NCBI GenBank assembly: GCA_029006155.1 | Contig: JAQXGF010000025.1 | Coordinates: 1-64,000 of the forward strand | Direction: 5' to 3' | Length of the DNA: 64,000 nucleotides | Origin: Lachnospiraceae bacterium | GTDB lineage: Bacteria > Bacillota > Clostridia > Lachnospirales > Lachnospiraceae | Part shown: piece after piece, positions 1 through 64,000 of the stretch | Numbering within the stretch: the first letter of the stretch is position 1 | How the letters are laid out: each line of letters starts with the position of its first letter | Made by a program: the position numbers and the translations under genes | Notes under the pieces: model-generated | What the model saw: only the letters and a program-made list of their open reading frames with translations | Databases searched by the model: none | What the model was told of the DNA's origin: nothing

Positions 1-103
1 TCAAAAAATGATGGAATTGATGGAACAGGCATAAGCCTCTTTCTTCATCCTGTGTATTTTATTCAGTTTTCAATGTCACAGATGAAGGAAAGGGGCTAAA
101 TTT

Positions 104-1177
104 ATGCCTAAAAATAAGGTTTTCGGACAGGCTGAGGGGGATGGAGAGCTGGTCAATGATGAGGGCGCGGCAAATACAGCGGCGGAAAATGATGGCTTTG
201 CATGGAACCGCACACTGGAGACTGCAGCAAAGGAAAATGCCGATCTGAGTTTTGTCATCTCCGCAGGCGACCAGGTCAATAAGACCGGTAAGCCAAAGGA
301 AGAAGAATATGCGGCATACCTGAATTCTGAGGTGCTTTCCGGGTTGGCAGTAGCTACGACGATCGGAAACCATGACTCTCTGAATGAGGATTATATGTAT
401 CATTTCAATAATCCGAATGCGACCGAGTATGGAACGACGGCAGCAGGCGGTGACTACTATTATTCCTATGGTGACGGCCTGTTCATCGTGCTGAACACAA
501 ACAATTACAATGTGGCAGAGCACCAGAAAGCCATCGAGGAGGCGGTCGCTTCTGCTCCGGATGCAGCATGGAGAATTGTGACCATGCATCAGGATATTTA
601 CGGAACCGGTCTGGACCATTCGGATACGGACGGTATGATTCTCCGTACACAGCTGACCCCGATCTTTGATGCAAATGACATTGATGTAGTCCTTCAGGGA
701 CATGATCATACGTACAGCCGTTCCAAGATGCTCTACGGAGACGGACAGACACACGGCAAGTATGAGTTCTCTCTGACTGAGGATGGTTCTGATTATGACT
801 GGGATCATGCGACGAACACAGAGACCGGTGAGAAGATTTCGCTCAATCCGGAGGAAGGCGACGAGGAGGCTGCAGCAGCGCTTGACGCGTTCCAGCAGGA
901 CAACCTCTGCTATACCATCGAGGATGTGGATGGCAACAGCGTGACGGATCCGGAGGGTATCCTGTATCTGACGGCCAACTCTGCGAGTGGTTCTAAATTT
1001 TATGAGCTGATCGCACAGCAGCAGGATTACATTGCAGCGAGAAGCCAGAACTGGCTGCCGAGCTATTCGATTATTACTCTGACCAAAGATACCTTCTCCG
1101 TAGATGCTTATCAGATCACGGATGATGGAACGGTAGAGACGATTGATGATACCTTTACGATCACAAAGACCAAATAA
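104..1177 (+). pseudogene. N-terminally truncated metallophosphoesterase (purple-acid-phosphatase-like)
   Basis: Calcineurin-like phosphoesterase core with SAGDQV (Gly-Asp 55-56), GNHD (88-91), a catalytic-site His in VTMHQD (His162) and GHDH (199-202). Related secreted clostridial enzymes start with a signal peptide, a fibronectin-like domain and a first metal-ligand motif of the type GDPQ before this core. Here the readable frame starts after that point, and the same frame has a TGA at 83-85, so both the export signal and the first metal-binding Asp are missing. The ATG at 104 has a purine-rich stretch (AAGGAAAGGGG) upstream, so a short product could still be made. I read it as a 5'-truncated gene, probably inactive. 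The window edge is only 103 bases away, so a frameshift that leaves the N-terminus in another frame further left cannot be excluded. Confidence 0.6.
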
Positions 1178-1198
1178 AAGAAAACAATAGCACGTATG

Positions 1199-1257
1199 CC
1201 CCGGCGGCAGCGATCCGTTGTGTGAAAACAGGCGGGCCGCTGTCGCCGGTTTTTATT
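1199..1257 (+). terminator. Rho-independent terminator after the phosphoesterase
   Basis: Stem CCGGCGGCAGCG (1201-1212) pairs with CGCTGTCGCCGG (1238-1249), 12 bp with one G-U pair, followed by TTTTTATT. The trailing TTTTATTCCCGCGGG also matches the end of the second repeat family in reverse orientation. Confidence 0.85.
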
Positions 1258-1271
1258 CCCGCGGGTAACGA
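1250..1271 (-). repeat. Remnant of structured repeat family 2 (3' end only, reversed)
   Basis: On the minus strand this reads CTCGTTACCCGCGGGAATAA, nearly identical to the 3' end of the full copy at 56333-56459 (CTCGTTGCTCGCGGGAATAA). Only the terminal 20-odd bases are recognisable, and they overlap the T-run of the terminator. Confidence 0.45.
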
Positions 1272-1309
1272 GATTAAAAAGTATATTTTCAGAAGAAATG
1301 GAGCGACCT

Positions 1310-2437
1310 ATGCGTCAGAAAATTCGAACATTCATCATCCCGGCCATTATGCTGGTGATATTTTTTATATTTATTGTAGCCATTAACCGTGTCACAAAGA
1401 CAGAGCTGGTCAGCCGTTCCGGACAGACATTTGAGAAAGCGGTCGTAAAAGAAGTGCTGGTGGATAATTTACAGGCCGACGGCTCCAGAGTCGGGCAGCA
1501 GACGGTGACGGTCGAAATGCTGACCGGTGTACGAAAAGGTGAGACACTGGAAGTGACGAGCAGTTCCGGATATCTGTTTGGTGCGGGCTGTACACCTGGG
1601 ATGCACGTCATCGTCATGCAGAGCGTGGCGGGCGAGACGACGATTGCGAGCGTGTATACGCAGGATCGGGAGTGGGTCATTTATCTCTTTGCCGGGCTTT
1701 ATCTGCTGCTTCTCTGTGTGATCGGAGGAAAACAGGGAATCCGGGGAAGCCTCGGACTGGTCTTTACGTTTATCAGCGTGATTTTTATCTATATTCCATT
1801 GATTTATCGTGGCTTTTCTCCATTCTGGGTAGCTGTATTCGTGTGTGTTATCACGACGGTTATCACGATGTATCTGATCGGTGGTGCGGGACGGAAGACG
1901 GTCTGTGCGATCGGAGGAACCGTTGCGGGTGTCCTCTGTGCCGGAGTGACGGCGATTTTATTCAGTAAGGCATCCGGAATTTCCGGCTATAATGTATCGG
2001 ATATCGAGACGCTTCTGACTCTGTGGAATACGGAAGGCATTCAGGTCGGCGGCCTTTTGTTTTCCGGACTTCTGATCTCTGCACTTGGCGCGACAATGGA
2101 TGTGGCGATGTCCGTCTCCAGTGCGATGGAAGAAATCATGCAACAGAATCCGTCTCTGACGCGGAAACAGCTATGGCTGGCGGGCATGCGCGTGGGCCGG
2201 GACATGATGGGGACCGACAGCAATACACTGATCCTTGCCTTTGCCGGGACGAGCAGCAGTACGTTGCTTCTGGATTATGCCTACGACCTCCCGTATCAGC
2301 AGATCATCAATTCCAACAATATCGGTATCGCCATCATGCAGGGACTGTCGGGAAGCTTTGGCATCGTGCTTTCTGTACCGCTGACCGTGACGCTGTGCGC
2401 GTGGTTGCTGAGGGGAAGAAAAGTGGGGGCTGAGTAA
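1310..2437 (+). CDS. YibE/F family membrane protein
   Basis: An integral membrane protein of about 375 residues of the YibE/F family. It has an N-terminal transmembrane anchor (about residues 8-26), an extracytoplasmic segment of roughly 100 residues with a small beta-rich domain, then about seven hydrophobic helices to the C-terminus. The stretch GRDMMGTDSNTLILAF is the conserved family signature in the later helices. The family's function is not established; a transport role is often suggested. I start at ATG 1310 because GGAG lies 6 bases upstream; an in-frame ATG at 1298 is the alternative. It follows a strong terminator, so it should have its own promoter, which I could not define. Confidence 0.8.
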   Translation: MRQKIRTFIIPAIMLVIFFIFIVAINRVTKTELVSRSGQTFEKAVVKEVLVDNLQADGSRVGQQTVTVEMLTGVRKGETLEVTSSSGYLFGAGCTPGMHVIVMQSVAGETTIASVYTQDREWVIYLFAGLYLLLLCVIGGKQGIRGSLGLVFTFISVIFIYIPLIYRGFSPFWVAVFVCVITTVITMYLIGGAGRKTVCAIGGTVAGVLCAGVTAILFSKASGISGYNVSDIETLLTLWNTEGIQVGGLLFSGLLISALGATMDVAMSVSSAMEEIMQQNPSLTRKQLWLAGMRVGRDMMGTDSNTLILAFAGTSSSTLLLDYAYDLPYQQIINSNNIGIAIMQGLSGSFGIVLSVPLTVTLCAWLLRGRKVGAE

Positions 2438-2521
2438 AATACATGACACAGGGAGAAGATGGGATTCAGGGATGGATTGCGAATATGCATTTCAGGCATG
2501 CTGCCTTATAAGCGTCAGGCA

Positions 2522-2551
2522 TTAGACTTTTCTTTGCAAATTCGATATAAT
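2522..2551 (+). promoter_or_regulatory. Sigma-A-type promoter for the aldo/keto reductase
   Basis: TTAGAC (2522-2527), an 18-bp spacer and a perfect TATAAT (2546-2551), about 38 bases before the start codon at 2589. Confidence 0.55.
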
Positions 2552-2588
2552 TGCACTGATACGATCAGGCACGAAGGAGGGATTTGCT

Positions 2589-3593
2589 ATGGAGTACACA
2601 AAGTTAGGCAACACGGATATCGAGATCTCGAAAGTCTGTGTAGGCTGTATGAGCTTTGGCAAGGCGGGGACGATGCATGACTGGACGTTGGATGAGACGG
2701 AGACGGAGAAGGTCGTAGGGCATGCGCTGGATCTTGGTATTAATTTTTTTGACACGGCAAATGGATATTCAGCCGGAACGAGTGAGGAGTATCTCGGTCG
2801 GGCGCTGAAGAAGCACGTGGCGAGGGACAAGGTCGTCATCGCTTCCAAGGTATATTTTAATCCGGGGCGGCTGTCGAAGGAAGCGATTCACCGGGAGATC
2901 GACGGCAGCTTAAAGCGGCTTGGGACGGATTATCTGGATCTGTATATCATTCACCGCTTCGACTATGAGACGCCGATCGAGGAGACGATGGAGGCACTGA
3001 ATGATCTGGTGCAGGCCGGAAAAGTACGGGCACTGGGCGCTTCTGCGATGTACGGCTATCAGTTTTATAATATGCAGCTTGCCGCCCGTGATCACGGTTG
3101 GACGCAGTTCCAGGCGATGGAGAACCATTACAACCTTCTGTACCGGGAGGATGAGCGGGAGCTGATCCCGATCTGTAAGCAGATGGGCGTGAGCCTGATG
3201 CCATACAGCCCGCTGGCAGCCGGACATCTGACCCGTGCGACCTGGAATACCGATACGCTTCGCAGCCACACCGACCGCGTGGCGATGGGCAAATACGACC
3301 GTACCGAAGAGCAGGACATGCAGATCGTGAGCCGTGTTGCAGAGCTGGCAGAGCGTTACGGGGTGAAAATGCAGCAGATCGCGCTGGCATGGCACTGGGC
3401 AAAAGGCGTCGCATCGCCGATTGTCGGAGCGACCAAAGCGCGGTATCTGGATGATGCGGCGCATGCACTTGCGGTAAAGCTGACAGCAGAGGATGTGGCA
3501 TATCTGGAAGGACCGTATGTACCGCATCGCATCGTCGGCGCGATCGACCACAATCCGGCGGATGGCGTGATCCTGCTGGACGAGAAGAAGTAA
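2589..3593 (+). CDS. Aldo/keto reductase
   Basis: NAD(P)H-dependent oxidoreductase with the AKR TIM barrel, probably cytosolic. The catalytic tetrad is complete: Asp55, Tyr60 (in FFDTANGYSAG), Lys87 and His122 (in LYIIHRFD). The late IVGATKARYLDDA stretch matches the nucleotide-binding end of the barrel. The length of 334 residues is normal for YajO/general-stress-type members. The start has an excellent ribosome binding site (GAAGGAGGG, about 8 bases upstream). It is a single-gene unit between its own promoter and a strong terminator. The physiological substrate cannot be read from the sequence. Confidence 0.9.
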   Translation: MEYTKLGNTDIEISKVCVGCMSFGKAGTMHDWTLDETETEKVVGHALDLGINFFDTANGYSAGTSEEYLGRALKKHVARDKVVIASKVYFNPGRLSKEAIHREIDGSLKRLGTDYLDLYIIHRFDYETPIEETMEALNDLVQAGKVRALGASAMYGYQFYNMQLAARDHGWTQFQAMENHYNLLYREDERELIPICKQMGVSLMPYSPLAAGHLTRATWNTDTLRSHTDRVAMGKYDRTEEQDMQIVSRVAELAERYGVKMQQIALAWHWAKGVASPIVGATKARYLDDAAHALAVKLTAEDVAYLEGPYVPHRIVGAIDHNPADGVILLDEKK

Positions 3594-3651
3594 GGGTGGC
3601 TCCTTCGTAGATTTTCTGACGGGATCCAGCCTACAAAAGATGTATAGTTAG

Positions 3652-3701
3652 AAAGCAACCGACGCAAAATGCACAAAATGTTTTGCGTCGGTTGCTTTTT
3701 T
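3652..3701 (+). terminator. Strong intrinsic terminator after the aldo/keto reductase
   Basis: Perfect 18-bp stem: AAAGCAACCGACGCAAAA (3652-3669) and its complement at 3681-3698, with an 11-base loop and a T-run to 3701. The A-run on the left arm would let it work on the minus strand too. Confidence 0.92.
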
Positions 3702-3803
3702 CGGTATCGTTTATCTTTACTCAATTGATGTAGTCGGTTACATTTTTCTGATCATGTCATTGCAGAGTTATCCCCTTGTCCGAAAATTAAATAGAAAATT
3801 AAG

Positions 3804-3832
3804 TTGACGCTAGATAGATCAAACGATATAAT
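3804..3832 (+). promoter_or_regulatory. Promoter of the rsmD-coaD unit
   Basis: TTGACG (3804-3809), a 17-bp spacer and TATAAT (3827-3832); one mismatch to the sigma-A consensus, 60 bases before rsmD. Confidence 0.85.
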
Positions 3833-3891
3833 AAATCCAAATCGGGCCTGTCAAAGTGTGCCTGATTTAGAAAAGAAAAGGAAGTAGCAGC

Positions 3892-4455
3892 ATGAGAGTA
3901 ATTGCGGGAAAAGCGCGGAGGCTTCCGCTTAAGACCATTGAAGGGCTGGATACCCGTCCGACGACGGACCGGATCAAAGAGACCCTTTTTAATATTTTGC
4001 AGAATGATCTGTATGACATCCGTTTTCTGGACATTTTCAGCGGAAGCGGCGGGATCGGCATTGAGGCACTGAGCCGTGGAGCAAAAGAGGCTGTTTTCGT
4101 GGAGAACAACCGGGCAGCGGTGCGCTGCATTCAGGACAATCTGAAGTTCACCCATCTGGAGCAGCAGGCGACGGTGCTTCCGTTTGATGTGCTGGCAGCA
4201 CTGGCACGTCTGGAGGGACAGCGCCCGTTCCAGATCATTTTCATGGACCCACCATATGGAAAAGGGCTGGAGCAGGAGGTGTTGACCTATATCGGCAATC
4301 ATCATCCTTCTTTTGTAAATGAGGATACGGTACTGATCGTCGAGGCACGTCTGGACACGGATTTTTCCTATGCGGAGGAGCTTGGCTTTGAGATCACACG
4401 TGTGAAGGAATATAAGACAAATATGCATGTATTTTTACAGCTGGCGGGTGTGTGA
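3892..4455 (+). CDS. rsmD: 16S rRNA (guanine966-N2)-methyltransferase RsmD
   Basis: SAM-dependent methyltransferase that modifies G966 of 16S rRNA during 30S assembly. It opens with the family's MRVIAGKARRLPL and the TRPTTDRIKETLFNIL helix, has SAM-binding motif I DIFSGSGGIGIEAL (47-60) and the catalytic DPPY motif (119-122). Its 187 residues are the usual length. It is first in a unit with coaD, a conserved Firmicutes order (ylbH-coaD-ylbJ in Bacillus subtilis); here ylbJ follows nearby but inverted. Start ATG 3892 has AAGGAAGTAG upstream. Confidence 0.94.
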   Translation: MRVIAGKARRLPLKTIEGLDTRPTTDRIKETLFNILQNDLYDIRFLDIFSGSGGIGIEALSRGAKEAVFVENNRAAVRCIQDNLKFTHLEQQATVLPFDVLAALARLEGQRPFQIIFMDPPYGKGLEQEVLTYIGNHHPSFVNEDTVLIVEARLDTDFSYAEELGFEITRVKEYKTNMHVFLQLAGV

Positions 4456-4534
4456 AAATACAGAAATGTTAGAGTGCGCAGATGGCAGGACTCTGGAAAG
4501 GATAACTCCGGCATGGAAGCCGGATGGAACATAA

Positions 4535-5038
4535 ATGACGAGAGCAGTATATCCGGGCAGCTTTGACCCGGTGACAAAAGGACATCTGGATGTGATCGAG
4601 CGCTCGGCGGCGCTGGTAGATGAGCTGATTGTAGCGGTGTTGAAGAATAATGCAAAAACACCGTTGTTTTCTGTGGAAGAACGTGTTAAGATGTTAGAGG
4701 ATGTAACCAGACATATTCCAAATGTCCGTGTCGAATCTTTCAGCGGATTATCAGTAGAATTTGCAAGGCAGCGTGGCGCAAAGGCATTGGTGCGCGGGCT
4801 GCGTGCGGTTACAGACTTTGAGTATGAGCTTCAGATGGCACAGACGAACCGAAGCCTTCAGCCGGAGATCGATACCCTGTTTTTTGCGACAGAGCTGAAT
4901 TATGCATATATCAGTTCCACGATTGTAAAAGAAGTGGCATCCTACGGCGGAGACATTTCCGGGTTTGTACCACCGTTGATTGCAGATCAGGTATATGACA
5001 AGATTGCGTCCTTGAAGGGCAAAGAGGGCAATGTATAA
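4535..5038 (+). CDS. coaD: Phosphopantetheine adenylyltransferase
   Basis: Transfers AMP from ATP to 4'-phosphopantetheine to give dephospho-CoA, the penultimate step of coenzyme A synthesis. The nucleotidyltransferase HxGH-type motif is TKGH (14-17) in [19 protein letters not shown], and the late SSTIVKE segment is the second nucleotide-binding signature. 167 residues is normal. It lies 80 bases after rsmD without a terminator and is probably co-transcribed. The gap contains a short hairpin (TCCGGC/GCCGGA) just before the start region. Confidence 0.95.
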
Positions 5039-5060
5039 ATAACACATAAGGAGAGATATT

Positions 5061-5666
5061 ATGAGCAGCAGAATTGAACAGATTATTGAAGAGATCGAAG
5101 AGTATGTCGACAGCTGTAAGTTCCAGCCGCTGTCATCTACGAAAATCGTTGTAAATAAGGAAGAACTGGAGGAAATGCTCCGGGAGCTCCGGATGAAGAC
5201 GCCGGATGAGATCAAGCGTTATCAGAAGATCATCAGCAATAAGGATGCGATCCTGGAGGATGCGCAGACGAAGGCGGATGCGATTATCGCAGATGCGAAT
5301 ACACAGGCACAGAAGATCGTCAGCGAGAGCGAGGTCATGCAGGCAGCGATGCAGCAGTCTCAGCAGCTGATCGATGAGACGAACGCACAGGCGCAGGAGA
5401 TCATCGACAAGGCGACACAGGATTCCAATGAGATCCGTATGAGCGCGATCCGCTATACCGATGAGATGCTGGAGAATCTTGAAAAGATCATGAGCCACAC
5501 GATCGATGCGGCCGGTACGAAGTACAGCAACTTCATTAATTCCATTCAGTCCTGCTATGATATCGTGAATAAGAACCGGATGGAGCTTTCCCCGCAGGCA
5601 GCGCCGTCCAGCTACACGCAGGTGCCGGAGGAAGAGACTTCAGGGGAGACCACATCCGAAGAGTAA
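5061..5666 (+). CDS. Coiled-coil protein of unknown function (DivIVA/ATPase-subunit-like)
   Basis: I do not recognise a named family. The 201-residue soluble protein begins with a short acidic helix and a conserved-looking block ending in VVNKEELEEMLRELRMKTPDEIKRY (about 29-55). A long helical region (about 55-135) follows with ADA/AQ-rich heptads (DAQTKADAIIADANTQAQKI). The C-terminal third could form a second bundle, then there is a Pro/Ser/Thr/Glu tail. The heptads resemble DivIVA or V/F-type ATPase peripheral-stalk proteins, but that may be simple coiled-coil similarity. It sits 22 bases after coaD with a clear AGGAGAG site and is likely co-transcribed, which hints at a housekeeping or division role without proving one. 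Confidence 0.75.
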   Translation: MSSRIEQIIEEIEEYVDSCKFQPLSSTKIVVNKEELEEMLRELRMKTPDEIKRYQKIISNKDAILEDAQTKADAIIADANTQAQKIVSESEVMQAAMQQSQQLIDETNAQAQEIIDKATQDSNEIRMSAIRYTDEMLENLEKIMSHTIDAAGTKYSNFINSIQSCYDIVNKNRMELSPQAAPSSYTQVPEEETSGETTSEE

Positions 5667-5688
5667 GGTTCCGGATCAGGAATGCGAG

Positions 5689-5712
5689 CGCAGTCAGCAT
5701 TGGCTGCGCTTT
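5689..5712. terminator. Possible weak bidirectional terminator
   Basis: AGCGCAG and CTGCGCT form a 7-bp stem between the convergent coiled-coil gene and ylbJ, followed by a short interrupted T stretch. Its right end touches the ylbJ stop codon. Confidence 0.35.
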
Positions 5713-6670
5713 ACTTATAAGTTCCAATCAGCAGCATGGCAATCGAAAGCAGGCAGGAGATCGCTACGACTCCGAGTCTGCTTTTTATGTAGGCGCGGAG
5801 CATGGTGCGATCCATACGGGCCATTCCGACGGACTGGGCGATGACGGAGCATCCTCCAAAAGCTGCGAGCGCCGGGATGAGCACGAACTGGACCGGGAAG
5901 GAAAGCGCAGAATGTGCAATCAGATGAATGCCATTCGTAAGCTCCAGTGCCGCGAGCAGGATCAGGCCGGCGGGCGAAGCTGCAAGGGGGATGGAAGCTG
6001 TGGCATCTGCCAGCATGGAAAAGACGATGAGATAGACGCCAATCCGGACGGTGGCAGATACGGCATCTTCAATACAGCTGTCTATAAGGGAAAAGCAGTC
6101 CTTCTGTGAGCTGTGGATGTCCGCGGCACGGACCGGGCCGGATTGTGAGGGCACATCTGTTACGGCACGAGTGCGAAAAGAAGAAAGCATTCCGTAGAGC
6201 AGTGCAGATCCGAACACATTTCCGATGAGCACAGGACCGAGTTCCGGGCGTTGCCACTGATCGGCGGCGACATAGGCGAGCAGGAACGCCGGGCTGGCAT
6301 TGTTGATAAATCCGATGAGGTGACAGGCTTCGGCGTGAGTGATTTTTTGCTGGTCGAGCAGTATGCGTGTCAGCTTTGCACCCATCGGGAAGCCAGCGGT
6401 GAAGCCACAGAGAATCGCAAAAGCGCCGTATCCGGAGCAGCCAAAGAGCGGGGTGAGACATCGGCGCAGGAGCGGAAGCAGTGGTTCGAGCAGCCGGAGA
6501 CGAAGCAGAAGACCGGTGAGCAGCATAAATGGAAATAAGGTCGGAACGACAGAATGATACCATAAAAGCAGTCCGCTGCGCACGGACGACAGCGCGGCCT
6601 GTGGCATACAGAGCAGATAGAGAAATGCACAGGCAAAGAGCAGAAGAAACAGGATTTTTTTTGACCGCAT
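5711..6670 (-). CDS. ylbJ: Sporulation integral membrane protein YlbJ
   Basis: Polytopic inner-membrane protein of 319 residues with about eight hydrophobic helices and the nucleoside-recognition/Gate-type signature GFTAGFPMGAKLTRIL in the middle. In Bacillus, YlbJ is made in the mother cell and is needed for spore cortex formation. The neighbourhood supports the call: ylbJ also follows rsmD and coaD in Bacillus, though here it is inverted. The start ATG at 6670 begins MRSKKILFLLLFACAFLY, a typical first membrane helix. No convincing promoter was seen in the 90 bases shared with the divergent serine hydrolase; a sigma-E-like CATAAAAT lies there without a clear partner. Confidence 0.82.
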   Translation of the reverse strand: MRSKKILFLLLFACAFLYLLCMPQAALSSVRSGLLLWYHSVVPTLFPFMLLTGLLLRLRLLEPLLPLLRRCLTPLFGCSGYGAFAILCGFTAGFPMGAKLTRILLDQQKITHAEACHLIGFINNASPAFLLAYVAADQWQRPELGPVLIGNVFGSALLYGMLSSFRTRAVTDVPSQSGPVRAADIHSSQKDCFSLIDSCIEDAVSATVRIGVYLIVFSMLADATASIPLAASPAGLILLAALELTNGIHLIAHSALSFPVQFVLIPALAAFGGCSVIAQSVGMARMDRTMLRAYIKSRLGVVAISCLLSIAMLLIGTYK

Positions 6671-6758
6671 AGTGGCTCCGGGCAGAAAAAGGTTATCCTA
6701 TTTTATGTCCGGAAAAGACAGGATAGAAGGCAAAAACAAAAAGGCAGGAGGAAGAGCG

Positions 6759-8552
6759 ATGGCAAAAGAACGTTTGGCAGTGACAGAGATGGTGATGAAT
6801 CTGGTACTTGGAAAAAATCAGACGGATGGCAGAGTGACGTATTTCCCGCAGAAGCCATCCTTTTGGGAGACAGATGCGGTACAGATACAGCCGTTTGAGC
6901 GGGCGACGCCGGAGAGTCAGGGGATTGCGTCTGAACAGTTGCGGACGCTTTTGCTGAAGCTTGCGACTTCCCCTGGAATGGAGATGCATCATTTTATGGC
7001 TCTGCGCCATGGAAAAGTGATCTGCGAATGCGATTTTTCTCCGTATCCGCGCGGCATGTGGCACATTACGCATTCGATGTGCAAGAGTATTACCGGCATG
7101 GCGATCGGGATGCTGATCGAAGAGGGAAAGCTTTCTCTGGAAGAGAATATTTATGATATTTTTGCCGACCGCATGTCCTCTCTTGCAAAGCTGTTCCGCC
7201 CGGAGATTACGGTCGAACAGCTGCTCACGATGACGAGCCTTGTGACCTTTAATGAATCCGGGGCGGTGAGCGGGAATGACTGGCTTGGCGGCTATCTGAG
7301 CGCATCGGTGTCAGGAAAACCGGGGAGTGCGTTTGCCTACAACAGCATGAATTCTTACGTGCTCTCGGCGATTATCACGAAGCGGACGGGGCTTTCGATG
7401 GAGGAATATTTGCGCCCGCGTTTGTTTGAACCGCTCGGAATCACCCACTATTTCTGGGAAACCTGCCCGATGGGTGTGACAAAAGGTGGCTGGGGGCTGT
7501 TTCTGACTGCAGAGGATATGGCAAAGCTTGGACAGCTCTATCTGCAGCATGGCAGATGGAATGGACAGCAGATTGTGCCGGAACACTGGGTGGAAGAATC
7601 GACCCGCAAGCATGTGGAGAGCACGGAAGGGACCTACGGATATGGCTATCAGCTCTGGATGGAGCAACGGCCAGGCAGTTTTGAATTTAACGGGATGCTC
7701 GGACAGAATGTGGTCGTCTATCCGGATCTCGATATGGTGCTCGTGACGAATGCCGCGAACAACGAGCTGTTCCAGGACTGTGCGATGCTGGGTGTGATCC
7801 GCAGCTGCTTTCCGCCGGAATATCAGCCGCATGATGCGGCGCTTCCGGAGAATCTGGCGGCGTACCAGAGTCTGCAGAGGCTGTGTGGGCGTCTGGCAAA
7901 GAACGAGCCTCTGACAAAGATTCAGAGTGGCGGATGGAAAAAGCAGCGAAAAGGCCGGGAAAGAGAAGCAGCGGTATGCCGCGTGGAAACGTCTTTCCGC
8001 CATCTGGCCGGGCGAAGCTATGAGCTGCAGCAAAAGCATGTCGGAATCGTTCCGTTACTGATGCAGGTATTCCACAACAATATGTCCGCCGGCATCGAAG
8101 CGGTCTCTTTTGCGATGGAGGAAGGTCATTGCTATGTCTGCTTCCGGGAAGGGGAGGATCTGCATCGCATCTGCGTCGGGTTTGGACGGCCGGTGCAGCA
8201 GACATTGTCGGTGCGTGGAGAGTATTATGAGATTGCCGCGGAGGGAAGCTTTACAAAAGACGAACGTGGGAGGATGGTACTGCGGCTGGACATGGCATTT
8301 CTGGAAGAGGCTGCACGGCGCAGTGTATACCTGTTTTTTGAAGGAGATACGGTGGAGCTGCGCTGGTATGAGTTCCCGGGGAAAGCAATGATTATGGATG
8401 GAATCGGCTCGGTGACGGAGGAACTCTCCTCCAATCCGTTGCTTGGGCTCTTAAAAGACCGGGAGGCGGTCGAGTCGGTCATCCACCGGCTGATGGAGAG
8501 CACGATTGAGCCGGTCGTATTTGGAAAACTGGAGCAGGAACGTTCTGAATAG
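6759..8552 (+). CDS. Serine hydrolase of the class C beta-lactamase / penicillin-binding family
   Basis: A 597-residue protein whose first 380 residues form a serine beta-lactamase-like fold: nucleophile motif Ser106-Met-Cys-Lys109 (in THSMCKSITG), second motif Tyr194-Asn-Ser196, and a GMLGQNVVVYP stretch near the position of the third motif. The C-terminal 200 residues match no domain I recognise and may be a lipocalin-like or DUF3471-type extension. No signal peptide is visible, so it may be cytoplasmic. I chose ATG 6759 because GGAGGAAG lies 5-10 bases upstream; the frame is open back to a GTG at 6672. Candidate activities are esterase, D-aminopeptidase or amidase. The M23 peptidase gene follows after 25 bases. 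Confidence 0.82.
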   Translation: MAKERLAVTEMVMNLVLGKNQTDGRVTYFPQKPSFWETDAVQIQPFERATPESQGIASEQLRTLLLKLATSPGMEMHHFMALRHGKVICECDFSPYPRGMWHITHSMCKSITGMAIGMLIEEGKLSLEENIYDIFADRMSSLAKLFRPEITVEQLLTMTSLVTFNESGAVSGNDWLGGYLSASVSGKPGSAFAYNSMNSYVLSAIITKRTGLSMEEYLRPRLFEPLGITHYFWETCPMGVTKGGWGLFLTAEDMAKLGQLYLQHGRWNGQQIVPEHWVEESTRKHVESTEGTYGYGYQLWMEQRPGSFEFNGMLGQNVVVYPDLDMVLVTNAANNELFQDCAMLGVIRSCFPPEYQPHDAALPENLAAYQSLQRLCGRLAKNEPLTKIQSGGWKKQRKGREREAAVCRVETSFRHLAGRSYELQQKHVGIVPLLMQVFHNNMSAGIEAVSFAMEEGHCYVCFREGEDLHRICVGFGRPVQQTLSVRGEYYEIAAEGSFTKDERGRMVLRLDMAFLEEAARRSVYLFFEGDTVELRWYEFPGKAMIMDGIGSVTEELSSNPLLGLLKDREAVESVIHRLMESTIEPVVFGKLEQERSE

Positions 8553-8577
8553 ATACGGGCAGACATAGACTGCTCGT

Positions 8578-9402
8578 ATGAAGAGAATTTCGGTTTTGCC
8601 ATTTTGCTTTTTTATAATGCTTCCAATCCTGTGTGGAAAGCTGAAGGACACACTGGTTGCACAGGTACTTGCACAGTCACTGTCGGAAGCGTTTCCGGAA
8701 CAGACGGGGTTCCGCCAGATGCGTCTGGATGTGCAGGCATTGGCTGTTTTGGAGAAACTGACAGAAGAGGGCGAGCTGACGAGAGGGGATCTGCTCGCAG
8801 CGGCCTATCCGTTTGACGGATATTCGTTTCGGAACCGGAAACAGCTCTCGGCAGAAGCATACCGGACGTGGAAGGAGTATCTGCTTGGCGAAAACCGCTC
8901 TGGCTACGAGGCATTGCAGGGAGCCTATGCGGCGGTATGGGATGATCTGCGCTGCATGCCGGTATCAGAGGCCGGAGTGCAGTATGAAAACTCATGGATG
9001 TTTGAGCGCACGTATGGGGGAAAACGCGGCCATGAAGGCTGTGACCTGATTCCACCGGCAGATATTTCCGATTATTATGAGGTCGTGAGCATGACGGACG
9101 GAGTCGTAGAGCAGGTGGGCTGGCTTCCGCTCGGCGGCTGGCGCATCGGAATCCGCAGTCCGTCCGGCGGCTATTTTTATTATGCACATCTGTCCTCATA
9201 CAGCCGTGCTTTTTCGGCAGGCGAGCGCGTTACCGCCGGGGAGGTGCTCGGGATGATGGGCGATACCGGATACGGCGAGGAAGGCACAAGCGGGAAATTT
9301 GCGGTGCATCTGCACCTTGGCATTTATATCCGGACGGAGCGTACGGAAGAACTCTCGGTCAATCCGTACTGGGTACTTCGGTTTCTGGAATGGCCAGAAT
9401 AG
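8578..9402 (+). CDS. M23 (LytM-type) family metallopeptidase
   Basis: Probable zinc-dependent peptidoglycan endopeptidase of 274 residues. An N-terminal hydrophobic segment (about residues 4-20) should export or anchor it. The C-terminal LytM domain (about 140-270) has the ligands His152 and Asp156 (GHEGCD) and the HLHLG motif (His244, His246), with YAHL at 202-205. The start context is poor (no strong Shine-Dalgarno before ATG 8578), which suggests translational coupling to the serine hydrolase 25 bases upstream. Together the two genes look like a small envelope-acting pair. Confidence 0.87.
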   Translation: MKRISVLPFCFFIMLPILCGKLKDTLVAQVLAQSLSEAFPEQTGFRQMRLDVQALAVLEKLTEEGELTRGDLLAAAYPFDGYSFRNRKQLSAEAYRTWKEYLLGENRSGYEALQGAYAAVWDDLRCMPVSEAGVQYENSWMFERTYGGKRGHEGCDLIPPADISDYYEVVSMTDGVVEQVGWLPLGGWRIGIRSPSGGYFYYAHLSSYSRAFSAGERVTAGEVLGMMGDTGYGEEGTSGKFAVHLHLGIYIRTERTEELSVNPYWVLRFLEWPE

Positions 9403-9410
9403 ATCAAAGT

Positions 9411-9453
9411 GGATATTCCACGCAATTAAAGCAGGGGTCTTGCTTGACTCGGT
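9411..9453 (-). repeat. Internally deleted copy of structured repeat family 1 (reversed)
   Basis: Read on the minus strand it starts ACCGAGTCAAGCAAG and continues with CCCTGCTTTAATTGCG, matching the 5' arm of the full copy at 48889. It then jumps to GGAATATCC, which matches the family's 3' end. The middle (two hairpins and part of the tail) is missing. Confidence 0.6.
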
Positions 9454-9464
9454 AAAATGCTCAA

Positions 9465-9493
9465 TTGCATCTTGTGCGCAGGTATGTTAGAAT
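9465..9493 (+). promoter_or_regulatory. Promoter of the RNA-modification operon
   Basis: TTGCAT (9465-9470), a 17-bp spacer and TAGAAT (9488-9493), 57 bases before the first gene of the run ending with recU. Confidence 0.6.
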
Positions 9494-9549
9494 GAAATGA
9501 TTCGACGGGAGACGAAAAGAAAAGGAATAAATACAGGGAGGCCAAGGAG

Positions 9550-10908
9550 ATGGCAGAATTACCGGAACAGTTTCTGGATCGGATGAAAGAGCAGCTGGGC
9601 GAAGAATATGAGGCATTTCTGGCAAGCTATGAACAGGAGAGCTATGCCGGGCTGCGGGTGAATACCGGAAAATGCACCGTGGAGGAGTTTCAAAAGCTGG
9701 TGCCATTTGCCCTTCATCCGATTCCGTGGACGGAAAAAGGATTTTATATCGAAAAGACAGAACAAGCCACGAAGCATCCCTGCTATTACGCAGGTCTGTA
9801 TTATATACAGGAACCTAGCGCGATGCTTCCGGCGTCCCGCCTTCCAGTAGAGCCGGGTGAGCGAGTGCTGGATCTGTGTGCGGCTCCGGGCGGAAAGGCG
9901 ACGGAGCTTGCTTCGCGTCTGGAGGGACAGGGGCTTCTGGTGGCAAATGATGTGAGTGCGAGCCGTGCAAAGGCACTTTTGAAAAATCTGACGATGTGGG
10001 GCTGTACGAATTTTTGTGTGACCGCAGAGACTCCGGAGAAGCTGCTGGCGCGGTTCGGCTGTTTTTTTGATAAAATTCTAGTCGATGCGCCGTGCTCCGG
10101 AGAGGGCATGTTCCGGAAAGACCGTGGGCTGATCGCCAGCTGGATGGAGCGTGGTCCGAAAGAATATGCGGTGATACAGAAGCAGATTCTTGATTGTGCG
10201 TTGGCGATGCTTCGGCCGGGTGGGATGTTGCTGTACTCGACCTGTACCTTTGCGAAGGAGGAGGATGAGGATGTCATAGCAGACGCGCTGGCGCGCCATC
10301 CGGAGCTGGAACTTGTGCAGGCGAAGGGAGCAGAAGGGCTTTCTTCCGGCTATCCGCCATGTGAAAAAGCATTGCGGGTGTGGCCGCATCGTGCAAAAGG
10401 CGAGGGGCATTTCCTCGCGCTGTTACATAAAAAAGGCGAACGGCCTGTAAAACGGGCGGAAAAGGTACGGAAAAGTGTAAACGGGAAAGTGCCAAAAGCA
10501 GTGGAGGAGTTTCTTCCGATGTTGCCGGAGCGGCTCTGGAAAGGTCGCACGCTCCGGCAGATCGATGAGCAGTGCCTGCTGCTTCCGGCAGGCGTGGACT
10601 TGCCGGATGGCCTGCGCTATCTGCGCACGGGACTGCTGCTTGGTACCTGCAAAAAGGAACGGTTCGAGCCGTCGCAGGCGCTCGCGATGGCACTGGCGGC
10701 GGATCAGTACCCGAATGTGCTGGATCTTTCCACAGAGGATCCGCGCGTGCAGCGGTATCTGAAGGGGGAGACGATCGAGTATGCAGAGACGGAGCCGCTC
10801 AAAAAAGGCTGGGTGCTGGTCTGTGTAGCGCATCAGCCACTTGGCTGGGCGAAATGCGCAGGCGGAACATTGAAGAACAAATATTACCCCGGTTGGCGGA
10901 TGCAATGA
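9550..10908 (+). CDS. RsmF/RsmB-type rRNA (cytosine-C5)-methyltransferase
   Basis: NOL1/NOP2/Sun-family SAM-dependent m5C methyltransferase of 452 residues. Motif I is DLCAAPGGKAT (108-118). The two motif cysteines are Cys182 (PCSGEG, 181-186) and Cys232 (TCTF, 231-234). The remaining 200 residues, with an IDEQCLLLPAG segment and a C-terminal LGWAKCAGGTLKN, match the extra RNA-binding region of RsmF (YebU) rather than the shorter RsmB. The likely target is a cytosine in 16S rRNA. The start has GGGAGGCCAAGGAG upstream. It opens an eight-gene co-directional cluster in which genes are separated by only a few bases. Confidence 0.88.
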   Translation: MAELPEQFLDRMKEQLGEEYEAFLASYEQESYAGLRVNTGKCTVEEFQKLVPFALHPIPWTEKGFYIEKTEQATKHPCYYAGLYYIQEPSAMLPASRLPVEPGERVLDLCAAPGGKATELASRLEGQGLLVANDVSASRAKALLKNLTMWGCTNFCVTAETPEKLLARFGCFFDKILVDAPCSGEGMFRKDRGLIASWMERGPKEYAVIQKQILDCALAMLRPGGMLLYSTCTFAKEEDEDVIADALARHPELELVQAKGAEGLSSGYPPCEKALRVWPHRAKGEGHFLALLHKKGERPVKRAEKVRKSVNGKVPKAVEEFLPMLPERLWKGRTLRQIDEQCLLLPAGVDLPDGLRYLRTGLLLGTCKKERFEPSQALAMALAADQYPNVLDLSTEDPRVQRYLKGETIEYAETEPLKKGWVLVCVAHQPLGWAKCAGGTLKNKYYPGWRMQ

Positions 10909-10912
10909 GAGG

Positions 10913-11692
10913 ATGACAGACATGCGGCTGGACAAATTTCTGGCAGGCTGTGCGGGCAGTACGCGCAGCGAAGTAAAAAAACAGTTAAAAAAAGGAATGG
11001 TACTGGTCAATCATGTGGTCGAGAAACATCCGGAACGACAGATCGATCCGGAACAGGACTGCATTGAACTGGCCGGAAAGACCGTTCACTGGCAGCCGTT
11101 CATCGCGCTGATGCTGAACAAGCCGGCGGGGGTCGTCACCGCGACCGAAGATAAGCGGCAGAAGACGGTGATGGATGGGATTGACCATCCGAGGAAGAAG
11201 GAGCTCTTTCCGGTCGGCAGGCTGGACATCGATACCGAGGGATTGCTGCTTTTGCTAAATGACGGTGCGCTGGCACATCGGATGCTCTCGCCACGGCATC
11301 ACGTGGACAAGACCTATTACGCAAAGGTGCTTGGATACGTCGATGAGCAGGACGTAGAAGCATTTGCCAGAGGCGTTGACATCGGAGAAAAGGCGCCAAC
11401 GCTTCCGGCGAAGCTGGAAATCCAAAGCGTGAAGGAAGTGGAGCAGCCACTTTGGGAGACGGATTCGGATCTGGAGACGCCGACGGAGCCTGCGACGATC
11501 TCGGAAATTTACCTCACGATCTGTGAAGGAAAATTTCATCAGGTAAAGCGGATGTTTGAGGCACGTGGCAAGAAGGTCATCTACCTCAAACGGGTAAAGA
11601 TGGCAGGAATTGCACTGGATGACACACTTGCGCCGGGAGAATGGCGTGAGCTGACAAACGAAGAAATGGAGAGACTGCAAAGATTATGTTAG
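10913..11692 (+). CDS. RsuA/RluF-family 16S/23S rRNA pseudouridine synthase
   Basis: Converts uridine to pseudouridine in rRNA. It has an N-terminal S4 RNA-binding domain (MRLDKFLAGCAGSTRSEVKK onward) and the catalytic motif GRLDIDTEGLLLLL with Asp105; LNKPAGVVTA (69-78) is the family's preceding motif. The 259 residues fit RsuA-like enzymes, most often assigned to 16S U516, though RluB/E/F specificity cannot be excluded. It starts 4 bases after the methyltransferase stop, with GAGG as ribosome binding site, and overlaps the next gene by 7 bases, so translation is probably coupled. Confidence 0.9.
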   Translation: MTDMRLDKFLAGCAGSTRSEVKKQLKKGMVLVNHVVEKHPERQIDPEQDCIELAGKTVHWQPFIALMLNKPAGVVTATEDKRQKTVMDGIDHPRKKELFPVGRLDIDTEGLLLLLNDGALAHRMLSPRHHVDKTYYAKVLGYVDEQDVEAFARGVDIGEKAPTLPAKLEIQSVKEVEQPLWETDSDLETPTEPATISEIYLTICEGKFHQVKRMFEARGKKVIYLKRVKMAGIALDDTLAPGEWRELTNEEMERLQRLC

Positions 11693-12372
11693 AAGGAATG
11701 CATGCGGTGATTTTTGATCTGGATGGGACCCTGATGGATTCCATGTGGATGTGGAAAGACATTGATATAGAGTATCTGGGACGTTATGGTCTGTGTCCGC
11801 CGGAAGGACTGGATGTCATCATTGAAGGAATGGGATTTACGGAGACGGCGGAATATTTTAAGAAACGATTTGATTTGCCGGATTCGATCGAAAAGATCAA
11901 GGAGGACTGGCTTATCATGGCCGGGGAGAAGTATGCACATGAGGTCCGGCTGAAGAGCGGCGCGGCTGCGTTTCTTCGGATGCTGCGCGCACAGGGACGC
12001 AAGGTCGGCATCGCGAGCAGCAACAGCCGGGAGCTGATCCGGGCGTGCCTCGCCTCCAATGGTGTGGAGGACTGCTTTGACTGTATCGTGACGGCGTGTG
12101 ATGTCGCAAAGGGGAAGCCGGCGCCGGATGTGTATCTGGAAGTTGCCAGACAACTGGGCGTAAAGCCGGAGGACTGTCTCGTGTTTGAGGATGTCCCGAT
12201 GGGAATTCTGTCCGGGAAAAATGCAGGGATGCAGGTGTGTGCAGTACGTGATGAGTATTGCCTCGATCAGACGGAAAAGATCCGTGCACTTGCGGATTAT
12301 TATATCCAGTCTTACGATGAGATTCCGGAGCACCGGTATGAGGAGCTGAAGCATCATGGCGAACGTAGTTGA
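11686..12372 (+). CDS. HAD superfamily hydrolase (subfamily IA)
   Basis: Phosphatase or phosphomutase of the beta-phosphoglucomutase-like branch, 228 residues. The nucleophile motif is DLDGTL (Asp11, Asp13), motif II is in IASSNSREL, and the acidic motif is FEDVPMGILSGKNAG near residue 170. The alpha-helical cap between residues 16 and 85 is the usual size. The substrate is unknown. It overlaps the upstream pseudouridine synthase by 7 bases and the downstream SpoU gene by 17, so it is embedded in the RNA-modification operon. Confidence 0.9.
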   Translation: MLEGMHAVIFDLDGTLMDSMWMWKDIDIEYLGRYGLCPPEGLDVIIEGMGFTETAEYFKKRFDLPDSIEKIKEDWLIMAGEKYAHEVRLKSGAAAFLRMLRAQGRKVGIASSNSRELIRACLASNGVEDCFDCIVTACDVAKGKPAPDVYLEVARQLGVKPEDCLVFEDVPMGILSGKNAGMQVCAVRDEYCLDQTEKIRALADYYIQSYDEIPEHRYEELKHHGERS

Positions 12373-13189
12373 GATTACGGATTTTTCAGCGAAGGAGCTG
12401 GATATCTATGCGCGCTGCACGGAAGTGCAGCTTTTAAACCGTGAGGATCCATCGAAGGGGATCTTTATTGCGGAGAGCCCGAAGGTGATTGAGCGGGCAT
12501 TGGATGCAGGCTGTGAGCCAGTCTCCATTCTGGCGGAGACGGGGCAGCTTCAGGGAGAGGGCGCGGGTATTTTGCAGCGTTGTGCAGATACACCCGTGTA
12601 TGTCGCTGAGCATACAGTGATCTCACAGCTGACCGGATTTCCGATGACGCGTGGGATGCTCTGTGCAATGCGGCGTCCTGCACCGAAACGTCCGGAGGAG
12701 ATCTGCCAGGGTGCACGCCGGATCGCTGTGCTCGAAAATATTGTAAATCCGACGAATGTAGGCGCGATCTTCCGTTCGGCAGCAGCGCTCTCTATGGATG
12801 CCGTGCTCCTGAGCACGGGCTGCAGCAATCCGCTCTACCGCCGTGCGATCCGTGTGAGCATGGGAACGGTTTTCCAGATCCCGTGGACCTTTTTTGAGCA
12901 CGGGGCATGGCCTGAGCACGGGATGCAGATGCTGCATGAGCACGGATTTCGGACGGCAGCGATGGCATTGCGGGACGATTCGGTGGGAATTGACGACCCG
13001 CGTCTTGCATCCGAGGAGAAGCTTGCGATCGTGCTCGGAACCGAAGGAGACGGACTGGCGGACGGGACGATTGCAGACTGTGATTATACCGTGCGGATTC
13101 CGATGTCACATGGCGTTGATTCTCTGAATGTGGCGGCGGCCAGTGCGGTGGCATTTTGGGAACTGGGACGCAGCAGAGGTGACAGATGA
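12356..13189 (+). CDS. TrmH/SpoU-family RNA 2'-O-methyltransferase
   Basis: SPOUT-class methyltransferase of 277 residues. An N-terminal L30e-like substrate-binding region is followed by the three family motifs: NIVNPTNVGAIFRSA (Asn131 region), IVLGTEGDGL, and RIPMSHGVDSLNVAAASAVA with the knot-forming C-terminus. It methylates a ribose in tRNA or 23S rRNA; the position cannot be told from the sequence. ATG 12356 lies inside the end of the HAD gene, and the stop overlaps the following ATG as ATGA. Confidence 0.9.
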   Translation: MANVVEITDFSAKELDIYARCTEVQLLNREDPSKGIFIAESPKVIERALDAGCEPVSILAETGQLQGEGAGILQRCADTPVYVAEHTVISQLTGFPMTRGMLCAMRRPAPKRPEEICQGARRIAVLENIVNPTNVGAIFRSAAALSMDAVLLSTGCSNPLYRRAIRVSMGTVFQIPWTFFEHGAWPEHGMQMLHEHGFRTAAMALRDDSVGIDDPRLASEEKLAIVLGTEGDGLADGTIADCDYTVRIPMSHGVDSLNVAAASAVAFWELGRSRGDR

Positions 13190-15201
13190 GGAGAGATGAG
13201 ATGAAGAACCGTTTTCTTCCGGTATCAAAAGAGGATATGAAAGAACGGCACATAGAACAGCTGGATTTTGTGTATGTGACCGGGGATGCCTATGTGGATC
13301 ACCCGTCATTTGGACACGCGATTATCGGCCGCCTGCTGGAGTCACGTGGCTACACGGTCGGTATTATACCGCAGCCGGACTGGAAGACAAAGGAGAGCGT
13401 GATGGCACTTGGCCGTCCGAGACTCGGGTTTCTTGTCAGCGGTGGCAATATGGATTCGATGGTAAATCACTATTCTGTATCCAAAAAGCACCGACAGAAA
13501 GATTCTTACACGCCGGGAGGAGAGATGGGACATCGCCCGGATTATGCAGTCGTCGTCTACTGCAATCTGATCCGACAGGCGTACAAGGATGTGCCGATTA
13601 TCGCCGGAGGCATTGAGGCGAGCCTGCGCAGACTGTCACACTATGATTACTGGTCGGATTCGGTCAAGCGCTCCGTGCTCATGGACTGCGGGGCAGACCT
13701 GATTTCCTACGGTATGGGGGAGCATTCGATCGTCGAGATCGCAGATGCATTGCAGGCCGGAATCGCGGTGAAGGACATTACCTTTGTCGACGGGACGTGC
13801 TATAAGACGAAGCATCCAGAGGAGATTTACGATGCAATCTTTCTTCCGGATTATGAAAAGGTGCGGAAGGAAAAGCAGACCTACGCGGAGAGCTTTGCGG
13901 TGCAGTACCGCAATACCGATCCATTTTCCGGAAAACGGCTGGCAGAGCCATATGGTACCGTATATGTCGTGCAGAATCCGCCGGCGAAGCCGCTGACACA
14001 GCAGGAGATGGATGACATCTATGCGCTGCCCTATTGTCGGACGTGGCATCCGATGTACGATGCAGCAGGAGGTATCCCGGCGATCGCCGAGGTAAAGTTC
14101 AGTCTTGTGAGCAACCGGGGCTGCTTTGGCGGCTGCAATTTCTGTGCGCTGACCATGCATCAGGGCCGGATCGTCCAGACGAGAAGCCATGCGTCGATTC
14201 TGGCGGAGGCGAAACAGATGACGGAGGACCCGGAGTTCAAGGGCTATATTCATGATGTCGGTGGTCCGACCGCGAATTTTCGCCATCCATCCTGTGAGAA
14301 ACAGCTGACAAAGGGTGTCTGCCAGAACCGGCAGTGCCTCTTCCCGAAGCCGTGTCCGAATCTGAACGCAGATCACCGGGACTACGTGGAGCTGCTGCGC
14401 AGTCTGCGAAAGCTGCCGAAGGTGAAGAAAGTATTCATCCGTTCCGGCATCCGGTTTGACTATCTGCTGGCGGATTCGTCGGATACCTTTTTCCGGGAAC
14501 TGGTAAAGTACCATGTGAGTGGACAGCTGAAGGTCGCGCCGGAGCATGTCTCGAACCGGGTGCTTGCGATGATGGGCAAGCCGGAGCATGCCGTGTACAT
14601 GAAATTCTCGGAGCGTTACAAAAAGATGAACGAGTCCTGTGGACAGAACCAGTTTCTGGTGCCATATCTTATGTCCTCTCATCCTGGCTGTACGATGGAA
14701 GATGCAGTCGAGCTGGCCTGCTTTTTGCGGGATCTTGGCTATATGCCGGAGCAGGTGCAGGACTTTTATCCGACCCCGGCGACCGTTTCGACCTGTATGT
14801 ACTATACCGGACTCGACCCGCGGACGATGCAGCCGGTCTATGTGGAGAAAAATCCGCACCGCAAGGCACTTCAGCGGGCGCTGATTCAGTATCGGCGGCC
14901 GGAAAATTACGAGCTGGTGCAGGAGGCACTCCGCATTGCGGGCCGCACCGACCTGATCGGATTCGGGCCGGAATGCCTGATCCGGCCACGGCAGTTCGCT
15001 GGGAAGGGAAACTGGCAGTCCGCCCGTGGGCAGGAAGGCGGCCAGAAATCTTCCGGTGGCTATAAAAAAACCGGAAACGAGAGAGGCAGTCACAACAGAG
15101 GAGCGGATAACCGCCGGGGCGATGCTCATTCCGGGCGAGGCGATGCACGTCCGACTTCCGGAAAGAAAAAGACGATCCGAAACGTACATAAGAAAAAATA
15201 G
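13186..15201 (+). CDS. YgiQ family radical SAM protein
   Basis: Large radical-SAM protein (671 residues) of the YgiQ family (UPF0313), whose reaction is unknown. The cluster motif is Cys313-x3-Cys317-x2-Cys320 (in CFGGCNFC). A conserved Cys-rich block of the NRQCLFPKPCPNL type follows, and the protein begins with the family's YVTGDAYVDHPSFG. The last 75 or so residues form a Gly/Arg/Lys/Ser-rich low-complexity tail with several GRGD/RRGD-like repeats, typical of RNA-binding disorder. The ATG at 13186 overlaps the upstream stop and has GAGGTGA before it; an in-frame ATG at 13201 with AGGAGA is equally possible. An antisense frame of 517 codons inside it is a shadow. Confidence 0.9.
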   Translation: MRRDEMKNRFLPVSKEDMKERHIEQLDFVYVTGDAYVDHPSFGHAIIGRLLESRGYTVGIIPQPDWKTKESVMALGRPRLGFLVSGGNMDSMVNHYSVSKKHRQKDSYTPGGEMGHRPDYAVVVYCNLIRQAYKDVPIIAGGIEASLRRLSHYDYWSDSVKRSVLMDCGADLISYGMGEHSIVEIADALQAGIAVKDITFVDGTCYKTKHPEEIYDAIFLPDYEKVRKEKQTYAESFAVQYRNTDPFSGKRLAEPYGTVYVVQNPPAKPLTQQEMDDIYALPYCRTWHPMYDAAGGIPAIAEVKFSLVSNRGCFGGCNFCALTMHQGRIVQTRSHASILAEAKQMTEDPEFKGYIHDVGGPTANFRHPSCEKQLTKGVCQNRQCLFPKPCPNLNADHRDYVELLRSLRKLPKVKKVFIRSGIRFDYLLADSSDTFFRELVKYHVSGQLKVAPEHVSNRVLAMMGKPEHAVYMKFSERYKKMNESCGQNQFLVPYLMSSHPGCTMEDAVELACFLRDLGYMPEQVQDFYPTPATVSTCMYYTGLDPRTMQPVYVEKNPHRKALQRALIQYRRPENYELVQEALRIAGRTDLIGFGPECLIRPRQFAGKGNWQSARGQEGGQKSSGGYKKTGNERGSHNRGADNRRGDAHSGRGDARPTSGKKKTIRNVHKKK

Positions 15202-15221
15202 GCTTTACAAAGGAGAACAGA

Positions 15222-15821
15222 ATGAAAAAGGTAAAAAAAGGCAATTACGGGTACATTCGGTATGAGCGGAAAAAGCGGCTGCTTGTGACGCTGGTGATGT
15301 TCGCCATTCCGCTGTTGATTTACGTGACCGGCTATATTCAGACGAAGACCCGCCTGAATCTGTTTACATTTGTTGCGATCCTCGGCTGTCTTCCGGCGAG
15401 CCGGTCGATGGTCGGACTGATTATGATTTTCATGCAAAAACCGGTAAAGCCGGACGTATATGAGCAGGAACAGAAGGCGGCAGGCAGTCTGCGGGCAGGC
15501 TACGAGATGATCTTTACCGCCTATGAGCACACGACACTGGTCACCGCACTGGTCGTCTGCGGCCCGCATGTCGTCTGCCATACGATGGATGAAAAGACGG
15601 ATCCGGCCAAGCTTGAGAAGCACATCTCCAGGCTGCTTGCTGCAAACGGATTTTCCGATGCACAGGTAAAAGTGCTGAAAGACGAAAAGACCTATCTGCA
15701 GCGCGCCACAGATCTGAACCGGAAGCAGGAGCAGCTGCGCGGTGATGCGATGGATCCGAACCATCCGACGCTGACGTATGAGGAAGGAATTTACCAGACA
15801 CTGCTAGCCATATGTTTATAA
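15222..15821 (+). CDS. Small membrane-anchored protein of unknown function
   Basis: I do not recognise the family. The 199-residue protein has a very basic N-terminus (MKKVKKGNYGYIRYERKKR), two hydrophobic helices (about residues 20-38 and 45-65) and a cytoplasmic-looking C-terminal domain of about 130 residues. That domain contains a beta-alpha pattern and GPHVVCHTMDEKTDPAKLEKHI. It starts 20 bases after ygiQ with AAAGGAGAA and ends 9 bases before the RluA-family gene, so it belongs to the RNA-modification operon. The context suggests a membrane-associated accessory role, but nothing in the sequence shows one. Confidence 0.72.
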   Translation: MKKVKKGNYGYIRYERKKRLLVTLVMFAIPLLIYVTGYIQTKTRLNLFTFVAILGCLPASRSMVGLIMIFMQKPVKPDVYEQEQKAAGSLRAGYEMIFTAYEHTTLVTALVVCGPHVVCHTMDEKTDPAKLEKHISRLLAANGFSDAQVKVLKDEKTYLQRATDLNRKQEQLRGDAMDPNHPTLTYEEGIYQTLLAICL

Positions 15822-15830
15822 GGAAAAACG

Positions 15831-16874
15831 ATGAAAGAACTCACCATTACCAGAAATGAGGCCGGGCAGCGCGCCGATAAGCTGCTCGCTAAATACTTAA
15901 AGGAAGCCCCGAAAAGCTTCCTTTATAAAATGATGCGGAAGAAGAACATCACCCTGAACGGGAAAAAGATGCAGGGAAATGAGCAGCTATTCGAAGGCGA
16001 TGTGCTCCGGCTGTTCCTGGCAGAAGAAACGTTACAGAAATTTCAGGGCGAGACGCAGGCTTCTGTAAAAAACCACGGCGTATCGTCCAGTCCATCAAAG
16101 AATCCGCGAAAGCAGAAGCTGGACATCATCTATGAAGATGCAGATATTTTACTGCTGAATAAGCCAGTCGGAATGCTCTCACAGAAAGCACAGCCGCAGG
16201 ATGTCTCAGCGGTGGAATATCTCATTTCCTATCTGCTTGAGAGCGGGCAGCTCACCGAGGAGGAGCTGCAGCGCTTCCATCCATCGGTCTGCAACCGGCT
16301 GGACCGGAATACGAGCGGCATACTGATCGCGGGAAAAAGTCTGCCGGGACTGCAGCAGATGAGCGAACTGCTGCGTGACCGGTCCCTGCACAAATATTAT
16401 TGCTGCATCGTCAAAGGGACGATGCAGGGTACCCGCCATCTGAAAGGCTATCTTGTGAAGGATCATGCATCGAATCGCGTGACCATTCTGGAACAGGTGC
16501 CGGAAGGGACTGCAGAATCTCGGGATGCCCTGCCGATCGAGACGGTATATCGGGCTGTGGCGAGCCGGGACGGGCAGACTTTACTGGAGGTGCTGCTCGT
16601 GACCGGGCGCAGCCACCAGATTCGTGCACACCTCGCTTCCATCGGGCATCCGATTCTCGGTGATCCGAAATACGGCTCAGCTTCTTATAATAAAACGCAG
16701 CCGGGACTGCGCGGACAGCTCTTGCATGCATGGCGGCTGGAATTTCCGGAAGGGACGGCGGCGTACAGCGGGCAGACGTTTTTTGCGCAGCCGCCAAAGC
16801 TGTTTGACCAGCTTTTCCCGCGGGTACTTGCGGCAGAACAGCAGCGGATTCTGGCAGACAGAAAGGACGGATAG
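15831..16874 (+). CDS. RluA-family pseudouridine synthase (RluC/RluD-like)
   Basis: rRNA or tRNA pseudouridine synthase of 347 residues. It has an N-terminal S4 domain (about 13-70, RADKLLAKYLKEAP) and a catalytic domain with the HPSVCNRLDRNTSG motif, where Asp158 is the catalytic residue. The GRSHQIRAHLASIGHPILGD motif lies near residue 265. A Ser/Lys-rich linker of some 25 residues separates the domains. The domain order fits RluC/RluD. Co-directional with ygiQ upstream and recU 5 bases downstream. Confidence 0.9.
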   Translation: MKELTITRNEAGQRADKLLAKYLKEAPKSFLYKMMRKKNITLNGKKMQGNEQLFEGDVLRLFLAEETLQKFQGETQASVKNHGVSSSPSKNPRKQKLDIIYEDADILLLNKPVGMLSQKAQPQDVSAVEYLISYLLESGQLTEEELQRFHPSVCNRLDRNTSGILIAGKSLPGLQQMSELLRDRSLHKYYCCIVKGTMQGTRHLKGYLVKDHASNRVTILEQVPEGTAESRDALPIETVYRAVASRDGQTLLEVLLVTGRSHQIRAHLASIGHPILGDPKYGSASYNKTQPGLRGQLLHAWRLEFPEGTAAYSGQTFFAQPPKLFDQLFPRVLAAEQQRILADRKDG

Positions 16875-16879
16875 CAGCT

Positions 16880-17413
16880 ATGGCGACTTGGAATACGCGG
16901 GGACTGCGCGGATCGACGCTGGAGGAGCTGATCAACCGCACGAATGAAGTTTATCTGGAAAAGGGGCTTGCTCTGATCCAGAAGATTCCGACGCCGATCA
17001 CCCCATTGAAGATCGACAAAGAGCACCGCCATATCACCCTGGCCTATTTTGAACAGAAAAGTACGGTCGACTATATCGGTGCCGTGCAGGGCGTGCCGGT
17101 CTGTTTCGATGCAAAGGAGTGTACTTCCGATACGTTTGCCCTGCAGAACATCCATGCGCATCAGGTGCAGTTTATGACGGATTTTGAAAAACAGGGTGGT
17201 GTCGCTTTTCTCGTACTGTTTTTCAGTATGCGCAATGAACTGTTCTATCTACCCTATCAGGATATGATGCGTTTCTGGAACCGGGCAAAGGAGGGGGGCA
17301 GGAAGAGTTTCCGCTACATGGAGCTGGATCAGAACTACTATCTGGAGCCGAAAAACGGCCTGCTCGTCCCATATCTGGACGGATTGCAACGGGATCTCTC
17401 ACTTAGGGATTGA
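16880..17413 (+). CDS. recU: Holliday junction resolvase RecU
   Basis: Structure-specific endonuclease that resolves four-way junctions with RuvAB in Firmicutes. The 177 residues carry the NTRGLRGSTLEELINRTN start, Asp64 in STVDYIG and the Asp77-x-Lys79 metal-binding motif in FDAKECTS; Bacillus RecU has Glu at the position of Asp77. It is the last gene of the RNA-modification cluster. Its TGA stop (17411-17413) lies inside the -35 hexamer of the hisZ promoter. The usual Firmicutes partner, a penicillin-binding protein gene, is not next to it. Confidence 0.92.
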   Translation: MATWNTRGLRGSTLEELINRTNEVYLEKGLALIQKIPTPITPLKIDKEHRHITLAYFEQKSTVDYIGAVQGVPVCFDAKECTSDTFALQNIHAHQVQFMTDFEKQGGVAFLVLFFSMRNELFYLPYQDMMRFWNRAKEGGRKSFRYMELDQNYYLEPKNGLLVPYLDGLQRDLSLRD

Positions 17414-17438
17414 CAATTGTTTCTTTTTTTCATATAAT
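17410..17438 (+). promoter_or_regulatory. Consensus promoter of the his operon
   Basis: Exact TTGACA (17410-17415), 17-bp spacer and exact TATAAT (17433-17438). The -35 overlaps the recU stop codon. The leader of about 60 bases shows no histidine-rich peptide, T-box or terminator. Confidence 0.92.
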
Positions 17439-17505
17439 TTAGTGAACTATTTCGCGTGGTAGAGAATTATCACTGTACCATGATAAAGTGAAAGGGGATT
17501 CACAG

Positions 17506-18684
17506 ATGCAGAAAATTTTACATACACCGGAGGGCGTGCGTGATATTTACAGCAAAGAATGCGGGCAGAAGCTCGTGCTGCAGGAGAAACTGCATGCCAT
17601 GATCCGATCTTACGGCTATCAGGATATCGAGACGCCGACGTTTGAGTATTTCGATGTATTCAGCAAGGAGATCGGGACGACGCCATCCAGAGAGCTTTAC
17701 AAGTTTTTTGACCGTGATGGGAATACGCTTGTGCTCCGGCCGGATTTTACACCGTCAATCGCACGTGCGGCATCCAAATATTTTCGGAACAGTCCTGCGG
17801 CAGTCCGGTTGACCTACCTTGGCAATACTTATATCAACAGTTCGAGCTATCAGGGACGGCTCAAGGAGACGACACAGATCGGCGGGGAGCTGATCGGGGA
17901 TGACAGCGCAGATGCAGATGCAGAGATTATCGCACTCGTCGCAGAGATGCTGCAGTCGTGTGGACTTTCGGAATTCCAGATCAGTCTCGGACATGTCGGC
18001 TTTTTCCGGGCACTCGTAAAAGAGGCGGGGCTGGATGAGCAGACCGCACTGGAGCTGAAAACGCTGATCAAGAATAAGAATACATTCGGAGTGGAGAAGC
18101 TGCTCGCAAAGGCTGAGATCAGCCCGGACCTGAAAACGCTCTTTGCCTCTCTGACGAGTTTGTTTGGTACGGAGGAGGTGCTGGATAAAGCCGCCACTAT
18201 GACGGCGAACCCGGATGCATTAGCAGCGTTGGAACGGCTGTGTGAGATCTGGCGGATTCTGAAGCTGTACAAAGTCGAACAGTACGTGTCCTTTGACCTC
18301 GGTATGGTCAGCGGCTATATGTACTATACCGGAATCATGTTCCGGGGCTACACGTTCGGAACGGGGGATGCGATCATCAAGGGTGGACGTTATGACAGTC
18401 TGCTGCAGCATTTTGGCATGGATGCCCCGGCGGTCGGCTTTGTGGCGGTCATTGATCAGCTGCTGAATGCCCTGAGCCGTCAGAAGATCCGGCAGCAGAT
18501 CCCGGCAAATCACTGCATGATCCTTTATGAAGCGGAAAAGCTTTCTGAGGCGATTGAGAAAGCATCGGAGCTTCGGGGAAGAGGCATTGATGTGGAGCTG
18601 GTGCGCATTACTGCCGGGAGATCCCGCGAAGCGTGCAGAGCCTATGCGAAGGCAGAGGACTGCGTGCTGGTGGTGGAGCTTTAA
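17506..18684 (+). CDS. hisZ: ATP phosphoribosyltransferase regulatory subunit HisZ
   Basis: Catalytically inactive histidyl-tRNA-synthetase paralogue that binds short-form HisG and makes it responsive to histidine; first committed step of histidine biosynthesis. It has the class II synthetase fold (LHTPEGVRDIYSKEC, RPDFTPSIAR, YYTGIMFRGY) at 392 residues, shorter than true HisRS and without the anticodon-binding domain length. ATG 17506 has AAGGGG about 9 bases upstream; the frame also allows a GTG at 17488. The stop codon coincides with the first bases of a deleted family 1 repeat. Confidence 0.93.
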   Translation: MQKILHTPEGVRDIYSKECGQKLVLQEKLHAMIRSYGYQDIETPTFEYFDVFSKEIGTTPSRELYKFFDRDGNTLVLRPDFTPSIARAASKYFRNSPAAVRLTYLGNTYINSSSYQGRLKETTQIGGELIGDDSADADAEIIALVAEMLQSCGLSEFQISLGHVGFFRALVKEAGLDEQTALELKTLIKNKNTFGVEKLLAKAEISPDLKTLFASLTSLFGTEEVLDKAATMTANPDALAALERLCEIWRILKLYKVEQYVSFDLGMVSGYMYYTGIMFRGYTFGTGDAIIKGGRYDSLLQHFGMDAPAVGFVAVIDQLLNALSRQKIRQQIPANHCMILYEAEKLSEAIEKASELRGRGIDVELVRITAGRSREACRAYAKAEDCVLVVEL

Positions 18685-18746
18685 CCGAATCAAGCAAGTC
18701 CCCGGCTTCAATTACGAGGAGCAATAAGCAGTGGATTGCGAAGATC
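18683..18746 (+). repeat. Internally deleted copy of structured repeat family 1 between hisZ and hisG
   Basis: Starts AACCGAATCAAGCAAGTC at the hisZ stop codon and continues through CTTCAATTACGAGGAGCAAT to AAGCAGT. It then joins directly to the family's last bases GGATTGCGAA at 18732. Compared with the full copy at 48889, the descending half of the first hairpin, the second and third hairpins and most of the tail are absent. Confidence 0.8.
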
Positions 18747-18772
18747 CGCTATATAGTATGGAGAGTGACAGA

Positions 18773-19438
18773 ATGGAAAAAGAGACACGTTATCTGACGT
18801 TTGCCCTTACAAAAGGGCGGCTTGCGAAGAAAACACTGGAGCTTCTGGAACAGATCGGGATCACCTGCGAGGAGATGAAGGACCCGGATTCCAGAAAGCT
18901 GATTTTTGTAAATGAAGACCTGAAGATTCGTTTTTTCCTCGCAAAAGGACCGGATGTTCCGACCTATGTGGAGTATGGAGCCGCGGACATCGGCGTTGTC
19001 GGAAAGGATACGATCGTGGAAGAAGGCCGCAAAATTTATGAGGTGCTGGACCTCGGCTTTGGCAAATGCCGGATGTGCGTGTGCGGGCCGAAAGAGGCGA
19101 AAGCACTGCTCGGTGGTCAGGAGCTGATCCGCGTGGCGACCAAATATCCGAATATTGCAAAAGACTATTTTTACAACCAGCGTAACCAGACGGTTGAGAT
19201 CATTAAGCTGAACGGCTCGATTGAGCTCGCGCCGATCGTCGGACTTTCCGAGGTGATTGTGGATATCGTCGAGACCGGTTCGACTCTGCGGGAGAACGGT
19301 CTGGAAGTGCTGGAAGAGGTATGTCCGCTGTCGGCACGGGTGGTCGTGAACCCGGTCAGCATGCGGATGGAAAATGAACGGATTACCCGACTTCTGAACG
19401 AGCTGAACCGTATCGTATCAGAGCCGGAGAAGAACTGA
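18773..19438 (+). CDS. hisG: ATP phosphoribosyltransferase, short form HisG
   Basis: Condenses ATP and PRPP to phosphoribosyl-ATP. The 221 residues are the short form that lacks the C-terminal regulatory domain and depends on HisZ, which is encoded just upstream. Recognisable motifs are [18 protein letters not shown] at the start, [12 protein letters not shown] and the PRPP loop [19 protein letters not shown] set the start at ATG 18773, preceded by GGAGAGTG; longer reading from GTG 18731 would run into the repeat fragment. Confidence 0.94.
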
Positions 19439-19455
19439 GGCAGGGAGGAATCGTC

Positions 19456-20751
19456 ATGAAGCTTGTAACACTGACACAGGAGACAAAAAAGGATCTGCTG
19501 AACCATCTTTTAAAGCGCAGCCCGAATAACTACGGTGCATTTGAAGAGCGGGTGCAGGCGATTATTCAGGAGGTGCGCGCAAAAGGCGACGAGGCGCTTT
19601 TCGCATACACAAAGCAGTTTGACGGCGTGGAAATTACAGCAGATACGATTAAGGTGACACCGGAGGAGATCGAGGAGGCGTACCGCGAGGTGGAGCCATC
19701 CCTTTTGGATGTCATCCGCAAATCGCTGGTCAACATCCGCAGCTATCATGAGAAGCAGAAAAAATACAGCTGGTTCGATACGACAGAAAATGGCACAATC
19801 CTCGGGCAGAAGGTGACACCACTTGGAACGGTCGGTGTCTATGTGCCGGGTGGAAAGGCCGTGTATCCATCTTCGGTGTTGATGAATGTCGTTCCGGCCA
19901 AAGTTGCCGGTGTCGGACGGATCGTCATGACGACACCGCCTGGAAAGGACGGCAAGATTCCGGCATCCACGCTCGTGGCGGCGCATGAGGCCGGAACCGA
20001 TGAGATCTACAAGGTCGGCGGCGCACAGGCGATCGCAGCTTTAGCCTATGGCACAGAGAGTATCCCGAAGGCAGATAAGATCACCGGCCCGGGCAATATT
20101 TACGTCGCACTGGCCAAGCGGGCCGTCTATGGCCATGTGAGCATTGATTCGGTAGCAGGACCGAGCGAGATCCTCGTACTGGCCGATGAGACCGCGACTC
20201 CGCGCTATGTGGCGGCAGACCTGCTCTCACAGGCAGAGCACGATGAGATGGCGTCTGCGATCCTTGTCACGACGAGTAAGACTCTGGCAGAGGCAGTCTT
20301 GAAGGAGATCGACGGATTCTTAAAGGAGCTTTCCAGGGCAGAGATCATTCAGAAGTCGCTGGATCAGTACGGTTTTATCCTGCTCGCTGACAGCATGGAC
20401 GACGCGATCGATGCGGTCAACGCGATAGCATCCGAGCATCTGGAGATCGTGACAGCGAATCCGTTCGAGGTCATGACAAAGGTGCGCAATGCAGGCGCGA
20501 TCTTCATCGGGGAGTACAGCAGTGAGCCGCTCGGCGACTATTTTGCAGGACCGAACCATGTCCTGCCGACGAATGGCACGGCGAAATTTTTCTCTGCACT
20601 TTCCGTGGATGATTTTATTAAAAAATCAAGCATCGTGTACTATTCCAGAGAAGCGCTTGAGCCGATCCACAAGGATATTATCGCATTTGCGGAGGCCGAG
20701 AAGCTGACGGCACATGCGAATTCGATCCGGGTACGGTTTGAACGCAGATAA
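19456..20751 (+). CDS. hisD: Histidinol dehydrogenase
   Basis: NAD-dependent, zinc-requiring enzyme that oxidises histidinol to histidine in two steps. The 431 residues hold GTVGVYVPGGKAVYPSSVLM, DSVAGPSEILVLAD, SQAEHDEMA (zinc and catalytic histidines) and GPNHVLPT. It starts 17 bases after hisG with AGGGAGG. Its last codons, Glu-Arg-Arg-stop, supply the 5' arm of the closing stem of the full repeat copy that fills the gap to hisB. Confidence 0.95.
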   Translation: MKLVTLTQETKKDLLNHLLKRSPNNYGAFEERVQAIIQEVRAKGDEALFAYTKQFDGVEITADTIKVTPEEIEEAYREVEPSLLDVIRKSLVNIRSYHEKQKKYSWFDTTENGTILGQKVTPLGTVGVYVPGGKAVYPSSVLMNVVPAKVAGVGRIVMTTPPGKDGKIPASTLVAAHEAGTDEIYKVGGAQAIAALAYGTESIPKADKITGPGNIYVALAKRAVYGHVSIDSVAGPSEILVLADETATPRYVAADLLSQAEHDEMASAILVTTSKTLAEAVLKEIDGFLKELSRAEIIQKSLDQYGFILLADSMDDAIDAVNAIASEHLEIVTANPFEVMTKVRNAGAIFIGEYSSEPLGDYFAGPNHVLPTNGTAKFFSALSVDDFIKKSSIVYYSREALEPIHKDIIAFAEAEKLTAHANSIRVRFERR

Positions 20752-20892
20752 GCATCCACCCGTTTCAAGTGCACGGAGCACTAAACGGTGGGTGAGGGGG
20801 GATGCTTATGCCAGTGGGAGTTGAAAGCTCCCACTGACAGATCGCGAAGCGACTGCGTTCATGAGCAAGTAGCGAAGCGGATTGCGAATGTC
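20740..20892 (+). repeat. Full copy of structured repeat family 1 between hisD and hisB
   Basis: Predicted fold: closing stem GAACGCAG (20740-20747) with CTGCGTTC (20853-20860). First arm AAGCATCC (20750-20757) with GGATGCTT (20800-20807), carrying an inner stem CCGTTT/AAACGG and GTGC/GCAC. Second hairpin CAGTGGGAG/CTCCCACTG (20812-20836). Third hairpin TCGC-GAA-GCGA (20842-20852). Then a tail at 20861-20892 that differs from the copy at 48889 only near its last bases. No open reading frame. The left arm of the closing stem is hisD coding sequence. Confidence 0.85.
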
Positions 20893-20981
20893 TGCATATC
20901 AGCTGCGAAACAGACTGGGAACCTCGTGCTGGTAAATGGGCAGAGGTGCAGGAAAGAGAACAGAGGAAGAGGAGAGACGAG

Positions 20982-21572
20982 ATGGAGCATCGGATTTCAC
21001 AGATAGAACGAGTGACAAAGGAGACACAGATCCGCATCCGGCTGGATCTGGATGGGACCGGGAAGGCAAACATCCATACCGGGATCGGATTTTTCGACCA
21101 TATGCTGAATGGGTTTGCACGTCATGGGCTGTTTGACCTTGACGTGGAAGTGACCGGCGATCTGGAGGTGGACTGCCATCACACGATCGAGGATACCGGA
21201 ATCGTGCTGGGACAGGTGATCCGTGAGGCCATTGGAGATAAAAAAGGCATCCGCCGTTATGGCAGCCAGATCCTTCCGATGGACGAGGTACTGGTGCTCT
21301 GTGCGATTGATCTGAGCGGCCGCCCGTATTACCGCTCGGATGCTGAATTTACTGTGGAGCGGATCGGTGATTTCGATACGGAGATGGTACGGGAGTTCTT
21401 CTACGCGGTTTCCTATTCAGCAGCGATGAATCTGCATTTTAAAATGCTCTCTGCCGGGAACAATCACCACATGGCAGAGGGGATGTTCAAGGCATTTGCA
21501 AAGGCACTGGATATGGCGACCGGATATGATCCGCGCATTACGGATGTGCTTTCCACAAAGGGAAGCCTGTAA
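20982..21572 (+). CDS. hisB: Imidazoleglycerol-phosphate dehydratase
   Basis: Monofunctional HisB (196 residues) that dehydrates imidazole glycerol phosphate. The metal-binding histidine motifs are present: [19 protein letters not shown], and [17 protein letters not shown]. The start is ATG 20982, with GGAG at 20971; the frame extends upstream but without a better site. No histidinol-phosphatase domain is fused. It follows the repeat element by about 90 bases. Confidence 0.95.
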
Positions 21573-21591
21573 GAGAAAGGCAGGAGATGAT

Positions 21592-22908
21592 ATGAGCTTT
21601 AAAGAATTGGCCGTGCCGGTTTATCTGAAAGATGGAAAGGCACTGCAGTGTCCGGAAGGTGAGATGCTCTCCGGTGGGGAGAATGTAGCGGCACTTGCGG
21701 TGGACTACAGCAACTACGGGGCTGATGCGATCCTTCTGTATGATTTTTCCAATGGAGATGCCGAGCATGACGCGGCGCTTCACCGGATCAAGGAGATGGC
21801 ACAGGCCGTCGATATCCCGGTGTTCGGAGGCGGAAATATCAGACGGATGGAAGATGTGAAAAAGCTGATCTATGCGGGCTGTCAGAAAGTATTTCTGAAC
21901 TATGCAAAAGAGTCCAATATCGAGCTGACACATGAAGTCTCCGGAAAATTTGGAAAAGAAAAAATCATGGCGAGCGTCCGCAGCGAAGAGGCGCTCACCG
22001 AGGCATTTCATCATGCACAATTGCTTGGCGGAATCCTTCTTCCATATACGTTAGCAGAGATGGCGCAGCAAAAAGCAAAAGAGCTGCCTAAGGAGGACTG
22101 TCCGGGACTGCTCTTTACGGAAAGTGTTCCGGTAGACTGGGATGGAGATGCTGCGGCACCGGCAAAGGCGCTTGCGATGGAAGCCTGTGTCGGGATCTGT
22201 GAAGATGCCTTCCAGAAGAAAGGCTTTGATTTCATGGCGTTGAAGCATGCACTGAAGGAAGCTGGCATTGCGATGAATACGTATGAGGCGTCGGTTTCCT
22301 TTGACGAGCTGAAATTAAACAGTGACGGCCTGCTTCCGGTCGTCGTGCAGGACTACAAGACGCAGGAAGTTCTGATGGTCGCATATATGAATCAGGAGGC
22401 GTTTGAGACGACGATCCGCACCGGACGCATGACTTATTTTAGCCGGAGCCGTCAGGAGCTCTGGATCAAGGGGCTCACCTCCGGGCATTTTCAGTACGTC
22501 AAGGAGCTACGGATTGACTGCGACAATGATACGTTGCTGGCGAAGGTACACCAGATCGGTGCGGCCTGCCATACGGGCAACCGCAGCTGCTTCTACCGGC
22601 CGATTCTGAAAAAAGAGTACGACGACACAAATCCGCTGAAAGTATTTGAGGATGTCTATGCGGTCATTCAGGACCGGAAAGTACATCCGAAAGAGGGATC
22701 TTATACAAACTATCTGTTTGATAAGGGCATCGACAAGATTCTGAAGAAAGTCGGCGAGGAGGCGACGGAGATCGTCATTGCGGCAAAGAATCCGGATCCG
22801 GAAGAGATCAAGTATGAGATTTCCGATTTCCTGTATCATGTCATGGTACTGATGGCGGAGCGTGGCGTCAGCTGGGCGGATATCACGAAAGAACTGGCGA
22901 GAAGATAG
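21592..22908 (+). CDS. hisI: HisIE bifunctional enzyme with an N-terminal HisA/HisF-like domain
   Basis: Three parts in 438 residues. Residues 1 to about 225 resemble a HisA/HisF TIM barrel: PVYLKDGK at strand 1, [15 protein letters not shown]-type phosphate-binding segment (about 76-90) and AGCQKVFLN. About 240-340 is phosphoribosyl-AMP cyclohydrolase HisI ([20 protein letters not shown] with its cysteines). About 349-438 is phosphoribosyl-ATP pyrophosphatase HisE ([12 protein letters not shown]). The two aspartates essential in HisF/HisA appear lost: strand 1 lacks the LD pair, and the position of the second Asp reads MASVRS (Ser128 region). The domain is therefore probably non-catalytic. 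Starts 19 bases after hisB with GGCAGGAG. It ends the his cluster; hisC, hisH, hisA and hisF are not in the window. Confidence 0.9.
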
Positions 22909-22928
22909 CTGATACGGTGGAGGGGGAT

Positions 22929-24566
22929 ATGAGAGGAAAACTTTTACTGGGTGTGTGTACGATGGCACTGCTTGCCGGAGCATATGGAATCCCGGCCGAC
23001 GCGGCTTTTGAGCCGGAGCTGGAGGCAGCTTATAATACAGCGGTACAGGGGCAAGATACGTTAGAAGGGCTGGATGTGTCCGTGACGGAGCGGACGGTTT
23101 CCTCTGCGACGAATCTGGCGGCAGAAAAGACGGTGGACTTAAAGGTGTCCGGGATCCAGACGGATGCATTAAAGGCAGATATCCGGGTAAATTCGGAGGA
23201 GACGGCATCGGAGAGTTATTATACAAATGACCATTACTATGCGGAGACTTCCGATGGAAAGACGAAGCGCGAGATGGATCGGGCTTCGATCTGGCAGATG
23301 ATCAATGCGAACACCTATCTCGATCTGACGAGCAATTATCTGAAAATGCTCTGTTCAGAAAAAAATACGGATGGAAGCGTGACCTACCGCTTTGCAGCGA
23401 CACCGGAGACACTCGGTGACTATGCGAAAAAGCTGCTGCAGGGCGCAGGCAATGAGCAGGGATTTGCGATCGATTCGCTGCAGGGAACGATGCAGGTCGA
23501 TGCAGACGGGCATGTGACGAACCGCAGCATCCAGCTCGTGTATACTGTGACGCAGCAGGAGCAGTCGGAGACTTTTCTGATGACGTCTGATGTGGAATTT
23601 CATCAGCTCGGGGAGGTCGTGGAGGTCGCACTTCCGGATCTGTCCGGGTATCAGGCACAGTCGGCGGATCAGCCGGCAGAGACGCTGACCGCGCTGACCC
23701 GTACGGTCTATGTGAGCAGCGATGTCAATGTGCGGGCAGCCGGTGACCTTGGCGCAGCGATCTTAGGCGGTCTCTCAGCCGGGACTTCTGTGATGGAGAC
23801 CGGCTATACGAGTGATGGCTGGGTACAGGTACAGTACAATGGAGCGGCAGGCTACGTCTGGGGCGACTATGTGACAACGACCCGTCCGGTACTCACAAAG
23901 GATGGAAGTGGCACCATGTATGCGACGGCGGAAGTCAATGTGCGCAGCACCCATTCTTCCGATGGAACGATTTACGGGACACTTTCAAAAGGAACAGCGG
24001 TGGAGATCACCGGTACGACCGACAATGGCTGGGTGCGTGTCAAATATAACGGTGCGACGGCCTATGTGTATGCCGATTATCTTTCCTGGAAAGCGCCGAT
24101 GGCGGATACGTATGTGAAGAACGGCTATCAGAGCGGTACCGTGGTGGACGCTTCGTTTGGGGTGCTCGTAGTCCGCAGGGATGATGGCGGTGGAGAGATT
24201 ACGTTTAATACGACTTATGCGCAGCTGAATCTGAAGGATACGATCGAGACCGGAGACTGGGTGGAAGTATCGTATTCCGGAGCAGGCGCACCGTATACGG
24301 CGTCGGTGGTCAATGATTATACCCGCCATACGAATGCAGCCGAGCCGCAGAGTGTGAGCGCAGAGGGCGTCATCACGAGTCTGACACCGGATACGATGCA
24401 ATTACTCGATACAAATGGCGTTTGCCGTGAATTTGACCTCTCAGAGAGTGAACTTGAGATGACAGACGGTCTGTATGAAGGAAAATATGTGATTGTCTAC
24501 TGGATGTCCCGGACAAATGGCGCCGAGACAAAAGAGATTCCGGCATTTCGCGTACAGGGTGCATAA
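22929..24566 (+). CDS. Secreted protein with two bacterial SH3 domains
   Basis: Predicted exported protein of 545 residues with signal peptide MRGKLLLGVCTMALLAGAYG followed by a plausible cleavage site (PADAA). Residues about 25-245 resemble the DUF6612/LppX-like fold of cell-surface lipoproteins, but without a lipobox. Two tandem SH3b domains follow (about 260-320 and 325-385: VNVRAA..GWVQVQYNGAAGYV and VNVRST..GWVRVKYNGATAYV). A C-terminal beta-rich region contains two small OB-like repeats. SH3b domains usually bind peptidoglycan peptides. Start ATG 22929 has GGAGGGGG upstream, and the gene follows hisIE by 20 bases, so it may be read from the his promoter although it is not a histidine gene. 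Confidence 0.82.
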   Translation: MRGKLLLGVCTMALLAGAYGIPADAAFEPELEAAYNTAVQGQDTLEGLDVSVTERTVSSATNLAAEKTVDLKVSGIQTDALKADIRVNSEETASESYYTNDHYYAETSDGKTKREMDRASIWQMINANTYLDLTSNYLKMLCSEKNTDGSVTYRFAATPETLGDYAKKLLQGAGNEQGFAIDSLQGTMQVDADGHVTNRSIQLVYTVTQQEQSETFLMTSDVEFHQLGEVVEVALPDLSGYQAQSADQPAETLTALTRTVYVSSDVNVRAAGDLGAAILGGLSAGTSVMETGYTSDGWVQVQYNGAAGYVWGDYVTTTRPVLTKDGSGTMYATAEVNVRSTHSSDGTIYGTLSKGTAVEITGTTDNGWVRVKYNGATAYVYADYLSWKAPMADTYVKNGYQSGTVVDASFGVLVVRRDDGGGEITFNTTYAQLNLKDTIETGDWVEVSYSGAGAPYTASVVNDYTRHTNAAEPQSVSAEGVITSLTPDTMQLLDTNGVCREFDLSESELEMTDGLYEGKYVIVYWMSRTNGAETKEIPAFRVQGA

Positions 24567-24573
24567 AAAGCGG

Positions 24574-24602
24574 TTGACAAAACTGGAAAGCGATGGTAAA
24601 GT
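24574..24602 (+). promoter_or_regulatory. Promoter of the T-box-leuA transcript
   Basis: TTGACA (24574-24579), 17-bp spacer, TAAAGT (24597-24602) with an extended -10 TG. It starts right after the SH3 gene. Confidence 0.75.
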
Positions 24603-24604
24603 AA

Positions 24605-24936
24605 GAGTCAAAGCGAAAAGGAAAATGCGATGACGGGGAATAGTAAGCGCAGTTGTTTTTTTCAGAGAGGTGCCGGATGGTGTGAGGCATCAGAAGCACT
24701 GAGTGGAACTCGCCCCTGAGCGGCTGCCCCAAATGGATCCGATGATTGTTATCCGGTGACAGAGTAGGCGCAGACGGATCACCCGACCGTTACACGGGCA
24801 GGATATAAGGCAGAGCCGTTTCCGGCGTGTCCGTATCTGCAGAGTGCATGAGCGATCATGAATAAGAGTGGTACCGCGAAAGATTTGTCATCTTCCGTCT
24901 CTTGAGATCCGAGAGGATTTCAGGAGGCGGTTTTTT
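24605..24936 (+). ncRNA. T-box leader, leucine-specific (CUC specifier), upstream of leuA
   Basis: Transcription attenuator that senses uncharged tRNA. The sequence shows GACGGGGAATAGTAA at the base of stem I, the GAGAGG/GGTG distal region, and the specifier-loop segment GTGGAACTCGCCCC, in which CTC (24709-24711) is a leucine codon. The T-box sequence AGTGGTACCGCG is at 24867-24878, and the terminator at 24895-24936. The specifier fits leuA directly downstream. The exact stem boundaries are my reading by eye. Confidence 0.88.
24895..24936 (+). terminator. T-box-controlled terminator
   Basis: CCGTCTC pairs with GAGGCGG and AGATCC with GGATTT inside it, followed by six T. The left strand can instead pair with the T-box region to form the antiterminator. 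Confidence 0.82.
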
Positions 24937-24996
24937 GCGTGTGCAGGCAATTCGACTGCTCGCTTTCAGTATGTATGAGAAAAGGAGAAAATGATT

Positions 24997-26664
24997 ATGA
25001 TGAACCACAACAAGTATATTCGCCAGTATTTTATGCCACCCGTCCGCAGCATGAAGTGGGCTGAGAAAGAATATGTAGACCATGCACCGGTATGGTGCAG
25101 CGTGGATCTGCGAGATGGCAATCAGGCCCTCGTCGTTCCGATGTCTCTGGAGCAGAAGGTACAGTTCTTCCAGCTCCTCGTAAAGATCGGTTTTAAGGAA
25201 ATCGAGGTCGGTTTCCCGGCAGCTTCCGATACCGAGTATCAGTTCCTCCGCACGCTGATCGAGCAGGATCTGATCCCGGATGATGTGACGATTCAGGTAC
25301 TCACACAGGCGAGAGAGCATATCATCCGCAAGACGTTTGACGCACTGGAGGGTGCAAAGCATGCGATCGTACATGTATACAATTCCACCTCTTTAGCACA
25401 GCGGGAGCAGGTATTCCACAAGTCCAAAGAAGAAATTCTTCAGATCGCCGTGGAGGGCGCAAAGCTTTTAAAGGAGCTGGCTGAGGAAGCACATGCCAAT
25501 TACCGGTTCGAGTACAGCCCGGAGAGCTTCACCGGTACGGAGATCGACTATGCAGCGGAGGTGTGCAATGCGGTGCTGGATGTATGGCAGCCGACTGCGG
25601 ACCGGAAAGCGATCATCAATCTTCCGAGTACCGTACAGATGTCCATGCCGCACGTGTATGCGAGCCAGATCGAGTACATGAACGATCATCTGAAATACCG
25701 TGAGAATGTCGTTTTATCCCTGCATCCGCACAATGACAGAGGATGCGGCATTTCGGATGCAGAGATGGGAATCCTGGCAGGTGCAGACCGGATCGAGGGA
25801 ACCCTGTTCGGCAACGGTGAGCGTACCGGTAATGTGGATATCATCACGCTTGCACTGAATATGTACGCGCAGGGCGTGGATCCGGAGCTTGATTTCTCCG
25901 ATATGCCGTATATCACGGAGCGTTATGAGGAGTATACCGGCATGAAGGTCGACGAGCGCAGCCCGTATGGCGGCGGACTCGTATTTGCAGCATTCTCCGG
26001 TTCTCATCAGGATGCAATCGCAAAGGGTATGAAGTACCGTGAGGAGCACAAGTGCGACACCTGGACCGTTCCGTATCTGCCGATCGATCCGACCGACATC
26101 GGACGTTCTTACGATGCGGATGTCATCCGCATCAACAGCCAGTCTGGAAAGGGTGGCGTCGGCTATATTCTGGAGCAGCATTATGGACTGAAGCTTCCGA
26201 AGAAGATGCGCGAGGCGATGGGCTATGCGGCCAAAGGCGTATCCGACGAACTGCACAAAGAACTGCAGCCGGAAGAGATCTTCCAGATCTTCAAAGATAC
26301 GTTCGAGAACATCACCGAGCCGTACAAGATCGAGGAGGTACATTTCAAGCAGCATAATGGCATCATTGCAGAGGTAACGGCGACCTGCGACGGCAAGACG
26401 AGCGTGATCGTAGCATCCGGTAACGGACGTCTGAATGCAGTCAGCAATGCAATGAAGAAGCACTTCCGTCTGGAGTACGACCTTGTGACCTACGAGGAGC
26501 ATGCGCTTGAGCAGAGTTCCAGCTCCCGTGCGATCGCATACGTCGGCATTCGCGATAAGCAGGGCAACCTGCACTGGGGCGCAGGACTGGATGTCGATAT
26601 CATCCGCGCATCCATCGACGCACTGCTGACCGCGATCAACCATATGGCAGTACATAATAAATAA
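24997..26664 (+). CDS. leuA: 2-isopropylmalate synthase
   Basis: Condenses acetyl-CoA with 2-oxoisovalerate, the committed step to leucine. The 555 residues are the long LeuA type: catalytic TIM barrel with DLRDGNQ (37-43) and the metal-binding HPHND motif, the GNGERTGN signature, a helical subdomain and a C-terminal allosteric domain (from about 430) that binds leucine. ATG 24997 is 9 bases from GGAG; ATG 24991 is too close to it. Controlled by the leucine T-box. leuBCD are not adjacent, so this gene stands alone, ending at a strong terminator. Confidence 0.95.
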   Translation: MMNHNKYIRQYFMPPVRSMKWAEKEYVDHAPVWCSVDLRDGNQALVVPMSLEQKVQFFQLLVKIGFKEIEVGFPAASDTEYQFLRTLIEQDLIPDDVTIQVLTQAREHIIRKTFDALEGAKHAIVHVYNSTSLAQREQVFHKSKEEILQIAVEGAKLLKELAEEAHANYRFEYSPESFTGTEIDYAAEVCNAVLDVWQPTADRKAIINLPSTVQMSMPHVYASQIEYMNDHLKYRENVVLSLHPHNDRGCGISDAEMGILAGADRIEGTLFGNGERTGNVDIITLALNMYAQGVDPELDFSDMPYITERYEEYTGMKVDERSPYGGGLVFAAFSGSHQDAIAKGMKYREEHKCDTWTVPYLPIDPTDIGRSYDADVIRINSQSGKGGVGYILEQHYGLKLPKKMREAMGYAAKGVSDELHKELQPEEIFQIFKDTFENITEPYKIEEVHFKQHNGIIAEVTATCDGKTSVIVASGNGRLNAVSNAMKKHFRLEYDLVTYEEHALEQSSSSRAIAYVGIRDKQGNLHWGAGLDVDIIRASIDALLTAINHMAVHNK

Positions 26665-26684
26665 AAAATGTAAGGTATAAAAAG

Positions 26685-26730
26685 ATAAGGCGTGACCGCA
26701 GGCAGAATCCTGCGGCATGCCTTATTTTTA
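26685..26730 (+). terminator. Terminator after leuA
   Basis: ATAAGGC..CCGCAGG pairs with CCTGCGG..GCCTTAT (about 15 bp with a small internal mismatch), followed by TTTTTA. Confidence 0.88.
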
Positions 26731-26737
26731 TGTTATA

Positions 26738-26755
26738 GACTTGCTTGATTCGGTT
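26738..26755 (-). repeat. 18-nt 5'-end fragment of structured repeat family 1 (reversed)
   Basis: The minus strand reads AACCGAATCAAGCAAGTC, identical to the first 18 bases of the copy at 18683. Nothing of the rest of the element follows. Confidence 0.6.
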
Positions 26756-26833
26756 AAAAAGGGTCTGTGCGATATCCTGTTTCTATGGTAAAATGACAGG
26801 CAGTATGGGAAAAAAGGTGGAGAGGTTATAAAG

Positions 26834-27430
26834 ATGGCAAAATTATATTTTCGTTATGGAGCAATGGGAAGTTCTAAATCTGCGAATATTCTGATGGTTC
26901 GTTATAATTATGAGGAGCGGGGACAGTATGCCGTGCTGCTAAAGCCAAGAACGGATAACCGGGATGGGGAGCAGGAGATTCGATCCCGTATGGGACTGAC
27001 TGCACCGGCTGAATATGTAGATGATTTTCTGAAGGAAATCGCAGAAGTATGGAATCCGCAGAGCAATGAATATCGGCATCATGGGAAAAAAGTCGATGCA
27101 GTACTGGTGGATGAAGCGCAGTTCCTTTCACCGGAAGAGGTGGATACGTTATCGGATCTTGTGGATTTTTATGAGATTCCGGTTCTCTGCTATGGTCTGC
27201 GGACGGATTTCCTGAGTCATCTTTTTCCGGGTTCCAGACGGTTGATGGAGGTGGCAGACATCATTGAAGAAGTGCCAACGGTCTGCTGGTGCGGAAAACG
27301 TGCGCAGTGCAACACCCGATACGCGGATGGAAAAATCGTGCGGGAAGGCCAGCAGATCATGCTCGGTTCCAATGAAAGCTATATGGCGCTGTGCCGAAAG
27401 CATTATAAAGAAGGAAAACTGTGGGAATAA
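26834..27430 (+). CDS. tdk: Thymidine kinase
   Basis: Salvage kinase of the type II (TK1-like) family, 198 residues. The P-loop GAMGSSKS (9-16) has serine where most homologues carry GKT/S, as is usual for Gram-positive TK. DEAQFLSPEEV is the metal and base motif; the zinc-binding cysteines are in CWCGKRAQC and near the C-terminus (LCRKHY). The start has GGTGGAGAGG upstream, and an extended -10 (TGGTAAAAT, 26786-26794) gives a likely promoter. Its 3' end overlaps the convergent traX-like gene by 28 bases. Confidence 0.93.
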   Translation: MAKLYFRYGAMGSSKSANILMVRYNYEERGQYAVLLKPRTDNRDGEQEIRSRMGLTAPAEYVDDFLKEIAEVWNPQSNEYRHHGKKVDAVLVDEAQFLSPEEVDTLSDLVDFYEIPVLCYGLRTDFLSHLFPGSRRLMEVADIIEEVPTVCWCGKRAQCNTRYADGKIVREGQQIMLGSNESYMALCRKHYKEGKLWE

Positions 27431-28137
27431 AACATGCTCACATCGCGAATTCCGCATAAGACGAGCAGGTGCAGCGGATAAAACAGATAAAAGAACCAGC
27501 GGGAAACATTCTGCAGGTGTTGCCCTCGTTTATGATTGTAAAAGAAGAGGATCAACACGCCGGAGCACAGGATTCCGAGCCCGGAGGCGAGTCCGTGCAG
27601 CAGGGCAGGGAACAGGGAATACTGTTCCAGATACTCAAGTGTATTTGCAAATGCAAAGAGCCCGTAGCCAAGGAGATAGACGTTCCCGATGCGCCTTTTG
27701 TCGTCACCGGCATTTGCAAACAGGATGGTGAAGAGCGCGGCGAAGCCGGCCCAGTCACAGAAGCAAGAGAGCAGGACGAGTACAGCAAGAATACATCGTC
27801 TTTTTGCGGTACCGACGGGCAGGCGTTCCATGCAGACAAGGATCAGGAAACAGAGAAACAAAGTCAACAGCATGTTTCCGGTCGGCGTATGGAAGGCGAG
27901 CATAAAAGGTCCCTGCGAGAGAATGGCAAAGAGCAGCAGGCGCTGCCCGTATTTGCGCTTGGAACGGGTGTAGTGATAGCCTTCCACGAGAAAGTAGCAC
28001 ATCGTGATGGCGGTGAAATAGCCGATGTCGAGAAAGACTTCACAGAGCAGCGTTCCGGGTGTGAGAAACAGATTCGCAATGTGATTCAGCAGCATGGCAA
28101 ACACTGCCAGATATTTGATGATGTCGCGGTTTAGCAT
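27403..28137 (-). CDS. TraX family membrane protein
   Basis: Integral membrane protein of 244 residues with about eight hydrophobic segments, starting MLNRDIIKYLAVFAMLLNHI as in the TraX family. TraX N-acetylates F pilin in Escherichia coli, but chromosomal Firmicutes members are not tied to conjugation and are probably acyltransferase-like membrane enzymes of unknown substrate. A single gene with its own promoter and AAGGAG site. It overlaps the end of tdk on the opposite strand. Confidence 0.86.
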   Translation of the reverse strand: MLNRDIIKYLAVFAMLLNHIANLFLTPGTLLCEVFLDIGYFTAITMCYFLVEGYHYTRSKRKYGQRLLLFAILSQGPFMLAFHTPTGNMLLTLFLCFLILVCMERLPVGTAKRRCILAVLVLLSCFCDWAGFAALFTILFANAGDDKRRIGNVYLLGYGLFAFANTLEYLEQYSLFPALLHGLASGLGILCSGVLILFFYNHKRGQHLQNVSRWFFYLFYPLHLLVLCGIRDVSMFYSHSFPSL

Positions 28138-28188
28138 GGAATCTCCTTTTTAATAGTGAATTGTTATACGAAAAATTTGTCCGCAACT

Positions 28189-28217
28189 ATTCTAATACGA
28201 AACAAATTTTGATGCAA
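28189..28217 (-). promoter_or_regulatory. Promoter of the TraX-family gene
   Basis: On the minus strand TTGCAT (28217-28212), 17-bp spacer, TAGAAT (28194-28189), about 50 bases before the start codon. Confidence 0.6.
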
Positions 28218-28504
28218 GTGTATCTATTTTGCTCCCTGTTCGATCCAAAAGTAGTATTACTGCATTGCTTGCTTTTCCTGCACGAAAAATAGTTCTTACA
28301 AATATTACATAATTATTACAAAAGAGTTCAAAATAGTGCATCAGGTGTAAAAATCCGACACAAATCTCTCCGACATGTAAGAAAAACAGGAAAAACCGCG
28401 AATTTCTGCGGTGTGAAATATGCTGTCCAGTCAGAAAATCAAGTGGCAGATGCGATAAAAATCAGTGGACGAAGAAGAAAAACTTTGTGAGAAAGAAATA
28501 AAAA

Positions 28505-28542
28505 TGTAACAAAGAAAAAAGTCGATGAAATAATTTGTTACA
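28505..28542. promoter_or_regulatory. Inverted repeat, possible operator
   Basis: TGTAACAAA (28505-28513) and its exact complement TTTGTTACA (28534-28542), centred about 36 bases upstream of the -35 box of the SleB-like gene. The position would suit an activator or a looping repressor; the protein is unknown. Confidence 0.45.
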
Positions 28543-28559
28543 AAAATATGAATCAGATA

Positions 28560-28589
28560 TTGACAGAATGTTTTCGGATCGGGTATAAT
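28560..28589 (+). promoter_or_regulatory. Promoter of the SleB-like cell-wall hydrolase gene
   Basis: TTGACA (28560-28565), 18-bp spacer, TATAAT (28584-28589). The leader to the start codon is about 80 bases. Confidence 0.82.
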
Positions 28590-28673
28590 GCAGCTACGTT
28601 ACAAAAACAGTATAGATGACGATAAGGGGCAAAAACGGGATGGGGAGATCCCGGAGTATGGGAGAAATCAGAA

Positions 28674-29471
28674 ATGCTGTTGACCAACGCAGAAGGAAGA
28701 AAAAGGATCCTGAAGGATGTTGCGCTGATTCTGTTTGCGATCCTGATGCTTGCGAGCATTGCGGTCGTGATTTCGGAGTTTGAGACCGGAGGGCATGGCA
28801 CAGTCTATGCGGTTGATTCTTCTTCGAAAGAAGGGAGCAGGCAGTCACAGATGGGTCTGACCGGAGTCGTGACCGGAGTCGCAGATATGGAAAAGTATTC
28901 CGAAGCGACACGGCTGATCCGAATGGATGGAGCAAAGGGTGCGACCCTTGCGGGAGCCTGCGGGCTGGACCGCCGGGCGATCCGGAAACGACAGATCGCA
29001 AGCGGAACGACGAAAGCAAAAGAGCTTGGCTATTATGCACAGCAGACCGTTCAGAAGAATCAGATGTCCAGTGAAGAATATTATACGCTGCTTCAGATTG
29101 TGGAAGCAGAGGCGACCGGTGGCGATGTGATGAGCAAGATGATGGTAGCCGGAGTCGTGCTGAACCGCGTGAAGGATTCGCATTTCCCGGATACGATTCA
29201 GGAAGTCGTATGGCAGGACGATCAGTTTCAGCCGACGTCCGACGGACGGATTTACAGCTGTTCCGTGACCGATTCGACCATTCTTGCAGTCGAGCGGGTA
29301 TTGCAGGGAGAGGATTATACGCAGGGAGCGCTGTTTTTCCTGGCAAGGGATTCCGCGGAGCGGAAAAATACAGACTGGTTTGATGCCAATCTTACGAAGC
29401 TGTTTGAATACGGCGGACACGAATACTATACCTATCAGGATGAAGCAGGAGCAACTGCTGCACAGGAATAG
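28674..29471 (+). CDS. SleB/CwlJ-type cell wall hydrolase
   Basis: A 265-residue membrane-anchored or exported hydrolase. A hydrophobic segment spans about 15-35. The C-terminal domain (about 120-255) is the Hydrolase_2 family shared with the spore-cortex enzymes SleB and CwlJ, with IVEAEATGGDVMSKMMVAGVVLNRV carrying the conserved glutamate. The vegetative-type promoter and lack of spore-specific features make a general peptidoglycan remodelling role as likely as germination. Start ATG 28674 has GGGAGAAA upstream. Confidence 0.84.
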   Translation: MLLTNAEGRKRILKDVALILFAILMLASIAVVISEFETGGHGTVYAVDSSSKEGSRQSQMGLTGVVTGVADMEKYSEATRLIRMDGAKGATLAGACGLDRRAIRKRQIASGTTKAKELGYYAQQTVQKNQMSSEEYYTLLQIVEAEATGGDVMSKMMVAGVVLNRVKDSHFPDTIQEVVWQDDQFQPTSDGRIYSCSVTDSTILAVERVLQGEDYTQGALFFLARDSAERKNTDWFDANLTKLFEYGGHEYYTYQDEAGATAAQE

Positions 29472-29497
29472 AACAGAGGGCTGTTGCAATCAGAAGG

Positions 29498-29526
29498 TTG
29501 CAATGGCCTTTTGCGTGTGGTATACT
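29498..29526 (+). promoter_or_regulatory. Promoter of thrC
   Basis: TTGCAA (29498-29503), 17-bp spacer, TATACT (29521-29526). Confidence 0.6.
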
Positions 29527-29579
29527 CACGGGAAGATGAGAGTCATCTGAAGTCTAAGGAAAAGGAATGGGTAGCGATT

Positions 29580-31073
29580 ATGGAATGGATGTACAGAAGC
29601 ACAAGAAATGCAGCAAACCGGGTGACAGCTTCACAGGCAATCCTGCAGGGACTGGCAGAAGATGGCGGCCTGTATGTGCCGGAGCAGATACCGGCACTGG
29701 ATCTTCCGCTTGCAGCACTGGGAGAGATGAACTACCATGAAGTGGCATATGCGGTTCTGAGCCGTTTTCTGACAGATTATACGGAAGACGAACTGAAGTA
29801 TTGCATCCGCAGCGCTTATGACCAGAAGTTTGATACTGAAGAGATCGTACCGATCCGCAAGGCAGACGGCAGCTTTTATCTGGAGCTGTTCCACGGAGCG
29901 ACGATCGCATTTAAGGATATGGCACTTTCCATTCTGCCATATCTGATGACGACGGCAGCGAAGAAGAATCATGAGGACAAGGAGATTGTGATTCTGACCG
30001 CGACTTCCGGCGATACCGGAAAGGCGGCGCTCGCAGGTTTTGCAGATGTCCCGGGGACACGGATCATCGTCTTTTATCCGAAAGACGGCGTCAGCGCCGT
30101 GCAGGAGAAGCAGATGGTGACACAAAAGGGCGCGAATACATGTGTCATTGGCATCCGTGGTAATTTTGACGATGCTCAGTCCGGCGTGAAGCGTATTTTC
30201 GGGGATGAAGCGCTGCGCAAGGAGCTGGCAGAGGCAGGCTTTTGCTTTTCTTCTGCGAACTCGATCAATATCGGACGTCTTGTTCCGCAGATCGTCTATT
30301 ATGTCTATGCCTATGGCAGACTGCTGGCAAAGGGGGAGCTGCAGGCGGGCGAGGCGATGAACGTCGTTGTGCCGACCGGAAATTTCGGAAATATTCTGGC
30401 TGCCTTTTATGCAAAACAGATGGGCATCCCGGTAGGCAAGCTGATCTGTGCATCCAATGAGAATAAAGTACTCTATGATTTCTTCCAGACCGGCGTCTAT
30501 GACCGGAACCGTGCATTCCATCTGACGACATCCCCGTCCATGGATATCCTGATCTCCAGCAATCTGGAGCGACTGATTTACCGCCTGGCCGGAGAGGATG
30601 CAAAGAAGAATGCGGAGCTGATGCAGCAGCTGGCCAGTACCGGACGTTATGAGATCACAGATGAGATGCGTGACAATCTCCAGGATTTTGCCGGTGGTTA
30701 TGCGACCGAAGAGGAGACCGCAGAAGAGATCCGGACGATGTATGAGAAGACCGGATACGTGCTGGATACCCATACAGCAGTTGCTTCTTACGTGTACCGC
30801 CAGTGGAAAGAGCAGAATCATCCGACGGCTCCGGCTGTGATCGCGTCGACGGCGAGCCCGTTTAAATTTGCGCGCAGCGTCATGAGCGCGATTGATGCAA
30901 AATATGCCGGAATGGAAGATTTTGCACTGATCGATGAGCTGAGCCGTATTGCGCATGTACCGGTTCCGAAGGCGGTAGAAGAGATTCGCAATGCACCGGT
31001 GCTTCACGATAAGGTGATCGAAATCGGGGAAATGCCGGATGCAGTAAAGGCGTTTTTAAAAATTAACAGGTAA
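29580..31073 (+). CDS. thrC: Threonine synthase
   Basis: PLP enzyme that converts O-phosphohomoserine to threonine. The 497 residues are the long bacterial/fungal type. The PLP lysine is Lys112 in HGATIAFKDMALS, and the phosphate-binding loop is TSGDTGKAALAGF. I start at ATG 29580; the purine-rich AAAGGA lies about 13 bases upstream, farther than usual. The frame is open further upstream but carries no better site. The other threonine genes are not nearby. Confidence 0.94.
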   Translation: MEWMYRSTRNAANRVTASQAILQGLAEDGGLYVPEQIPALDLPLAALGEMNYHEVAYAVLSRFLTDYTEDELKYCIRSAYDQKFDTEEIVPIRKADGSFYLELFHGATIAFKDMALSILPYLMTTAAKKNHEDKEIVILTATSGDTGKAALAGFADVPGTRIIVFYPKDGVSAVQEKQMVTQKGANTCVIGIRGNFDDAQSGVKRIFGDEALRKELAEAGFCFSSANSINIGRLVPQIVYYVYAYGRLLAKGELQAGEAMNVVVPTGNFGNILAAFYAKQMGIPVGKLICASNENKVLYDFFQTGVYDRNRAFHLTTSPSMDILISSNLERLIYRLAGEDAKKNAELMQQLASTGRYEITDEMRDNLQDFAGGYATEEETAEEIRTMYEKTGYVLDTHTAVASYVYRQWKEQNHPTAPAVIASTASPFKFARSVMSAIDAKYAGMEDFALIDELSRIAHVPVPKAVEEIRNAPVLHDKVIEIGEMPDAVKAFLKINR

Positions 31074-31074
31074 A

Positions 31075-31108
31075 TGACAGGGCGGATTGACCGATCCGCC
31101 CGATGTCA
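31075..31108 (+). other. Intercistronic hairpin between thrC and the SH3 gene
   Basis: TGACA-GGCGGAT and ATCCGCC-TGTCA form a long perfect-looking stem with a 6-base loop, but no T-run follows. It may stabilise the upstream mRNA rather than terminate. Confidence 0.5.
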
Positions 31109-31123
31109 TGAGGAGGAGTAAAG

Positions 31124-31738
31124 GTGAAACAATTTAAGGAATGGCTTTCAGACTATCTGCGCTATTTCCTGTTGCTTCTGGCAGCGGTTCTTGCTTTTTT
31201 CCTGATTCTGGCAGGAGTGAAGATCTATCAGAATGCAAAGAAGCCGGACGCTGCCAATGCGATCCAGATTCTCACAGAGACGGGGACAGAGGATGCGACG
31301 AAGGCACAGACGGAGACGGTATCTGAGAGCGCACGCACGTCTGAGACGGAAACGGAGTCTGAGACCGGGCGGAATACAGAAGCGGGGAACGGCACCGCTG
31401 AGACAAAGGCAGAGACGGCGGTACAGGCACAGTCTTCTGCACAGACGGACGCAGCAGTTCCGGCGGAGACAGCGGCTGCAGCGACAGAAAAACCGGCCGA
31501 GACCCAGCCGCCTACTGAAAAGGCGACCGAGACGCAGCCGGTCACAGAGACCGAACACACACCGGTATATATGACATTGAAAGGATCCTGCTACATCCGG
31601 AGCGGCCCGAGTATGGATGCGGAGATCATCGGAGAATATATGTACGGTACGACCGTAGAATTCCTCGAAGATGTCGGGGGCTGGTACAAGGTCCAGATCG
31701 ACGGAATGGTCGGATATATGGGAGCACGCTTTTTTTAA
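31124..31738 (+). CDS. Membrane-anchored SH3-domain protein with a Thr/Glu-rich linker
   Basis: A 204-residue protein: short cytoplasmic N-terminus, one transmembrane helix (about 14-34), a low-complexity Thr/Glu/Ala/Ser-rich stalk of about 100 residues (45-145) and a C-terminal bacterial SH3 domain (about 150-204, SCYIRSGPSMDAEIIGEY to VGYMGARFF). It probably tethers to the cell wall or senses wall peptides. The GTG start at 31124 has a strong AGGAGGAG. Its stop codon lies within the following terminator stem. Confidence 0.82.
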   Translation: MKQFKEWLSDYLRYFLLLLAAVLAFFLILAGVKIYQNAKKPDAANAIQILTETGTEDATKAQTETVSESARTSETETESETGRNTEAGNGTAETKAETAVQAQSSAQTDAAVPAETAAAATEKPAETQPPTEKATETQPVTETEHTPVYMTLKGSCYIRSGPSMDAEIIGEYMYGTTVEFLEDVGGWYKVQIDGMVGYMGARFF

Positions 31739-31755
31739 AGCGTGCCCCTTTTTTC
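31720..31755 (+). terminator. Terminator after the SH3 gene
   Basis: GCACGCTTT pairs with AAAGCGTGC, followed by CCCC and six T. The left arm contains the last codons of the SH3 gene. Confidence 0.85.
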
Positions 31756-31759
31756 TGCC

Positions 31760-33676
31760 TTATGATTCCTGCAGCTCCTCCCAGAGTTCGTAGAGCCGGT
31801 CGATTTCTTCCATCAGGGCAGCTTTTTCTTTGCTGAGTTCGGTACATTTTGCGACATCGGTAAATACTTCTTCTTTTGTCATCAGTGTATCGATCTCACT
31901 GCTGCGTTCTTCCAGCTTTGTGATCTGATCCTCTGTCTTTTTCAGGTCGTTCTGACGCTTACGCTCCTTTGCCTGCAGTTCCTTCTGCCGCGCCCAGTCA
32001 TCGCGGGAAGAGGCAGCCGCCGGCGCTTCTGCCGGCTCTTTTTCCTGCTCCGGCGCATAAATCTTTGTCAGCTCTTCCGACTTTTCCAGATAGTAGTCGT
32101 AATTGCCAATGTAATTGACGAGTGTCTGGTTTTTCAGCTCCAGAATGCGGGTCGCCGTCTGATTGATAAAATAACGGTCGTGCGAAACATAGAGCACGGT
32201 GCCGGTATAGCTTTGGATTGCTTTCTCCAAAATCTCCTTTGAGACGATATCCAGATGGTTCGTCGGCTCGTCTAGGATCAGAAAATTGGACTTGGAGAGC
32301 ATGAGACGTGCAAGGGAAAGGCGTCCCCGCTCGCCACCACTCAAGTCCTGAATGCGTTTGTATACATCGTCGCCGGTAAAAAGGAAGGCCGCGAGCACAT
32401 TTCGGATCTCGGTGCCGGTCATCTCCGGATAGACATCCGAAATTTCCTCCATCAGCGTCTTTTCCATATGCAGCTGCTGGTGTTCCTGATCGTAGTAGCT
32501 GATGTGCACCTTGCTGCCGAGCGTCACGGAGCCGTGGTCGGCCTGTTCCAGTCCGTTGATGATTTTTAAGATGGTCGTCTTTCCGGTGCCGTTATCTCCG
32601 ATTACAGCGACTTTTTCGCCGCGCTGGATCTGGAAATTCAGATCGGTAAAGAGCGGATTGCCCGGAAAAGACTTGGAGAGGTGCTCGACAGTGAGCACGT
32701 CATTTCCACTCAAAATCTGCGGTTCCAGATGCAGGTGCATATCTGCGCGCGTCTCCGTCGGCTTTTCCAACACCTCGATTTTATCGAGCATTTTCTCACG
32801 GCTCTCTGCGCGGCGGATCGATTTTTCCCGGTTAAACGATTTCAGCTTGGCGATGACGGCCTCCTGATGGCGGATCTCCTGCTGCTGATTGACATAGGCA
32901 CGCCAGGCAGCTTCCCGCAGCTGGGCTTTCTTTTCTGCATAAGCAGAGTAGTTGCCCGAAAAGGTCATGACCTTGCCGTTGTCCAGCTCGATAATCTTTG
33001 TGACAACGCGGTTCAGGAAATACCGGTCGTGGGCAACGATCAGAACAGCACCTTTGTAGTTGATCAGATAATTTTCCAGCCATGCGATGGAATTCAGGTC
33101 CAGGTGGTTGATTGGCTCGTCGAGGAGCAGCAGATCCGGGGAGGAGAGGAGCAGCCGTCCGAGCGCGACGCGCGTCTTCTGCCCGCCGGATAAGGTCGCG
33201 ATCTTTTTCTGGAACTCCTCTTCCGTAAAGCCGAGTCCCTTGAGGACGCCGACGAGCTCGCTCTGCAGGGCATAGCCGTTCTGGTGCTCGAACTCGGTCG
33301 AAATGCGGTTGTACTGTTCCATGAGATTTTGCAGCGCGTCGCCGGAGAGATGCTTCATCTCACACTCCATCTCGCGCATGCGCTGCTCCATGCGGAGCAC
33401 GTCCTCCTTGACGCTGAGCAGCTCCTCATAGATCGTCTGATCGCCGTGGATGTCCTGATGCTGCTCAAGGTAGCCGAACGTCTTGCCCTTTGCGAGTGCG
33501 ATGACACCGGAATCCGGTTCGAGTTCGCCGACGATCATGCGTAGAAGCGTCGTCTTGCCTGCACCATTGATGCCGACGATGGCGGCCTTTTCGTGATCCT
33601 CAATATGAAAGGATGCCTGTGTTACGATGCATTCGGTCCCGAATGCCTTGCTGATATTCTGACATGAAAGTATCAT
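31760..33676 (-). CDS. ABC-F family ATPase (YdiF-like)
   Basis: Soluble tandem ATPase of 638 residues without membrane segments. First cassette: Walker A GINGAGKTT (35-43) and LSGGQ; second: GDNGTGKTT and LSGGE. A charged inter-domain linker and a C-terminal coiled coil (after about 545) match YdiF-type ABC-F proteins, which act on the ribosomal E site as translation factors; some give antibiotic resistance. The linker is not obviously of a known resistance class, so a housekeeping role is more likely. Start ATG 33676 with AAAGGAG. Convergent with the SH3 gene, divergent from rex. Confidence 0.92.
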   Translation of the reverse strand: MILSCQNISKAFGTECIVTQASFHIEDHEKAAIVGINGAGKTTLLRMIVGELEPDSGVIALAKGKTFGYLEQHQDIHGDQTIYEELLSVKEDVLRMEQRMREMECEMKHLSGDALQNLMEQYNRISTEFEHQNGYALQSELVGVLKGLGFTEEEFQKKIATLSGGQKTRVALGRLLLSSPDLLLLDEPINHLDLNSIAWLENYLINYKGAVLIVAHDRYFLNRVVTKIIELDNGKVMTFSGNYSAYAEKKAQLREAAWRAYVNQQQEIRHQEAVIAKLKSFNREKSIRRAESREKMLDKIEVLEKPTETRADMHLHLEPQILSGNDVLTVEHLSKSFPGNPLFTDLNFQIQRGEKVAVIGDNGTGKTTILKIINGLEQADHGSVTLGSKVHISYYDQEHQQLHMEKTLMEEISDVYPEMTGTEIRNVLAAFLFTGDDVYKRIQDLSGGERGRLSLARLMLSKSNFLILDEPTNHLDIVSKEILEKAIQSYTGTVLYVSHDRYFINQTATRILELKNQTLVNYIGNYDYYLEKSEELTKIYAPEQEKEPAEAPAAASSRDDWARQKELQAKERKRQNDLKKTEDQITKLEERSSEIDTLMTKEEVFTDVAKCTELSKEKAALMEEIDRLYELWEELQES

Positions 33677-33735
33677 GGGTACTCCTTTATGCTTTTATCC
33701 TGCATGCACTGCAGTAAATTTTTCTGTGCCATCCT

Positions 33736-33763
33736 ATTATAACGGAAACACGGGAAAACTCAA
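33736..33763 (-). promoter_or_regulatory. Promoter of the ABC-F gene
   Basis: Minus strand TTGAGT (33763-33758), 16-bp spacer, TATAAT (33741-33736). Confidence 0.65.
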
Positions 33764-33815
33764 TATCTGTTTGCATTTTTTTGCAATCCGGATGCCTTTT
33801 GGTGCGCAGTTTTAA

Positions 33816-33844
33816 TTGACAAAGAATTAACATCCCGATATAAT
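33816..33844 (+). promoter_or_regulatory. Consensus promoter of rex with an overlapping Rex-box-like operator
   Basis: Exact TTGACA (33816-33821), 17-bp spacer, exact TATAAT (33839-33844). The 18 bases 33816-33833, TTGACAA-AGAA-TTAACAT, match the Rex box layout TTGTTAA-N4-TTAACAA at 11 of 14 fixed positions, so Rex probably represses its own gene. Confidence 0.8.
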
Positions 33845-33906
33845 GATAAAAATAGATATGTCGGTGGAACGACAAAAAGAAAAATTGAAATGAAGAGGAC
33901 AGAGTT

Positions 33907-34560
33907 TTGGAAGAGCGTGAAATTTCAAATGCGGTTATAAAAAGGCTGCCGCGATATTATCGTTATCTCGGAAATTTGCTGGAGGAAAAAGTGGAGCGAA
34001 TTTCCTCAAATGAGTTAAGCGAAATGATGAATGTCACCGCATCTCAGATCCGGCAGGATCTGAACAATTTCGGTGGATTTGGACAGCAGGGATACGGCTA
34101 TAATGTCAAGTATCTCTACAATGAGATTGGTAAGATTCTCGGACTGGACCGCGTGTATAATATGATCATTGTCGGAGCTGGGAATCTGGGACAGGCACTG
34201 GCCAACTATGTAAAATTCGAGAAGCGCGGGTTCTGGATCAAAGGGATCTTTGATGTGAATCCACGGCTGAAAGGGATGACCGTGCGCGGGATTGAGATTC
34301 GCATGACCGATGAACTGCCACAGTTTATCCGGGACAACCAGATCCAGATCGCAGCCCTGACACTTCCGAAGTCCGGAGCAGAAGAGCTCGCACCGGTTCT
34401 GGTGGAAAATGGTGTAAAGGCGATCTGGAACTTTGCACATACCGATCTGCAGCAGTTGCCGAAAGATGTGATCGTAGAGAGTGTCCATCTTTCAGAGAGC
34501 CTGATGCAGCTCTCCTATAATTTAAATCACATGGAGTGGGAAAAAGAACACCAATCGTGA
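33907..34560 (+). CDS. rex: Redox-sensing transcriptional repressor Rex
   Basis: NAD(H)-binding repressor that releases DNA when NADH is high and controls fermentation genes. The 217 residues show the N-terminal winged helix (SSNELSEMMNVTASQIRQD), the Rossmann motif Gly90-x-Gly92-x2-Gly95 (VGAGNLGQAL) and the C-terminal domain-swap helix. The start is TTG 33907 with GAGGA 8 or so bases upstream. It stands divergent to the ABC-F gene, with an apparent Rex box in its own promoter. Confidence 0.95.
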   Translation: MEEREISNAVIKRLPRYYRYLGNLLEEKVERISSNELSEMMNVTASQIRQDLNNFGGFGQQGYGYNVKYLYNEIGKILGLDRVYNMIIVGAGNLGQALANYVKFEKRGFWIKGIFDVNPRLKGMTVRGIEIRMTDELPQFIRDNQIQIAALTLPKSGAEELAPVLVENGVKAIWNFAHTDLQQLPKDVIVESVHLSESLMQLSYNLNHMEWEKEHQS

Positions 34561-34617
34561 GACAGACGACAGAGGCTGAAGTGAAACATACCTGATGTGG
34601 CACGGCAGCCTTTTCCG

Positions 34618-34657
34618 TTTTGTTCCCGCGGGCAATTCAGGCGGTGAACCATCCCTG
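34618..34657 (-). repeat. Probable remnant of structured repeat family 2 (reversed)
   Basis: The minus strand begins CAGGGATGGTTCACC and ends TTGCCCGCGGGAACAAAA, parallel to CAGGGATG...GCTCGCGGGAATAAAA in the full copy at 56333-56459. The middle is diverged. It lies in the roughly 200-base gap between rex and nnr, where I see no gene. Confidence 0.4.
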
Positions 34658-34762
34658 TAGTTTTGTTGCGGGGCGGGTCTGCTGCCGGAGATGGAATGGG
34701 TACCTTCTCAGCAGAGTGCGGGATCGTGACTGCCGCGGAAGATCAATCAGACAGGAGTGCTT

Positions 34763-36250
34763 ATGGAATATCTGGTAGATGCGAAACATATGAAGCAGTG
34801 CGATCAGGCGGCAATTGAAGGGCTGGGGATTCCGGCGATGGTGCTGATGGAACGCGCGGCACTTGCGGTGACCGAGGAACTGTTAAAAGCACGGCCACAG
34901 CCGGCGCCGGTGCTTGTCGTATGCGGTTCCGGCAATAAGGGCGGTGACGGCTTTGCGATTGCAAGGCTGTTGGCAGAACAGAAGATTGCTGTCGAAGTAT
35001 TTTTTGCAGGAAATGATGCGTCGATGACTGAAGAATGTCGCCGTCAGAAGACAATCTGCGAGAATTGCAATATAAAAATCGTCAGAAATTTTCCGGAAAA
35101 GGAATATACTACTATTGTAGATGCATTGTTTGGAATCGGACTGTCCCGTGATGTGACGGGAGCATATGCAGAGTTGATCGGGAAAATCAATGCGTCTGCG
35201 GCGTATAAAGTAGCAGTCGATATCCCGTCCGGCATCCGGGCGGATACCGGAACCGTGTCTTCTGCAGCCGTGCGTGCGGATCTGACGGTGACGTTTGCTG
35301 CACGAAAGCTCGGTCAGGTGCTGTATCCGGCGGCTGATTTTTGCGGGACGGTCATCTGCCGTCCGGTCGGGATTCCGGTCCGGAAGGAAGATGCAGTGGC
35401 CTATGCGCTTGAGAGGGAAGATTTATCGAAGCTCCCGGGGCGGATTCCGTGGGCAAATAAGGGGACGTGCGGAAAGGTGTTGCTGATCGCCGGGTCAGAA
35501 GGGATGAGCGGGGCGGCCTGCCTTGGCGCGGAAGCGGCATACCGGATGGGTAGCGGACTGGTCCGCGTGCTGACGCCGGAGTGCAATCGCGTGGTGCTCC
35601 AGACGAAGCTTCCGGAGGCGATCGTAACTGCGTATCAGAATGCAGAAGACGCAAAAGAAAAGCTGCTCCGTGCCATGGCATGGGCGGATGTCATCGGAAT
35701 CGGGCCAGGACTTGGAATGACAGAAAGCGCCAGAGCGTTGCTTGAGGCGGTTCTGGAAACATGGTCCGGGCCGCTCGTAATCGATGCGGACGGACTGAAT
35801 CTGCTCGCCGCACATCCGGACTGGACCGCGCGACTGGCAGATCGGGCAGCGCCTGCGATCGTGACGCCACATATCGGGGAGATGGCGCGGCTGGTGAAAA
35901 AGACCAGTCAGGAGGTGCTGGATGACCGGATTGCCTGCTGCCGGGACTATGCGAAATCCCACCATCTGATCTGCGCAGAGAAGGATGCGCGTACGATTAT
36001 TTCCGACGGAGAACAGGTATACATCAACACAAGTGGCAATGACGGTATGGCGACCGGAGGGAGCGGGGATGTGCTGACCGGTATGATCTGCGGGCTTTTG
36101 GCACAGGAGATGGAGCCGTTTGACGCGGCAGTGTTTGGGGTGTATTTGCACGGACTTGCCGGGGATGAAGCTGCTGCAGTGCTCGGGACGCATGCGATGC
36201 TCGCGGGCGATTTGATCCGACAGATCGGGACGGTTCTGCGGCAGACTTAA
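34763..36250 (+). CDS. nnr: Bifunctional NAD(P)H-hydrate epimerase/dehydratase
   Basis: Repairs hydrated NAD(P)H. Of 495 residues, the N-terminal half is the YjeF_N epimerase with GSGNKGGDG (55-63), the C-terminal half the ADP-dependent dehydratase with a ribokinase-like fold and NDGMATGGSGDVLTG near residue 430. ATG 34763 has CAGGAG 5 bases upstream; the reading frame opens at a GTG 6 bases earlier. The order nnr-alr-mazF resembles Bacillus (where acpS, an antitoxin gene and alr are grouped), but acpS is absent here. Confidence 0.92.
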   Translation: MEYLVDAKHMKQCDQAAIEGLGIPAMVLMERAALAVTEELLKARPQPAPVLVVCGSGNKGGDGFAIARLLAEQKIAVEVFFAGNDASMTEECRRQKTICENCNIKIVRNFPEKEYTTIVDALFGIGLSRDVTGAYAELIGKINASAAYKVAVDIPSGIRADTGTVSSAAVRADLTVTFAARKLGQVLYPAADFCGTVICRPVGIPVRKEDAVAYALEREDLSKLPGRIPWANKGTCGKVLLIAGSEGMSGAACLGAEAAYRMGSGLVRVLTPECNRVVLQTKLPEAIVTAYQNAEDAKEKLLRAMAWADVIGIGPGLGMTESARALLEAVLETWSGPLVIDADGLNLLAAHPDWTARLADRAAPAIVTPHIGEMARLVKKTSQEVLDDRIACCRDYAKSHHLICAEKDARTIISDGEQVYINTSGNDGMATGGSGDVLTGMICGLLAQEMEPFDAAVFGVYLHGLAGDEAAAVLGTHAMLAGDLIRQIGTVLRQT

Positions 36251-36267
36251 TGACGAAAAATAACTGG

Positions 36268-36312
36268 ATATGCAGGCATAGTTGTCTGGGTTTGTTGCTT
36301 GCAAGAATAAAA
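36268..36312 (+). repeat. Partial copy of structured repeat family 2 before alr
   Basis: ATATGCAGGCAT, then TTGTCTGGG, then GTTGCTTGCAAGAATAAAA. This follows the 3' third of the full copy (CCATGCAAGCATGG, CTTGG, GTTGCTCGCGGGAATAAAA). The small hairpin differs in sequence yet keeps its pairing (TATGC/GCATA against CATGC/GCATG). Confidence 0.5.
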
Positions 36313-36352
36313 TGGCAAAATACAGAAGATACCAAGGAAGGGAAGGATAGAT

Positions 36353-37483
36353 ATGGAACACAGCAACGGAAGAATCACAGCCTACATTCACCTGGAGGCG
36401 GTAGAAGAAAATTTCCGTCGGATGAAAGAAAATTTACAGGATGGTGTACAGATGGTCGCGGTCATCAAGACGGACGCCTACGGGCATGGAGCGGTCGAGA
36501 TTGCAAAACTGGTGGAGCCGTATCCGTATATCTGGGGCTTTGCGGTAGCAGCTGTGAGCGAGGGCATGGAGTTACGCGCGGCCGGGATTACGAAGCCGAT
36601 CCTGGTGCTTGGGTACACGTTTGAGGAGGATTATGAAGACATGATCCGGAACGGTATCCGCCCGGCAGTCTTTACGGAAGAGATGGCAGAGGCATTTGAT
36701 GCGGCTGCAGCCCGTACCGGGATCACGGCACCGATCCACATTGCAGTGGACACCGGGATGTCCCGCATCGGTTTTGCAGATACGGCAGAGAGTATTCTGA
36801 CGGTGAAAAAGATCGCGGCACTCCCGAATCTTTGCATCGAAGGCGCATTCACACATTTTGCACGGGCGGACGAGACCGATAAGCAGGCGGCGATGCGGCA
36901 GATGCATCGGTTTACCGATTTCTGCGACGCGATGGAGGCATCCGGCATTCATGGATTCCTGCGCCACTGCTCGAACAGCGCCGGGATTCTGGAGCTGCCG
37001 CAGGCAAATATGGATATGGTGCGGGCCGGGATTACGATTTACGGGATCTATCCGTCTGATGAAGTGTCAAGGGAAATCCCGCTTGCGCCGGTCATGGAGC
37101 TGAAATCACATGTCGTGTACATAAAAACGATTGAGCCGGGGACGGCCATCAGCTATGGTGGAACGTTTGTGGCAGAGCATCCCATGCGGATTGCGACGAT
37201 CCCGGTCGGCTACGGGGACGGCTATCCGAGAAGCTTAAGCAACTGCGGATATGTGCTGATCCGCGGGAAAAAAGCGCCGATCGTTGGAAGAGTCTGTATG
37301 GATCAGTTTATGGTCGATGTGACGGACATCGAGGTGGAGATGCTGGACGAAGTGACCTTACTTGGCAGGGACGGGGAGGCCGAGATTACGATTGATGAGC
37401 TTGGCGCACTGTCCCATCGGTTCCCGTATGAATTTGTCTGTGATATCGGGAAACGGGTACCGCGCGTATTTATCCGCTCCTGA
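36353..37483 (+). CDS. alr: Alanine racemase
   Basis: PLP-dependent enzyme making D-alanine for peptidoglycan. The 376 residues have the PLP lysine Lys39 in VAVIKTDAYGHG, the second catalytic tyrosine in AISYGGTF (about residue 263) and the GRVCMDQFMVDVTD motif. The start has AAGGGAAGG upstream. The 100-base gap to nnr contains the family 2 remnant and no clear promoter, so co-transcription with nnr is possible. Confidence 0.95.
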   Translation: MEHSNGRITAYIHLEAVEENFRRMKENLQDGVQMVAVIKTDAYGHGAVEIAKLVEPYPYIWGFAVAAVSEGMELRAAGITKPILVLGYTFEEDYEDMIRNGIRPAVFTEEMAEAFDAAAARTGITAPIHIAVDTGMSRIGFADTAESILTVKKIAALPNLCIEGAFTHFARADETDKQAAMRQMHRFTDFCDAMEASGIHGFLRHCSNSAGILELPQANMDMVRAGITIYGIYPSDEVSREIPLAPVMELKSHVVYIKTIEPGTAISYGGTFVAEHPMRIATIPVGYGDGYPRSLSNCGYVLIRGKKAPIVGRVCMDQFMVDVTDIEVEMLDEVTLLGRDGEAEITIDELGALSHRFPYEFVCDIGKRVPRVFIRS

Positions 37484-37522
37484 AGCTGACGGAGCGCACC
37501 TGTCTCATATAATCAAATATAC

Positions 37523-37719
37523 ATGATACAAGGGTCAAAAGGTATTTTGACCCCTATGATACACGGATTGCTTCGCATTTCATGCTCTCGCAATCCTAAA
37601 ACACCCCAAATCCGCTCATTTTTCTACGAAAAATGGCTACTTTTCGGTGTTTTGCGGGTCAATAAGCCATGCTTTTTCATGCAAGCATGAAACGCATGAC
37701 CTTTTGACCCTTGTATCAT
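37523..37719. repeat. 197-nt element with 21-bp perfect terminal inverted repeats
   Basis: ATGATACAAGGGTCAAAAGG plus T at 37523-37543 is the exact complement of 37699-37719. Inside are three more hairpins: GGGTCAAAA/TTTTGACCC (within and next to the left arm), GGATTGC/GCAATCC (37555-37590 region) and AAAACACC/GGTGTTTT enclosing ATTTTT/AAAAAT. The word ATATACATGA occurs at 37517-37526 and 37721-37730, which could be a target-site duplication. No coding capacity. It fills most of the gap between alr and mazF. Confidence 0.8.
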
Positions 37720-37726
37720 CATATAC

Positions 37727-37798
37727 ATGAATACACAGAAGAAACAGGGTAATACTGAAGGTAATGAAGTACAGAAAATTCCTTGTATCGGAGTGTGA
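37727..37798 (+). CDS. Possible 23-residue leader peptide before mazF
   Basis: An open frame from ATG 37727 ([16 protein letters not shown]...) to TGA 37796-37798, ending just before the preferred mazF start. No good ribosome binding site and no similarity to MazE/CopG antitoxins that I can see. It may be only chance or a coupling peptide. Confidence 0.2.
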
Positions 37799-37803
37799 GT
37801 CAT

Positions 37804-38151
37804 GTGGTAATCAGGAGAGGCGATATTTTTTACGCGGATTTACGGCCGGTGGTCGGTTCGGAACAGGGTGGTATCCGTCCGGTGCTGATCATTCAGAATG
37901 ATGTGGGCAACCGCCACAGCCCGACGGTGATCTGTGCAGCCATTACTTCAAAGATGAACAAGGCAAAGCTGCCGACGCATGTAGCGATCGAGGCAGGACG
38001 ATATCAGGTCGGCCGCGATTCGGTCATATTGCTGGAACAGTTGCGCACGATCGACAAGCGCAGGCTGAAGGATCGGGTCTGCCATCTGGACGGAGAGATG
38101 CTCGAACGGGTGAACAAAGCGCTTCAGGTCAGCCTTGAGCTGCTTACATAA
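37804..38151 (+). CDS. MazF/EndoA-family mRNA interferase
   Basis: PemK/MazF toxin fold of 115 residues: [39 protein letters not shown] is close to Bacillus EndoA, including the catalytic Arg and Thr/Ser region. It cleaves mRNA at short sites. I prefer GTG 37804 with GGAGTG about 8 bases upstream; TTG 37783 is the outer limit. In many Firmicutes a small antitoxin gene precedes it; none is visible here between alr and mazF, where the 197-nt inverted-repeat element lies. An antitoxin elsewhere, or a toxin controlled at the RNA level, is possible. Confidence 0.9.
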
Positions 38152-38174
38152 TCTGTAAACGGGACGGGCGAAGC

Positions 38175-38203
38175 TTGACGAATAAAAGAGAAGCTGTTAT
38201 ACT
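38175..38203 (+). promoter_or_regulatory. Promoter of the CBS-domain transporter gene
   Basis: TTGACG (38175-38180), 17-bp spacer, TATACT (38198-38203) with TG two bases upstream of the -10. Confidence 0.78.
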
Positions 38204-38277
38204 TAAAATAGTATGCCTGTTTTAAGGCATAATACTGCGTACAGCAGAAAAAGGAATAAAGGGGAGATACACGGAAA

Positions 38278-39558
38278 ATGGATGGAGACGCCAGTACCTT
38301 GTTGGGTGCATGTTTATTAGCGTTCCTGTTGATACTGAATTTTATTATGACGGCATTTGCCGCCGCGATCCGGTCTGTTTCTGACACAGAGATTCAGGAG
38401 GCATTTGAGTCAGAAGGCAAGCCACCGGATGAAATTTGTGAGCTGAAGGACCACTCGGATCGTCTCATGCATACGATCTGGCTGCTGACGGCGGTGACGT
38501 ACACCGGCACCGGTTATTTTCTGACCAGGCTGACCCGTCAGTACCCGCTCTATGTGACATTTCCGATTCTGGCGATTCTGTTCTACCTGTTCGGGAATTC
38601 CATACCGGAGATGCTCGGACATAAAAACGCCTCCCGATGGCTGTTGCACCGGTTCGGTGTTGTGCGGATCGTGATGCTGGCAGTCAGCCCGCTTACATAT
38701 GTTATGACGCTTGTATCACATGTATGTGTGCGGATTTTTGGAATTGATCCGAAGTCCTTCGAGAGTGAGGTGACGGAGGATGAGATCATCTCGATGGTAA
38801 ATGAAGGCCATGAGCAGGGCGTGCTCGATGCCAGAGAGGCCGAGATGATCCAGAATATCTTTGAGATGGACGATAAGAAAGCCGGAGATATCATGATCCA
38901 CCGGAAGAATATCATCGGCATTGACGGGGCACAGGATCTGGATGCGGCACTTGCCTTTATGGTCGAACAGCCGCTGTCGCGTTTCCCGGTCTATCTGGAG
39001 AATATCGACAACATCATCGGGATCCTGCATTTTAAGGATGCGATGAAGTTTCACACGATGGGAAAATATGACAACTGGCTGATCAAGGATATCCCGGAGC
39101 TGATCCGGGAGGCGAAATTTATCCCTGAGACCCGTGGGATCAATCTTCTGTTCCGCGGCATGCAGTCGGAGAAGATCCAGATGGTCATCGTGGCGGATGA
39201 GTATGGTCAGACGGCCGGGCTTGTGACGATGGAAGATATTCTGGAGGAAATTGTCGGAAATATTCAGGATGAATATGACAAGGATGTGGAGTTTATCCGC
39301 AGAGATGGCAACGGAGATCTGCTCATGGATGGCATGACGCCGCTTGCCGACGTGGAGGAGACACTGGGCGTTTCCTTCGACGAGACGTATGATACTCTGA
39401 ACGGGCTGCTGATATCCAGGCTTGACCGGATTCCGGAGGACGGAGAGAAGGCTGAGATTACGGAGAACGGCTATCTGTTTCAGATTATTGAGGTGAAGAA
39501 TAAAATGATTCGCCTTGTTAAAATCACTAAATTACAACAAGAAGAAAAGGAGCAGTGA
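38278..39558 (+). CDS. CNNM/CorB-type transporter with CBS domains (hemolysin C family)
   Basis: A 426-residue membrane protein: DUF21/CNNM transmembrane domain with about three to four helices (1-150), a pair of CBS domains (about 185-320, typified by IMIHRKNIIGID and LVTMEDILEEIVGNIQDE) and a C-terminal CorC/HlyC domain (about 335-420). Family members are linked to magnesium or cobalt efflux; the hemolysin label is historical. Start ATG 38278 with GGGGAGA about 11 bases upstream. Followed by yebC after 6 bases, so probably the same transcript. Confidence 0.88.
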   Translation: MDGDASTLLGACLLAFLLILNFIMTAFAAAIRSVSDTEIQEAFESEGKPPDEICELKDHSDRLMHTIWLLTAVTYTGTGYFLTRLTRQYPLYVTFPILAILFYLFGNSIPEMLGHKNASRWLLHRFGVVRIVMLAVSPLTYVMTLVSHVCVRIFGIDPKSFESEVTEDEIISMVNEGHEQGVLDAREAEMIQNIFEMDDKKAGDIMIHRKNIIGIDGAQDLDAALAFMVEQPLSRFPVYLENIDNIIGILHFKDAMKFHTMGKYDNWLIKDIPELIREAKFIPETRGINLLFRGMQSEKIQMVIVADEYGQTAGLVTMEDILEEIVGNIQDEYDKDVEFIRRDGNGDLLMDGMTPLADVEETLGVSFDETYDTLNGLLISRLDRIPEDGEKAEITENGYLFQIIEVKNKMIRLVKITKLQQEEKEQ

Positions 39559-39564
39559 CAGAGT

Positions 39565-40293
39565 ATGTCAGGACATTCAAAATTTGCCAATATTAAGCAC
39601 AAAAAAGAGAAAAACGATGCAGCGAAGGGAAAGATTTTTACGATCATCGGCCGTGAGCTTGCAGTAGCAGTAAAAGAAGGTGGCTCTGACCCGGCGAACA
39701 ACAGCCGTCTGCGTGATGTTATCGCAAAGGCAAAGGCAAACAACATGCCGAACGACACGATCGACCGTGGCATCAAGAAGGCAGCCGGAGAGCTCGGAAG
39801 CGTCAATTACGAGTTCGTTACTTACGAAGGATACGGACCGGGTGGAATCGCGATCATCGTAGATGCGCTGACTGACAATAAGAACCGTACCGCATCCAAT
39901 GTCCGCAATGCATTTACCAAGGGCAGCGGCAGCATCGGTACGCAGGGCTGTGTATCCTACATGTTTGACCAGAAGGGACAGATCATCATCGACCGCGAGG
40001 AGTGCGATATGGACCCGGATGAGCTGATGATGCTCGCACTGGATGCGGGGGCCGAGGACTTCTCTGAGGAAGAGGACAGCTTCGAGATCCTGACTTCTCC
40101 GGATGACTTCAGCGACGTGCGTCAGAAGCTCGAGGAGGAGGGCATTCCGATGGCTTCCGCAGAAGTAACGATGATTCCGCAGAATTATGTGGCACTGACC
40201 GATGAAACTGCATTAAAGCAGCTGAACCGCACACTGGATATGCTGGATGAGGATGACGACGTACAGGCGGTATATACCAATCTGGAGGAATAA
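39565..40293 (+). CDS. yebC: YebC/PmpR family protein
   Basis: Three-domain protein of 242 residues starting [25 protein letters not shown], the family hallmark. YebC members bind DNA as regulators, and one branch (YebC2) has recently been implicated as a translation factor relieving stalling at proline stretches; which branch this is cannot be decided here. It sits 6 bases after the transporter gene and 3 bases before the CFI-motif protein. Confidence 0.93.
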
Positions 40294-40296
40294 TTT

Positions 40297-41067
40297 ATGA
40301 ACTTTTACCTGACCGGAATCGAAGGGATGCCAAAGCTTCTGGACTGCTGCGGGGATGACCCGATGAAGTATTTCAGCAAAAAAGCCTATGCGGATGCCTT
40401 TCGGCGCATGTATCAGGAGCATCTGGAGACCTTTGATGCGATTGAACAGGGATACAGCACGGTCATCGATAAGGAACAGTTTCTGATGAACATGGCGGAC
40501 GCGCTGACGGAATACGCCGGGAAGAAATATGACAGCTGTACGAAGCGGACGAAGCGTGATCACATGATGATGGATCTGAACCTCACGATGGCGGCGTTTG
40601 TCCTGCCGATGGTGCTGGAGTACCACGGGACATCTTCGGAGCCACTGGCTGCGCAGATGACAGCTTCATGGCAGCGCCGTTTCCCGAAGACAGCCCTGAA
40701 AGCGTCCGAATATACGTACATTGAAGCTGGCTTCCACAAGAAGTTCTGTTACATTACGACGGCGGTCTGTGAGACATTTGGAAAGCCGGATGACTGCTAT
40801 GAGCTGACCTTGCTGCGCGACTACCGCGACGGTTATCTGCGTGCGCTTCCGGAAGGAGATGCGCTGATCCACACCTACTATGATGTGGCGCCGTCGATCG
40901 TAAAGCACATCAATCAGCGCCCGGACCGAAAGGAGATCTACCGGTCGATCTGGGATCAGTATCTGGCTCCGTGCATTTCCATGATTGAGTCCGACCGGCT
41001 GTCGGAGTGCAAAGAGCGCTATACGCAGATGGTGTGGGATCTGAAAGAAAAATATTTTCTTTCCTGA
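40297..41067 (+). CDS. CFI-box-type protein of unknown function
   Basis: A 256-residue soluble protein I cannot assign to a named function. Its most striking part is around residue 150: CYITTAVCETFGKPDDCYEL followed by TLLRDYRDGYL. This resembles the CFI-box motif (CFITTA..C..GK.DDC.EL..LR.FRD) seen at the ends of many clostridial proteins. The N-terminal 130 residues are mostly helical with a few cysteines and histidines. It begins 3 bases after yebC, so it is translated from the same message. The motif's cysteines could bind metal, which is inference. Confidence 0.75.
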   Translation: MNFYLTGIEGMPKLLDCCGDDPMKYFSKKAYADAFRRMYQEHLETFDAIEQGYSTVIDKEQFLMNMADALTEYAGKKYDSCTKRTKRDHMMMDLNLTMAAFVLPMVLEYHGTSSEPLAAQMTASWQRRFPKTALKASEYTYIEAGFHKKFCYITTAVCETFGKPDDCYELTLLRDYRDGYLRALPEGDALIHTYYDVAPSIVKHINQRPDRKEIYRSIWDQYLAPCISMIESDRLSECKERYTQMVWDLKEKYFLS

Positions 41068-41140
41068 AAGGTCTATGTGATGTCATTCTGACCGTTCATC
41101 CCTGGTGCTTGCTGTGGGAGTGCTGATAAGATTATTTAGA

Positions 41141-41185
41141 AAAAGAGCTGACATTGTTATTGTATATAACGATGTTGGCTCTTTT
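41141..41185 (+). terminator. Terminator after the CFI-box gene
   Basis: AAAAGAGCTGACATTGTTAT and ATAACGATGTTGGCTCTTTT pair over about 20 bases (with G-U pairs), with a tight loop and terminal TTTT. The A-run makes it a candidate for both directions. Confidence 0.8.
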
Positions 41186-41300
41186 CATTGATGGGGATCC
41201 TGTGTTTCCACGTGACATCGCATAGTTTTTTCTGAACCGGACATACTGATCGAAAGTGGCCATCGGCCACAAATCAGATCAGGAAAGGAAACATGTCCAT

Positions 41301-41987
41301 ATGGGAAAAGAAGCGGAGACGAAAAAAACAGAGGAGCAAAAGGAAGTCCGGGAGGGGATACGTGAAAATGGAGAGGTGACCTTAGATAACCGCATCCATC
41401 TGCTCAGCGTGATCGGAGAGATCGAGGGGCATGAGTGCCTGCCAAATAATTCCAAGACGACAAAATATGAGCATGTTCTGCCACGGCTCGCGGCGATCGA
41501 GGACAGCTCGGAGATCGACGGTGTGCTCATTTTGCTCAATACGGTGGGAGGCGACGTGGAGGCCGGGCTTGCGATTGCGGAGATGCTTGCGTCTTTGAGC
41601 AAGCCGACCGTCTCCCTCGTGCTCGGCGGAAGTCATTCGATCGGTGTGCCGATCGCCGTATCGACGGATTATTCCTTTATCGTGCGGACGGGTACGATGG
41701 TGATCCATCCGGTGCGGATGAACGGGACCGTCATCGGGGCTCCACAGACGTATGATTATTTTAAGCAGATGCAGGATCGGATTCTCGGCTTTATCGCAGA
41801 GCACTCGCAGGCTTCCAGAGAACGGCTTGAGCAGCTGATGCTCGATACAGGGATTCTCACAAAAGACCTCGGCACGATTCTTGTCGGGGAAGATGCCGTG
41901 CGGGAGGGGCTGATCAATGAAGTCGGAGGGATCAGTGATGCCTTACAGAAATTGTATGCAATGATTGCCACGCGGAAAGCAGAATAA
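41301..41987 (+). CDS. tepA: ClpP-like serine protease TepA
   Basis: ClpP-fold protein of 228 residues (YmfB/TepA branch) encoded, as in Bacillus, just upstream of ftsK/spoIIIE. The nucleophile lies in GGSHSIGVP (Ser113) and the catalytic histidine in TMVIHPVRM (His136). The first 30 residues are charged. TepA is thought to degrade or process peptides at the membrane; no chaperone partner is visible. ATG 41301 is used, with AGGAAAGGAA about 11 bases upstream; longer versions have no better site. Confidence 0.86.
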   Translation: MGKEAETKKTEEQKEVREGIRENGEVTLDNRIHLLSVIGEIEGHECLPNNSKTTKYEHVLPRLAAIEDSSEIDGVLILLNTVGGDVEAGLAIAEMLASLSKPTVSLVLGGSHSIGVPIAVSTDYSFIVRTGTMVIHPVRMNGTVIGAPQTYDYFKQMQDRILGFIAEHSQASRERLEQLMLDTGILTKDLGTILVGEDAVREGLINEVGGISDALQKLYAMIATRKAE

Positions 41988-41992
41988 AACGC

Positions 41993-42021
41993 TTGTGGAA
42001 GGAACAATTGTTTGGTATAAT
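41993..42021 (+). promoter_or_regulatory. Promoter of uppP
   Basis: TTGTGG (41993-41998), 17-bp spacer, TATAAT (42016-42021) with an extended -10 (TGG). Confidence 0.65.
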
Positions 42022-42070
42022 GAAGCAGTATGCGTAAGAAAGAGTATCGTACCGAATCAGGAGGCGTATT

Positions 42071-42946
42071 ATGAGCGTACTGCAATCTATTTTTCTTGGA
42101 ATCATACAGGGGATCACAGAGTTTCTGCCGGTGAGCAGTTCCGGGCATCTCGCGATTCTGGAAAATATTTTTCACATTGATACAGACGGTGGCATGCTGT
42201 TCGATATCATGCTGCATGTGGGGACACTGGCTGCCGTATTTGTCGTCTATCACAAAGATATCTGGCGGATGATCGTGGAGACGTTTAAGATGATCGGAGA
42301 CCTGTTTGCGAATCTTCATATCTATATGCTGAACCGCATCCATAAGACTTCCCTGAAGTATCGCCGTGTTGTACACAACAATTACCGGAAGTTTGTGGTA
42401 CTCGTGCTCGTGTCGACGATTCCGACCGGACTGATCGGTGTCATCGGAAAGGATCTCGTCTCTGCTGCCGGAGAGACGCTCCTGATCCCGGGGATCTGTC
42501 TTCTGATGACCGGCGTGTTGCTGCTCATCGCGGATACGACGAGGGAAGGGCATAAGCTTCCACGCCAGGTGACTTATAAAAATGGTCTTTTGATCGGAGC
42601 CGCACAGGGGCTGGCGACCCTTCCGGGACTTTCCCGCTCCGGCACCACGATCGCAGCGTGCCTGCTGCTCGGCATGGATCGGAGATTTGCAGTCAAGTAT
42701 TCTTTCATTTTATCGATTCCGGCGGTGCTCGGCGCAGCGCTTCTTGAGGTGAAGGATGTGATCGCGGAGCCGATCGAGACATCGCAGCTTGGCATTTATG
42801 CCGTCGGCATGGTATTTGCAGCGGTGGTGGGATACATATGCATCAAGACGATGCTGATCGTAGTGAAAAATAAGAAGTTTAAATATTTCTCCTACTATTG
42901 CTTTATCGTAGGAGCCGTTGCGATTGCAGGACATTTCCTGCTGTAG
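42071..42946 (+). CDS. uppP: Undecaprenyl-diphosphatase (BacA/UppP)
   Basis: Recycles undecaprenyl pyrophosphate for wall synthesis and confers bacitracin tolerance. Integral membrane protein of 291 residues. The two active-site segments are present: GITEFLPVSSSGH (Glu17, Ser region 22-24, His26) and LSRSGTT in the second repeat. A loop insertion around residues 75-115 is slightly longer than average. ATG 42071 with AGGAGGCG. Followed by ftsK after 33 bases. Confidence 0.94.
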   Translation: MSVLQSIFLGIIQGITEFLPVSSSGHLAILENIFHIDTDGGMLFDIMLHVGTLAAVFVVYHKDIWRMIVETFKMIGDLFANLHIYMLNRIHKTSLKYRRVVHNNYRKFVVLVLVSTIPTGLIGVIGKDLVSAAGETLLIPGICLLMTGVLLLIADTTREGHKLPRQVTYKNGLLIGAAQGLATLPGLSRSGTTIAACLLLGMDRRFAVKYSFILSIPAVLGAALLEVKDVIAEPIETSQLGIYAVGMVFAAVVGYICIKTMLIVVKNKKFKYFSYYCFIVGAVAIAGHFLL

Positions 42947-42979
42947 CAGCAAAGGAATTCAGACTGGGAGGCAGAATAT

Positions 42980-45900
42980 TTGGCAGCAAAAGCAGTAAAT
43001 AAAAAACCAGACGGATCGAGGAAGCGCAGTACGGCATCCTCTTCCACAAATACGAAACGAAAAACGACAGGCAGCAGCAGTTCCACGCGGAGTGCTGCTG
43101 TATCTGCGAAAAAGAAAGCTGCCGGCACCACGGCAAGACCGGCGAGAAGAGCAAAGGCTGAGACAGAGGCGGAGCAGCTTACGATGCCGGAGGAGCGTAC
43201 CAGCCCACTGCTGATTCAGGAGGCGATGCTCTGGGGCGTCATCGCAGTCGGCATTTTTCTGTTTATCAGCAATTTTGGCTTTGGTGGATTCCTTGGAGGC
43301 GTATTAAGCGATGTCGGGTTCGGGATCTTTGGGTGGATGGCGTATCTTTTCCCGATACTGCTTGTTTTTTCTGCGGCATTTCTCATGTCGAACCGGGGAA
43401 GTGCGATTGCAGGTGTAAAGTTTTTTTCCGCAGTGATTCTGTATCTGACCGTGTGCAGCTTTTTCGGACTGGCGAGGGCAGAGGAATATGAAGTGATGCA
43501 GGTTGGGACGATCTATGAGCGGAGTGCAGCCTATAAAAATGGTGGTGGTGCGGTTGGCGGCTTTGTATGCCGGCTTCTGACGCCTGCGCTCGGAGCCATT
43601 GGAGCAGGCGTGTTTCTTGCGATCCTTTCGATTATCTGTGTGATCCTCATTACACAGCGCTCGATCATGCGCGGTATGAAGAATCAGAGCAAAAAAATGT
43701 ATCACTCTGCAAAAGAGAATTCAGCCAGACGACGTGAGGCGTATGCGCGTGAACGCGAGCAGATGGAACGGCAGGAGCTGACACTGGAGCAGCTGGATCT
43801 CTCTCCGGATCCGGCGCGGGCGGATGCTTATGTGCCATTTGCTGAAAAACTGGAAAAGCGACGGGGACTGTTCGGCAGGAAGCCTGAGCCGCGTACCGCG
43901 ATAGAAACACGGAGAGGACGTACAGAAAGCAATCCAGATGCGGGGGTCATGCTTGAGCATGCCGGGGCATCAGAAGAAGGAAAAGGGCGGGTGGCGAGCC
44001 ACCGTACGACACTCGAAGTGCCGGTCATCTTTCCGTCCACACCGCAGCCATCCAGACACAGCCGGAAGGTGGAAGGCACGGCGACTGACATCCGGATCCG
44101 GCGGGACGCAGACGAGACAGATACAGTTTATCAGGGACTTCCACAGCCGGCAGCGGAGCCGGAGATGGGGCTTCACATCGAGGGACTGGAGAAGAGCCGG
44201 AGAGAAGTGAGCTCAGACGCGATCTTCGGAAAGGCAGAGCTTCCGCAGCCAGAGGCAGTGAAACAGTCAAAGCCGGTGCCGGAAAAGGCGGTGCAGCCTG
44301 CATTACGTCGTGCGGATATGAGGGAACTGCAGGCGGATGCATTTGCGGATGATCTGTTTGCAGATCAGGAAGAAGCATGGGGAAATGAGAGAAGTACCAC
44401 TGCGTCAGAGACAGATCTGCCTCAGAAAGCGGAAGAAGAGCCGGAGACGGAATATCGCGGACTGGAAGAAGACGATGAGCCGGCGGTTACAGACAGGGCA
44501 GAGACTTCCCGGCGGATGCCAGAAGAAGAGCGAAAAACAGGCGGGCTCGTGACAGCTGCCGGATCGGAAATCGCTAATGTGGATTCTGGAAGAACGGCGG
44601 AGTCACGCTCGGATTTCGGCATCTTTGCGGAAGAGGGAAAGCTGGATAACACCTCATCCGGCCATATGTTCCGTGAAGAGCCGGTAAAAAAGCAGGCGGA
44701 GTCCCAGAAACAGACCGGTGCGGGCAGGACGGCAGCCAGATCGATCCATACAGACACATCGGCAGCGGATAGCAGCGATACACCGCAGGAGCCATCCGCA
44801 AAGCGCAATCCGCGCTCCTCAGAAAAAGAGATTCAGGCGGGGATTGCGGATGTCGAGGCAGAAGCTGCGGAGGCGGCAGAGGCCGTAAAGCGGGAGTATG
44901 TCTATCCGCCGCTCTCACTTCTGAAGCACGGATCGACACGGGCCGGGGCAAGCCAGGAACAGGAAGTGCGCCGTACCGCAGCAAAGCTGCAGCAGACCCT
45001 GGACAGCTTTGGCGTCCATGCAAAAGTGACAAATGTGAGCTGCGGACCGAGTGTGACCCGTTATGAACTGATGCCGGAACAGGGCGTGAAGGTCAAACAG
45101 ATCGTGGCGCTCTCCGATGATATCAAGCTGAATCTGGCTGCTGCAGACATTCGTATCGAAGCACCGATTCCGGGCAAGTCGGCGGTCGGCATCGAAGTCC
45201 CGAATGGCGAGAACAGCACCGTCATGCTGCGGGATCTGCTCGAGACAGATGAATTTCAAAAGCATAAGTCCAACCTGGCGTTTGCCGTCGGGAAGGATAT
45301 CGGTGGAAAGACCGTCGTGGCAGATATCGCGAAGATGCCGCATCTTCTGATCGCGGGAGCGACCGGATCCGGTAAGTCTGTCTGCATCAATACGCTGATC
45401 ATGAGCATTCTTTATAAGGCGAAGCCGGAGGATGTCAAGCTGATCATGATTGACCCGAAGGTCGTAGAGCTGAGTGTCTACAATGGGATACCGCATCTGT
45501 TCATTCCGGTTGTCACTGACCCGAAAAAGGCAGCAGGCGCACTGAACTGGGCGGTCGCGGAGATGACCGACCGTTATAATAAATTTGCGGAATACGGAGT
45601 GCGTGATTTGAAGGGGTATAATCAGAAGGTCGAGGCCGCCGGTATGGGCGATGACCCATCCGCGCCGAAGAAGTTGCCGCAGATCGTGATCATCGTGGAC
45701 GAGCTGGCCGATCTGATGATGGTCGCTCCGGGTGAAGTCGAGGATTCGATCTGCCGTCTGGCACAGCTGGCACGTGCTGCCGGTCTGCATCTGATCATTG
45801 CGACACAGCGGCCGTCGGTCAATGTCATCACCGGACTGATCAAGGCAAACATGCCGTCCCGGATCGCATTTTCCGTTTCTTCCGGTATCGATTCCCGGAC

Positions 45901-46354
45901 GATTATCGATATGTACGGTGCCGAAAAGCTGCTCGGAAAGGGCGATATGCTGTTCTATCCGCAGGGCTATCAGAAGCCTGCGCGTGTACAGGGTGCATTT
46001 GTATCCGATGAGGAAGTATCGGATGTTGTTGATTTCCTGAAGGAAAACAATATGGACGGAGCCCACAGTGTCGCGATGGAGGCGCAGCTGGCGAAGGTGC
46101 AGCAGGTCAGTGAGGCAACCCGTGCGAACGAGGACGTGGATGCGCTCTTTGCCGAGGCGGGGAAATTTATTATCGAAAAGGACAAGGCGTCGATCGGCAT
46201 GCTGCAGCGTGTCTTCAAGATCGGTTTCAACCGTGCAGCCCGGATCATGGATCAGCTCTCGGATGCCGGAGTCGTCGGACCGGAGGAGGGAACCAAGCCA
46301 CGGAAAATTCTCATGTCTGAGGAAGAATTTGAGAATTATCTGGAGCAGAACTAG
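42980..46354 (+). CDS. ftsK: DNA translocase FtsK/SpoIIIE
   Basis: Septum-bound DNA pump that clears the chromosome during division and sporulation. Of 1124 residues, the first 70 are Lys/Ser/Thr-rich. About four transmembrane helices lie between 75 and 235. A highly charged linker runs from about 235 to 640. The motor follows (Walker [14 protein letters not shown] near 792-804, [10 protein letters not shown] Walker B), then a C-terminal winged-helix gamma domain ([20 protein letters not shown]). Bacillus SpoIIIE is 787 residues, so the excess lies in the linker. TTG start at 42980 with GGGAGG. Confidence 0.94.
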
Positions 46355-46435
46355 CCTGAATGCCCGCAATTATCGGCAAATATTGTCAAAAGTTTAACAT
46401 AATCTGCATTTTTTAGCATTTTTTGCATTCTGACG

Positions 46436-46464
46436 TTGAATTTCTTTCGGTAATGTCTTATACT
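46436..46464 (+). promoter_or_regulatory. Promoter of nfnAB
   Basis: TTGAAT (46436-46441), 17-bp spacer, TATACT (46459-46464); about 90 bases of leader. Confidence 0.7.
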
Positions 46465-46553
46465 AAGTTGATGTAATTTGCAGGACTTTGCATGCTCTGT
46501 GCAGGTTCGTTTACAAAACAGCAGGAAACTGCTGAAAAATATGGAGGTATCAT

Positions 46554-47447
46554 ATGTACAAGATTTTGGAAGCAGGGAAACTTGCGGGCAATATCTATCA
46601 GATGGTAGTAGAAGCTCCGCGTGTTGCGAAGCATTGCCTGCCTGGACAGTTTGTCATCGTCAAAGCGGACGAAGTAGGAGAGCGGATTCCGCTGACGATC
46701 TGCGATTATGACAGAGAAGCAGGAACTATCACGATTGTATTCATGCCGATCGGAGCATCGACAGAGAAGTTTGCAAAACTGAAGGCCGGAGATTCTTTCC
46801 GTGATTTCGTAGGACCGCTCGGATGCCCGTCTGAGCTCTGCGAGGAGGCAAATCTGGAAGAGACGAGAAAGAAAAAGATCCTGTTTGTAGCAGGTGGCGT
46901 AGGTACGGCTCCGGTATATCCGCAGATGAAATGGCTGCATGAGCATGGCATTGATGCAGATGTTATCGTAGGAGCAAAGACAAAGGATCTTGTCATCCTT
47001 GAGGATAAGTTCAAATCCGTAGCAGGCAATCTTTATGTGACCACGGACGACGGTTCCTATGGAAGAAGCGGTATGGTTACAAAGGTTATCGAAGATCTTG
47101 TGACAAAAGAGGGCAAGACTTACGATCACTGCGTAGCGATCGGACCGATGATTATGATGAAATTCTGCTGCCTGACCACGAAGAAGTTCAATATCCCGAC
47201 GGTTGTCAGCATGAACCCGATCATGGTAGACGGTACCGGTATGTGTGGTGCCTGTCGTGTCATCGTAGGCGATGAAGTGAAGTTTGCCTGTGTAGACGGA
47301 CCGGAGTTTGACGGACATAAGATCGATTTCGACGGAGCAATGAAGAGACAGACTCTGTACAAGACAGAGGAAGGAAAGGCACTGCTGAGACTGCGTGAGG
47401 GCGAGACCCATCACGGCGGATGCGGCAATTGCGGAGGTGACAAATAA
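46554..47447 (+). CDS. nfnA: NfnA: NADH-dependent ferredoxin:NADP oxidoreductase, small subunit
   Basis: Flavoprotein of the dihydroorotate-dehydrogenase electron-transfer type, 297 residues, with FAD-binding (GERIPLTICDYD) and NAD-binding (VAGGVGTAPVYPQ) domains. A C-terminal cysteine set, GMCGACRVIVGDEVKFAC, holds a [2Fe-2S] cluster. Paired with NfnB it bifurcates electrons between NADH, ferredoxin and NADP, a redox-balance device of anaerobes. An alternative name is sulfide dehydrogenase subunit. Excellent GGAGG site. The stop overlaps the nfnB start by 1 base (TAATG). Confidence 0.9.
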   Translation: MYKILEAGKLAGNIYQMVVEAPRVAKHCLPGQFVIVKADEVGERIPLTICDYDREAGTITIVFMPIGASTEKFAKLKAGDSFRDFVGPLGCPSELCEEANLEETRKKKILFVAGGVGTAPVYPQMKWLHEHGIDADVIVGAKTKDLVILEDKFKSVAGNLYVTTDDGSYGRSGMVTKVIEDLVTKEGKTYDHCVAIGPMIMMKFCCLTTKKFNIPTVVSMNPIMVDGTGMCGACRVIVGDEVKFACVDGPEFDGHKIDFDGAMKRQTLYKTEEGKALLRLREGETHHGGCGNCGGDK

Positions 47448-48841
47448 TGGCAGACGTATTAAAGAAGGTTCCGGTAAGAGAGCAGGATCCGAAGGTAAGA
47501 GCGACAAATTTTGATGAAGTATGTCTTGGTTATAATAAAGAAGAAGCGATGGCAGAGGCTGAGCGCTGCCTGCACTGCAAAAATGCAAAGTGCATTCAGG
47601 GCTGCCCGGTAAATATCAACATTCCGGATTTCATCGCAGAAGTAAAAGCCGGCAATTTCGAGGAGGCTTACAAAGTCATTTCCCAGTCCAGCGCACTTCC
47701 GGCAATCTGTGGCCGTGTATGTCCGCAGGAGAGCCAGTGTGAGGGCAAATGTATCCGCGGCATCAAGGGCGAAGCAGTATCCATCGGTAAGCTGGAGCGT
47801 TTCGTCGCTGACTGGGCAAGAGAGAACGGCATCAAGCCGCCAGCACCGGCAGCAAAGAATGGCCATAAGGTAGCAGTCATCGGTTCCGGCCCGTCCGGAC
47901 TGACCTGCGCAGGCGATCTGGCAAAGCTTGGCTATGATGTGACGATCTTCGAGGCACTGCATGAGCCGGGCGGAGTACTCGTATATGGTATTCCGGAGTT
48001 CCGTCTTCCGAAGTTGGATGTCGTAGCAAAGGAAGTAGAGAACGTAAAATCTCTCGGTGTAAAGATCGAGACCAACGTCATCATCGGTAAGTCTGTAAAG
48101 ATCGACGAGCTGCTTGATGAGGAAGGCTTCGAGGCTGTATTTATCGGTTCCGGTGCCGGACTCCCGATGTTCATGGGCATTCCGGGTGAGACTGCAAAGG
48201 GTGTATTCTCCGCGAATGAGTTCCTGACCAGAAACAACCTCATGAAGGCATTCCGTGATGATTACGATACTCCGATCGTACACGGCAAGAAGGTAGCGGT
48301 TGTCGGTGGCGGAAACGTAGCAATGGACGCAGCGAGAACGGCTCTTCGTCTTGGCGCTGAGGTACATATCGTATACCGTCGTAGTGAGGCAGAGCTTCCG
48401 GCACGTGCAGAAGAAGTACATCACGCAAAGGAAGAGGGCATCATTTTTGATCTGCTGACGAACCCGAAGGAGATTCTGGTAGATGAGAATGATGCAGTCG
48501 CTGGTATCCGTTGCATCCGCATGGAGCTCGGTGAGCCGGATGCATCCGGAAGAAGACGTCCGGTAGAGATTCCGGGTTCTGAGTTTGATATTGATGTGGA
48601 TACCGTGATCATGTCTCTTGGTACTTCCCCGAATCCGCTGATCTCTTCTACGACCATCGGACTGGATACGAACAAGAGAAAATGTATCATCGCAGATGAG
48701 ACGACCGGTCAGACCTCCAAGGATGGCGTATTCGCCGGTGGAGATGCTGTTACCGGAGCGGCTACCGTTATCCTTGCAATGGGTGCCGGAAAAGCTGCTG
48801 CAAAGGGAATCGATGAGTTCCTGAAAGCAAAGAACAACTAA
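47447..48841 (+). CDS. nfnB: NfnB: glutamate-synthase-like large subunit of the Nfn complex
   Basis: 464-residue flavoprotein often labelled NADPH-dependent glutamate synthase small chain (GltA). N-terminal [4Fe-4S] cysteines: Cys41, Cys44, Cys49, Cys53 (CLHCKNAKCIQGC), then CGRVCPQESQCEGKC. FAD motif GSGPSGLTCAGDL and NADP motif VVGGGNVAMDAARTALRLGA. The adjacency to NfnA and the lack of a glutamate synthase large subunit favour the Nfn assignment. Ends at a strong terminator, after which a full family 1 repeat begins. Confidence 0.9.
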   Translation: MADVLKKVPVREQDPKVRATNFDEVCLGYNKEEAMAEAERCLHCKNAKCIQGCPVNINIPDFIAEVKAGNFEEAYKVISQSSALPAICGRVCPQESQCEGKCIRGIKGEAVSIGKLERFVADWARENGIKPPAPAAKNGHKVAVIGSGPSGLTCAGDLAKLGYDVTIFEALHEPGGVLVYGIPEFRLPKLDVVAKEVENVKSLGVKIETNVIIGKSVKIDELLDEEGFEAVFIGSGAGLPMFMGIPGETAKGVFSANEFLTRNNLMKAFRDDYDTPIVHGKKVAVVGGGNVAMDAARTALRLGAEVHIVYRRSEAELPARAEEVHHAKEEGIIFDLLTNPKEILVDENDAVAGIRCIRMELGEPDASGRRRPVEIPGSEFDIDVDTVIMSLGTSPNPLISSTTIGLDTNKRKCIIADETTGQTSKDGVFAGGDAVTGAATVILAMGAGKAAAKGIDEFLKAKNN

Positions 48842-48854
48842 GTACCAGATAGAG

Positions 48855-48888
48855 CGGGCTGCTGCAGGTTTGTGGCAGCCCGTTTTTT
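48855..48888 (+). terminator. Terminator of nfnAB
   Basis: CGGGCTGC (48855-48862) pairs with GCAGCCCG (48875-48882), followed by six T (48883-48888). Confidence 0.92.
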
Positions 48889-49040
48889 AACCGAGTCAAG
48901 TAAGTTCCCTGCTTCAATTGCGAGGAGCAATAAGCAGTAGGTGGGGACTTACTTGTATCAGGAGGAGTGCAAACTCCTTCTGATAAACTGCGAAGCAGTT
49001 ACTCGGTTATGAGCAAGTAGCGAAGCGGATTGCGAATATC
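48889..49040 (+). repeat. Full copy of structured repeat family 1 between nfnB and rlmH
   Basis: Closing stem AACCGAGT (48889-48896) with ACTCGGTT (49001-49008). Arm 1 AAGTAAGT..CCC with GGGGACTTACTT, inner stem CTGCTT/AAGCAG and TTGC/GCAA (48898-48954). Arm 2 TATCAG-AGGAGT/ACTCCT-CTGATA (48956-48985). Arm 3 AACTGC-GAA-GCAGTT (48986-49000). Tail 49009-49040, conserved with the hisD-hisB copy. It starts exactly at the end of the nfnB terminator's T-run and ends 15 bases before rlmH. Confidence 0.85.
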
Positions 49041-49055
49041 CGATAGGAGTAAAGC

Positions 49056-49535
49056 ATGAAAATAACTCTAGTAACCGTTGGACAAGTCAAGGAAAAATTT
49101 TACCGGGACGCGATCGCGGAGTATGCGAAACGGCTGGGACGCTACTGCACGCTGGAGATACTGGAAGTCGCCGATGAGAAGACACCGGATGGCGCAGCGC
49201 CGGCATTAGAACAGCAGATTATGGAGAAGGAGGGCGCGCGGATCCTTTCGTGTATCAAAGACGACGCCTATGTCATTGCGCTGGCGATCCAGGGAAAGCA
49301 GCGATCCTCGGAGCAGCTGGCTTCGCACATCAATGAGCTGACGGTGCGTGGAAAGAGCAATCTCTGCTTTGTGATCGGCGGGTCGCTCGGTCTGTCCCCG
49401 CAGGTATTAAAGCGCGCAGATGAACAGCTGAGCTTTTCCACGATGACTTTTCCACACCAGCTGATGCGGGTCATTCTGCTCGAACAGATCTATCGTGCCT
49501 TCCGGATTATGAAGGGAGAGCCATATCATAAGTAA
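49056..49535 (+). CDS. rlmH: 23S rRNA (pseudouridine1915-N3)-methyltransferase RlmH
   Basis: SPOUT methyltransferase of 159 residues that methylates pseudouridine 1915 in helix 69. It starts MKITLVTVGQVKEKFYRDAI and carries the knot motifs CFVIGGSLGLSPQV and the C-terminal FPHQLMRVILLEQIYRAFRI. Start with AGGAG 8 bases upstream. The promoter is not obvious; transcription may begin within or before the preceding repeat. Confidence 0.95.
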   Translation: MKITLVTVGQVKEKFYRDAIAEYAKRLGRYCTLEILEVADEKTPDGAAPALEQQIMEKEGARILSCIKDDAYVIALAIQGKQRSSEQLASHINELTVRGKSNLCFVIGGSLGLSPQVLKRADEQLSFSTMTFPHQLMRVILLEQIYRAFRIMKGEPYHK

Positions 49536-49604
49536 TCATAAGGATCTGAGATAACATAAAGCAAGGTCTTTGTTCATATACTGACTAATAACCGCATCGG
49601 GGAA

Positions 49605-49913
49605 ATGCCTGTGAGGGAAAAGAGAGAAAAGCCACAGGGAGGCCGCATGCTGGAGGCACTGCAGCTTCCGGATGATCTGACCAGGGGAACCATTTTACTG
49701 TCCATGCACGGGCAGGAGCATCTCTGGATTGAAAATTTCTGTGGATTATCCGCCTACTCTGACGAGGAAGTACGGATCCTGATCCGCGACGGCTGGGTAA
49801 AAATCAGTGGAAGCCATCTGGAGATTTTGACCTATACAAAAGAAGAGATCGAAATTGCCGGATGCATCTGCAGTGTCTGCTTTACAAAGCCGGAACGAGT
49901 CAAAGGACAGTGA
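49605..49913 (+). CDS. yqfC: Sporulation protein YqfC
   Basis: A 102-residue protein with the YqfC/YabP fold: LPDDLTRGTILLSMHGQEHL, WIENFCGLSAYSDEEVRILI. In Bacillus, yqfC is a sigma-E mother-cell gene upstream of yqfD and phoH, the same order as here. The 70 bases upstream contain CATATACT, close to a sigma-E -10, without a clear -35. An in-frame ATG at 49647 with GGGAGG is an alternative start. Confidence 0.85.
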   Translation: MPVREKREKPQGGRMLEALQLPDDLTRGTILLSMHGQEHLWIENFCGLSAYSDEEVRILIRDGWVKISGSHLEILTYTKEEIEIAGCICSVCFTKPERVKGQ

Positions 49914-49934
49914 TTATTGAGCAGGAGGGACCTT

Positions 49935-51161
49935 ATGGGATTTTCGGATTTTCTTGCGGGGTATGTACGGATTCGGGTGAGCGGGGATGCCTGCGAACGC
50001 TTTTTCAATCTGTGTGCCTACCACCGATTGAAGCTCTGGCGGTTGCTGCCGGAAGCAGAAGCCTATACCGCCTGCATTTCTGTTTATGATTTCCGAAAGC
50101 TGAAAACACTTGTAAAGAAAAGCCACGTCCGACTGCGCATTACAGAGCGGCACGGGCTTCCTTTTTTTGTCCGGAAATATCGAAGGCGGAAGCTTTTGCT
50201 GGTCGGGCTGTTAGCAGCGATCGGGCTTCTCCTCTGGCTTGGCGCGCATGTCTGGCGGATTACGCTGGATGGAAATGTGCGGCAGACCTCTCCGGTTCTG
50301 TACAGCTGGCTGCAGGAAAACGGGATTTGCTATGGTATGCGAAAGTCGGAGGTGGACTGCGAACAGCTTTCTGCTGCATTGCGCAATGCCTTCCCGGACT
50401 TTTCCTGGGTATCAGCCAAACTGCACGGGACACAGCTGTCGATCCAGATCCGGGAGGGCAGTTTTTCAGAGAAGGCGGAGAAGGAAGAAGCGGATGCACC
50501 CTCCAGCCTCTTTGCTGCACACGCAGGCGTCATTGCATCGATTTATGTACGGAACGGGCGCGCATTGGTGGAAGCAGGCGAGGAGGTCGAAAAAGGGCAA
50601 CTGCTCGTCTCGGGTGTGATCCCGATCATAGATGACGGCGGAGCGGCAGTGAATTACCAGAAGGTACAGGCGGATGCGGACGTAGTCGTGCGCTGCAGTA
50701 TTCCCTACCATGAAGAGCAGGCGATCACGTTTCCAGAAAAGCAGTACACAGGGAAACAGGCGGAACGGGTGTTGCTGCAGATCCTGGATGCAGACTTTGC
50801 GCTTCCCTTCCTGCGCCCGTCATGGGAGTGCAGCGATACGTTAAGCAGGATTCATCAACTGCGGCTGTTCGATGCATTTTATCTTCCGGTATCCTGGCAG
50901 CAGATCACCGTGCGCGAATACGAAAATCTGGAAATTTGTCACACAAAAGAAGAGATATTGTCTATCCTGAACTCAAATTTGCAGTATTTTATGAAAAATT
51001 TAGAGGAAAAGGGGGTTCAAATATTTGAAAATAATGTTAAAATAGAATGGACTGAAACTTCCGCGATTGCGACCGGTACGTTGACGGTGGGGACACCGGA
51101 GACGGTGCGGGCGGCGATTACGGATGGCGAGGAGGAATTATCTGGAAATGAGTATGATTGA
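49935..51161 (+). CDS. yqfD: Sporulation protein YqfD
   Basis: A 408-residue protein with one or two hydrophobic segments (about residues 88-108) after a cytoplasmic N-terminus, and an extracytoplasmic region of the YqfD family. Order yqfC-yqfD-phoH is conserved in sporeformers. ATG 49935 has an ideal GCAGGAGGGA. Its 3' end overlaps the phoH start region by 14 bases (start at 51148). Confidence 0.88.
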   Translation: MGFSDFLAGYVRIRVSGDACERFFNLCAYHRLKLWRLLPEAEAYTACISVYDFRKLKTLVKKSHVRLRITERHGLPFFVRKYRRRKLLLVGLLAAIGLLLWLGAHVWRITLDGNVRQTSPVLYSWLQENGICYGMRKSEVDCEQLSAALRNAFPDFSWVSAKLHGTQLSIQIREGSFSEKAEKEEADAPSSLFAAHAGVIASIYVRNGRALVEAGEEVEKGQLLVSGVIPIIDDGGAAVNYQKVQADADVVVRCSIPYHEEQAITFPEKQYTGKQAERVLLQILDADFALPFLRPSWECSDTLSRIHQLRLFDAFYLPVSWQQITVREYENLEICHTKEEILSILNSNLQYFMKNLEEKGVQIFENNVKIEWTETSAIATGTLTVGTPETVRAAITDGEEELSGNEYD

Positions 51162-52170
51162 GACATCTCTGTCTGTTCCGGCAGAGCGCCAGAAGGAGCT
51201 GTTTGGCCAGTTCGACCAGTATGTGAAAAAGATCGAGCGGGCATTGCAGGTCACAGTGCTGAGTCGGGACGGAGAGATTAAGATACTGGGGAGTCCGACG
51301 AATGCCGTGCGGGCAAAGAAGATTTTTGAAAGCCTGGATACCCTGGCAAAGCGTGGGACACCGCTCACGGAGCAGAATGTGGATTACACGATTTCCCTTT
51401 CTTATGAAGAGAAAGAGGATGCAGTCGTAGCGATCGACGGGGACTGCATCTGCCATACGATCAACGGGAAGCCGATCAAGCCAAAGACACTTGGACAAAA
51501 GGCATATGTCGATGCGATCCGCAAGAAGATGATCGTATTTGGCGTCGGTCCGGCCGGTACCGGAAAGACGTATCTGGCGATGGCCATGGCGATCACCGCT
51601 TTTAAAAATGAAGAGGTGGGCAGGATCATCCTGACCCGTCCGGCGATCGAGGCGGGAGAGAAGCTCGGATTTCTGCCCGGCGATCTGCAGAGCAAGGTCG
51701 ATCCGTATCTGCGGCCGCTGTATGATGCCCTCTATCAGATCATGGGCAGCGACAGTTTTCTGAAAAATATGGAAAAAGGTCTGATCGAGGTCGCACCGCT
51801 TGCATACATGCGTGGCCGTACCCTGGACAACGCGTTTATCATTCTGGACGAGGCACAGAATACATCCCCGGCTCAGATGAAGATGTTTCTGACCCGAATC
51901 GGTTTTGGATCGAAAGTGGTCATCACGGGGGATCAGACGCAGAAGGATCTGCCAAGTGGTGCACCGTCCGGATTGGATACGGCGATGAAGGTGCTCGGAA
52001 AGGTGGAGGATATCTCTTTTTGTCAGCTGACGAGCAAAGACGTCGTGCGGCATCCGCTGGTACAGAAGATCGTCACCGCATATGAAGAATATGAGAAAAA
52101 GGAAGCTTATAAAGAGAGCCGTTCGGCTGCAAGAAAAAAGAGCACCGATAAGAAAGCGTGGGAGAAATGA
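51148..52170 (+). CDS. phoH: PhoH family ATPase
   Basis: A 340-residue cytosolic ATPase with an N-terminal KH-like region and a Walker A GPAGTGKT (134-141), Walker B IILDEAQNTSP and the TGDQTQKDLP motif. PhoH proteins are linked to RNA metabolism and are regularly encoded next to ybeY, as here. ATG 51148 is preceded by GGAGGA about 11 bases upstream; ATG 51124 is possible. The stop overlaps the ybeY start as ATGA. Confidence 0.92.
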   Translation: MSMIETSLSVPAERQKELFGQFDQYVKKIERALQVTVLSRDGEIKILGSPTNAVRAKKIFESLDTLAKRGTPLTEQNVDYTISLSYEEKEDAVVAIDGDCICHTINGKPIKPKTLGQKAYVDAIRKKMIVFGVGPAGTGKTYLAMAMAITAFKNEEVGRIILTRPAIEAGEKLGFLPGDLQSKVDPYLRPLYDALYQIMGSDSFLKNMEKGLIEVAPLAYMRGRTLDNAFIILDEAQNTSPAQMKMFLTRIGFGSKVVITGDQTQKDLPSGAPSGLDTAMKVLGKVEDISFCQLTSKDVVRHPLVQKIVTAYEEYEKKEAYKESRSAARKKSTDKKAWEK

Positions 52171-52664
52171 CAATTGATTTTGAAAATGAGAGCAGTACAG
52201 AACTGGATCTGGATCTGTATGAGATCGCGCAGGATGTCGTTTCCTGTGCGCTCGATTATATGGAATGTCCGTATGAGGCACAGGTCAGCATTCTGATCAC
52301 AGATAATGACGAGATTCACCGGATCAATCTGGAACAAAGAGGAATTGACCGTCCGACGGATGTACTGTCCTTCCCGATGGTCGAGTATGAGACACCGGGG
52401 GATTTTGGATTTCTCGAGGAGGGCGGTGAGGACTGCTTTGAGCCGGACAGCGGAGAGCTGATGCTTGGCGACATTGTGATTTCCGCTGACAAGGTGATTT
52501 CACAGGCGGAAGAGTATGGACATTCCAGAAAGCGCGAATATGCGTTTCTGATTGCACACAGTATGCTGCATCTGATGGGGTTTGATCATATGACCGAGGA
52601 AGATGCAAAGGAAATGGAGCGGTTGCAGGAGGAGATTCTTTCGCAGCTGCACATCAGCCGGTAG
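52167..52664 (+). CDS. ybeY: Endoribonuclease YbeY
   Basis: Metal-dependent RNase for 16S rRNA maturation and ribosome quality control; 165 residues. The zinc motif His131-x3-His135-x5-His141 (AHSMLHLMGFDHM) is intact, and NLEQRGIDRPTDVLSFP is the family signature. Translationally coupled to phoH by the ATGA overlap. Confidence 0.94.
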   Translation: MTIDFENESSTELDLDLYEIAQDVVSCALDYMECPYEAQVSILITDNDEIHRINLEQRGIDRPTDVLSFPMVEYETPGDFGFLEEGGEDCFEPDSGELMLGDIVISADKVISQAEEYGHSRKREYAFLIAHSMLHLMGFDHMTEEDAKEMERLQEEILSQLHISR

Positions 52665-52699
52665 CAGAAGCTGCCGTGACCAGAACAGGAGATGACGCT

Positions 52700-53764
52700 A
52701 TGAAAAAGAAAATGTGGAAACAACTGACCGCAGCCGCAGCTGCAGCTGCCATGCTCGGTACGGCATGCGCCGGGACTGCCTTTGCAGAAGAGAACAATGG
52801 AATGGTGCGCAGCTACCTGACCGGTAAGCTCGTTCCGGAGTCGATTGGACGTACGAAGGCGATTTCCGTTATGCTCAACAATATTCAGGATGCCCTTCCG
52901 CAGTCCGGTATCGCGAATGCGGAAGTTGTTTATGAAGCTCCGGTCGAGGGCAGCATTACCCGTCTGATGGGGATTTTCGAGGATTACCAGGATGTCGAGC
53001 GGATCGGCTCGGTGCGCAGCTGCCGGAATTATTACGTCTATTTTGCAAGAGAATTTAATACATACTACCTGCATTTCGGACAGGCGGTCTATGCGCTGGA
53101 TCTTCTGAATCTGGATTCGACCTTGAATTTAAGCGGCCTGGATTCCATTGGAGAGACCGTCTACTACCGTTCCGATGATTTCCCGGCGCCACACAACGTA
53201 TTTACCGATTATACTCGGATCTGGAAGGGCATTGAGGAGATGGGCTATCCGACGGAATATTCGGATGAGTATCAGTCGACGAACGGCCATTACCAGTTTG
53301 CAGCCGACGGGGAGCGGGTGACGCTCGGCAATGGAGTGGATGCGATCACGGTCGCTCCGGGTTATGAGTACAACCATGCTTATTTTGTTTATGATGCGGA
53401 GACCGGAAAGTATACACGTTATCAGTATGGTGATGTTCAGACCGATTATCTGACCGGAAATGCGCTGACCTATGACAATATCATTTTCCAGTACTGCCCG
53501 TGGGAGAAATTTGACGAGAACGGCTATCTGAACATCGACGTGCTCTCCGGTGGAAACGGTAAATATATCACAAACGGAAAGGCAATCGACGTGACATGGC
53601 GCAAAGATGCGATCAATACAGAAGATGCCTTTGCAAATGAGAATTTTGGCGTTACCCATTATTATGATGCCGACGGAAACGAGATTACGCTGAATCAGGG
53701 CAAGACCTGGGTATGCATCGTGCTTGACTCTTACAGCGATAACGTATCCATTCAGGCGGATTGA
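52700..53764 (+). CDS. Secreted DUF3048 (YerB-like) protein
   Basis: A 354-residue exported protein. The signal peptide spans about 1-29 (MKKKMWKQLTAAAAAAAMLG, then an AFA-type cleavage site); no clear lipobox cysteine at the usual spacing, although TACAG could serve as a weak one. The two DUF3048 parts follow (VMLNNIQDALPQSGIANAEVVYEAPVEG; DVTWRKDAINTEDAF; NQGKTWVCIV). YerB-type proteins are putative lipoproteins of unknown role. CAGGAG lies about 10 bases before ATG 52700. Confidence 0.86.
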   Translation: MKKKMWKQLTAAAAAAAMLGTACAGTAFAEENNGMVRSYLTGKLVPESIGRTKAISVMLNNIQDALPQSGIANAEVVYEAPVEGSITRLMGIFEDYQDVERIGSVRSCRNYYVYFAREFNTYYLHFGQAVYALDLLNLDSTLNLSGLDSIGETVYYRSDDFPAPHNVFTDYTRIWKGIEEMGYPTEYSDEYQSTNGHYQFAADGERVTLGNGVDAITVAPGYEYNHAYFVYDAETGKYTRYQYGDVQTDYLTGNALTYDNIIFQYCPWEKFDENGYLNIDVLSGGNGKYITNGKAIDVTWRKDAINTEDAFANENFGVTHYYDADGNEITLNQGKTWVCIVLDSYSDNVSIQAD

Positions 53765-53776
53765 TGAGGTTCCAGT

Positions 53777-55450
53777 GTGAAAGAGAAAGAAAAAAAGTCG
53801 AACAGTAAAAATTATCTGGTACAGGGGTCTATTCTGGCGGTAGCATCAATCATCGCGAAGATTATTGGCATGATCTACCGTTTCCCCCTTACCAATACAC
53901 TCGGAAATGAGGGAAACAGCTATTATTCTACGGCGAACGAGGTGTACAACATCGTCCTGATGATTTCTTCGTTCAGCCTGCCGCTGGCGGTTTCCAAGCT
54001 CGTTTCCGAGCGGATTCATAAGGGAGAATATAAAAATGCGCACAGAGTCTTTCTGTGCGCGATGCGTTTTGCACTGATCGCGGGCGGTGCGCTCGCGCTC
54101 CTGACCTATGTGTTTGCGGGTGTTATTACAAAATATGTGCTGTCGATTGAGCTGGCGGTCTATGCGCTGCGTGTGCTTGCACCGGCTATTTTTGTGTTTG
54201 CGATCGTCGGTGTGTTCCGTGGCTTTTTTCAGGGTTATTCGAACATGACGCCGACTGCGGTATCACAGGTCATCGAGCAGATCGTAAATGCGATCTTTAC
54301 CGTGGTCTGCGCGAATATTATGTACAGCTACGGTGTCTCTCTGGCGCAGGAAAATGGAAATGAACTGTTAGGGCCCGCCTGGGGAGCAGCGGGCGGCACG
54401 TTTGGTACGGTCGTATCTGTCACGGTCGCGATGCTGTTTATGATGTTCGTTTATACGACACAGAAGTCGACGTTAAAGCGGCAGATGCGCAGGGATACGA
54501 CGACGCATCTGGAGTCTGAGCGTGCAATTTACCGGACGATGATTCTGACGATCATCCCGATTGTTCTGAGTACGCTGATCTACAATATCAGCAATGTCGC
54601 TGATCAGGGTGTGTTCAATAAGGTACTGCTGAACCAGGGATATACGGAGAAGCAGTATACATCGATCTGGGGTATATACTCCGGGCAGTTCCGTGTACTG
54701 ATGAATGTGCCGCTTTCCCTTGCATCCTGTCTGGCCCCGTCGGTGGTACCGAGTCTGACTGCGGCGATGGCGAGAGGCGACCGCAGCGATGCACGTCGGA
54801 AGATCCGTACCTCTGTGCGGTTTACGATGATTATTACGATTCCGTGTGCAGTAGGGATGGCAGCACTTGCAAAGCCGATCCTGACGATGCTCTATCCGAG
54901 TCTCGAGACCGGACGTCCGCTGGCAGTCGGCATCATGCAGACCGGCGCACTTCTGATCATTCTCTATGCATTTTCGACACTGACGACCGGCATTCTACAG
55001 GGACTTGGAAAGCTGCAGACCCCACTGGTCAATAATGCAGTGGCACTTGTGATTCATTTTATTCTGCTGTATGTCATGCTGACGGTTGGCAACCTGAATA
55101 TCTATGCGGTCGTATGGTCGAATATCTGCTTTGCACTGATTGTGAGTATTTTAAACGCGATCGCGATCGCCCGCTTCCTGCATTATCGCCAGGAGTGGAA
55201 ACGGACGTTTTTTGTACCGGTTATCGTCTCCATTATCATGGGGGCAGCGGCTTATCTCGTTTATCAGCTGTTCCATCTGGTATTTGGCAATACGATTTCC
55301 GTGCTGTTTGCGATTCTGGCCGGTGTGGCGACTTACGGCGTCGGACTGATTTCCTTTAAGGGGATTACCGTGGAGGAGATTGCAGCGCTGCCGAAGGGGC
55401 ATCTGATCGTACGTCTGCTGAGGAAGATCGGGCTGGTACGTGGACAGTAA
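53777..55450 (+). CDS. SpoVB/MurJ-family lipid flippase
   Basis: A 557-residue polytopic protein with about 14 transmembrane helices, MATE/MVF-like, starting after a charged tail with LVQGSILAVASIIAKIIGMIYRFPL, the classic first helix of SpoVB/YtgP-type polysaccharide-biosynthesis exporters. Possible roles are lipid II flipping or spore-cortex synthesis. The GTG start at 53777 follows the DUF3048 stop by 12 bases; a GTG two bases earlier is out of frame. Likely co-transcribed with proB downstream (22-base gap). Confidence 0.86.
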   Translation: MKEKEKKSNSKNYLVQGSILAVASIIAKIIGMIYRFPLTNTLGNEGNSYYSTANEVYNIVLMISSFSLPLAVSKLVSERIHKGEYKNAHRVFLCAMRFALIAGGALALLTYVFAGVITKYVLSIELAVYALRVLAPAIFVFAIVGVFRGFFQGYSNMTPTAVSQVIEQIVNAIFTVVCANIMYSYGVSLAQENGNELLGPAWGAAGGTFGTVVSVTVAMLFMMFVYTTQKSTLKRQMRRDTTTHLESERAIYRTMILTIIPIVLSTLIYNISNVADQGVFNKVLLNQGYTEKQYTSIWGIYSGQFRVLMNVPLSLASCLAPSVVPSLTAAMARGDRSDARRKIRTSVRFTMIITIPCAVGMAALAKPILTMLYPSLETGRPLAVGIMQTGALLIILYAFSTLTTGILQGLGKLQTPLVNNAVALVIHFILLYVMLTVGNLNIYAVVWSNICFALIVSILNAIAIARFLHYRQEWKRTFFVPVIVSIIMGAAAYLVYQLFHLVFGNTISVLFAILAGVATYGVGLISFKGITVEEIAALPKGHLIVRLLRKIGLVRGQ

Positions 55451-55471
55451 GCGAAGATAAGGACAGAAGAT

Positions 55472-56314
55472 ATGAATTACAGAGAAAAACTGAAAGAGAA
55501 AAAGCGAATAGTAGTGAAGATCGGCAGTTCCTCGATCACACACCCGGAGACGGGCGCACTGAATCTGACGAAGCTCGAGGTACTCGTGCGGGAGCTCTGC
55601 GACCTGAAAAATCGCGGGAAAGAGGTCATCCTCGTCTCCTCCGGAGCGATCGCGGTCGGACGACAGGCGATCGGTGTCCATCACCGTCCGAAAAATGTCT
55701 CGGAAAAGCAGGCATGTGCAGCGATCGGACAGGCACAGCTGATGATGACGTATCAGAAGCTGTTCAGCGAATATGGACACCGGGCCGCACAGATTCTGAT
55801 GACGAAGAATACGATGATCGATAATCTGAGCCGGAGAAATGCATCGAACACGTTTGATGAACTGATTAAGCTCGGCGCGATTCCGGTCGTAAATGAAAAC
55901 GACACGGTATCGACTTACGAGATTCAGTTCGGAGATAATGATACGCTTTCTGCGATCGTTGCGGCACTGACGCATGCGGATCTGCTGCTGTTGCTTTCTG
56001 ACATTGACGGGCTGTATACGGATGACCCGAGAAAGAATCCGGAAGCACGGTTTATCGATCTGGTCGATACCGTAGATGAACATTATATGAAGATGGGAAA
56101 AGGCAGCGGCAGCGATGTCGGGACCGGGGGCATGGCGACGAAGCTCTCAGCAGCAAAGATAGCGAATGCGGCAGGTGCGGATATGATTATCGCGAACGGG
56201 GATGACTTCCACGTCATCCACCGGCTGCTGGACGGCCGGAATATCGGCACGTTGTTTGTCGGGCATCTGGATGAGAATTTTGATCTGGTTGATGTGCTGG
56301 AGGAAGATCGTTGA
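55472..56314 (+). CDS. proB: Glutamate 5-kinase
   Basis: First step of proline synthesis: phosphorylates glutamate. The 280 residues contain the amino-acid-kinase motifs KIGSSSIT, VSSGAIAVGR, NENDTVSTYEIQFGDND and GGMATKLSAAKIA. The PUA domain of enterobacterial ProB is missing, as in many clostridia. The partner proA is not directly adjacent but fused to a folate enzyme 500 bases downstream, beyond a repeat element and a DUF896 gene. Confidence 0.94.
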   Translation: MNYREKLKEKKRIVVKIGSSSITHPETGALNLTKLEVLVRELCDLKNRGKEVILVSSGAIAVGRQAIGVHHRPKNVSEKQACAAIGQAQLMMTYQKLFSEYGHRAAQILMTKNTMIDNLSRRNASNTFDELIKLGAIPVVNENDTVSTYEIQFGDNDTLSAIVAALTHADLLLLLSDIDGLYTDDPRKNPEARFIDLVDTVDEHYMKMGKGSGSDVGTGGMATKLSAAKIANAAGADMIIANGDDFHVIHRLLDGRNIGTLFVGHLDENFDLVDVLEEDR

Positions 56315-56332
56315 AGATATCTGTCTGGCCAA

Positions 56333-56459
56333 TCAAATACCCCGCTGCAAGCAACGGGGTATTTGACCCTCGCGGCAGTCGCCAAATATGCCCTGTCAGC
56401 AAAGCTGCAGGGATGCCATGCAAGCATGGCTACTTGGCTCGTTGCTCGCGGGAATAAAA
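56333..56459 (+). repeat. Full copy of structured repeat family 2 between proB and the DUF896 gene
   Basis: Hairpin 1: TCAAATACCCCG (56333-56344) with CGGGGTATTTGA (56355-56366), a perfect 12-bp stem. Hairpin 2: CCCTG-CAGC/GCTG-CAGGG. Hairpin 3: GCCATGC/GCATGGC with a 2-base loop. A GCCAA/TTGGC pair closes the last two. The end is GTTGCTCGCGGGAATAAAA. No T-run follows hairpin 1, so it is not a plain terminator. It has no coding capacity. Confidence 0.75.
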
Positions 56460-56603
56460 GATTACATCGTAAATTGGAATTCTGTCGGTCAAAGCGGATA
56501 TGGCAGATAGGGTAAGTGCTTGAATTGCTGTATGCGAGGATAAAGAAGTAAAGTAAATTAGATTGTATAGTATGAATGGAAATAAATGAAGGAGGAGAAA
56601 CCG

Positions 56604-56834
56604 ATGGATAATATAAAACTCGCAAGAATCAATGAGCTTGCGCGCAAGTCAAAGGCGGAGGGCCTGACCTCAGAAGAGCGGCAGGAGCAGGCGCTTCTGC
56701 GCAGTGAATATTTGGAGGCAGTTCGGCGGAACCTGAAAGGACAGCTGGACAATATTGATATCGTAAATAAGGATGGCAGCATAGAGAATCTCGGAAAGAA
56801 GTATGAGGAACGCTATGGAAAAAAAGGAAATTAG
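56604..56834 (+). CDS. DUF896 (YnzC-like) small protein
   Basis: A 76-residue mostly helical protein: [20 protein letters not shown] then [17 protein letters not shown], the DUF896 signature also seen in Bacillus YnzC, whose role is not settled. Start ATG 56604 with a long AAGGAGGAG. Its end overlaps the following fusion gene by 20 bases. Confidence 0.9.
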
Positions 56835-58623
56835 AAAGCTGGTTTTTGCAAGACGAAAAGAGCAGACGGAAGAGGAGCTGCAGGAAAAAAGCCGGAAGAT
56901 CTGTGAGCGGATCATCCGGATGGAGGCATTTCAGAAGGCAGACTGTATCTATACCTATATGGACTATAATGGCGAAGTATGTATGCGTCCGCTGATCGAA
57001 GAGGCATGGCGATGCGGGAAAAAGGTCGCGGCTCCGAAGGTAGACGGAGAGGAGATGGACTATTATTATATTTCCTCCTATGCGGATGTGCATCCGGGAT
57101 ATTTTCACATTCCGGAGCCGGACGCTGTAAATCCGGCACAGGAAGAGGATGCACTTCTGATCGTTCCGGGGGTCGGTTTTGATGCAAAACGGCATCGCTG
57201 CGGCTATGGGAAAGGCTTTTATGACCGTTATCTGAGCAAACATACCGCGCACACGACGGTGGCGGCGGCTTTTGCGTTTCAGATCATGGAAGAAGTCCCA
57301 GCAGACGTGCACGACATCTGCCCGCAGTATCTTGTGACGGAGGAGCAGTTCTACGCGGATGCGGATCTGCTGCTTACTGAGATCGGAATGCATGCGCGGG
57401 AGGCAGAGCGTGCCTTACGAGGACTTGCGACGGCGAAAAAGAATGAGGCGCTTTTAAAGGCAGCCGCTTATCTGGAAGAATACCGCAGCGAGATTCTGGA
57501 GGCAAATGCGCAGGACATTCGGAAAGCGCGGGAAAACCATATGGCGGAAGGGCTTGTCGACCGTCTGATGCTCAATGAGAACCGGATCAGTGGGATGGCA
57601 GAAGGCTTACGCCAGATTGCCGGACTGGATGATCCGATCGGAGAAGTCGAGGAGATGAAGAAGCGTCCAAATGGACTTTTAATCGGACAGAAACGGGTAC
57701 CACTCGGCGTCATCGGTATCATTTACGAATCGCGCCCGAATGTGACAGCAGATGCGTTCGGTCTCTGCTTTAAGACCGGAAATGCCGTGATCTTAAAAGG
57801 GGGCAGCGACGCAATTCATTCAAATATTGCGATTGTGACGGTGCTGAAAAAAGCGCTGGCAGCAGTGGGCGTGACGGAGGATGCCCTTCAGTTGATTGAG
57901 GTGACAGACCATGAGACGACCGCACGCTTTATGCGGCTGCGGGAATATGTCGATGTGCTCATCCCGCGCGGAAGTGCACGGCTGATCCGGGCCGTTGTGG
58001 AAAACAGCACGATTCCGGTCATCGAGACGGGTACGGGCAACTGTCATATCTATGTGGATGAGAGTGCCGATCTCGAGATGGCAGTCAATATCATCAATAA
58101 TGCCAAGACACAGCGGATCGGCGTCTGCAACGCCTGCGAATCCATCGTTGTTCATGAGAAGGTGGAGAAAGCATTACTGGCGTTGTTGAAGAGAAAACTG
58201 GACGAGCATCAGGTCGAACTCCGCTGTGACGATCAGGCATTGTCTGCACTTGGTGGCCCATCGGAGAACGTTGTGGCGGCGACGGAACAGGATTGGGGGA
58301 CGGAGTATCTGGATTACATCCTTTCAATTCGTACAGTCGCTTCTCTGGATGAAGCGATCGCCCATATCAATCGCTATAATACTGGTCATTCAGAAGCGAT
58401 TATTACGGAAAATTATACAAATGCAATGCGTTTTCTGGATGAGATCGACGCGGCGGCCGTGTATGTCAATGCATCGACACGGTTTACCGACGGCTTTGAA
58501 TTTGGATTTGGCGCGGAGATCGGCATCAGCACACAGAAGCTGCATGCGCGCGGACCGATGGGACTGAAGGCCCTTACGACCGTAAAATATATTATATTCG
58601 GAAACGGACAGGTACGGCCGTAG
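56815..58623 (+). CDS. proA: Fusion of 5-formyltetrahydrofolate cyclo-ligase and glutamate-5-semialdehyde dehydrogenase (ProA)
   Basis: One uninterrupted frame of 602 residues with two enzymes. Residues 1 to about 188: 5-formyl-THF cyclo-ligase, with the [17 protein letters not shown] start and the ATP-binding [19 protein letters not shown] (118-136). Residues about 192-602: ProA, which reduces gamma-glutamyl phosphate, with the nucleophile Cys438 in IGVCNACE, the [14 protein letters not shown] segment and the C-terminal [24 protein letters not shown] stretch is the hinge; ATG 57388 could be an internal start for ProA alone, but no good ribosome binding site precedes it. ProB lies upstream. 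Confidence 0.88.
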
Positions 58624-58653
58624 ACCGACAGAACTTGAGGAGAACAGAGATTT

Positions 58654-60105
58654 ATGACAAATGAAATCAATTTTGACGCCATCGACTTATCAAATGCAGC
58701 GCCTGCAAAGGAGCCGGAGCGGCAATATTACTTTATGAAAAAAGCGCGGGAGATTCTGACGGCGAAGGAAGCGGAGCTTGGACGGAAGCTGCAGGCATGT
58801 ATCAAGACATTTGGCTGTCAGATGAATGCGCGTGACTCGGAGAAGCTGCGCGGTATTCTGGAACTGATCGGCTATGAGCTGACCGAACAGGAGGAAGCGG
58901 ACTTCGTGCTGTACAATACTTGTACGGTGCGGGAAAATGCAAATCTGAAGGTATATGGGCGGCTTGGCTATCTGAACGGCATCAAGAAAAAGAATCCGCA
59001 TATGATCATCGGACTGTGTGGCTGTATGATGCAGGAGCCGGATGTCATTGAGAAGATTCGTAAGAGTTATCGCTTTGTGGATCTGGTATTTGGCACGCAC
59101 AATATTTATAAATTTGCCGAGCTGCTCGTCACGGCCTTTGAATCGGACCGCACCGTTTTTGACATCTGGAAAGATACAGATAAGATCGTCGAGGATCTTC
59201 CGGCAGAGCGGACATACTCGTTTAAGTCCGGTGTCAATATCATGTTTGGCTGCAACAATTTCTGCAGCTATTGCATCGTTCCGTATGTACGTGGACGGGA
59301 ACGCAGCCGGAAACCGGAAGATATCATCCGGGAGATCAAGATGCTCGTGGCAGACGGCGTAAAGGAAGTCATGCTGTTGGGACAAAATGTCAATTCCTAC
59401 GGAAAAAATTTGGAAGAGCCGATGAGCTTTGCAGAGCTTTTGCAGGAGGTTGAGAAGATCGAGGGTCTGGAGCGCATCCGTTTTATGACTTCGCATCCGA
59501 AGGATCTGTCTGAGGATCTGATTCAGGTGATGAAGCACTCGAAAAAGATTTGCCGTCATCTGCATTTGCCGCTGCAGTCCGGAAGCACGGAGATCCTGCG
59601 CCGCATGAACCGCCACTATACGAAGGAGCAGTATCTTGCTCTGGCAGAGCATCTGCGTGCGGAGATCCCGGATCTGGCGCTGACGACGGATATCATCGTC
59701 GGATTCCCGGGCGAGACAGAAGAGGACTTTTTGGAGACGTTGGATGTCGTGCGCAAGGTACGCTACGACAGTGCATTTACCTTCATCTACTCCAAGCGAA
59801 CCGGGACTCCGGCAGCTGCGATGGAGAATCAGGTGCCGGAAGACGTCGTGAAGGATCGTTTCAACCGCCTGCTCACGCTGGTGCAGGAGATTTCTAAAGA
59901 GCAGTCTTTGCGTGTGGAAAATCAGACACTTCCGGTACTGGTCGAGTCCGTAAATGAGCAGGATGCAAGCCTCGTCACCGGTCGTTTAAGCAACAACCTT
60001 CTCGTCCACTTCCCGGGCGATGCCTCACTCATTGGGCAGATCGTGTCCGTGCACCTGACAGAGTGCAAGGGATTCTATTACTATGGGGAGAGAGCGGAAG
60101 CATAG
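58654..60105 (+). CDS. miaB: tRNA 2-methylthio-N6-isopentenyladenosine synthase MiaB
   Basis: Radical-SAM methylthiotransferase acting on A37 of tRNAs that read U-starting codons; 483 residues. The N-terminal UPF0004 domain has candidate cluster ligands Cys55, Cys90 and Cys124. The radical-SAM motif is Cys200-x3-Cys204-x2-Cys207, and a C-terminal TRAM domain closes the protein. The first 45 residues are a non-conserved extension. Start ATG 58654 with TGAGGAGA about 12 bases upstream. Confidence 0.94.
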   Translation: MTNEINFDAIDLSNAAPAKEPERQYYFMKKAREILTAKEAELGRKLQACIKTFGCQMNARDSEKLRGILELIGYELTEQEEADFVLYNTCTVRENANLKVYGRLGYLNGIKKKNPHMIIGLCGCMMQEPDVIEKIRKSYRFVDLVFGTHNIYKFAELLVTAFESDRTVFDIWKDTDKIVEDLPAERTYSFKSGVNIMFGCNNFCSYCIVPYVRGRERSRKPEDIIREIKMLVADGVKEVMLLGQNVNSYGKNLEEPMSFAELLQEVEKIEGLERIRFMTSHPKDLSEDLIQVMKHSKKICRHLHLPLQSGSTEILRRMNRHYTKEQYLALAEHLRAEIPDLALTTDIIVGFPGETEEDFLETLDVVRKVRYDSAFTFIYSKRTGTPAAAMENQVPEDVVKDRFNRLLTLVQEISKEQSLRVENQTLPVLVESVNEQDASLVTGRLSNNLLVHFPGDASLIGQIVSVHLTECKGFYYYGERAEA

Positions 60106-60214
60106 AGAACGTTCAGGGTCTGAAACGTTGCATTGGCATAATCCGGGTGATTATGAGTATGATGAGGAAAGCTTTGAAAATTCGGATTATGAAATTGTAG
60201 AAGAAGACGATTAA
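60083..60214 (+). CDS. Possible 43-residue acidic protein overlapping miaB
   Basis: Open frame from ATG 60083 to TAA 60212-60214. A basic head (MGRERKHRERSG) is followed by a very acidic tail with YEYDEESFENSDYE and EEDD. It overlaps the miaB stop by 23 bases in another frame and ends before the terminator. The bipolar composition looks designed, but the ribosome binding site is weak. I do not recognise it. Confidence 0.4.
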   Translation: MGRERKHRERSGSETLHWHNPGDYEYDEESFENSDYEIVEEDD

Positions 60215-60246
60215 TTAAGAAGTACTATTTGTAAAAGGTTTAAAAA

Positions 60247-60310
60247 CAAAAATAGAAACGGGAGAAAGATCCAACTTATTTATGGATCCTTTCTTCCGTT
60301 TCTATTTTTT
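60247..60310 (+). terminator. Terminator after miaB
   Basis: AAAAATAGAAACGG..AGAAAGATCCA pairs with TGGATCCTTTCT..CCGTTTCTATTTTT, over about 25 bp, with terminal T-run. Symmetric A/T ends allow bidirectional use, so it may also end the minus-strand PfkB transcript. Confidence 0.88.
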
Positions 60311-60479
60311 ATTCTCACAAACAACAAACTGAGTGGCCCTTGCCATCTAACGGCTTTGCCAAGGGCTTGCATATCATTCTGCAATTCTACTGCGCAGCTT
60401 GATAATCAGGTATATTAACAACCATGCGTCTATGTTAGTAGCTCTGACAGTAGCATTCCCAATATTATGAAATATAGAA

Positions 60480-61415
60480 CTATGCTTCAATCCCCAACTC
60501 CGCCGGTAAAAACCGCGGGCATACATTCTCCGAAGACGTGATAACGGAAGCTGCGAGCCGTGTGCCGATCTCGACGGACTCCGCAAGTGTTTTGCCGTAG
60601 GTCAGGCCGCTGACAACACCTGCGCAGAAGGAGTCGCCTGCTCCGGTCGTGTCGCGGACATCGACCTTTTTGGCCGGGCAGAAGCCGCTGTGCCCATGCA
60701 TGTCAGCATAGACAGATCCATCTCCACCCATGGTAACGACCATAGACGGAATATTTGCGACCTGGAGCCGTTCACAGAGCGTCTGCTGCATTTCTTCCGG
60801 TGTCTTATCGCTGTAATCTGCGGAGAAAAACATGCCTGCCTCCTGCTGATTGCAGATAAAGCAGTCGAACTTCTGCAGAAAATCGCGGCGTTCCAGGGCG
60901 ATGCTCATATTGCTGACAACGCCGTAGAGCTTTTTGTCATATTTTTCGCAGAGCTGGATCACTTTTTTCACGATATCTTTATCCATATCGACTTCGATTA
61001 CGACGGAATCAGCTTCGGAGAAAATTTCATCCCCTTTTTCATCGAGCAGCGTCAGAAGTGCATCCAGATTCGGACGCTGGGAAATCGAGCCTGCGACATC
61101 GCCGTTCTGATCAAAGACTGCGAGCCAGGTACCCATTCCGTTCGGAATCCGCTGCATATAGCTGACATTTACTTTGTGCCGTTCCAGCTTGCGCAGGACA
61201 TCCTCACCCAGTGCGGATTCATCCACGATACCAAGGTAGGTCGGGCGCAGCTCAATGTTCGCGATGTCCTCGACGACATTTCGGCTGACGCCGCCATGTA
61301 CATATTTTACCTTTCCGGCATTTCTTCCATCCGGAATGTACGCTCCCTCCGGAAATCCTTTGATATCTACAAATACCGCACCTAGTACGATGATGCCGTT
61401 CTTTTGTATTGCCAT
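60480..61415 (-). CDS. PfkB family carbohydrate or nucleoside kinase
   Basis: Ribokinase-fold sugar kinase of 311 residues. It has the N-terminal GAVFVDIKGF region with a glycine pair (GGVSRNV), and the C-terminal PfkB signature DTTGAGDSFCAG with the catalytic Asp. The substrate is not clear; pseudouridine, ribose or a rhamnose-pathway sugar are possible, the last only by the neighbouring rhamnosidase. Start ATG 61415 with AGAGGGA. Its leader carries a perfect 16-bp palindrome. Confidence 0.88.
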   Translation of the reverse strand: MAIQKNGIIVLGAVFVDIKGFPEGAYIPDGRNAGKVKYVHGGVSRNVVEDIANIELRPTYLGIVDESALGEDVLRKLERHKVNVSYMQRIPNGMGTWLAVFDQNGDVAGSISQRPNLDALLTLLDEKGDEIFSEADSVVIEVDMDKDIVKKVIQLCEKYDKKLYGVVSNMSIALERRDFLQKFDCFICNQQEAGMFFSADYSDKTPEEMQQTLCERLQVANIPSMVVTMGGDGSVYADMHGHSGFCPAKKVDVRDTTGAGDSFCAGVVSGLTYGKTLAESVEIGTRLAASVITSSENVCPRFLPAELGIEA

Positions 61416-61440
61416 TTATTATCCCTCTTTCAACTCATAT

Positions 61441-61456
61441 TTTTGATTAATCAAAA
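61441..61456. promoter_or_regulatory. Perfect 16-bp palindrome, putative operator of the PfkB gene
   Basis: TTTTGATTAATCAAAA, fully self-complementary, located between the transcription start and the start codon of the kinase gene, so a bound repressor would block elongation or initiation. No regulator gene is present in the window. Confidence 0.6.
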
Positions 61457-61510
61457 CCATACCTCTTTTGTGGCATTCTTAAGTTTGCTTTGCTAATCAG
61501 AAGAAACTTC

Positions 61511-61540
61511 ATTATAGCATGCTCAATTATGAAATGTAAA
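61511..61540 (-). promoter_or_regulatory. Promoter of the PfkB gene
   Basis: Minus strand TTTACA (61540-61535), 18-bp spacer, exact TATAAT (61516-61511). Confidence 0.7.
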
Positions 61541-61666
61541 GCTGTAAAACGTGGGCTTCATCTACCAGATAGCACCGATTATATTTTCTGCGGCTTTGCC
61601 AATGGAGTTCTGTTGTATAGCCTGTTGGCAGCATTTCGAGTATTTTGTTTTCTACCGTACGATATG

Positions 61667-63841
61667 TTACATCCGGCCATAAAAGATATAATGTCCAGCC
61701 GCAACCTTCTGTGTATTTCCATCTATGCAGATTTCCGCGTCGACTGGAGTCGTGATCTCATAGCGCCATGCGCCATCTTCCTGACGCCAGCCGGATTCGA
61801 CCAGACCGTGCCGGGTCTGAAGGGAGGCGGTAAGCCAGGAGAGCCTTGTATCCGGGACTGGCGCAAATCGGATAGAGGCATAGCCAGGAGCATCTTCTAT
61901 GGTGCGGATCCCTGCAGCAACCTGATAGACCCAGTCTGCGACGGAGCCGTATGCGTAGTGGTTAAAGGAGTTCATATCTGCGCTCCAGAAGCCACCATCT
62001 TCCATAATGCCATCCCAGTGTTCCCATACCGTAGTTGCACCTTTCGTGACCGGATAGAGCCACGACGGATATTCTTTGCGGAGCAGAAGCGTATAGGCGA
62101 GCGCTGCATATCCGTAATCACTGAGCACATGCAGCAGATACGGTGTCCCGACAAACCCGGTCTGAAGCTGGTTTCCGGCTTCTTTTACCATTTTTGCGAG
62201 CTGATCGGCCGCGGCCTGCGGATGCTCAGTCAGATGGAAGTGTGCCGCGAGCACACATTCGGTCTGCGTCTCATAGGTCGGAAATGCAGCACGGAATGAA
62301 GCGATGATTTTTTCATACAATGCCTCGTAGTCTGACATATCCTTTCCGAGCACCGTTCCTGCCTTGATCAGCAGTCTGGTAGAATGCGCATAAAAAGCAG
62401 ATGCGATAAAATCTTCCCGGGTCGAGCCCTTATAGCTGCCGGACGGTGCATCCAGTCCGAGCCAGTCGCCGTAGTGCGTGCCGCCGGTCCACAGATATGG
62501 CGTTTTGGTGGAGCCAGTGATGTAGTCGACCCAGCCCTTCATACAGTCAAACTGATTTTTCGGAATCTGCGGATTGCCATACGCGAGATAGACTTCCCAT
62601 GGACAAATGACTGCAGCGTCTCCCCATGCAGCGCTGCCATAAGGGGATTGCAGAAGATCCGGGATGACATGTCCGACATATCCGTCGTCTCGCTGATCCG
62701 CTGCCATGTCGGCAAGCCATTTTGTGAAAAACTGCTCCGCATCATAGTTCATGCACGCAGTCCGAACGAAGACCTGTGCGTCTCCGGTCCAGCCAAGCCG
62801 TTCATCACGCTGTGGGCAGTCAGTCGGCACGTCGACAAAATTGCCCTTCTGTCCCCAGATGATATTCGAGAAAAGCTGGTTCAGAAGCGGATCGGAGCAG
62901 CTTAAATGTCCGGTGCGTTTCATTTCCGAGTGTACGACGATAGCAGTAAAATTCTCAGGCTTTGCAAGTGCCGGTCCGCCCGGAAATGCATCAATACGGA
63001 TATAGCGGAACCCGAAGAACGTAAAATGCGGATGCCAGGTCTGCCATCCGTCACGACAGGTATAATGCAGCTTCGCCTTTGCAGAGCGGTAATTTTCCGT
63101 ATAAAAATTTCCGTCACGGTCCATGACTTCTGCATGAGAGAGCGCAATGACATCTCCGCACGTTGCATTTACGGAAAACTCGACGTATCCGGTCAGTTCC
63201 TGCCCGAAGTCGACGACCGTCTCGCCGGCGGGTGTAGTGAAAATGCGGGCCGGGGAAATACGTTCCTGTTCGTGGACTTCCACACCCTCCTGCGGGATCA
63301 GGCTGTCCCATGGTCCTGCCAGCTCGTTTACCCTGCAGCGGGTAGCAGAAAAGTCTTTCGAGGCGTCATACTGCTCACCGTCGTAAATTTCGGAAAAACG
63401 GGTGGCGCTTTCGGCAACGCTCCAGGAGGTATCCGTGCCAATCGTTTCGACGGTGCCATCTTCATAAGTGATCGTCAGCTCTGCCAGCAGTCCGGCAGGC
63501 CAGTTGCGCAGCCCATCCTGATAAGAGGACTCGCACCATCCCGGCATCCGGCTCCGGTACCAGCCCTTACCAACTGCGACGGTAATCGTATTTTGCACTG
63601 CAAGATCCGATGTGATATCATAGTCCTGATATTGCAGGCGCGAATAGTAGCTCGTCCACCCCGGTGCGAGCACAAAATTTCCGATGCGTTTTCCATTCAG
63701 CTGCGCTTCATAGACGCCAAGCGCTGTGATGTGAAGCACTGCCTTGGCTGGCGTTTTGGACAGGGAAAACTGCTTTTCATACACCGGCACGACATCCCCC
63801 ATATCATGATCCGGCTGAATCCATACTGCATTCCAGTTCAT
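61667..63841 (-). CDS. Glycoside hydrolase family 78 alpha-L-rhamnosidase
   Basis: A 724-residue enzyme, without signal peptide, that removes terminal L-rhamnose from glycosides in the cytoplasm. The N-terminal beta-sandwich part (WIQPDHD, LNGKRIGNFVLAPGWTSY) is followed by the (alpha/alpha)6 barrel and a C-terminal beta domain. The general acid is probably Glu347 in DCPQRDERLGWTGDA and the base Glu607 in TTVWEHWDG. Start ATG 63841 with CGGAGGAGG upstream; an in-frame upstream ATG exists at 63910. Shorter than most GH78 (often 850 or more). No transporter gene is adjacent inside the window. Confidence 0.9.
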   Translation of the reverse strand: MNWNAVWIQPDHDMGDVVPVYEKQFSLSKTPAKAVLHITALGVYEAQLNGKRIGNFVLAPGWTSYYSRLQYQDYDITSDLAVQNTITVAVGKGWYRSRMPGWCESSYQDGLRNWPAGLLAELTITYEDGTVETIGTDTSWSVAESATRFSEIYDGEQYDASKDFSATRCRVNELAGPWDSLIPQEGVEVHEQERISPARIFTTPAGETVVDFGQELTGYVEFSVNATCGDVIALSHAEVMDRDGNFYTENYRSAKAKLHYTCRDGWQTWHPHFTFFGFRYIRIDAFPGGPALAKPENFTAIVVHSEMKRTGHLSCSDPLLNQLFSNIIWGQKGNFVDVPTDCPQRDERLGWTGDAQVFVRTACMNYDAEQFFTKWLADMAADQRDDGYVGHVIPDLLQSPYGSAAWGDAAVICPWEVYLAYGNPQIPKNQFDCMKGWVDYITGSTKTPYLWTGGTHYGDWLGLDAPSGSYKGSTREDFIASAFYAHSTRLLIKAGTVLGKDMSDYEALYEKIIASFRAAFPTYETQTECVLAAHFHLTEHPQAAADQLAKMVKEAGNQLQTGFVGTPYLLHVLSDYGYAALAYTLLLRKEYPSWLYPVTKGATTVWEHWDGIMEDGGFWSADMNSFNHYAYGSVADWVYQVAAGIRTIEDAPGYASIRFAPVPDTRLSWLTASLQTRHGLVESGWRQEDGAWRYEITTPVDAEICIDGNTQKVAAGHYIFYGRM

Positions 63842-63957
63842 ATAGAAAATCCTCCTCCGTTTGAGATCGACGGTAGCTGCGTACCGTCTCAGATAAAGAA
63901 AACGTATCATAAAATTCGGAGGGCTGCAACTGAAATTTGCAACTCCGGAAAAACAGG

Positions 63958-63985
63958 TTGAAAAAAAGCGGGGATATGGTAGAAT
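63958..63985 (+). promoter_or_regulatory. Promoter reading out of the right window edge
   Basis: TTGAAA (63958-63963), 16-bp spacer, TAGAAT (63980-63985) with extended -10 TGG, divergent to the rhamnosidase. The gene it serves lies beyond the window. Confidence 0.6.
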
Positions 63986-64000
63986 AGAGTTTCGAGTCAG

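Follow-up and report, generated by a model that had tools for sequence, protein, structure and literature searches.

A folded repeat family of Lachnospiraceae as a probable miniature transposon of the single-strand type

The closest described counterparts of the repeat considered here, called family 1, are the IS200/IS605 elements and the palindrome-associated transposable elements (PATEs), whose insertion mode was compared on the basis of part of PMC7290912. Family 1 is like these in being folded at both ends, with hairpins at each, in inserting 3' of a preferred pentamer of which an empty site has been seen, in making no target duplication, and in bearing signs that the target is read by base pairing. 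On the other hand, the IS200/IS605 guide occupies the hairpin's 5' foot, whereas in family 1 the left fold pairs with the fourth target base through its 3' side; this fold has three arms and is followed by a tail module common to the Rfam family RF01699 (Clostridiales-1).

RF01699 was rated probably RNA, and probably not cis-regulatory, in the relevant part of the survey of Weinberg et al. 2010 (PMC2864571), the one fitting paper found on Clostridiales-1. It resembles family 1 in the tail module and in being multi-copy in the same genus, but its module sits in an inner arm rather than at the end, some of its copies have inverted ends and a duplication of about 6 nt, and its gathering cut-off is not reached by family 1. 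With REP sequences, whose features were taken from part of PMC3733652, family 1 has in common a GTAG beside a short hairpin and the dispersal of its copies, but its fold is much larger, no REP-associated tyrosine transposase (RAYT) was seen beside the copies, and a TTTRA site is preferred. A description of family 1 was not found in the titles and abstract openings of open-access literature on REP/RAYT, Lachnospiraceae repeats, ISDra2/IS605 targets, PATEs, Clostridiales-1 and MITEs. Family 1 is probably a miniature transposon of Lachnospiraceae, non-autonomous and moving in the manner of a single-strand element of the IS200/IS605 type.

The copies, their fold and their distribution

The window, i.e., the whole stretch of 64,000 nt that was analysed, contains two copies of the element, found at 48889-49040 and 20740-20892 and folding as first described, and a third, internally deleted one (Table 1; gene context assigned by NCBIfam). 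The initial annotation had proposed a plan shared by the first two, with a closing stem, a long first arm with an inner loop, a second arm, a short hairpin with a GAA loop and a 3' tail, and all of these parts are present at those coordinates, as are the five quoted stem pairs that are changed on both sides (e.g., TTGC/GCAA against GTGC/GCAC, GCTT/AAGC against GTTT/AAAC, and TGC-GAA-GCA against CGC-GAA-GCG). The full element measures about 158 nt. The left edge of the window copies is defined by the target pentamer, and comparison with other copies puts the end of the tail at about 49048 in copy 1 and about 20900 in copy 2, where the last bases of both have decayed (GATAGGA in copy 1, compared with CTTGAC or CTTTGA in others). 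The tail module of copy 1 overlaps the 3' strand of its closing stem. Copy 2 provides the current stop codon of hisD (20749-20751), while the C-terminal VVEL and stop of hisZ, beside the third copy, are the same in three of the four relatives printed (G025, G003 and G023; G027 differs), those three having no element there. The window also holds a T-box leader (RF00230, 117 bits) at 24621-24905 on the forward strand.

Table 1. Features of family 1 and of RF01699 in the window, and loci at which the tail of family 1 lies within uvrB
Feature	Position	Strand	Remarks
TTTAA, insertion site 5' of copy 1	48886..48890	+	
Copy 1, TTTAA type	48891..49048	+	between a gltA-type glutamate synthase gene and rlmH
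Copy 1, closing stem, 5' strand	48889..48896	+	overlaps the AA of the target
Copy 1, arm 1	48898..48954	+	conserved inner loop
Copy 1, arm 2	48956..48985	+	
Copy 1, arm 3	48986..49000	+	GAA loop
Copy 1, closing stem, 3' strand	49001..49008	+	final base opposite target base 4
Copy 1, tail module	49004..49042	+	two-loop hairpin; GA/GA and GTA/GGA internal loops around GCAA/TTGC; common to RF01699
TTTGA, insertion site of copy 2	20737..20741	+	3' end of hisD
Copy 2, TTTGA type	20742..20900	+	between hisD and hisB; right end decayed
Copy 2, tail module	20856..20894	+	
TTTAA, target of the third copy	18680..18684	+	also the hisZ stop
Third copy, internally deleted	18685..18754	+	between hisZ and hisG; left part fused to tail end
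RF01699 copy	37524..37718	-	37557-37718 with an extra 3' stretch completing an inverted repeat (by eye)
uvrB with SQSASLLAHE extension from the tail of a short copy	L269: ~6540-6615	+	
the same	L351: ~985-1065	+	
the same	L055: ~1501-1580	-	

Across 48 distinct copies (49 aligned), 94.3% of cells pair, compared with 82.5% in shuffles, and sliding the partners lowers the pairing to 38-46%; two-sided changes occur in 33 of 51 pairs, against 21.1 in shuffles, and none of 500 shuffles reaches any of the five covariation measures, in an alignment that leans towards structure because it was fitted to the covariance model. A MAFFT alignment of 16 copies, which was read with RNAalifold's own structure and was not fitted to the model, has two-sided changes in 16 of 51 pairs. 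The conserved nucleic-acid fold with compensatory change that had been proposed is therefore borne out on both alignments, and its stems co-vary over a larger number of copies. The closing stem alone occurs as CCGAAT, CCTCAT, CACGAT, ACGCAG, ACCATT and other variants, each with its matching partner. The arms are optional, given that copies of 76 nt retain the closing stem, arm 3 and the tail, that copies of 209 nt have one additional hairpin, and that in minimal copies the left end is joined directly to the tail, which is more constant in sequence than the arms.

The family reaches far beyond the first two copies. A blastn search with copy 1 returned at least 51 rows at E values up to 1 in its own genome (among the 40 of 142 candidates scored, one copy possibly yielding two rows), and a covariance model (R1) built from 16 copies gave at least 62 matches there (62 of 1202 candidates scored, all of which matched). 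Outside this genome, R1 matches numbered 34 in G024, 56 in G025 and one or two in five others (G and L marking genomes and loci, respectively), which makes 8 of the 47 genomes of the genus, own genome included, while among 200 genomes sampled evenly across the family, nearly all of different genera, 41 had matches. A pattern scan of named genomes found at least 110 stretches, of which 80 were tabled by title. The matches listed come from Blautia, Lacrimispora, Roseburia, Eubacterium ramulus, Fusicatenibacter, Faecalicatena, Catenibacillus, Hominisplanchenecus and other Lachnospiraceae, and from unclassified Eubacteriales or Clostridiales assemblies and one Clostridium sp. The distribution across gut Lachnospiraceae is patchy. 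The plasmids searched gave no match, and among phage records seven unannotated faecal scaffolds matched.

Within genomes, the copies behave as a dispersed repeat. Near-identical copies with different flanks made up 13 of the 14 stretches read in G204 and all 12 of those in G062, and G157 and G216 have subfamilies of their own. Tandem copies are joined end to end as TTGAC|CCGAATC or close variants of it (L005, L006, L011, L018 and L020). In three further loci the tail, antisense and in frame, encodes the peptide SQSASLLAHE within the N-terminal extension of UvrB (identified as such by NCBIfam; Table 1); L336 appears, by eye, to lie at a similar place.

Insertion sites and the coupling with the target base

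The pentamer 5' of the element was counted in the 52 full-length copies among 135 with a tail, the left partner being picked without the use of target bases 3 and 4, so that TTT was not rewarded. TTTAA was found in 31 copies, TTTGA in seven, other pentamers ending in TGA in six, and the remaining eight differ; counts in which TT was rewarded (TTTAA 61 and TTTGA 15 of 89) are biased and were set aside. Most copies are thus inserted directly 3' of TTTRA, and the ten bases upstream of the pentamer are merely A/T-rich beside the site. The right ends read TTGAC, TTTAC or TTTGA. A preference for stop codons is weak: an upstream frame that has stayed open for 80 codons or more terminates at the TTTRA of 10 of 82 copies, compared with 588 of 10,262 TTTRA sites in the loci.

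Two of the copies examined lie inside genes. In Hominisplanchenecus faecis (G073, L127 at ~1456-1551), a copy interrupts a gene for a Y1 (IS200/IS605-type) transposase directly after TTTGA(A), and the homologues in L234 and L235 (83-84% protein identity) continue across this point with neither gap nor duplication, which represents an empty site at the level of homologues rather than of pairs from the same strain. In an IMG/VR contig (L254, ~5165-5327, reverse strand), a full-length copy follows TTTAA inside a gene of the phage minor capsid type, the upstream piece of which has 31% identity to the minor capsid protein of Faecalibacterium phage FP_Lugh, while the downstream piece stays in frame and resembles, by eye, the rest of the same protein. 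Flank searches for this contig and two of the faecal scaffolds found no relative lacking the copy, and an all-against-all comparison of the flanks of 131 copies gave six pairs in which the gap was shorter, but in no case readable as a clean empty site. At the two window loci compared, the relatives of the genus are mostly 66-78% alike, which is too distant for empty sites to be read at the level of bases.

A target duplication was sought in the 6 nt before TTTRA (at least five of six matches) and occurred in none of 89 copies (shuffle mean 0.78, maximum 4); when the 6 nt ending with TTTRA were used, it was found in 4 of the 89, within the range of the shuffles (mean 1.5, maximum 7).

The fourth base of the target is coupled to the element base that precedes ATGAG. 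In the same 52 copies, with target base 4 excluded from the choice of the left partner, the combinations are A-T in 34, G-C in 14, T-T in three and T-A in one, and when four rows visibly out of register (L058, L282, L340 and one of L086) are left out they become A-T 31, G-C 13 and other 4. A looser choice of partners, up to 330 nt away and admitting chance ones, covered 103 of the 135 copies (A-T 48, G-C 18, others 37), after which only the full-length distance was kept, i.e., 52 of 135. The model alignment of 48 copies likewise has AU in 31, GC in 11 and other combinations in six. The tail base after GAAT also follows the element base: by eye, over 49 rows, it is G in all 11 copies with C and A in 34 of the 38 without it. 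Given that both the target base and the tail base follow it, the element base can pair with either the target or the tail hairpin; when the tail is folded by itself, it is the second of these pairings that forms. The coupling mainly separates two clades, so the independent events behind these counts may be few.

The tail module and Rfam RF01699

According to the initial annotation, no described RNA or repeat class fitted the two copies. This holds insofar as Rfam gave no match at gathering score at either of them or at five other family 1 loci, but the tail does match part of a described family below that level. RF01699 scored 26.5 bits on copy 1 (gathering cut-off 48 bits; E = 3.3e-4 in a search of 191 bases), with the tail as the best conserved part of the match, and the other four sub-threshold Rfam matches in this search had E values of 0.12 or worse. 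In the reverse direction, a model built from 14 family 1 tails alone (R2) was run on 30 RF01699 loci and found 20 of them with E values no higher than 0.003, and the other 10 not at that level; in the examples shown, its hits fall inside the RF01699 match. The tail fits the RF01699 arm module UGAGCA-G-AGC / GCGGA-UGCGAAU. At L408, GAGCAAGTAGC and GCGGATTGCGAATATC are letter-for-letter identical between the family 1 tail and RF01699, around a different apical hairpin.

Like family 1, RF01699 is dispersed and repeated, with occurrences in 43 of the 47 genomes of the genus. Of the candidates scored for it, 19 of 47 matched in own genome, while in three others the figure was 44 of 47. By eye, the inverted ends of the copies examined (L456-L471) are alike and read about TGATGCCAGGGTCAAA and TTTGACCCCAACATCA. 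Of the 13 copies that could be scored, 5 had a duplication of about 6 nt, with at least five of six bases alike (mean of the shuffles 0.86; 1 of 5000 shuffles got as high), three of the 16 copies having been dropped because the 3'-end pattern was absent and the 3' end having been defined after the flanks were seen. Given these inverted ends and the target duplications in some copies, RF01699 looks like a miniature transposon of a type different from family 1, rather than an RNA gene.

This link bears on an alternative reading, in which family 1 is a structured RNA, either a small RNA or an mRNA element, that is selected for its function as RNA and is mobile or multi-copy incidentally. The strong compensatory change over the 48 distinct copies, the constancy of the tail in comparison with the arms, and the sharing of that tail with a family rated as probable RNA by the 2010 survey (in the part cited above) are all in keeping with it. 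A fold in single-stranded DNA, however, gives equal covariation, and arms 1 and 2 are absent from a number of copies while others have extra hairpins. The preferred site, the empty site, the lack of duplication and the near-identical dispersed copies are traits of mobile DNA, for which the fold need not act as RNA, and a role as RNA is accordingly unlikely. The conserved-fold interpretation thus stands with respect to the compensatory fold, and is changed by the mobile-DNA behaviour and by the link to RF01699.

Candidate mobilising enzymes and a proposed mode of transposition

Since the folded ends, the TTTRA on the left and the lack of duplication resemble IS200/IS605 insertion, a Y1 enzyme acting in trans is taken here as the most likely mobiliser of family 1, and we infer its involvement from this likeness. 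Three Y1 genes are present in own genome. A PF01797 search of 20 apparently distinct element-bearing genomes (13 + 10, three shared) gave a match in 16, and none in G024, G157, Catenibacillus scindens and G254 (4 of 20), it being noted that draft assemblies may lose insertion sequences. In G204, where the copies are very similar, all three matches are broken by stops.

A TnpA-encoding parent with family 1 ends, a further point of difference from IS200/IS605, was not found in any of the sets of loci searched. The surroundings of the three Y1 loci of own genome had no match to the element beyond chance, and 30 Y1 loci from 13 genomes held no element with family 1 ends. Neither a Y1 nor a TnpB frame was seen in 80 tail loci of at least 110 listed (the Y1 scan having a positive control and the TnpB scan none). 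Among the 113 loci that Y1 or RAYT-like queries retrieved, of which some represent the same place, there was no Y1 gene with the tail at its own ends; the tail gave five hits in these loci, corresponding to three distinct copies, of which one is inserted in a Y1 gene and two are near such genes.

The mobiliser may alternatively be of another single-strand or replication-linked kind with TTTRA specificity, such as an HUH enzyme or slippage in plasmid or host replication, and the very similar copies of G204 beside no intact Y1 gene, the four element-bearing genomes with no Y1 match, and the resemblance of minimal copies to deletions between short CAAG repeats are consistent with this. No candidate gene was found for it, however, and this explanation is rated as less probable still than that of a structured RNA.

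Movement of a REP-type repeat by a RAYT would account for the GTAG 5' of the short tail hairpin and for copies that are dispersed and partly in tandem. RAYT-like genes matched in 45 of the 200 family genomes, but G204 and G216, with many copies each, are not among these, the match in own genome is weak (23% identity, E = 6.6e-4, with the HxH motif absent by eye), and 30 RAYT-like loci had no tail copy near the gene, which leaves this explanation a poor one. Two RAYT-like proteins of about 210-220 aa, at L164:964-1623 (+, G000:C143) and L129:1181-1813 (-, G073), seemingly have no HxH, by eye, and are possibly domesticated.

A MITE of a DDE transposase, with terminal inverted repeats, is the least probable source, given that no long inverted repeat is seen by eye and no target duplication was found (0 of 89), even though the size, the AT-rich target and the gene-less structure fit, RF01699, with the same tail module, has inverted ends and duplications, and TTTAA-type copies have by eye a short TCAAGC/GCTTGA inverted match near their ends. 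Both the RAYT and the classic MITE readings were set aside on these grounds, i.e., the RAYT-like loci without a tail, and the lack of duplication and of a long inverted repeat.

In transposition of the IS200/IS605 type, which is the preferred reading, a transposase supplied in trans would bind both folded ends in single-stranded DNA, the left end consisting of the closing stem together with its arms, three at most, and the right end of the tail hairpin. Reading of the target would fall, by base pairing, to the closing stem's 3' strand (..YAT-GAG), whose Y would have two possible partners, base 4 of TTTRA and an R of the tail hairpin. The arms would be passengers, because armless copies (about 50-76 nt) and copies with an extra hairpin occur at separate sites. 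The host would gain nothing that it needs, although now and then a copy becomes a piece of a gene.

A broader proposal, and a more tentative one, takes the two-loop tail hairpin of about 40 nt as a portable recruiting module. It might serve two or more miniature transposons that differ in the chemistry of their insertion, namely family 1 with TTTRA and no duplication and RF01699 with inverted ends and duplication, both of which would borrow the same cellular factor. Clostridiales-1 RNA would then be a transposon and not an RNA gene, and the choice of one family 1 base between target and tail pairing might act as a built-in switch that sets the target.

If this account is true, many of the structured repeats of common gut bacteria, a large class, would be explained by it, and a family held in Rfam as RNA would be re-filed as mobile DNA, covariation alone being no proof of RNA. 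The family would also provide natural variants of ends and targets from which the base-pairing code of single-strand transposition is readable, and the UvrB extension would exemplify the end of a mobile element that has become coding sequence.
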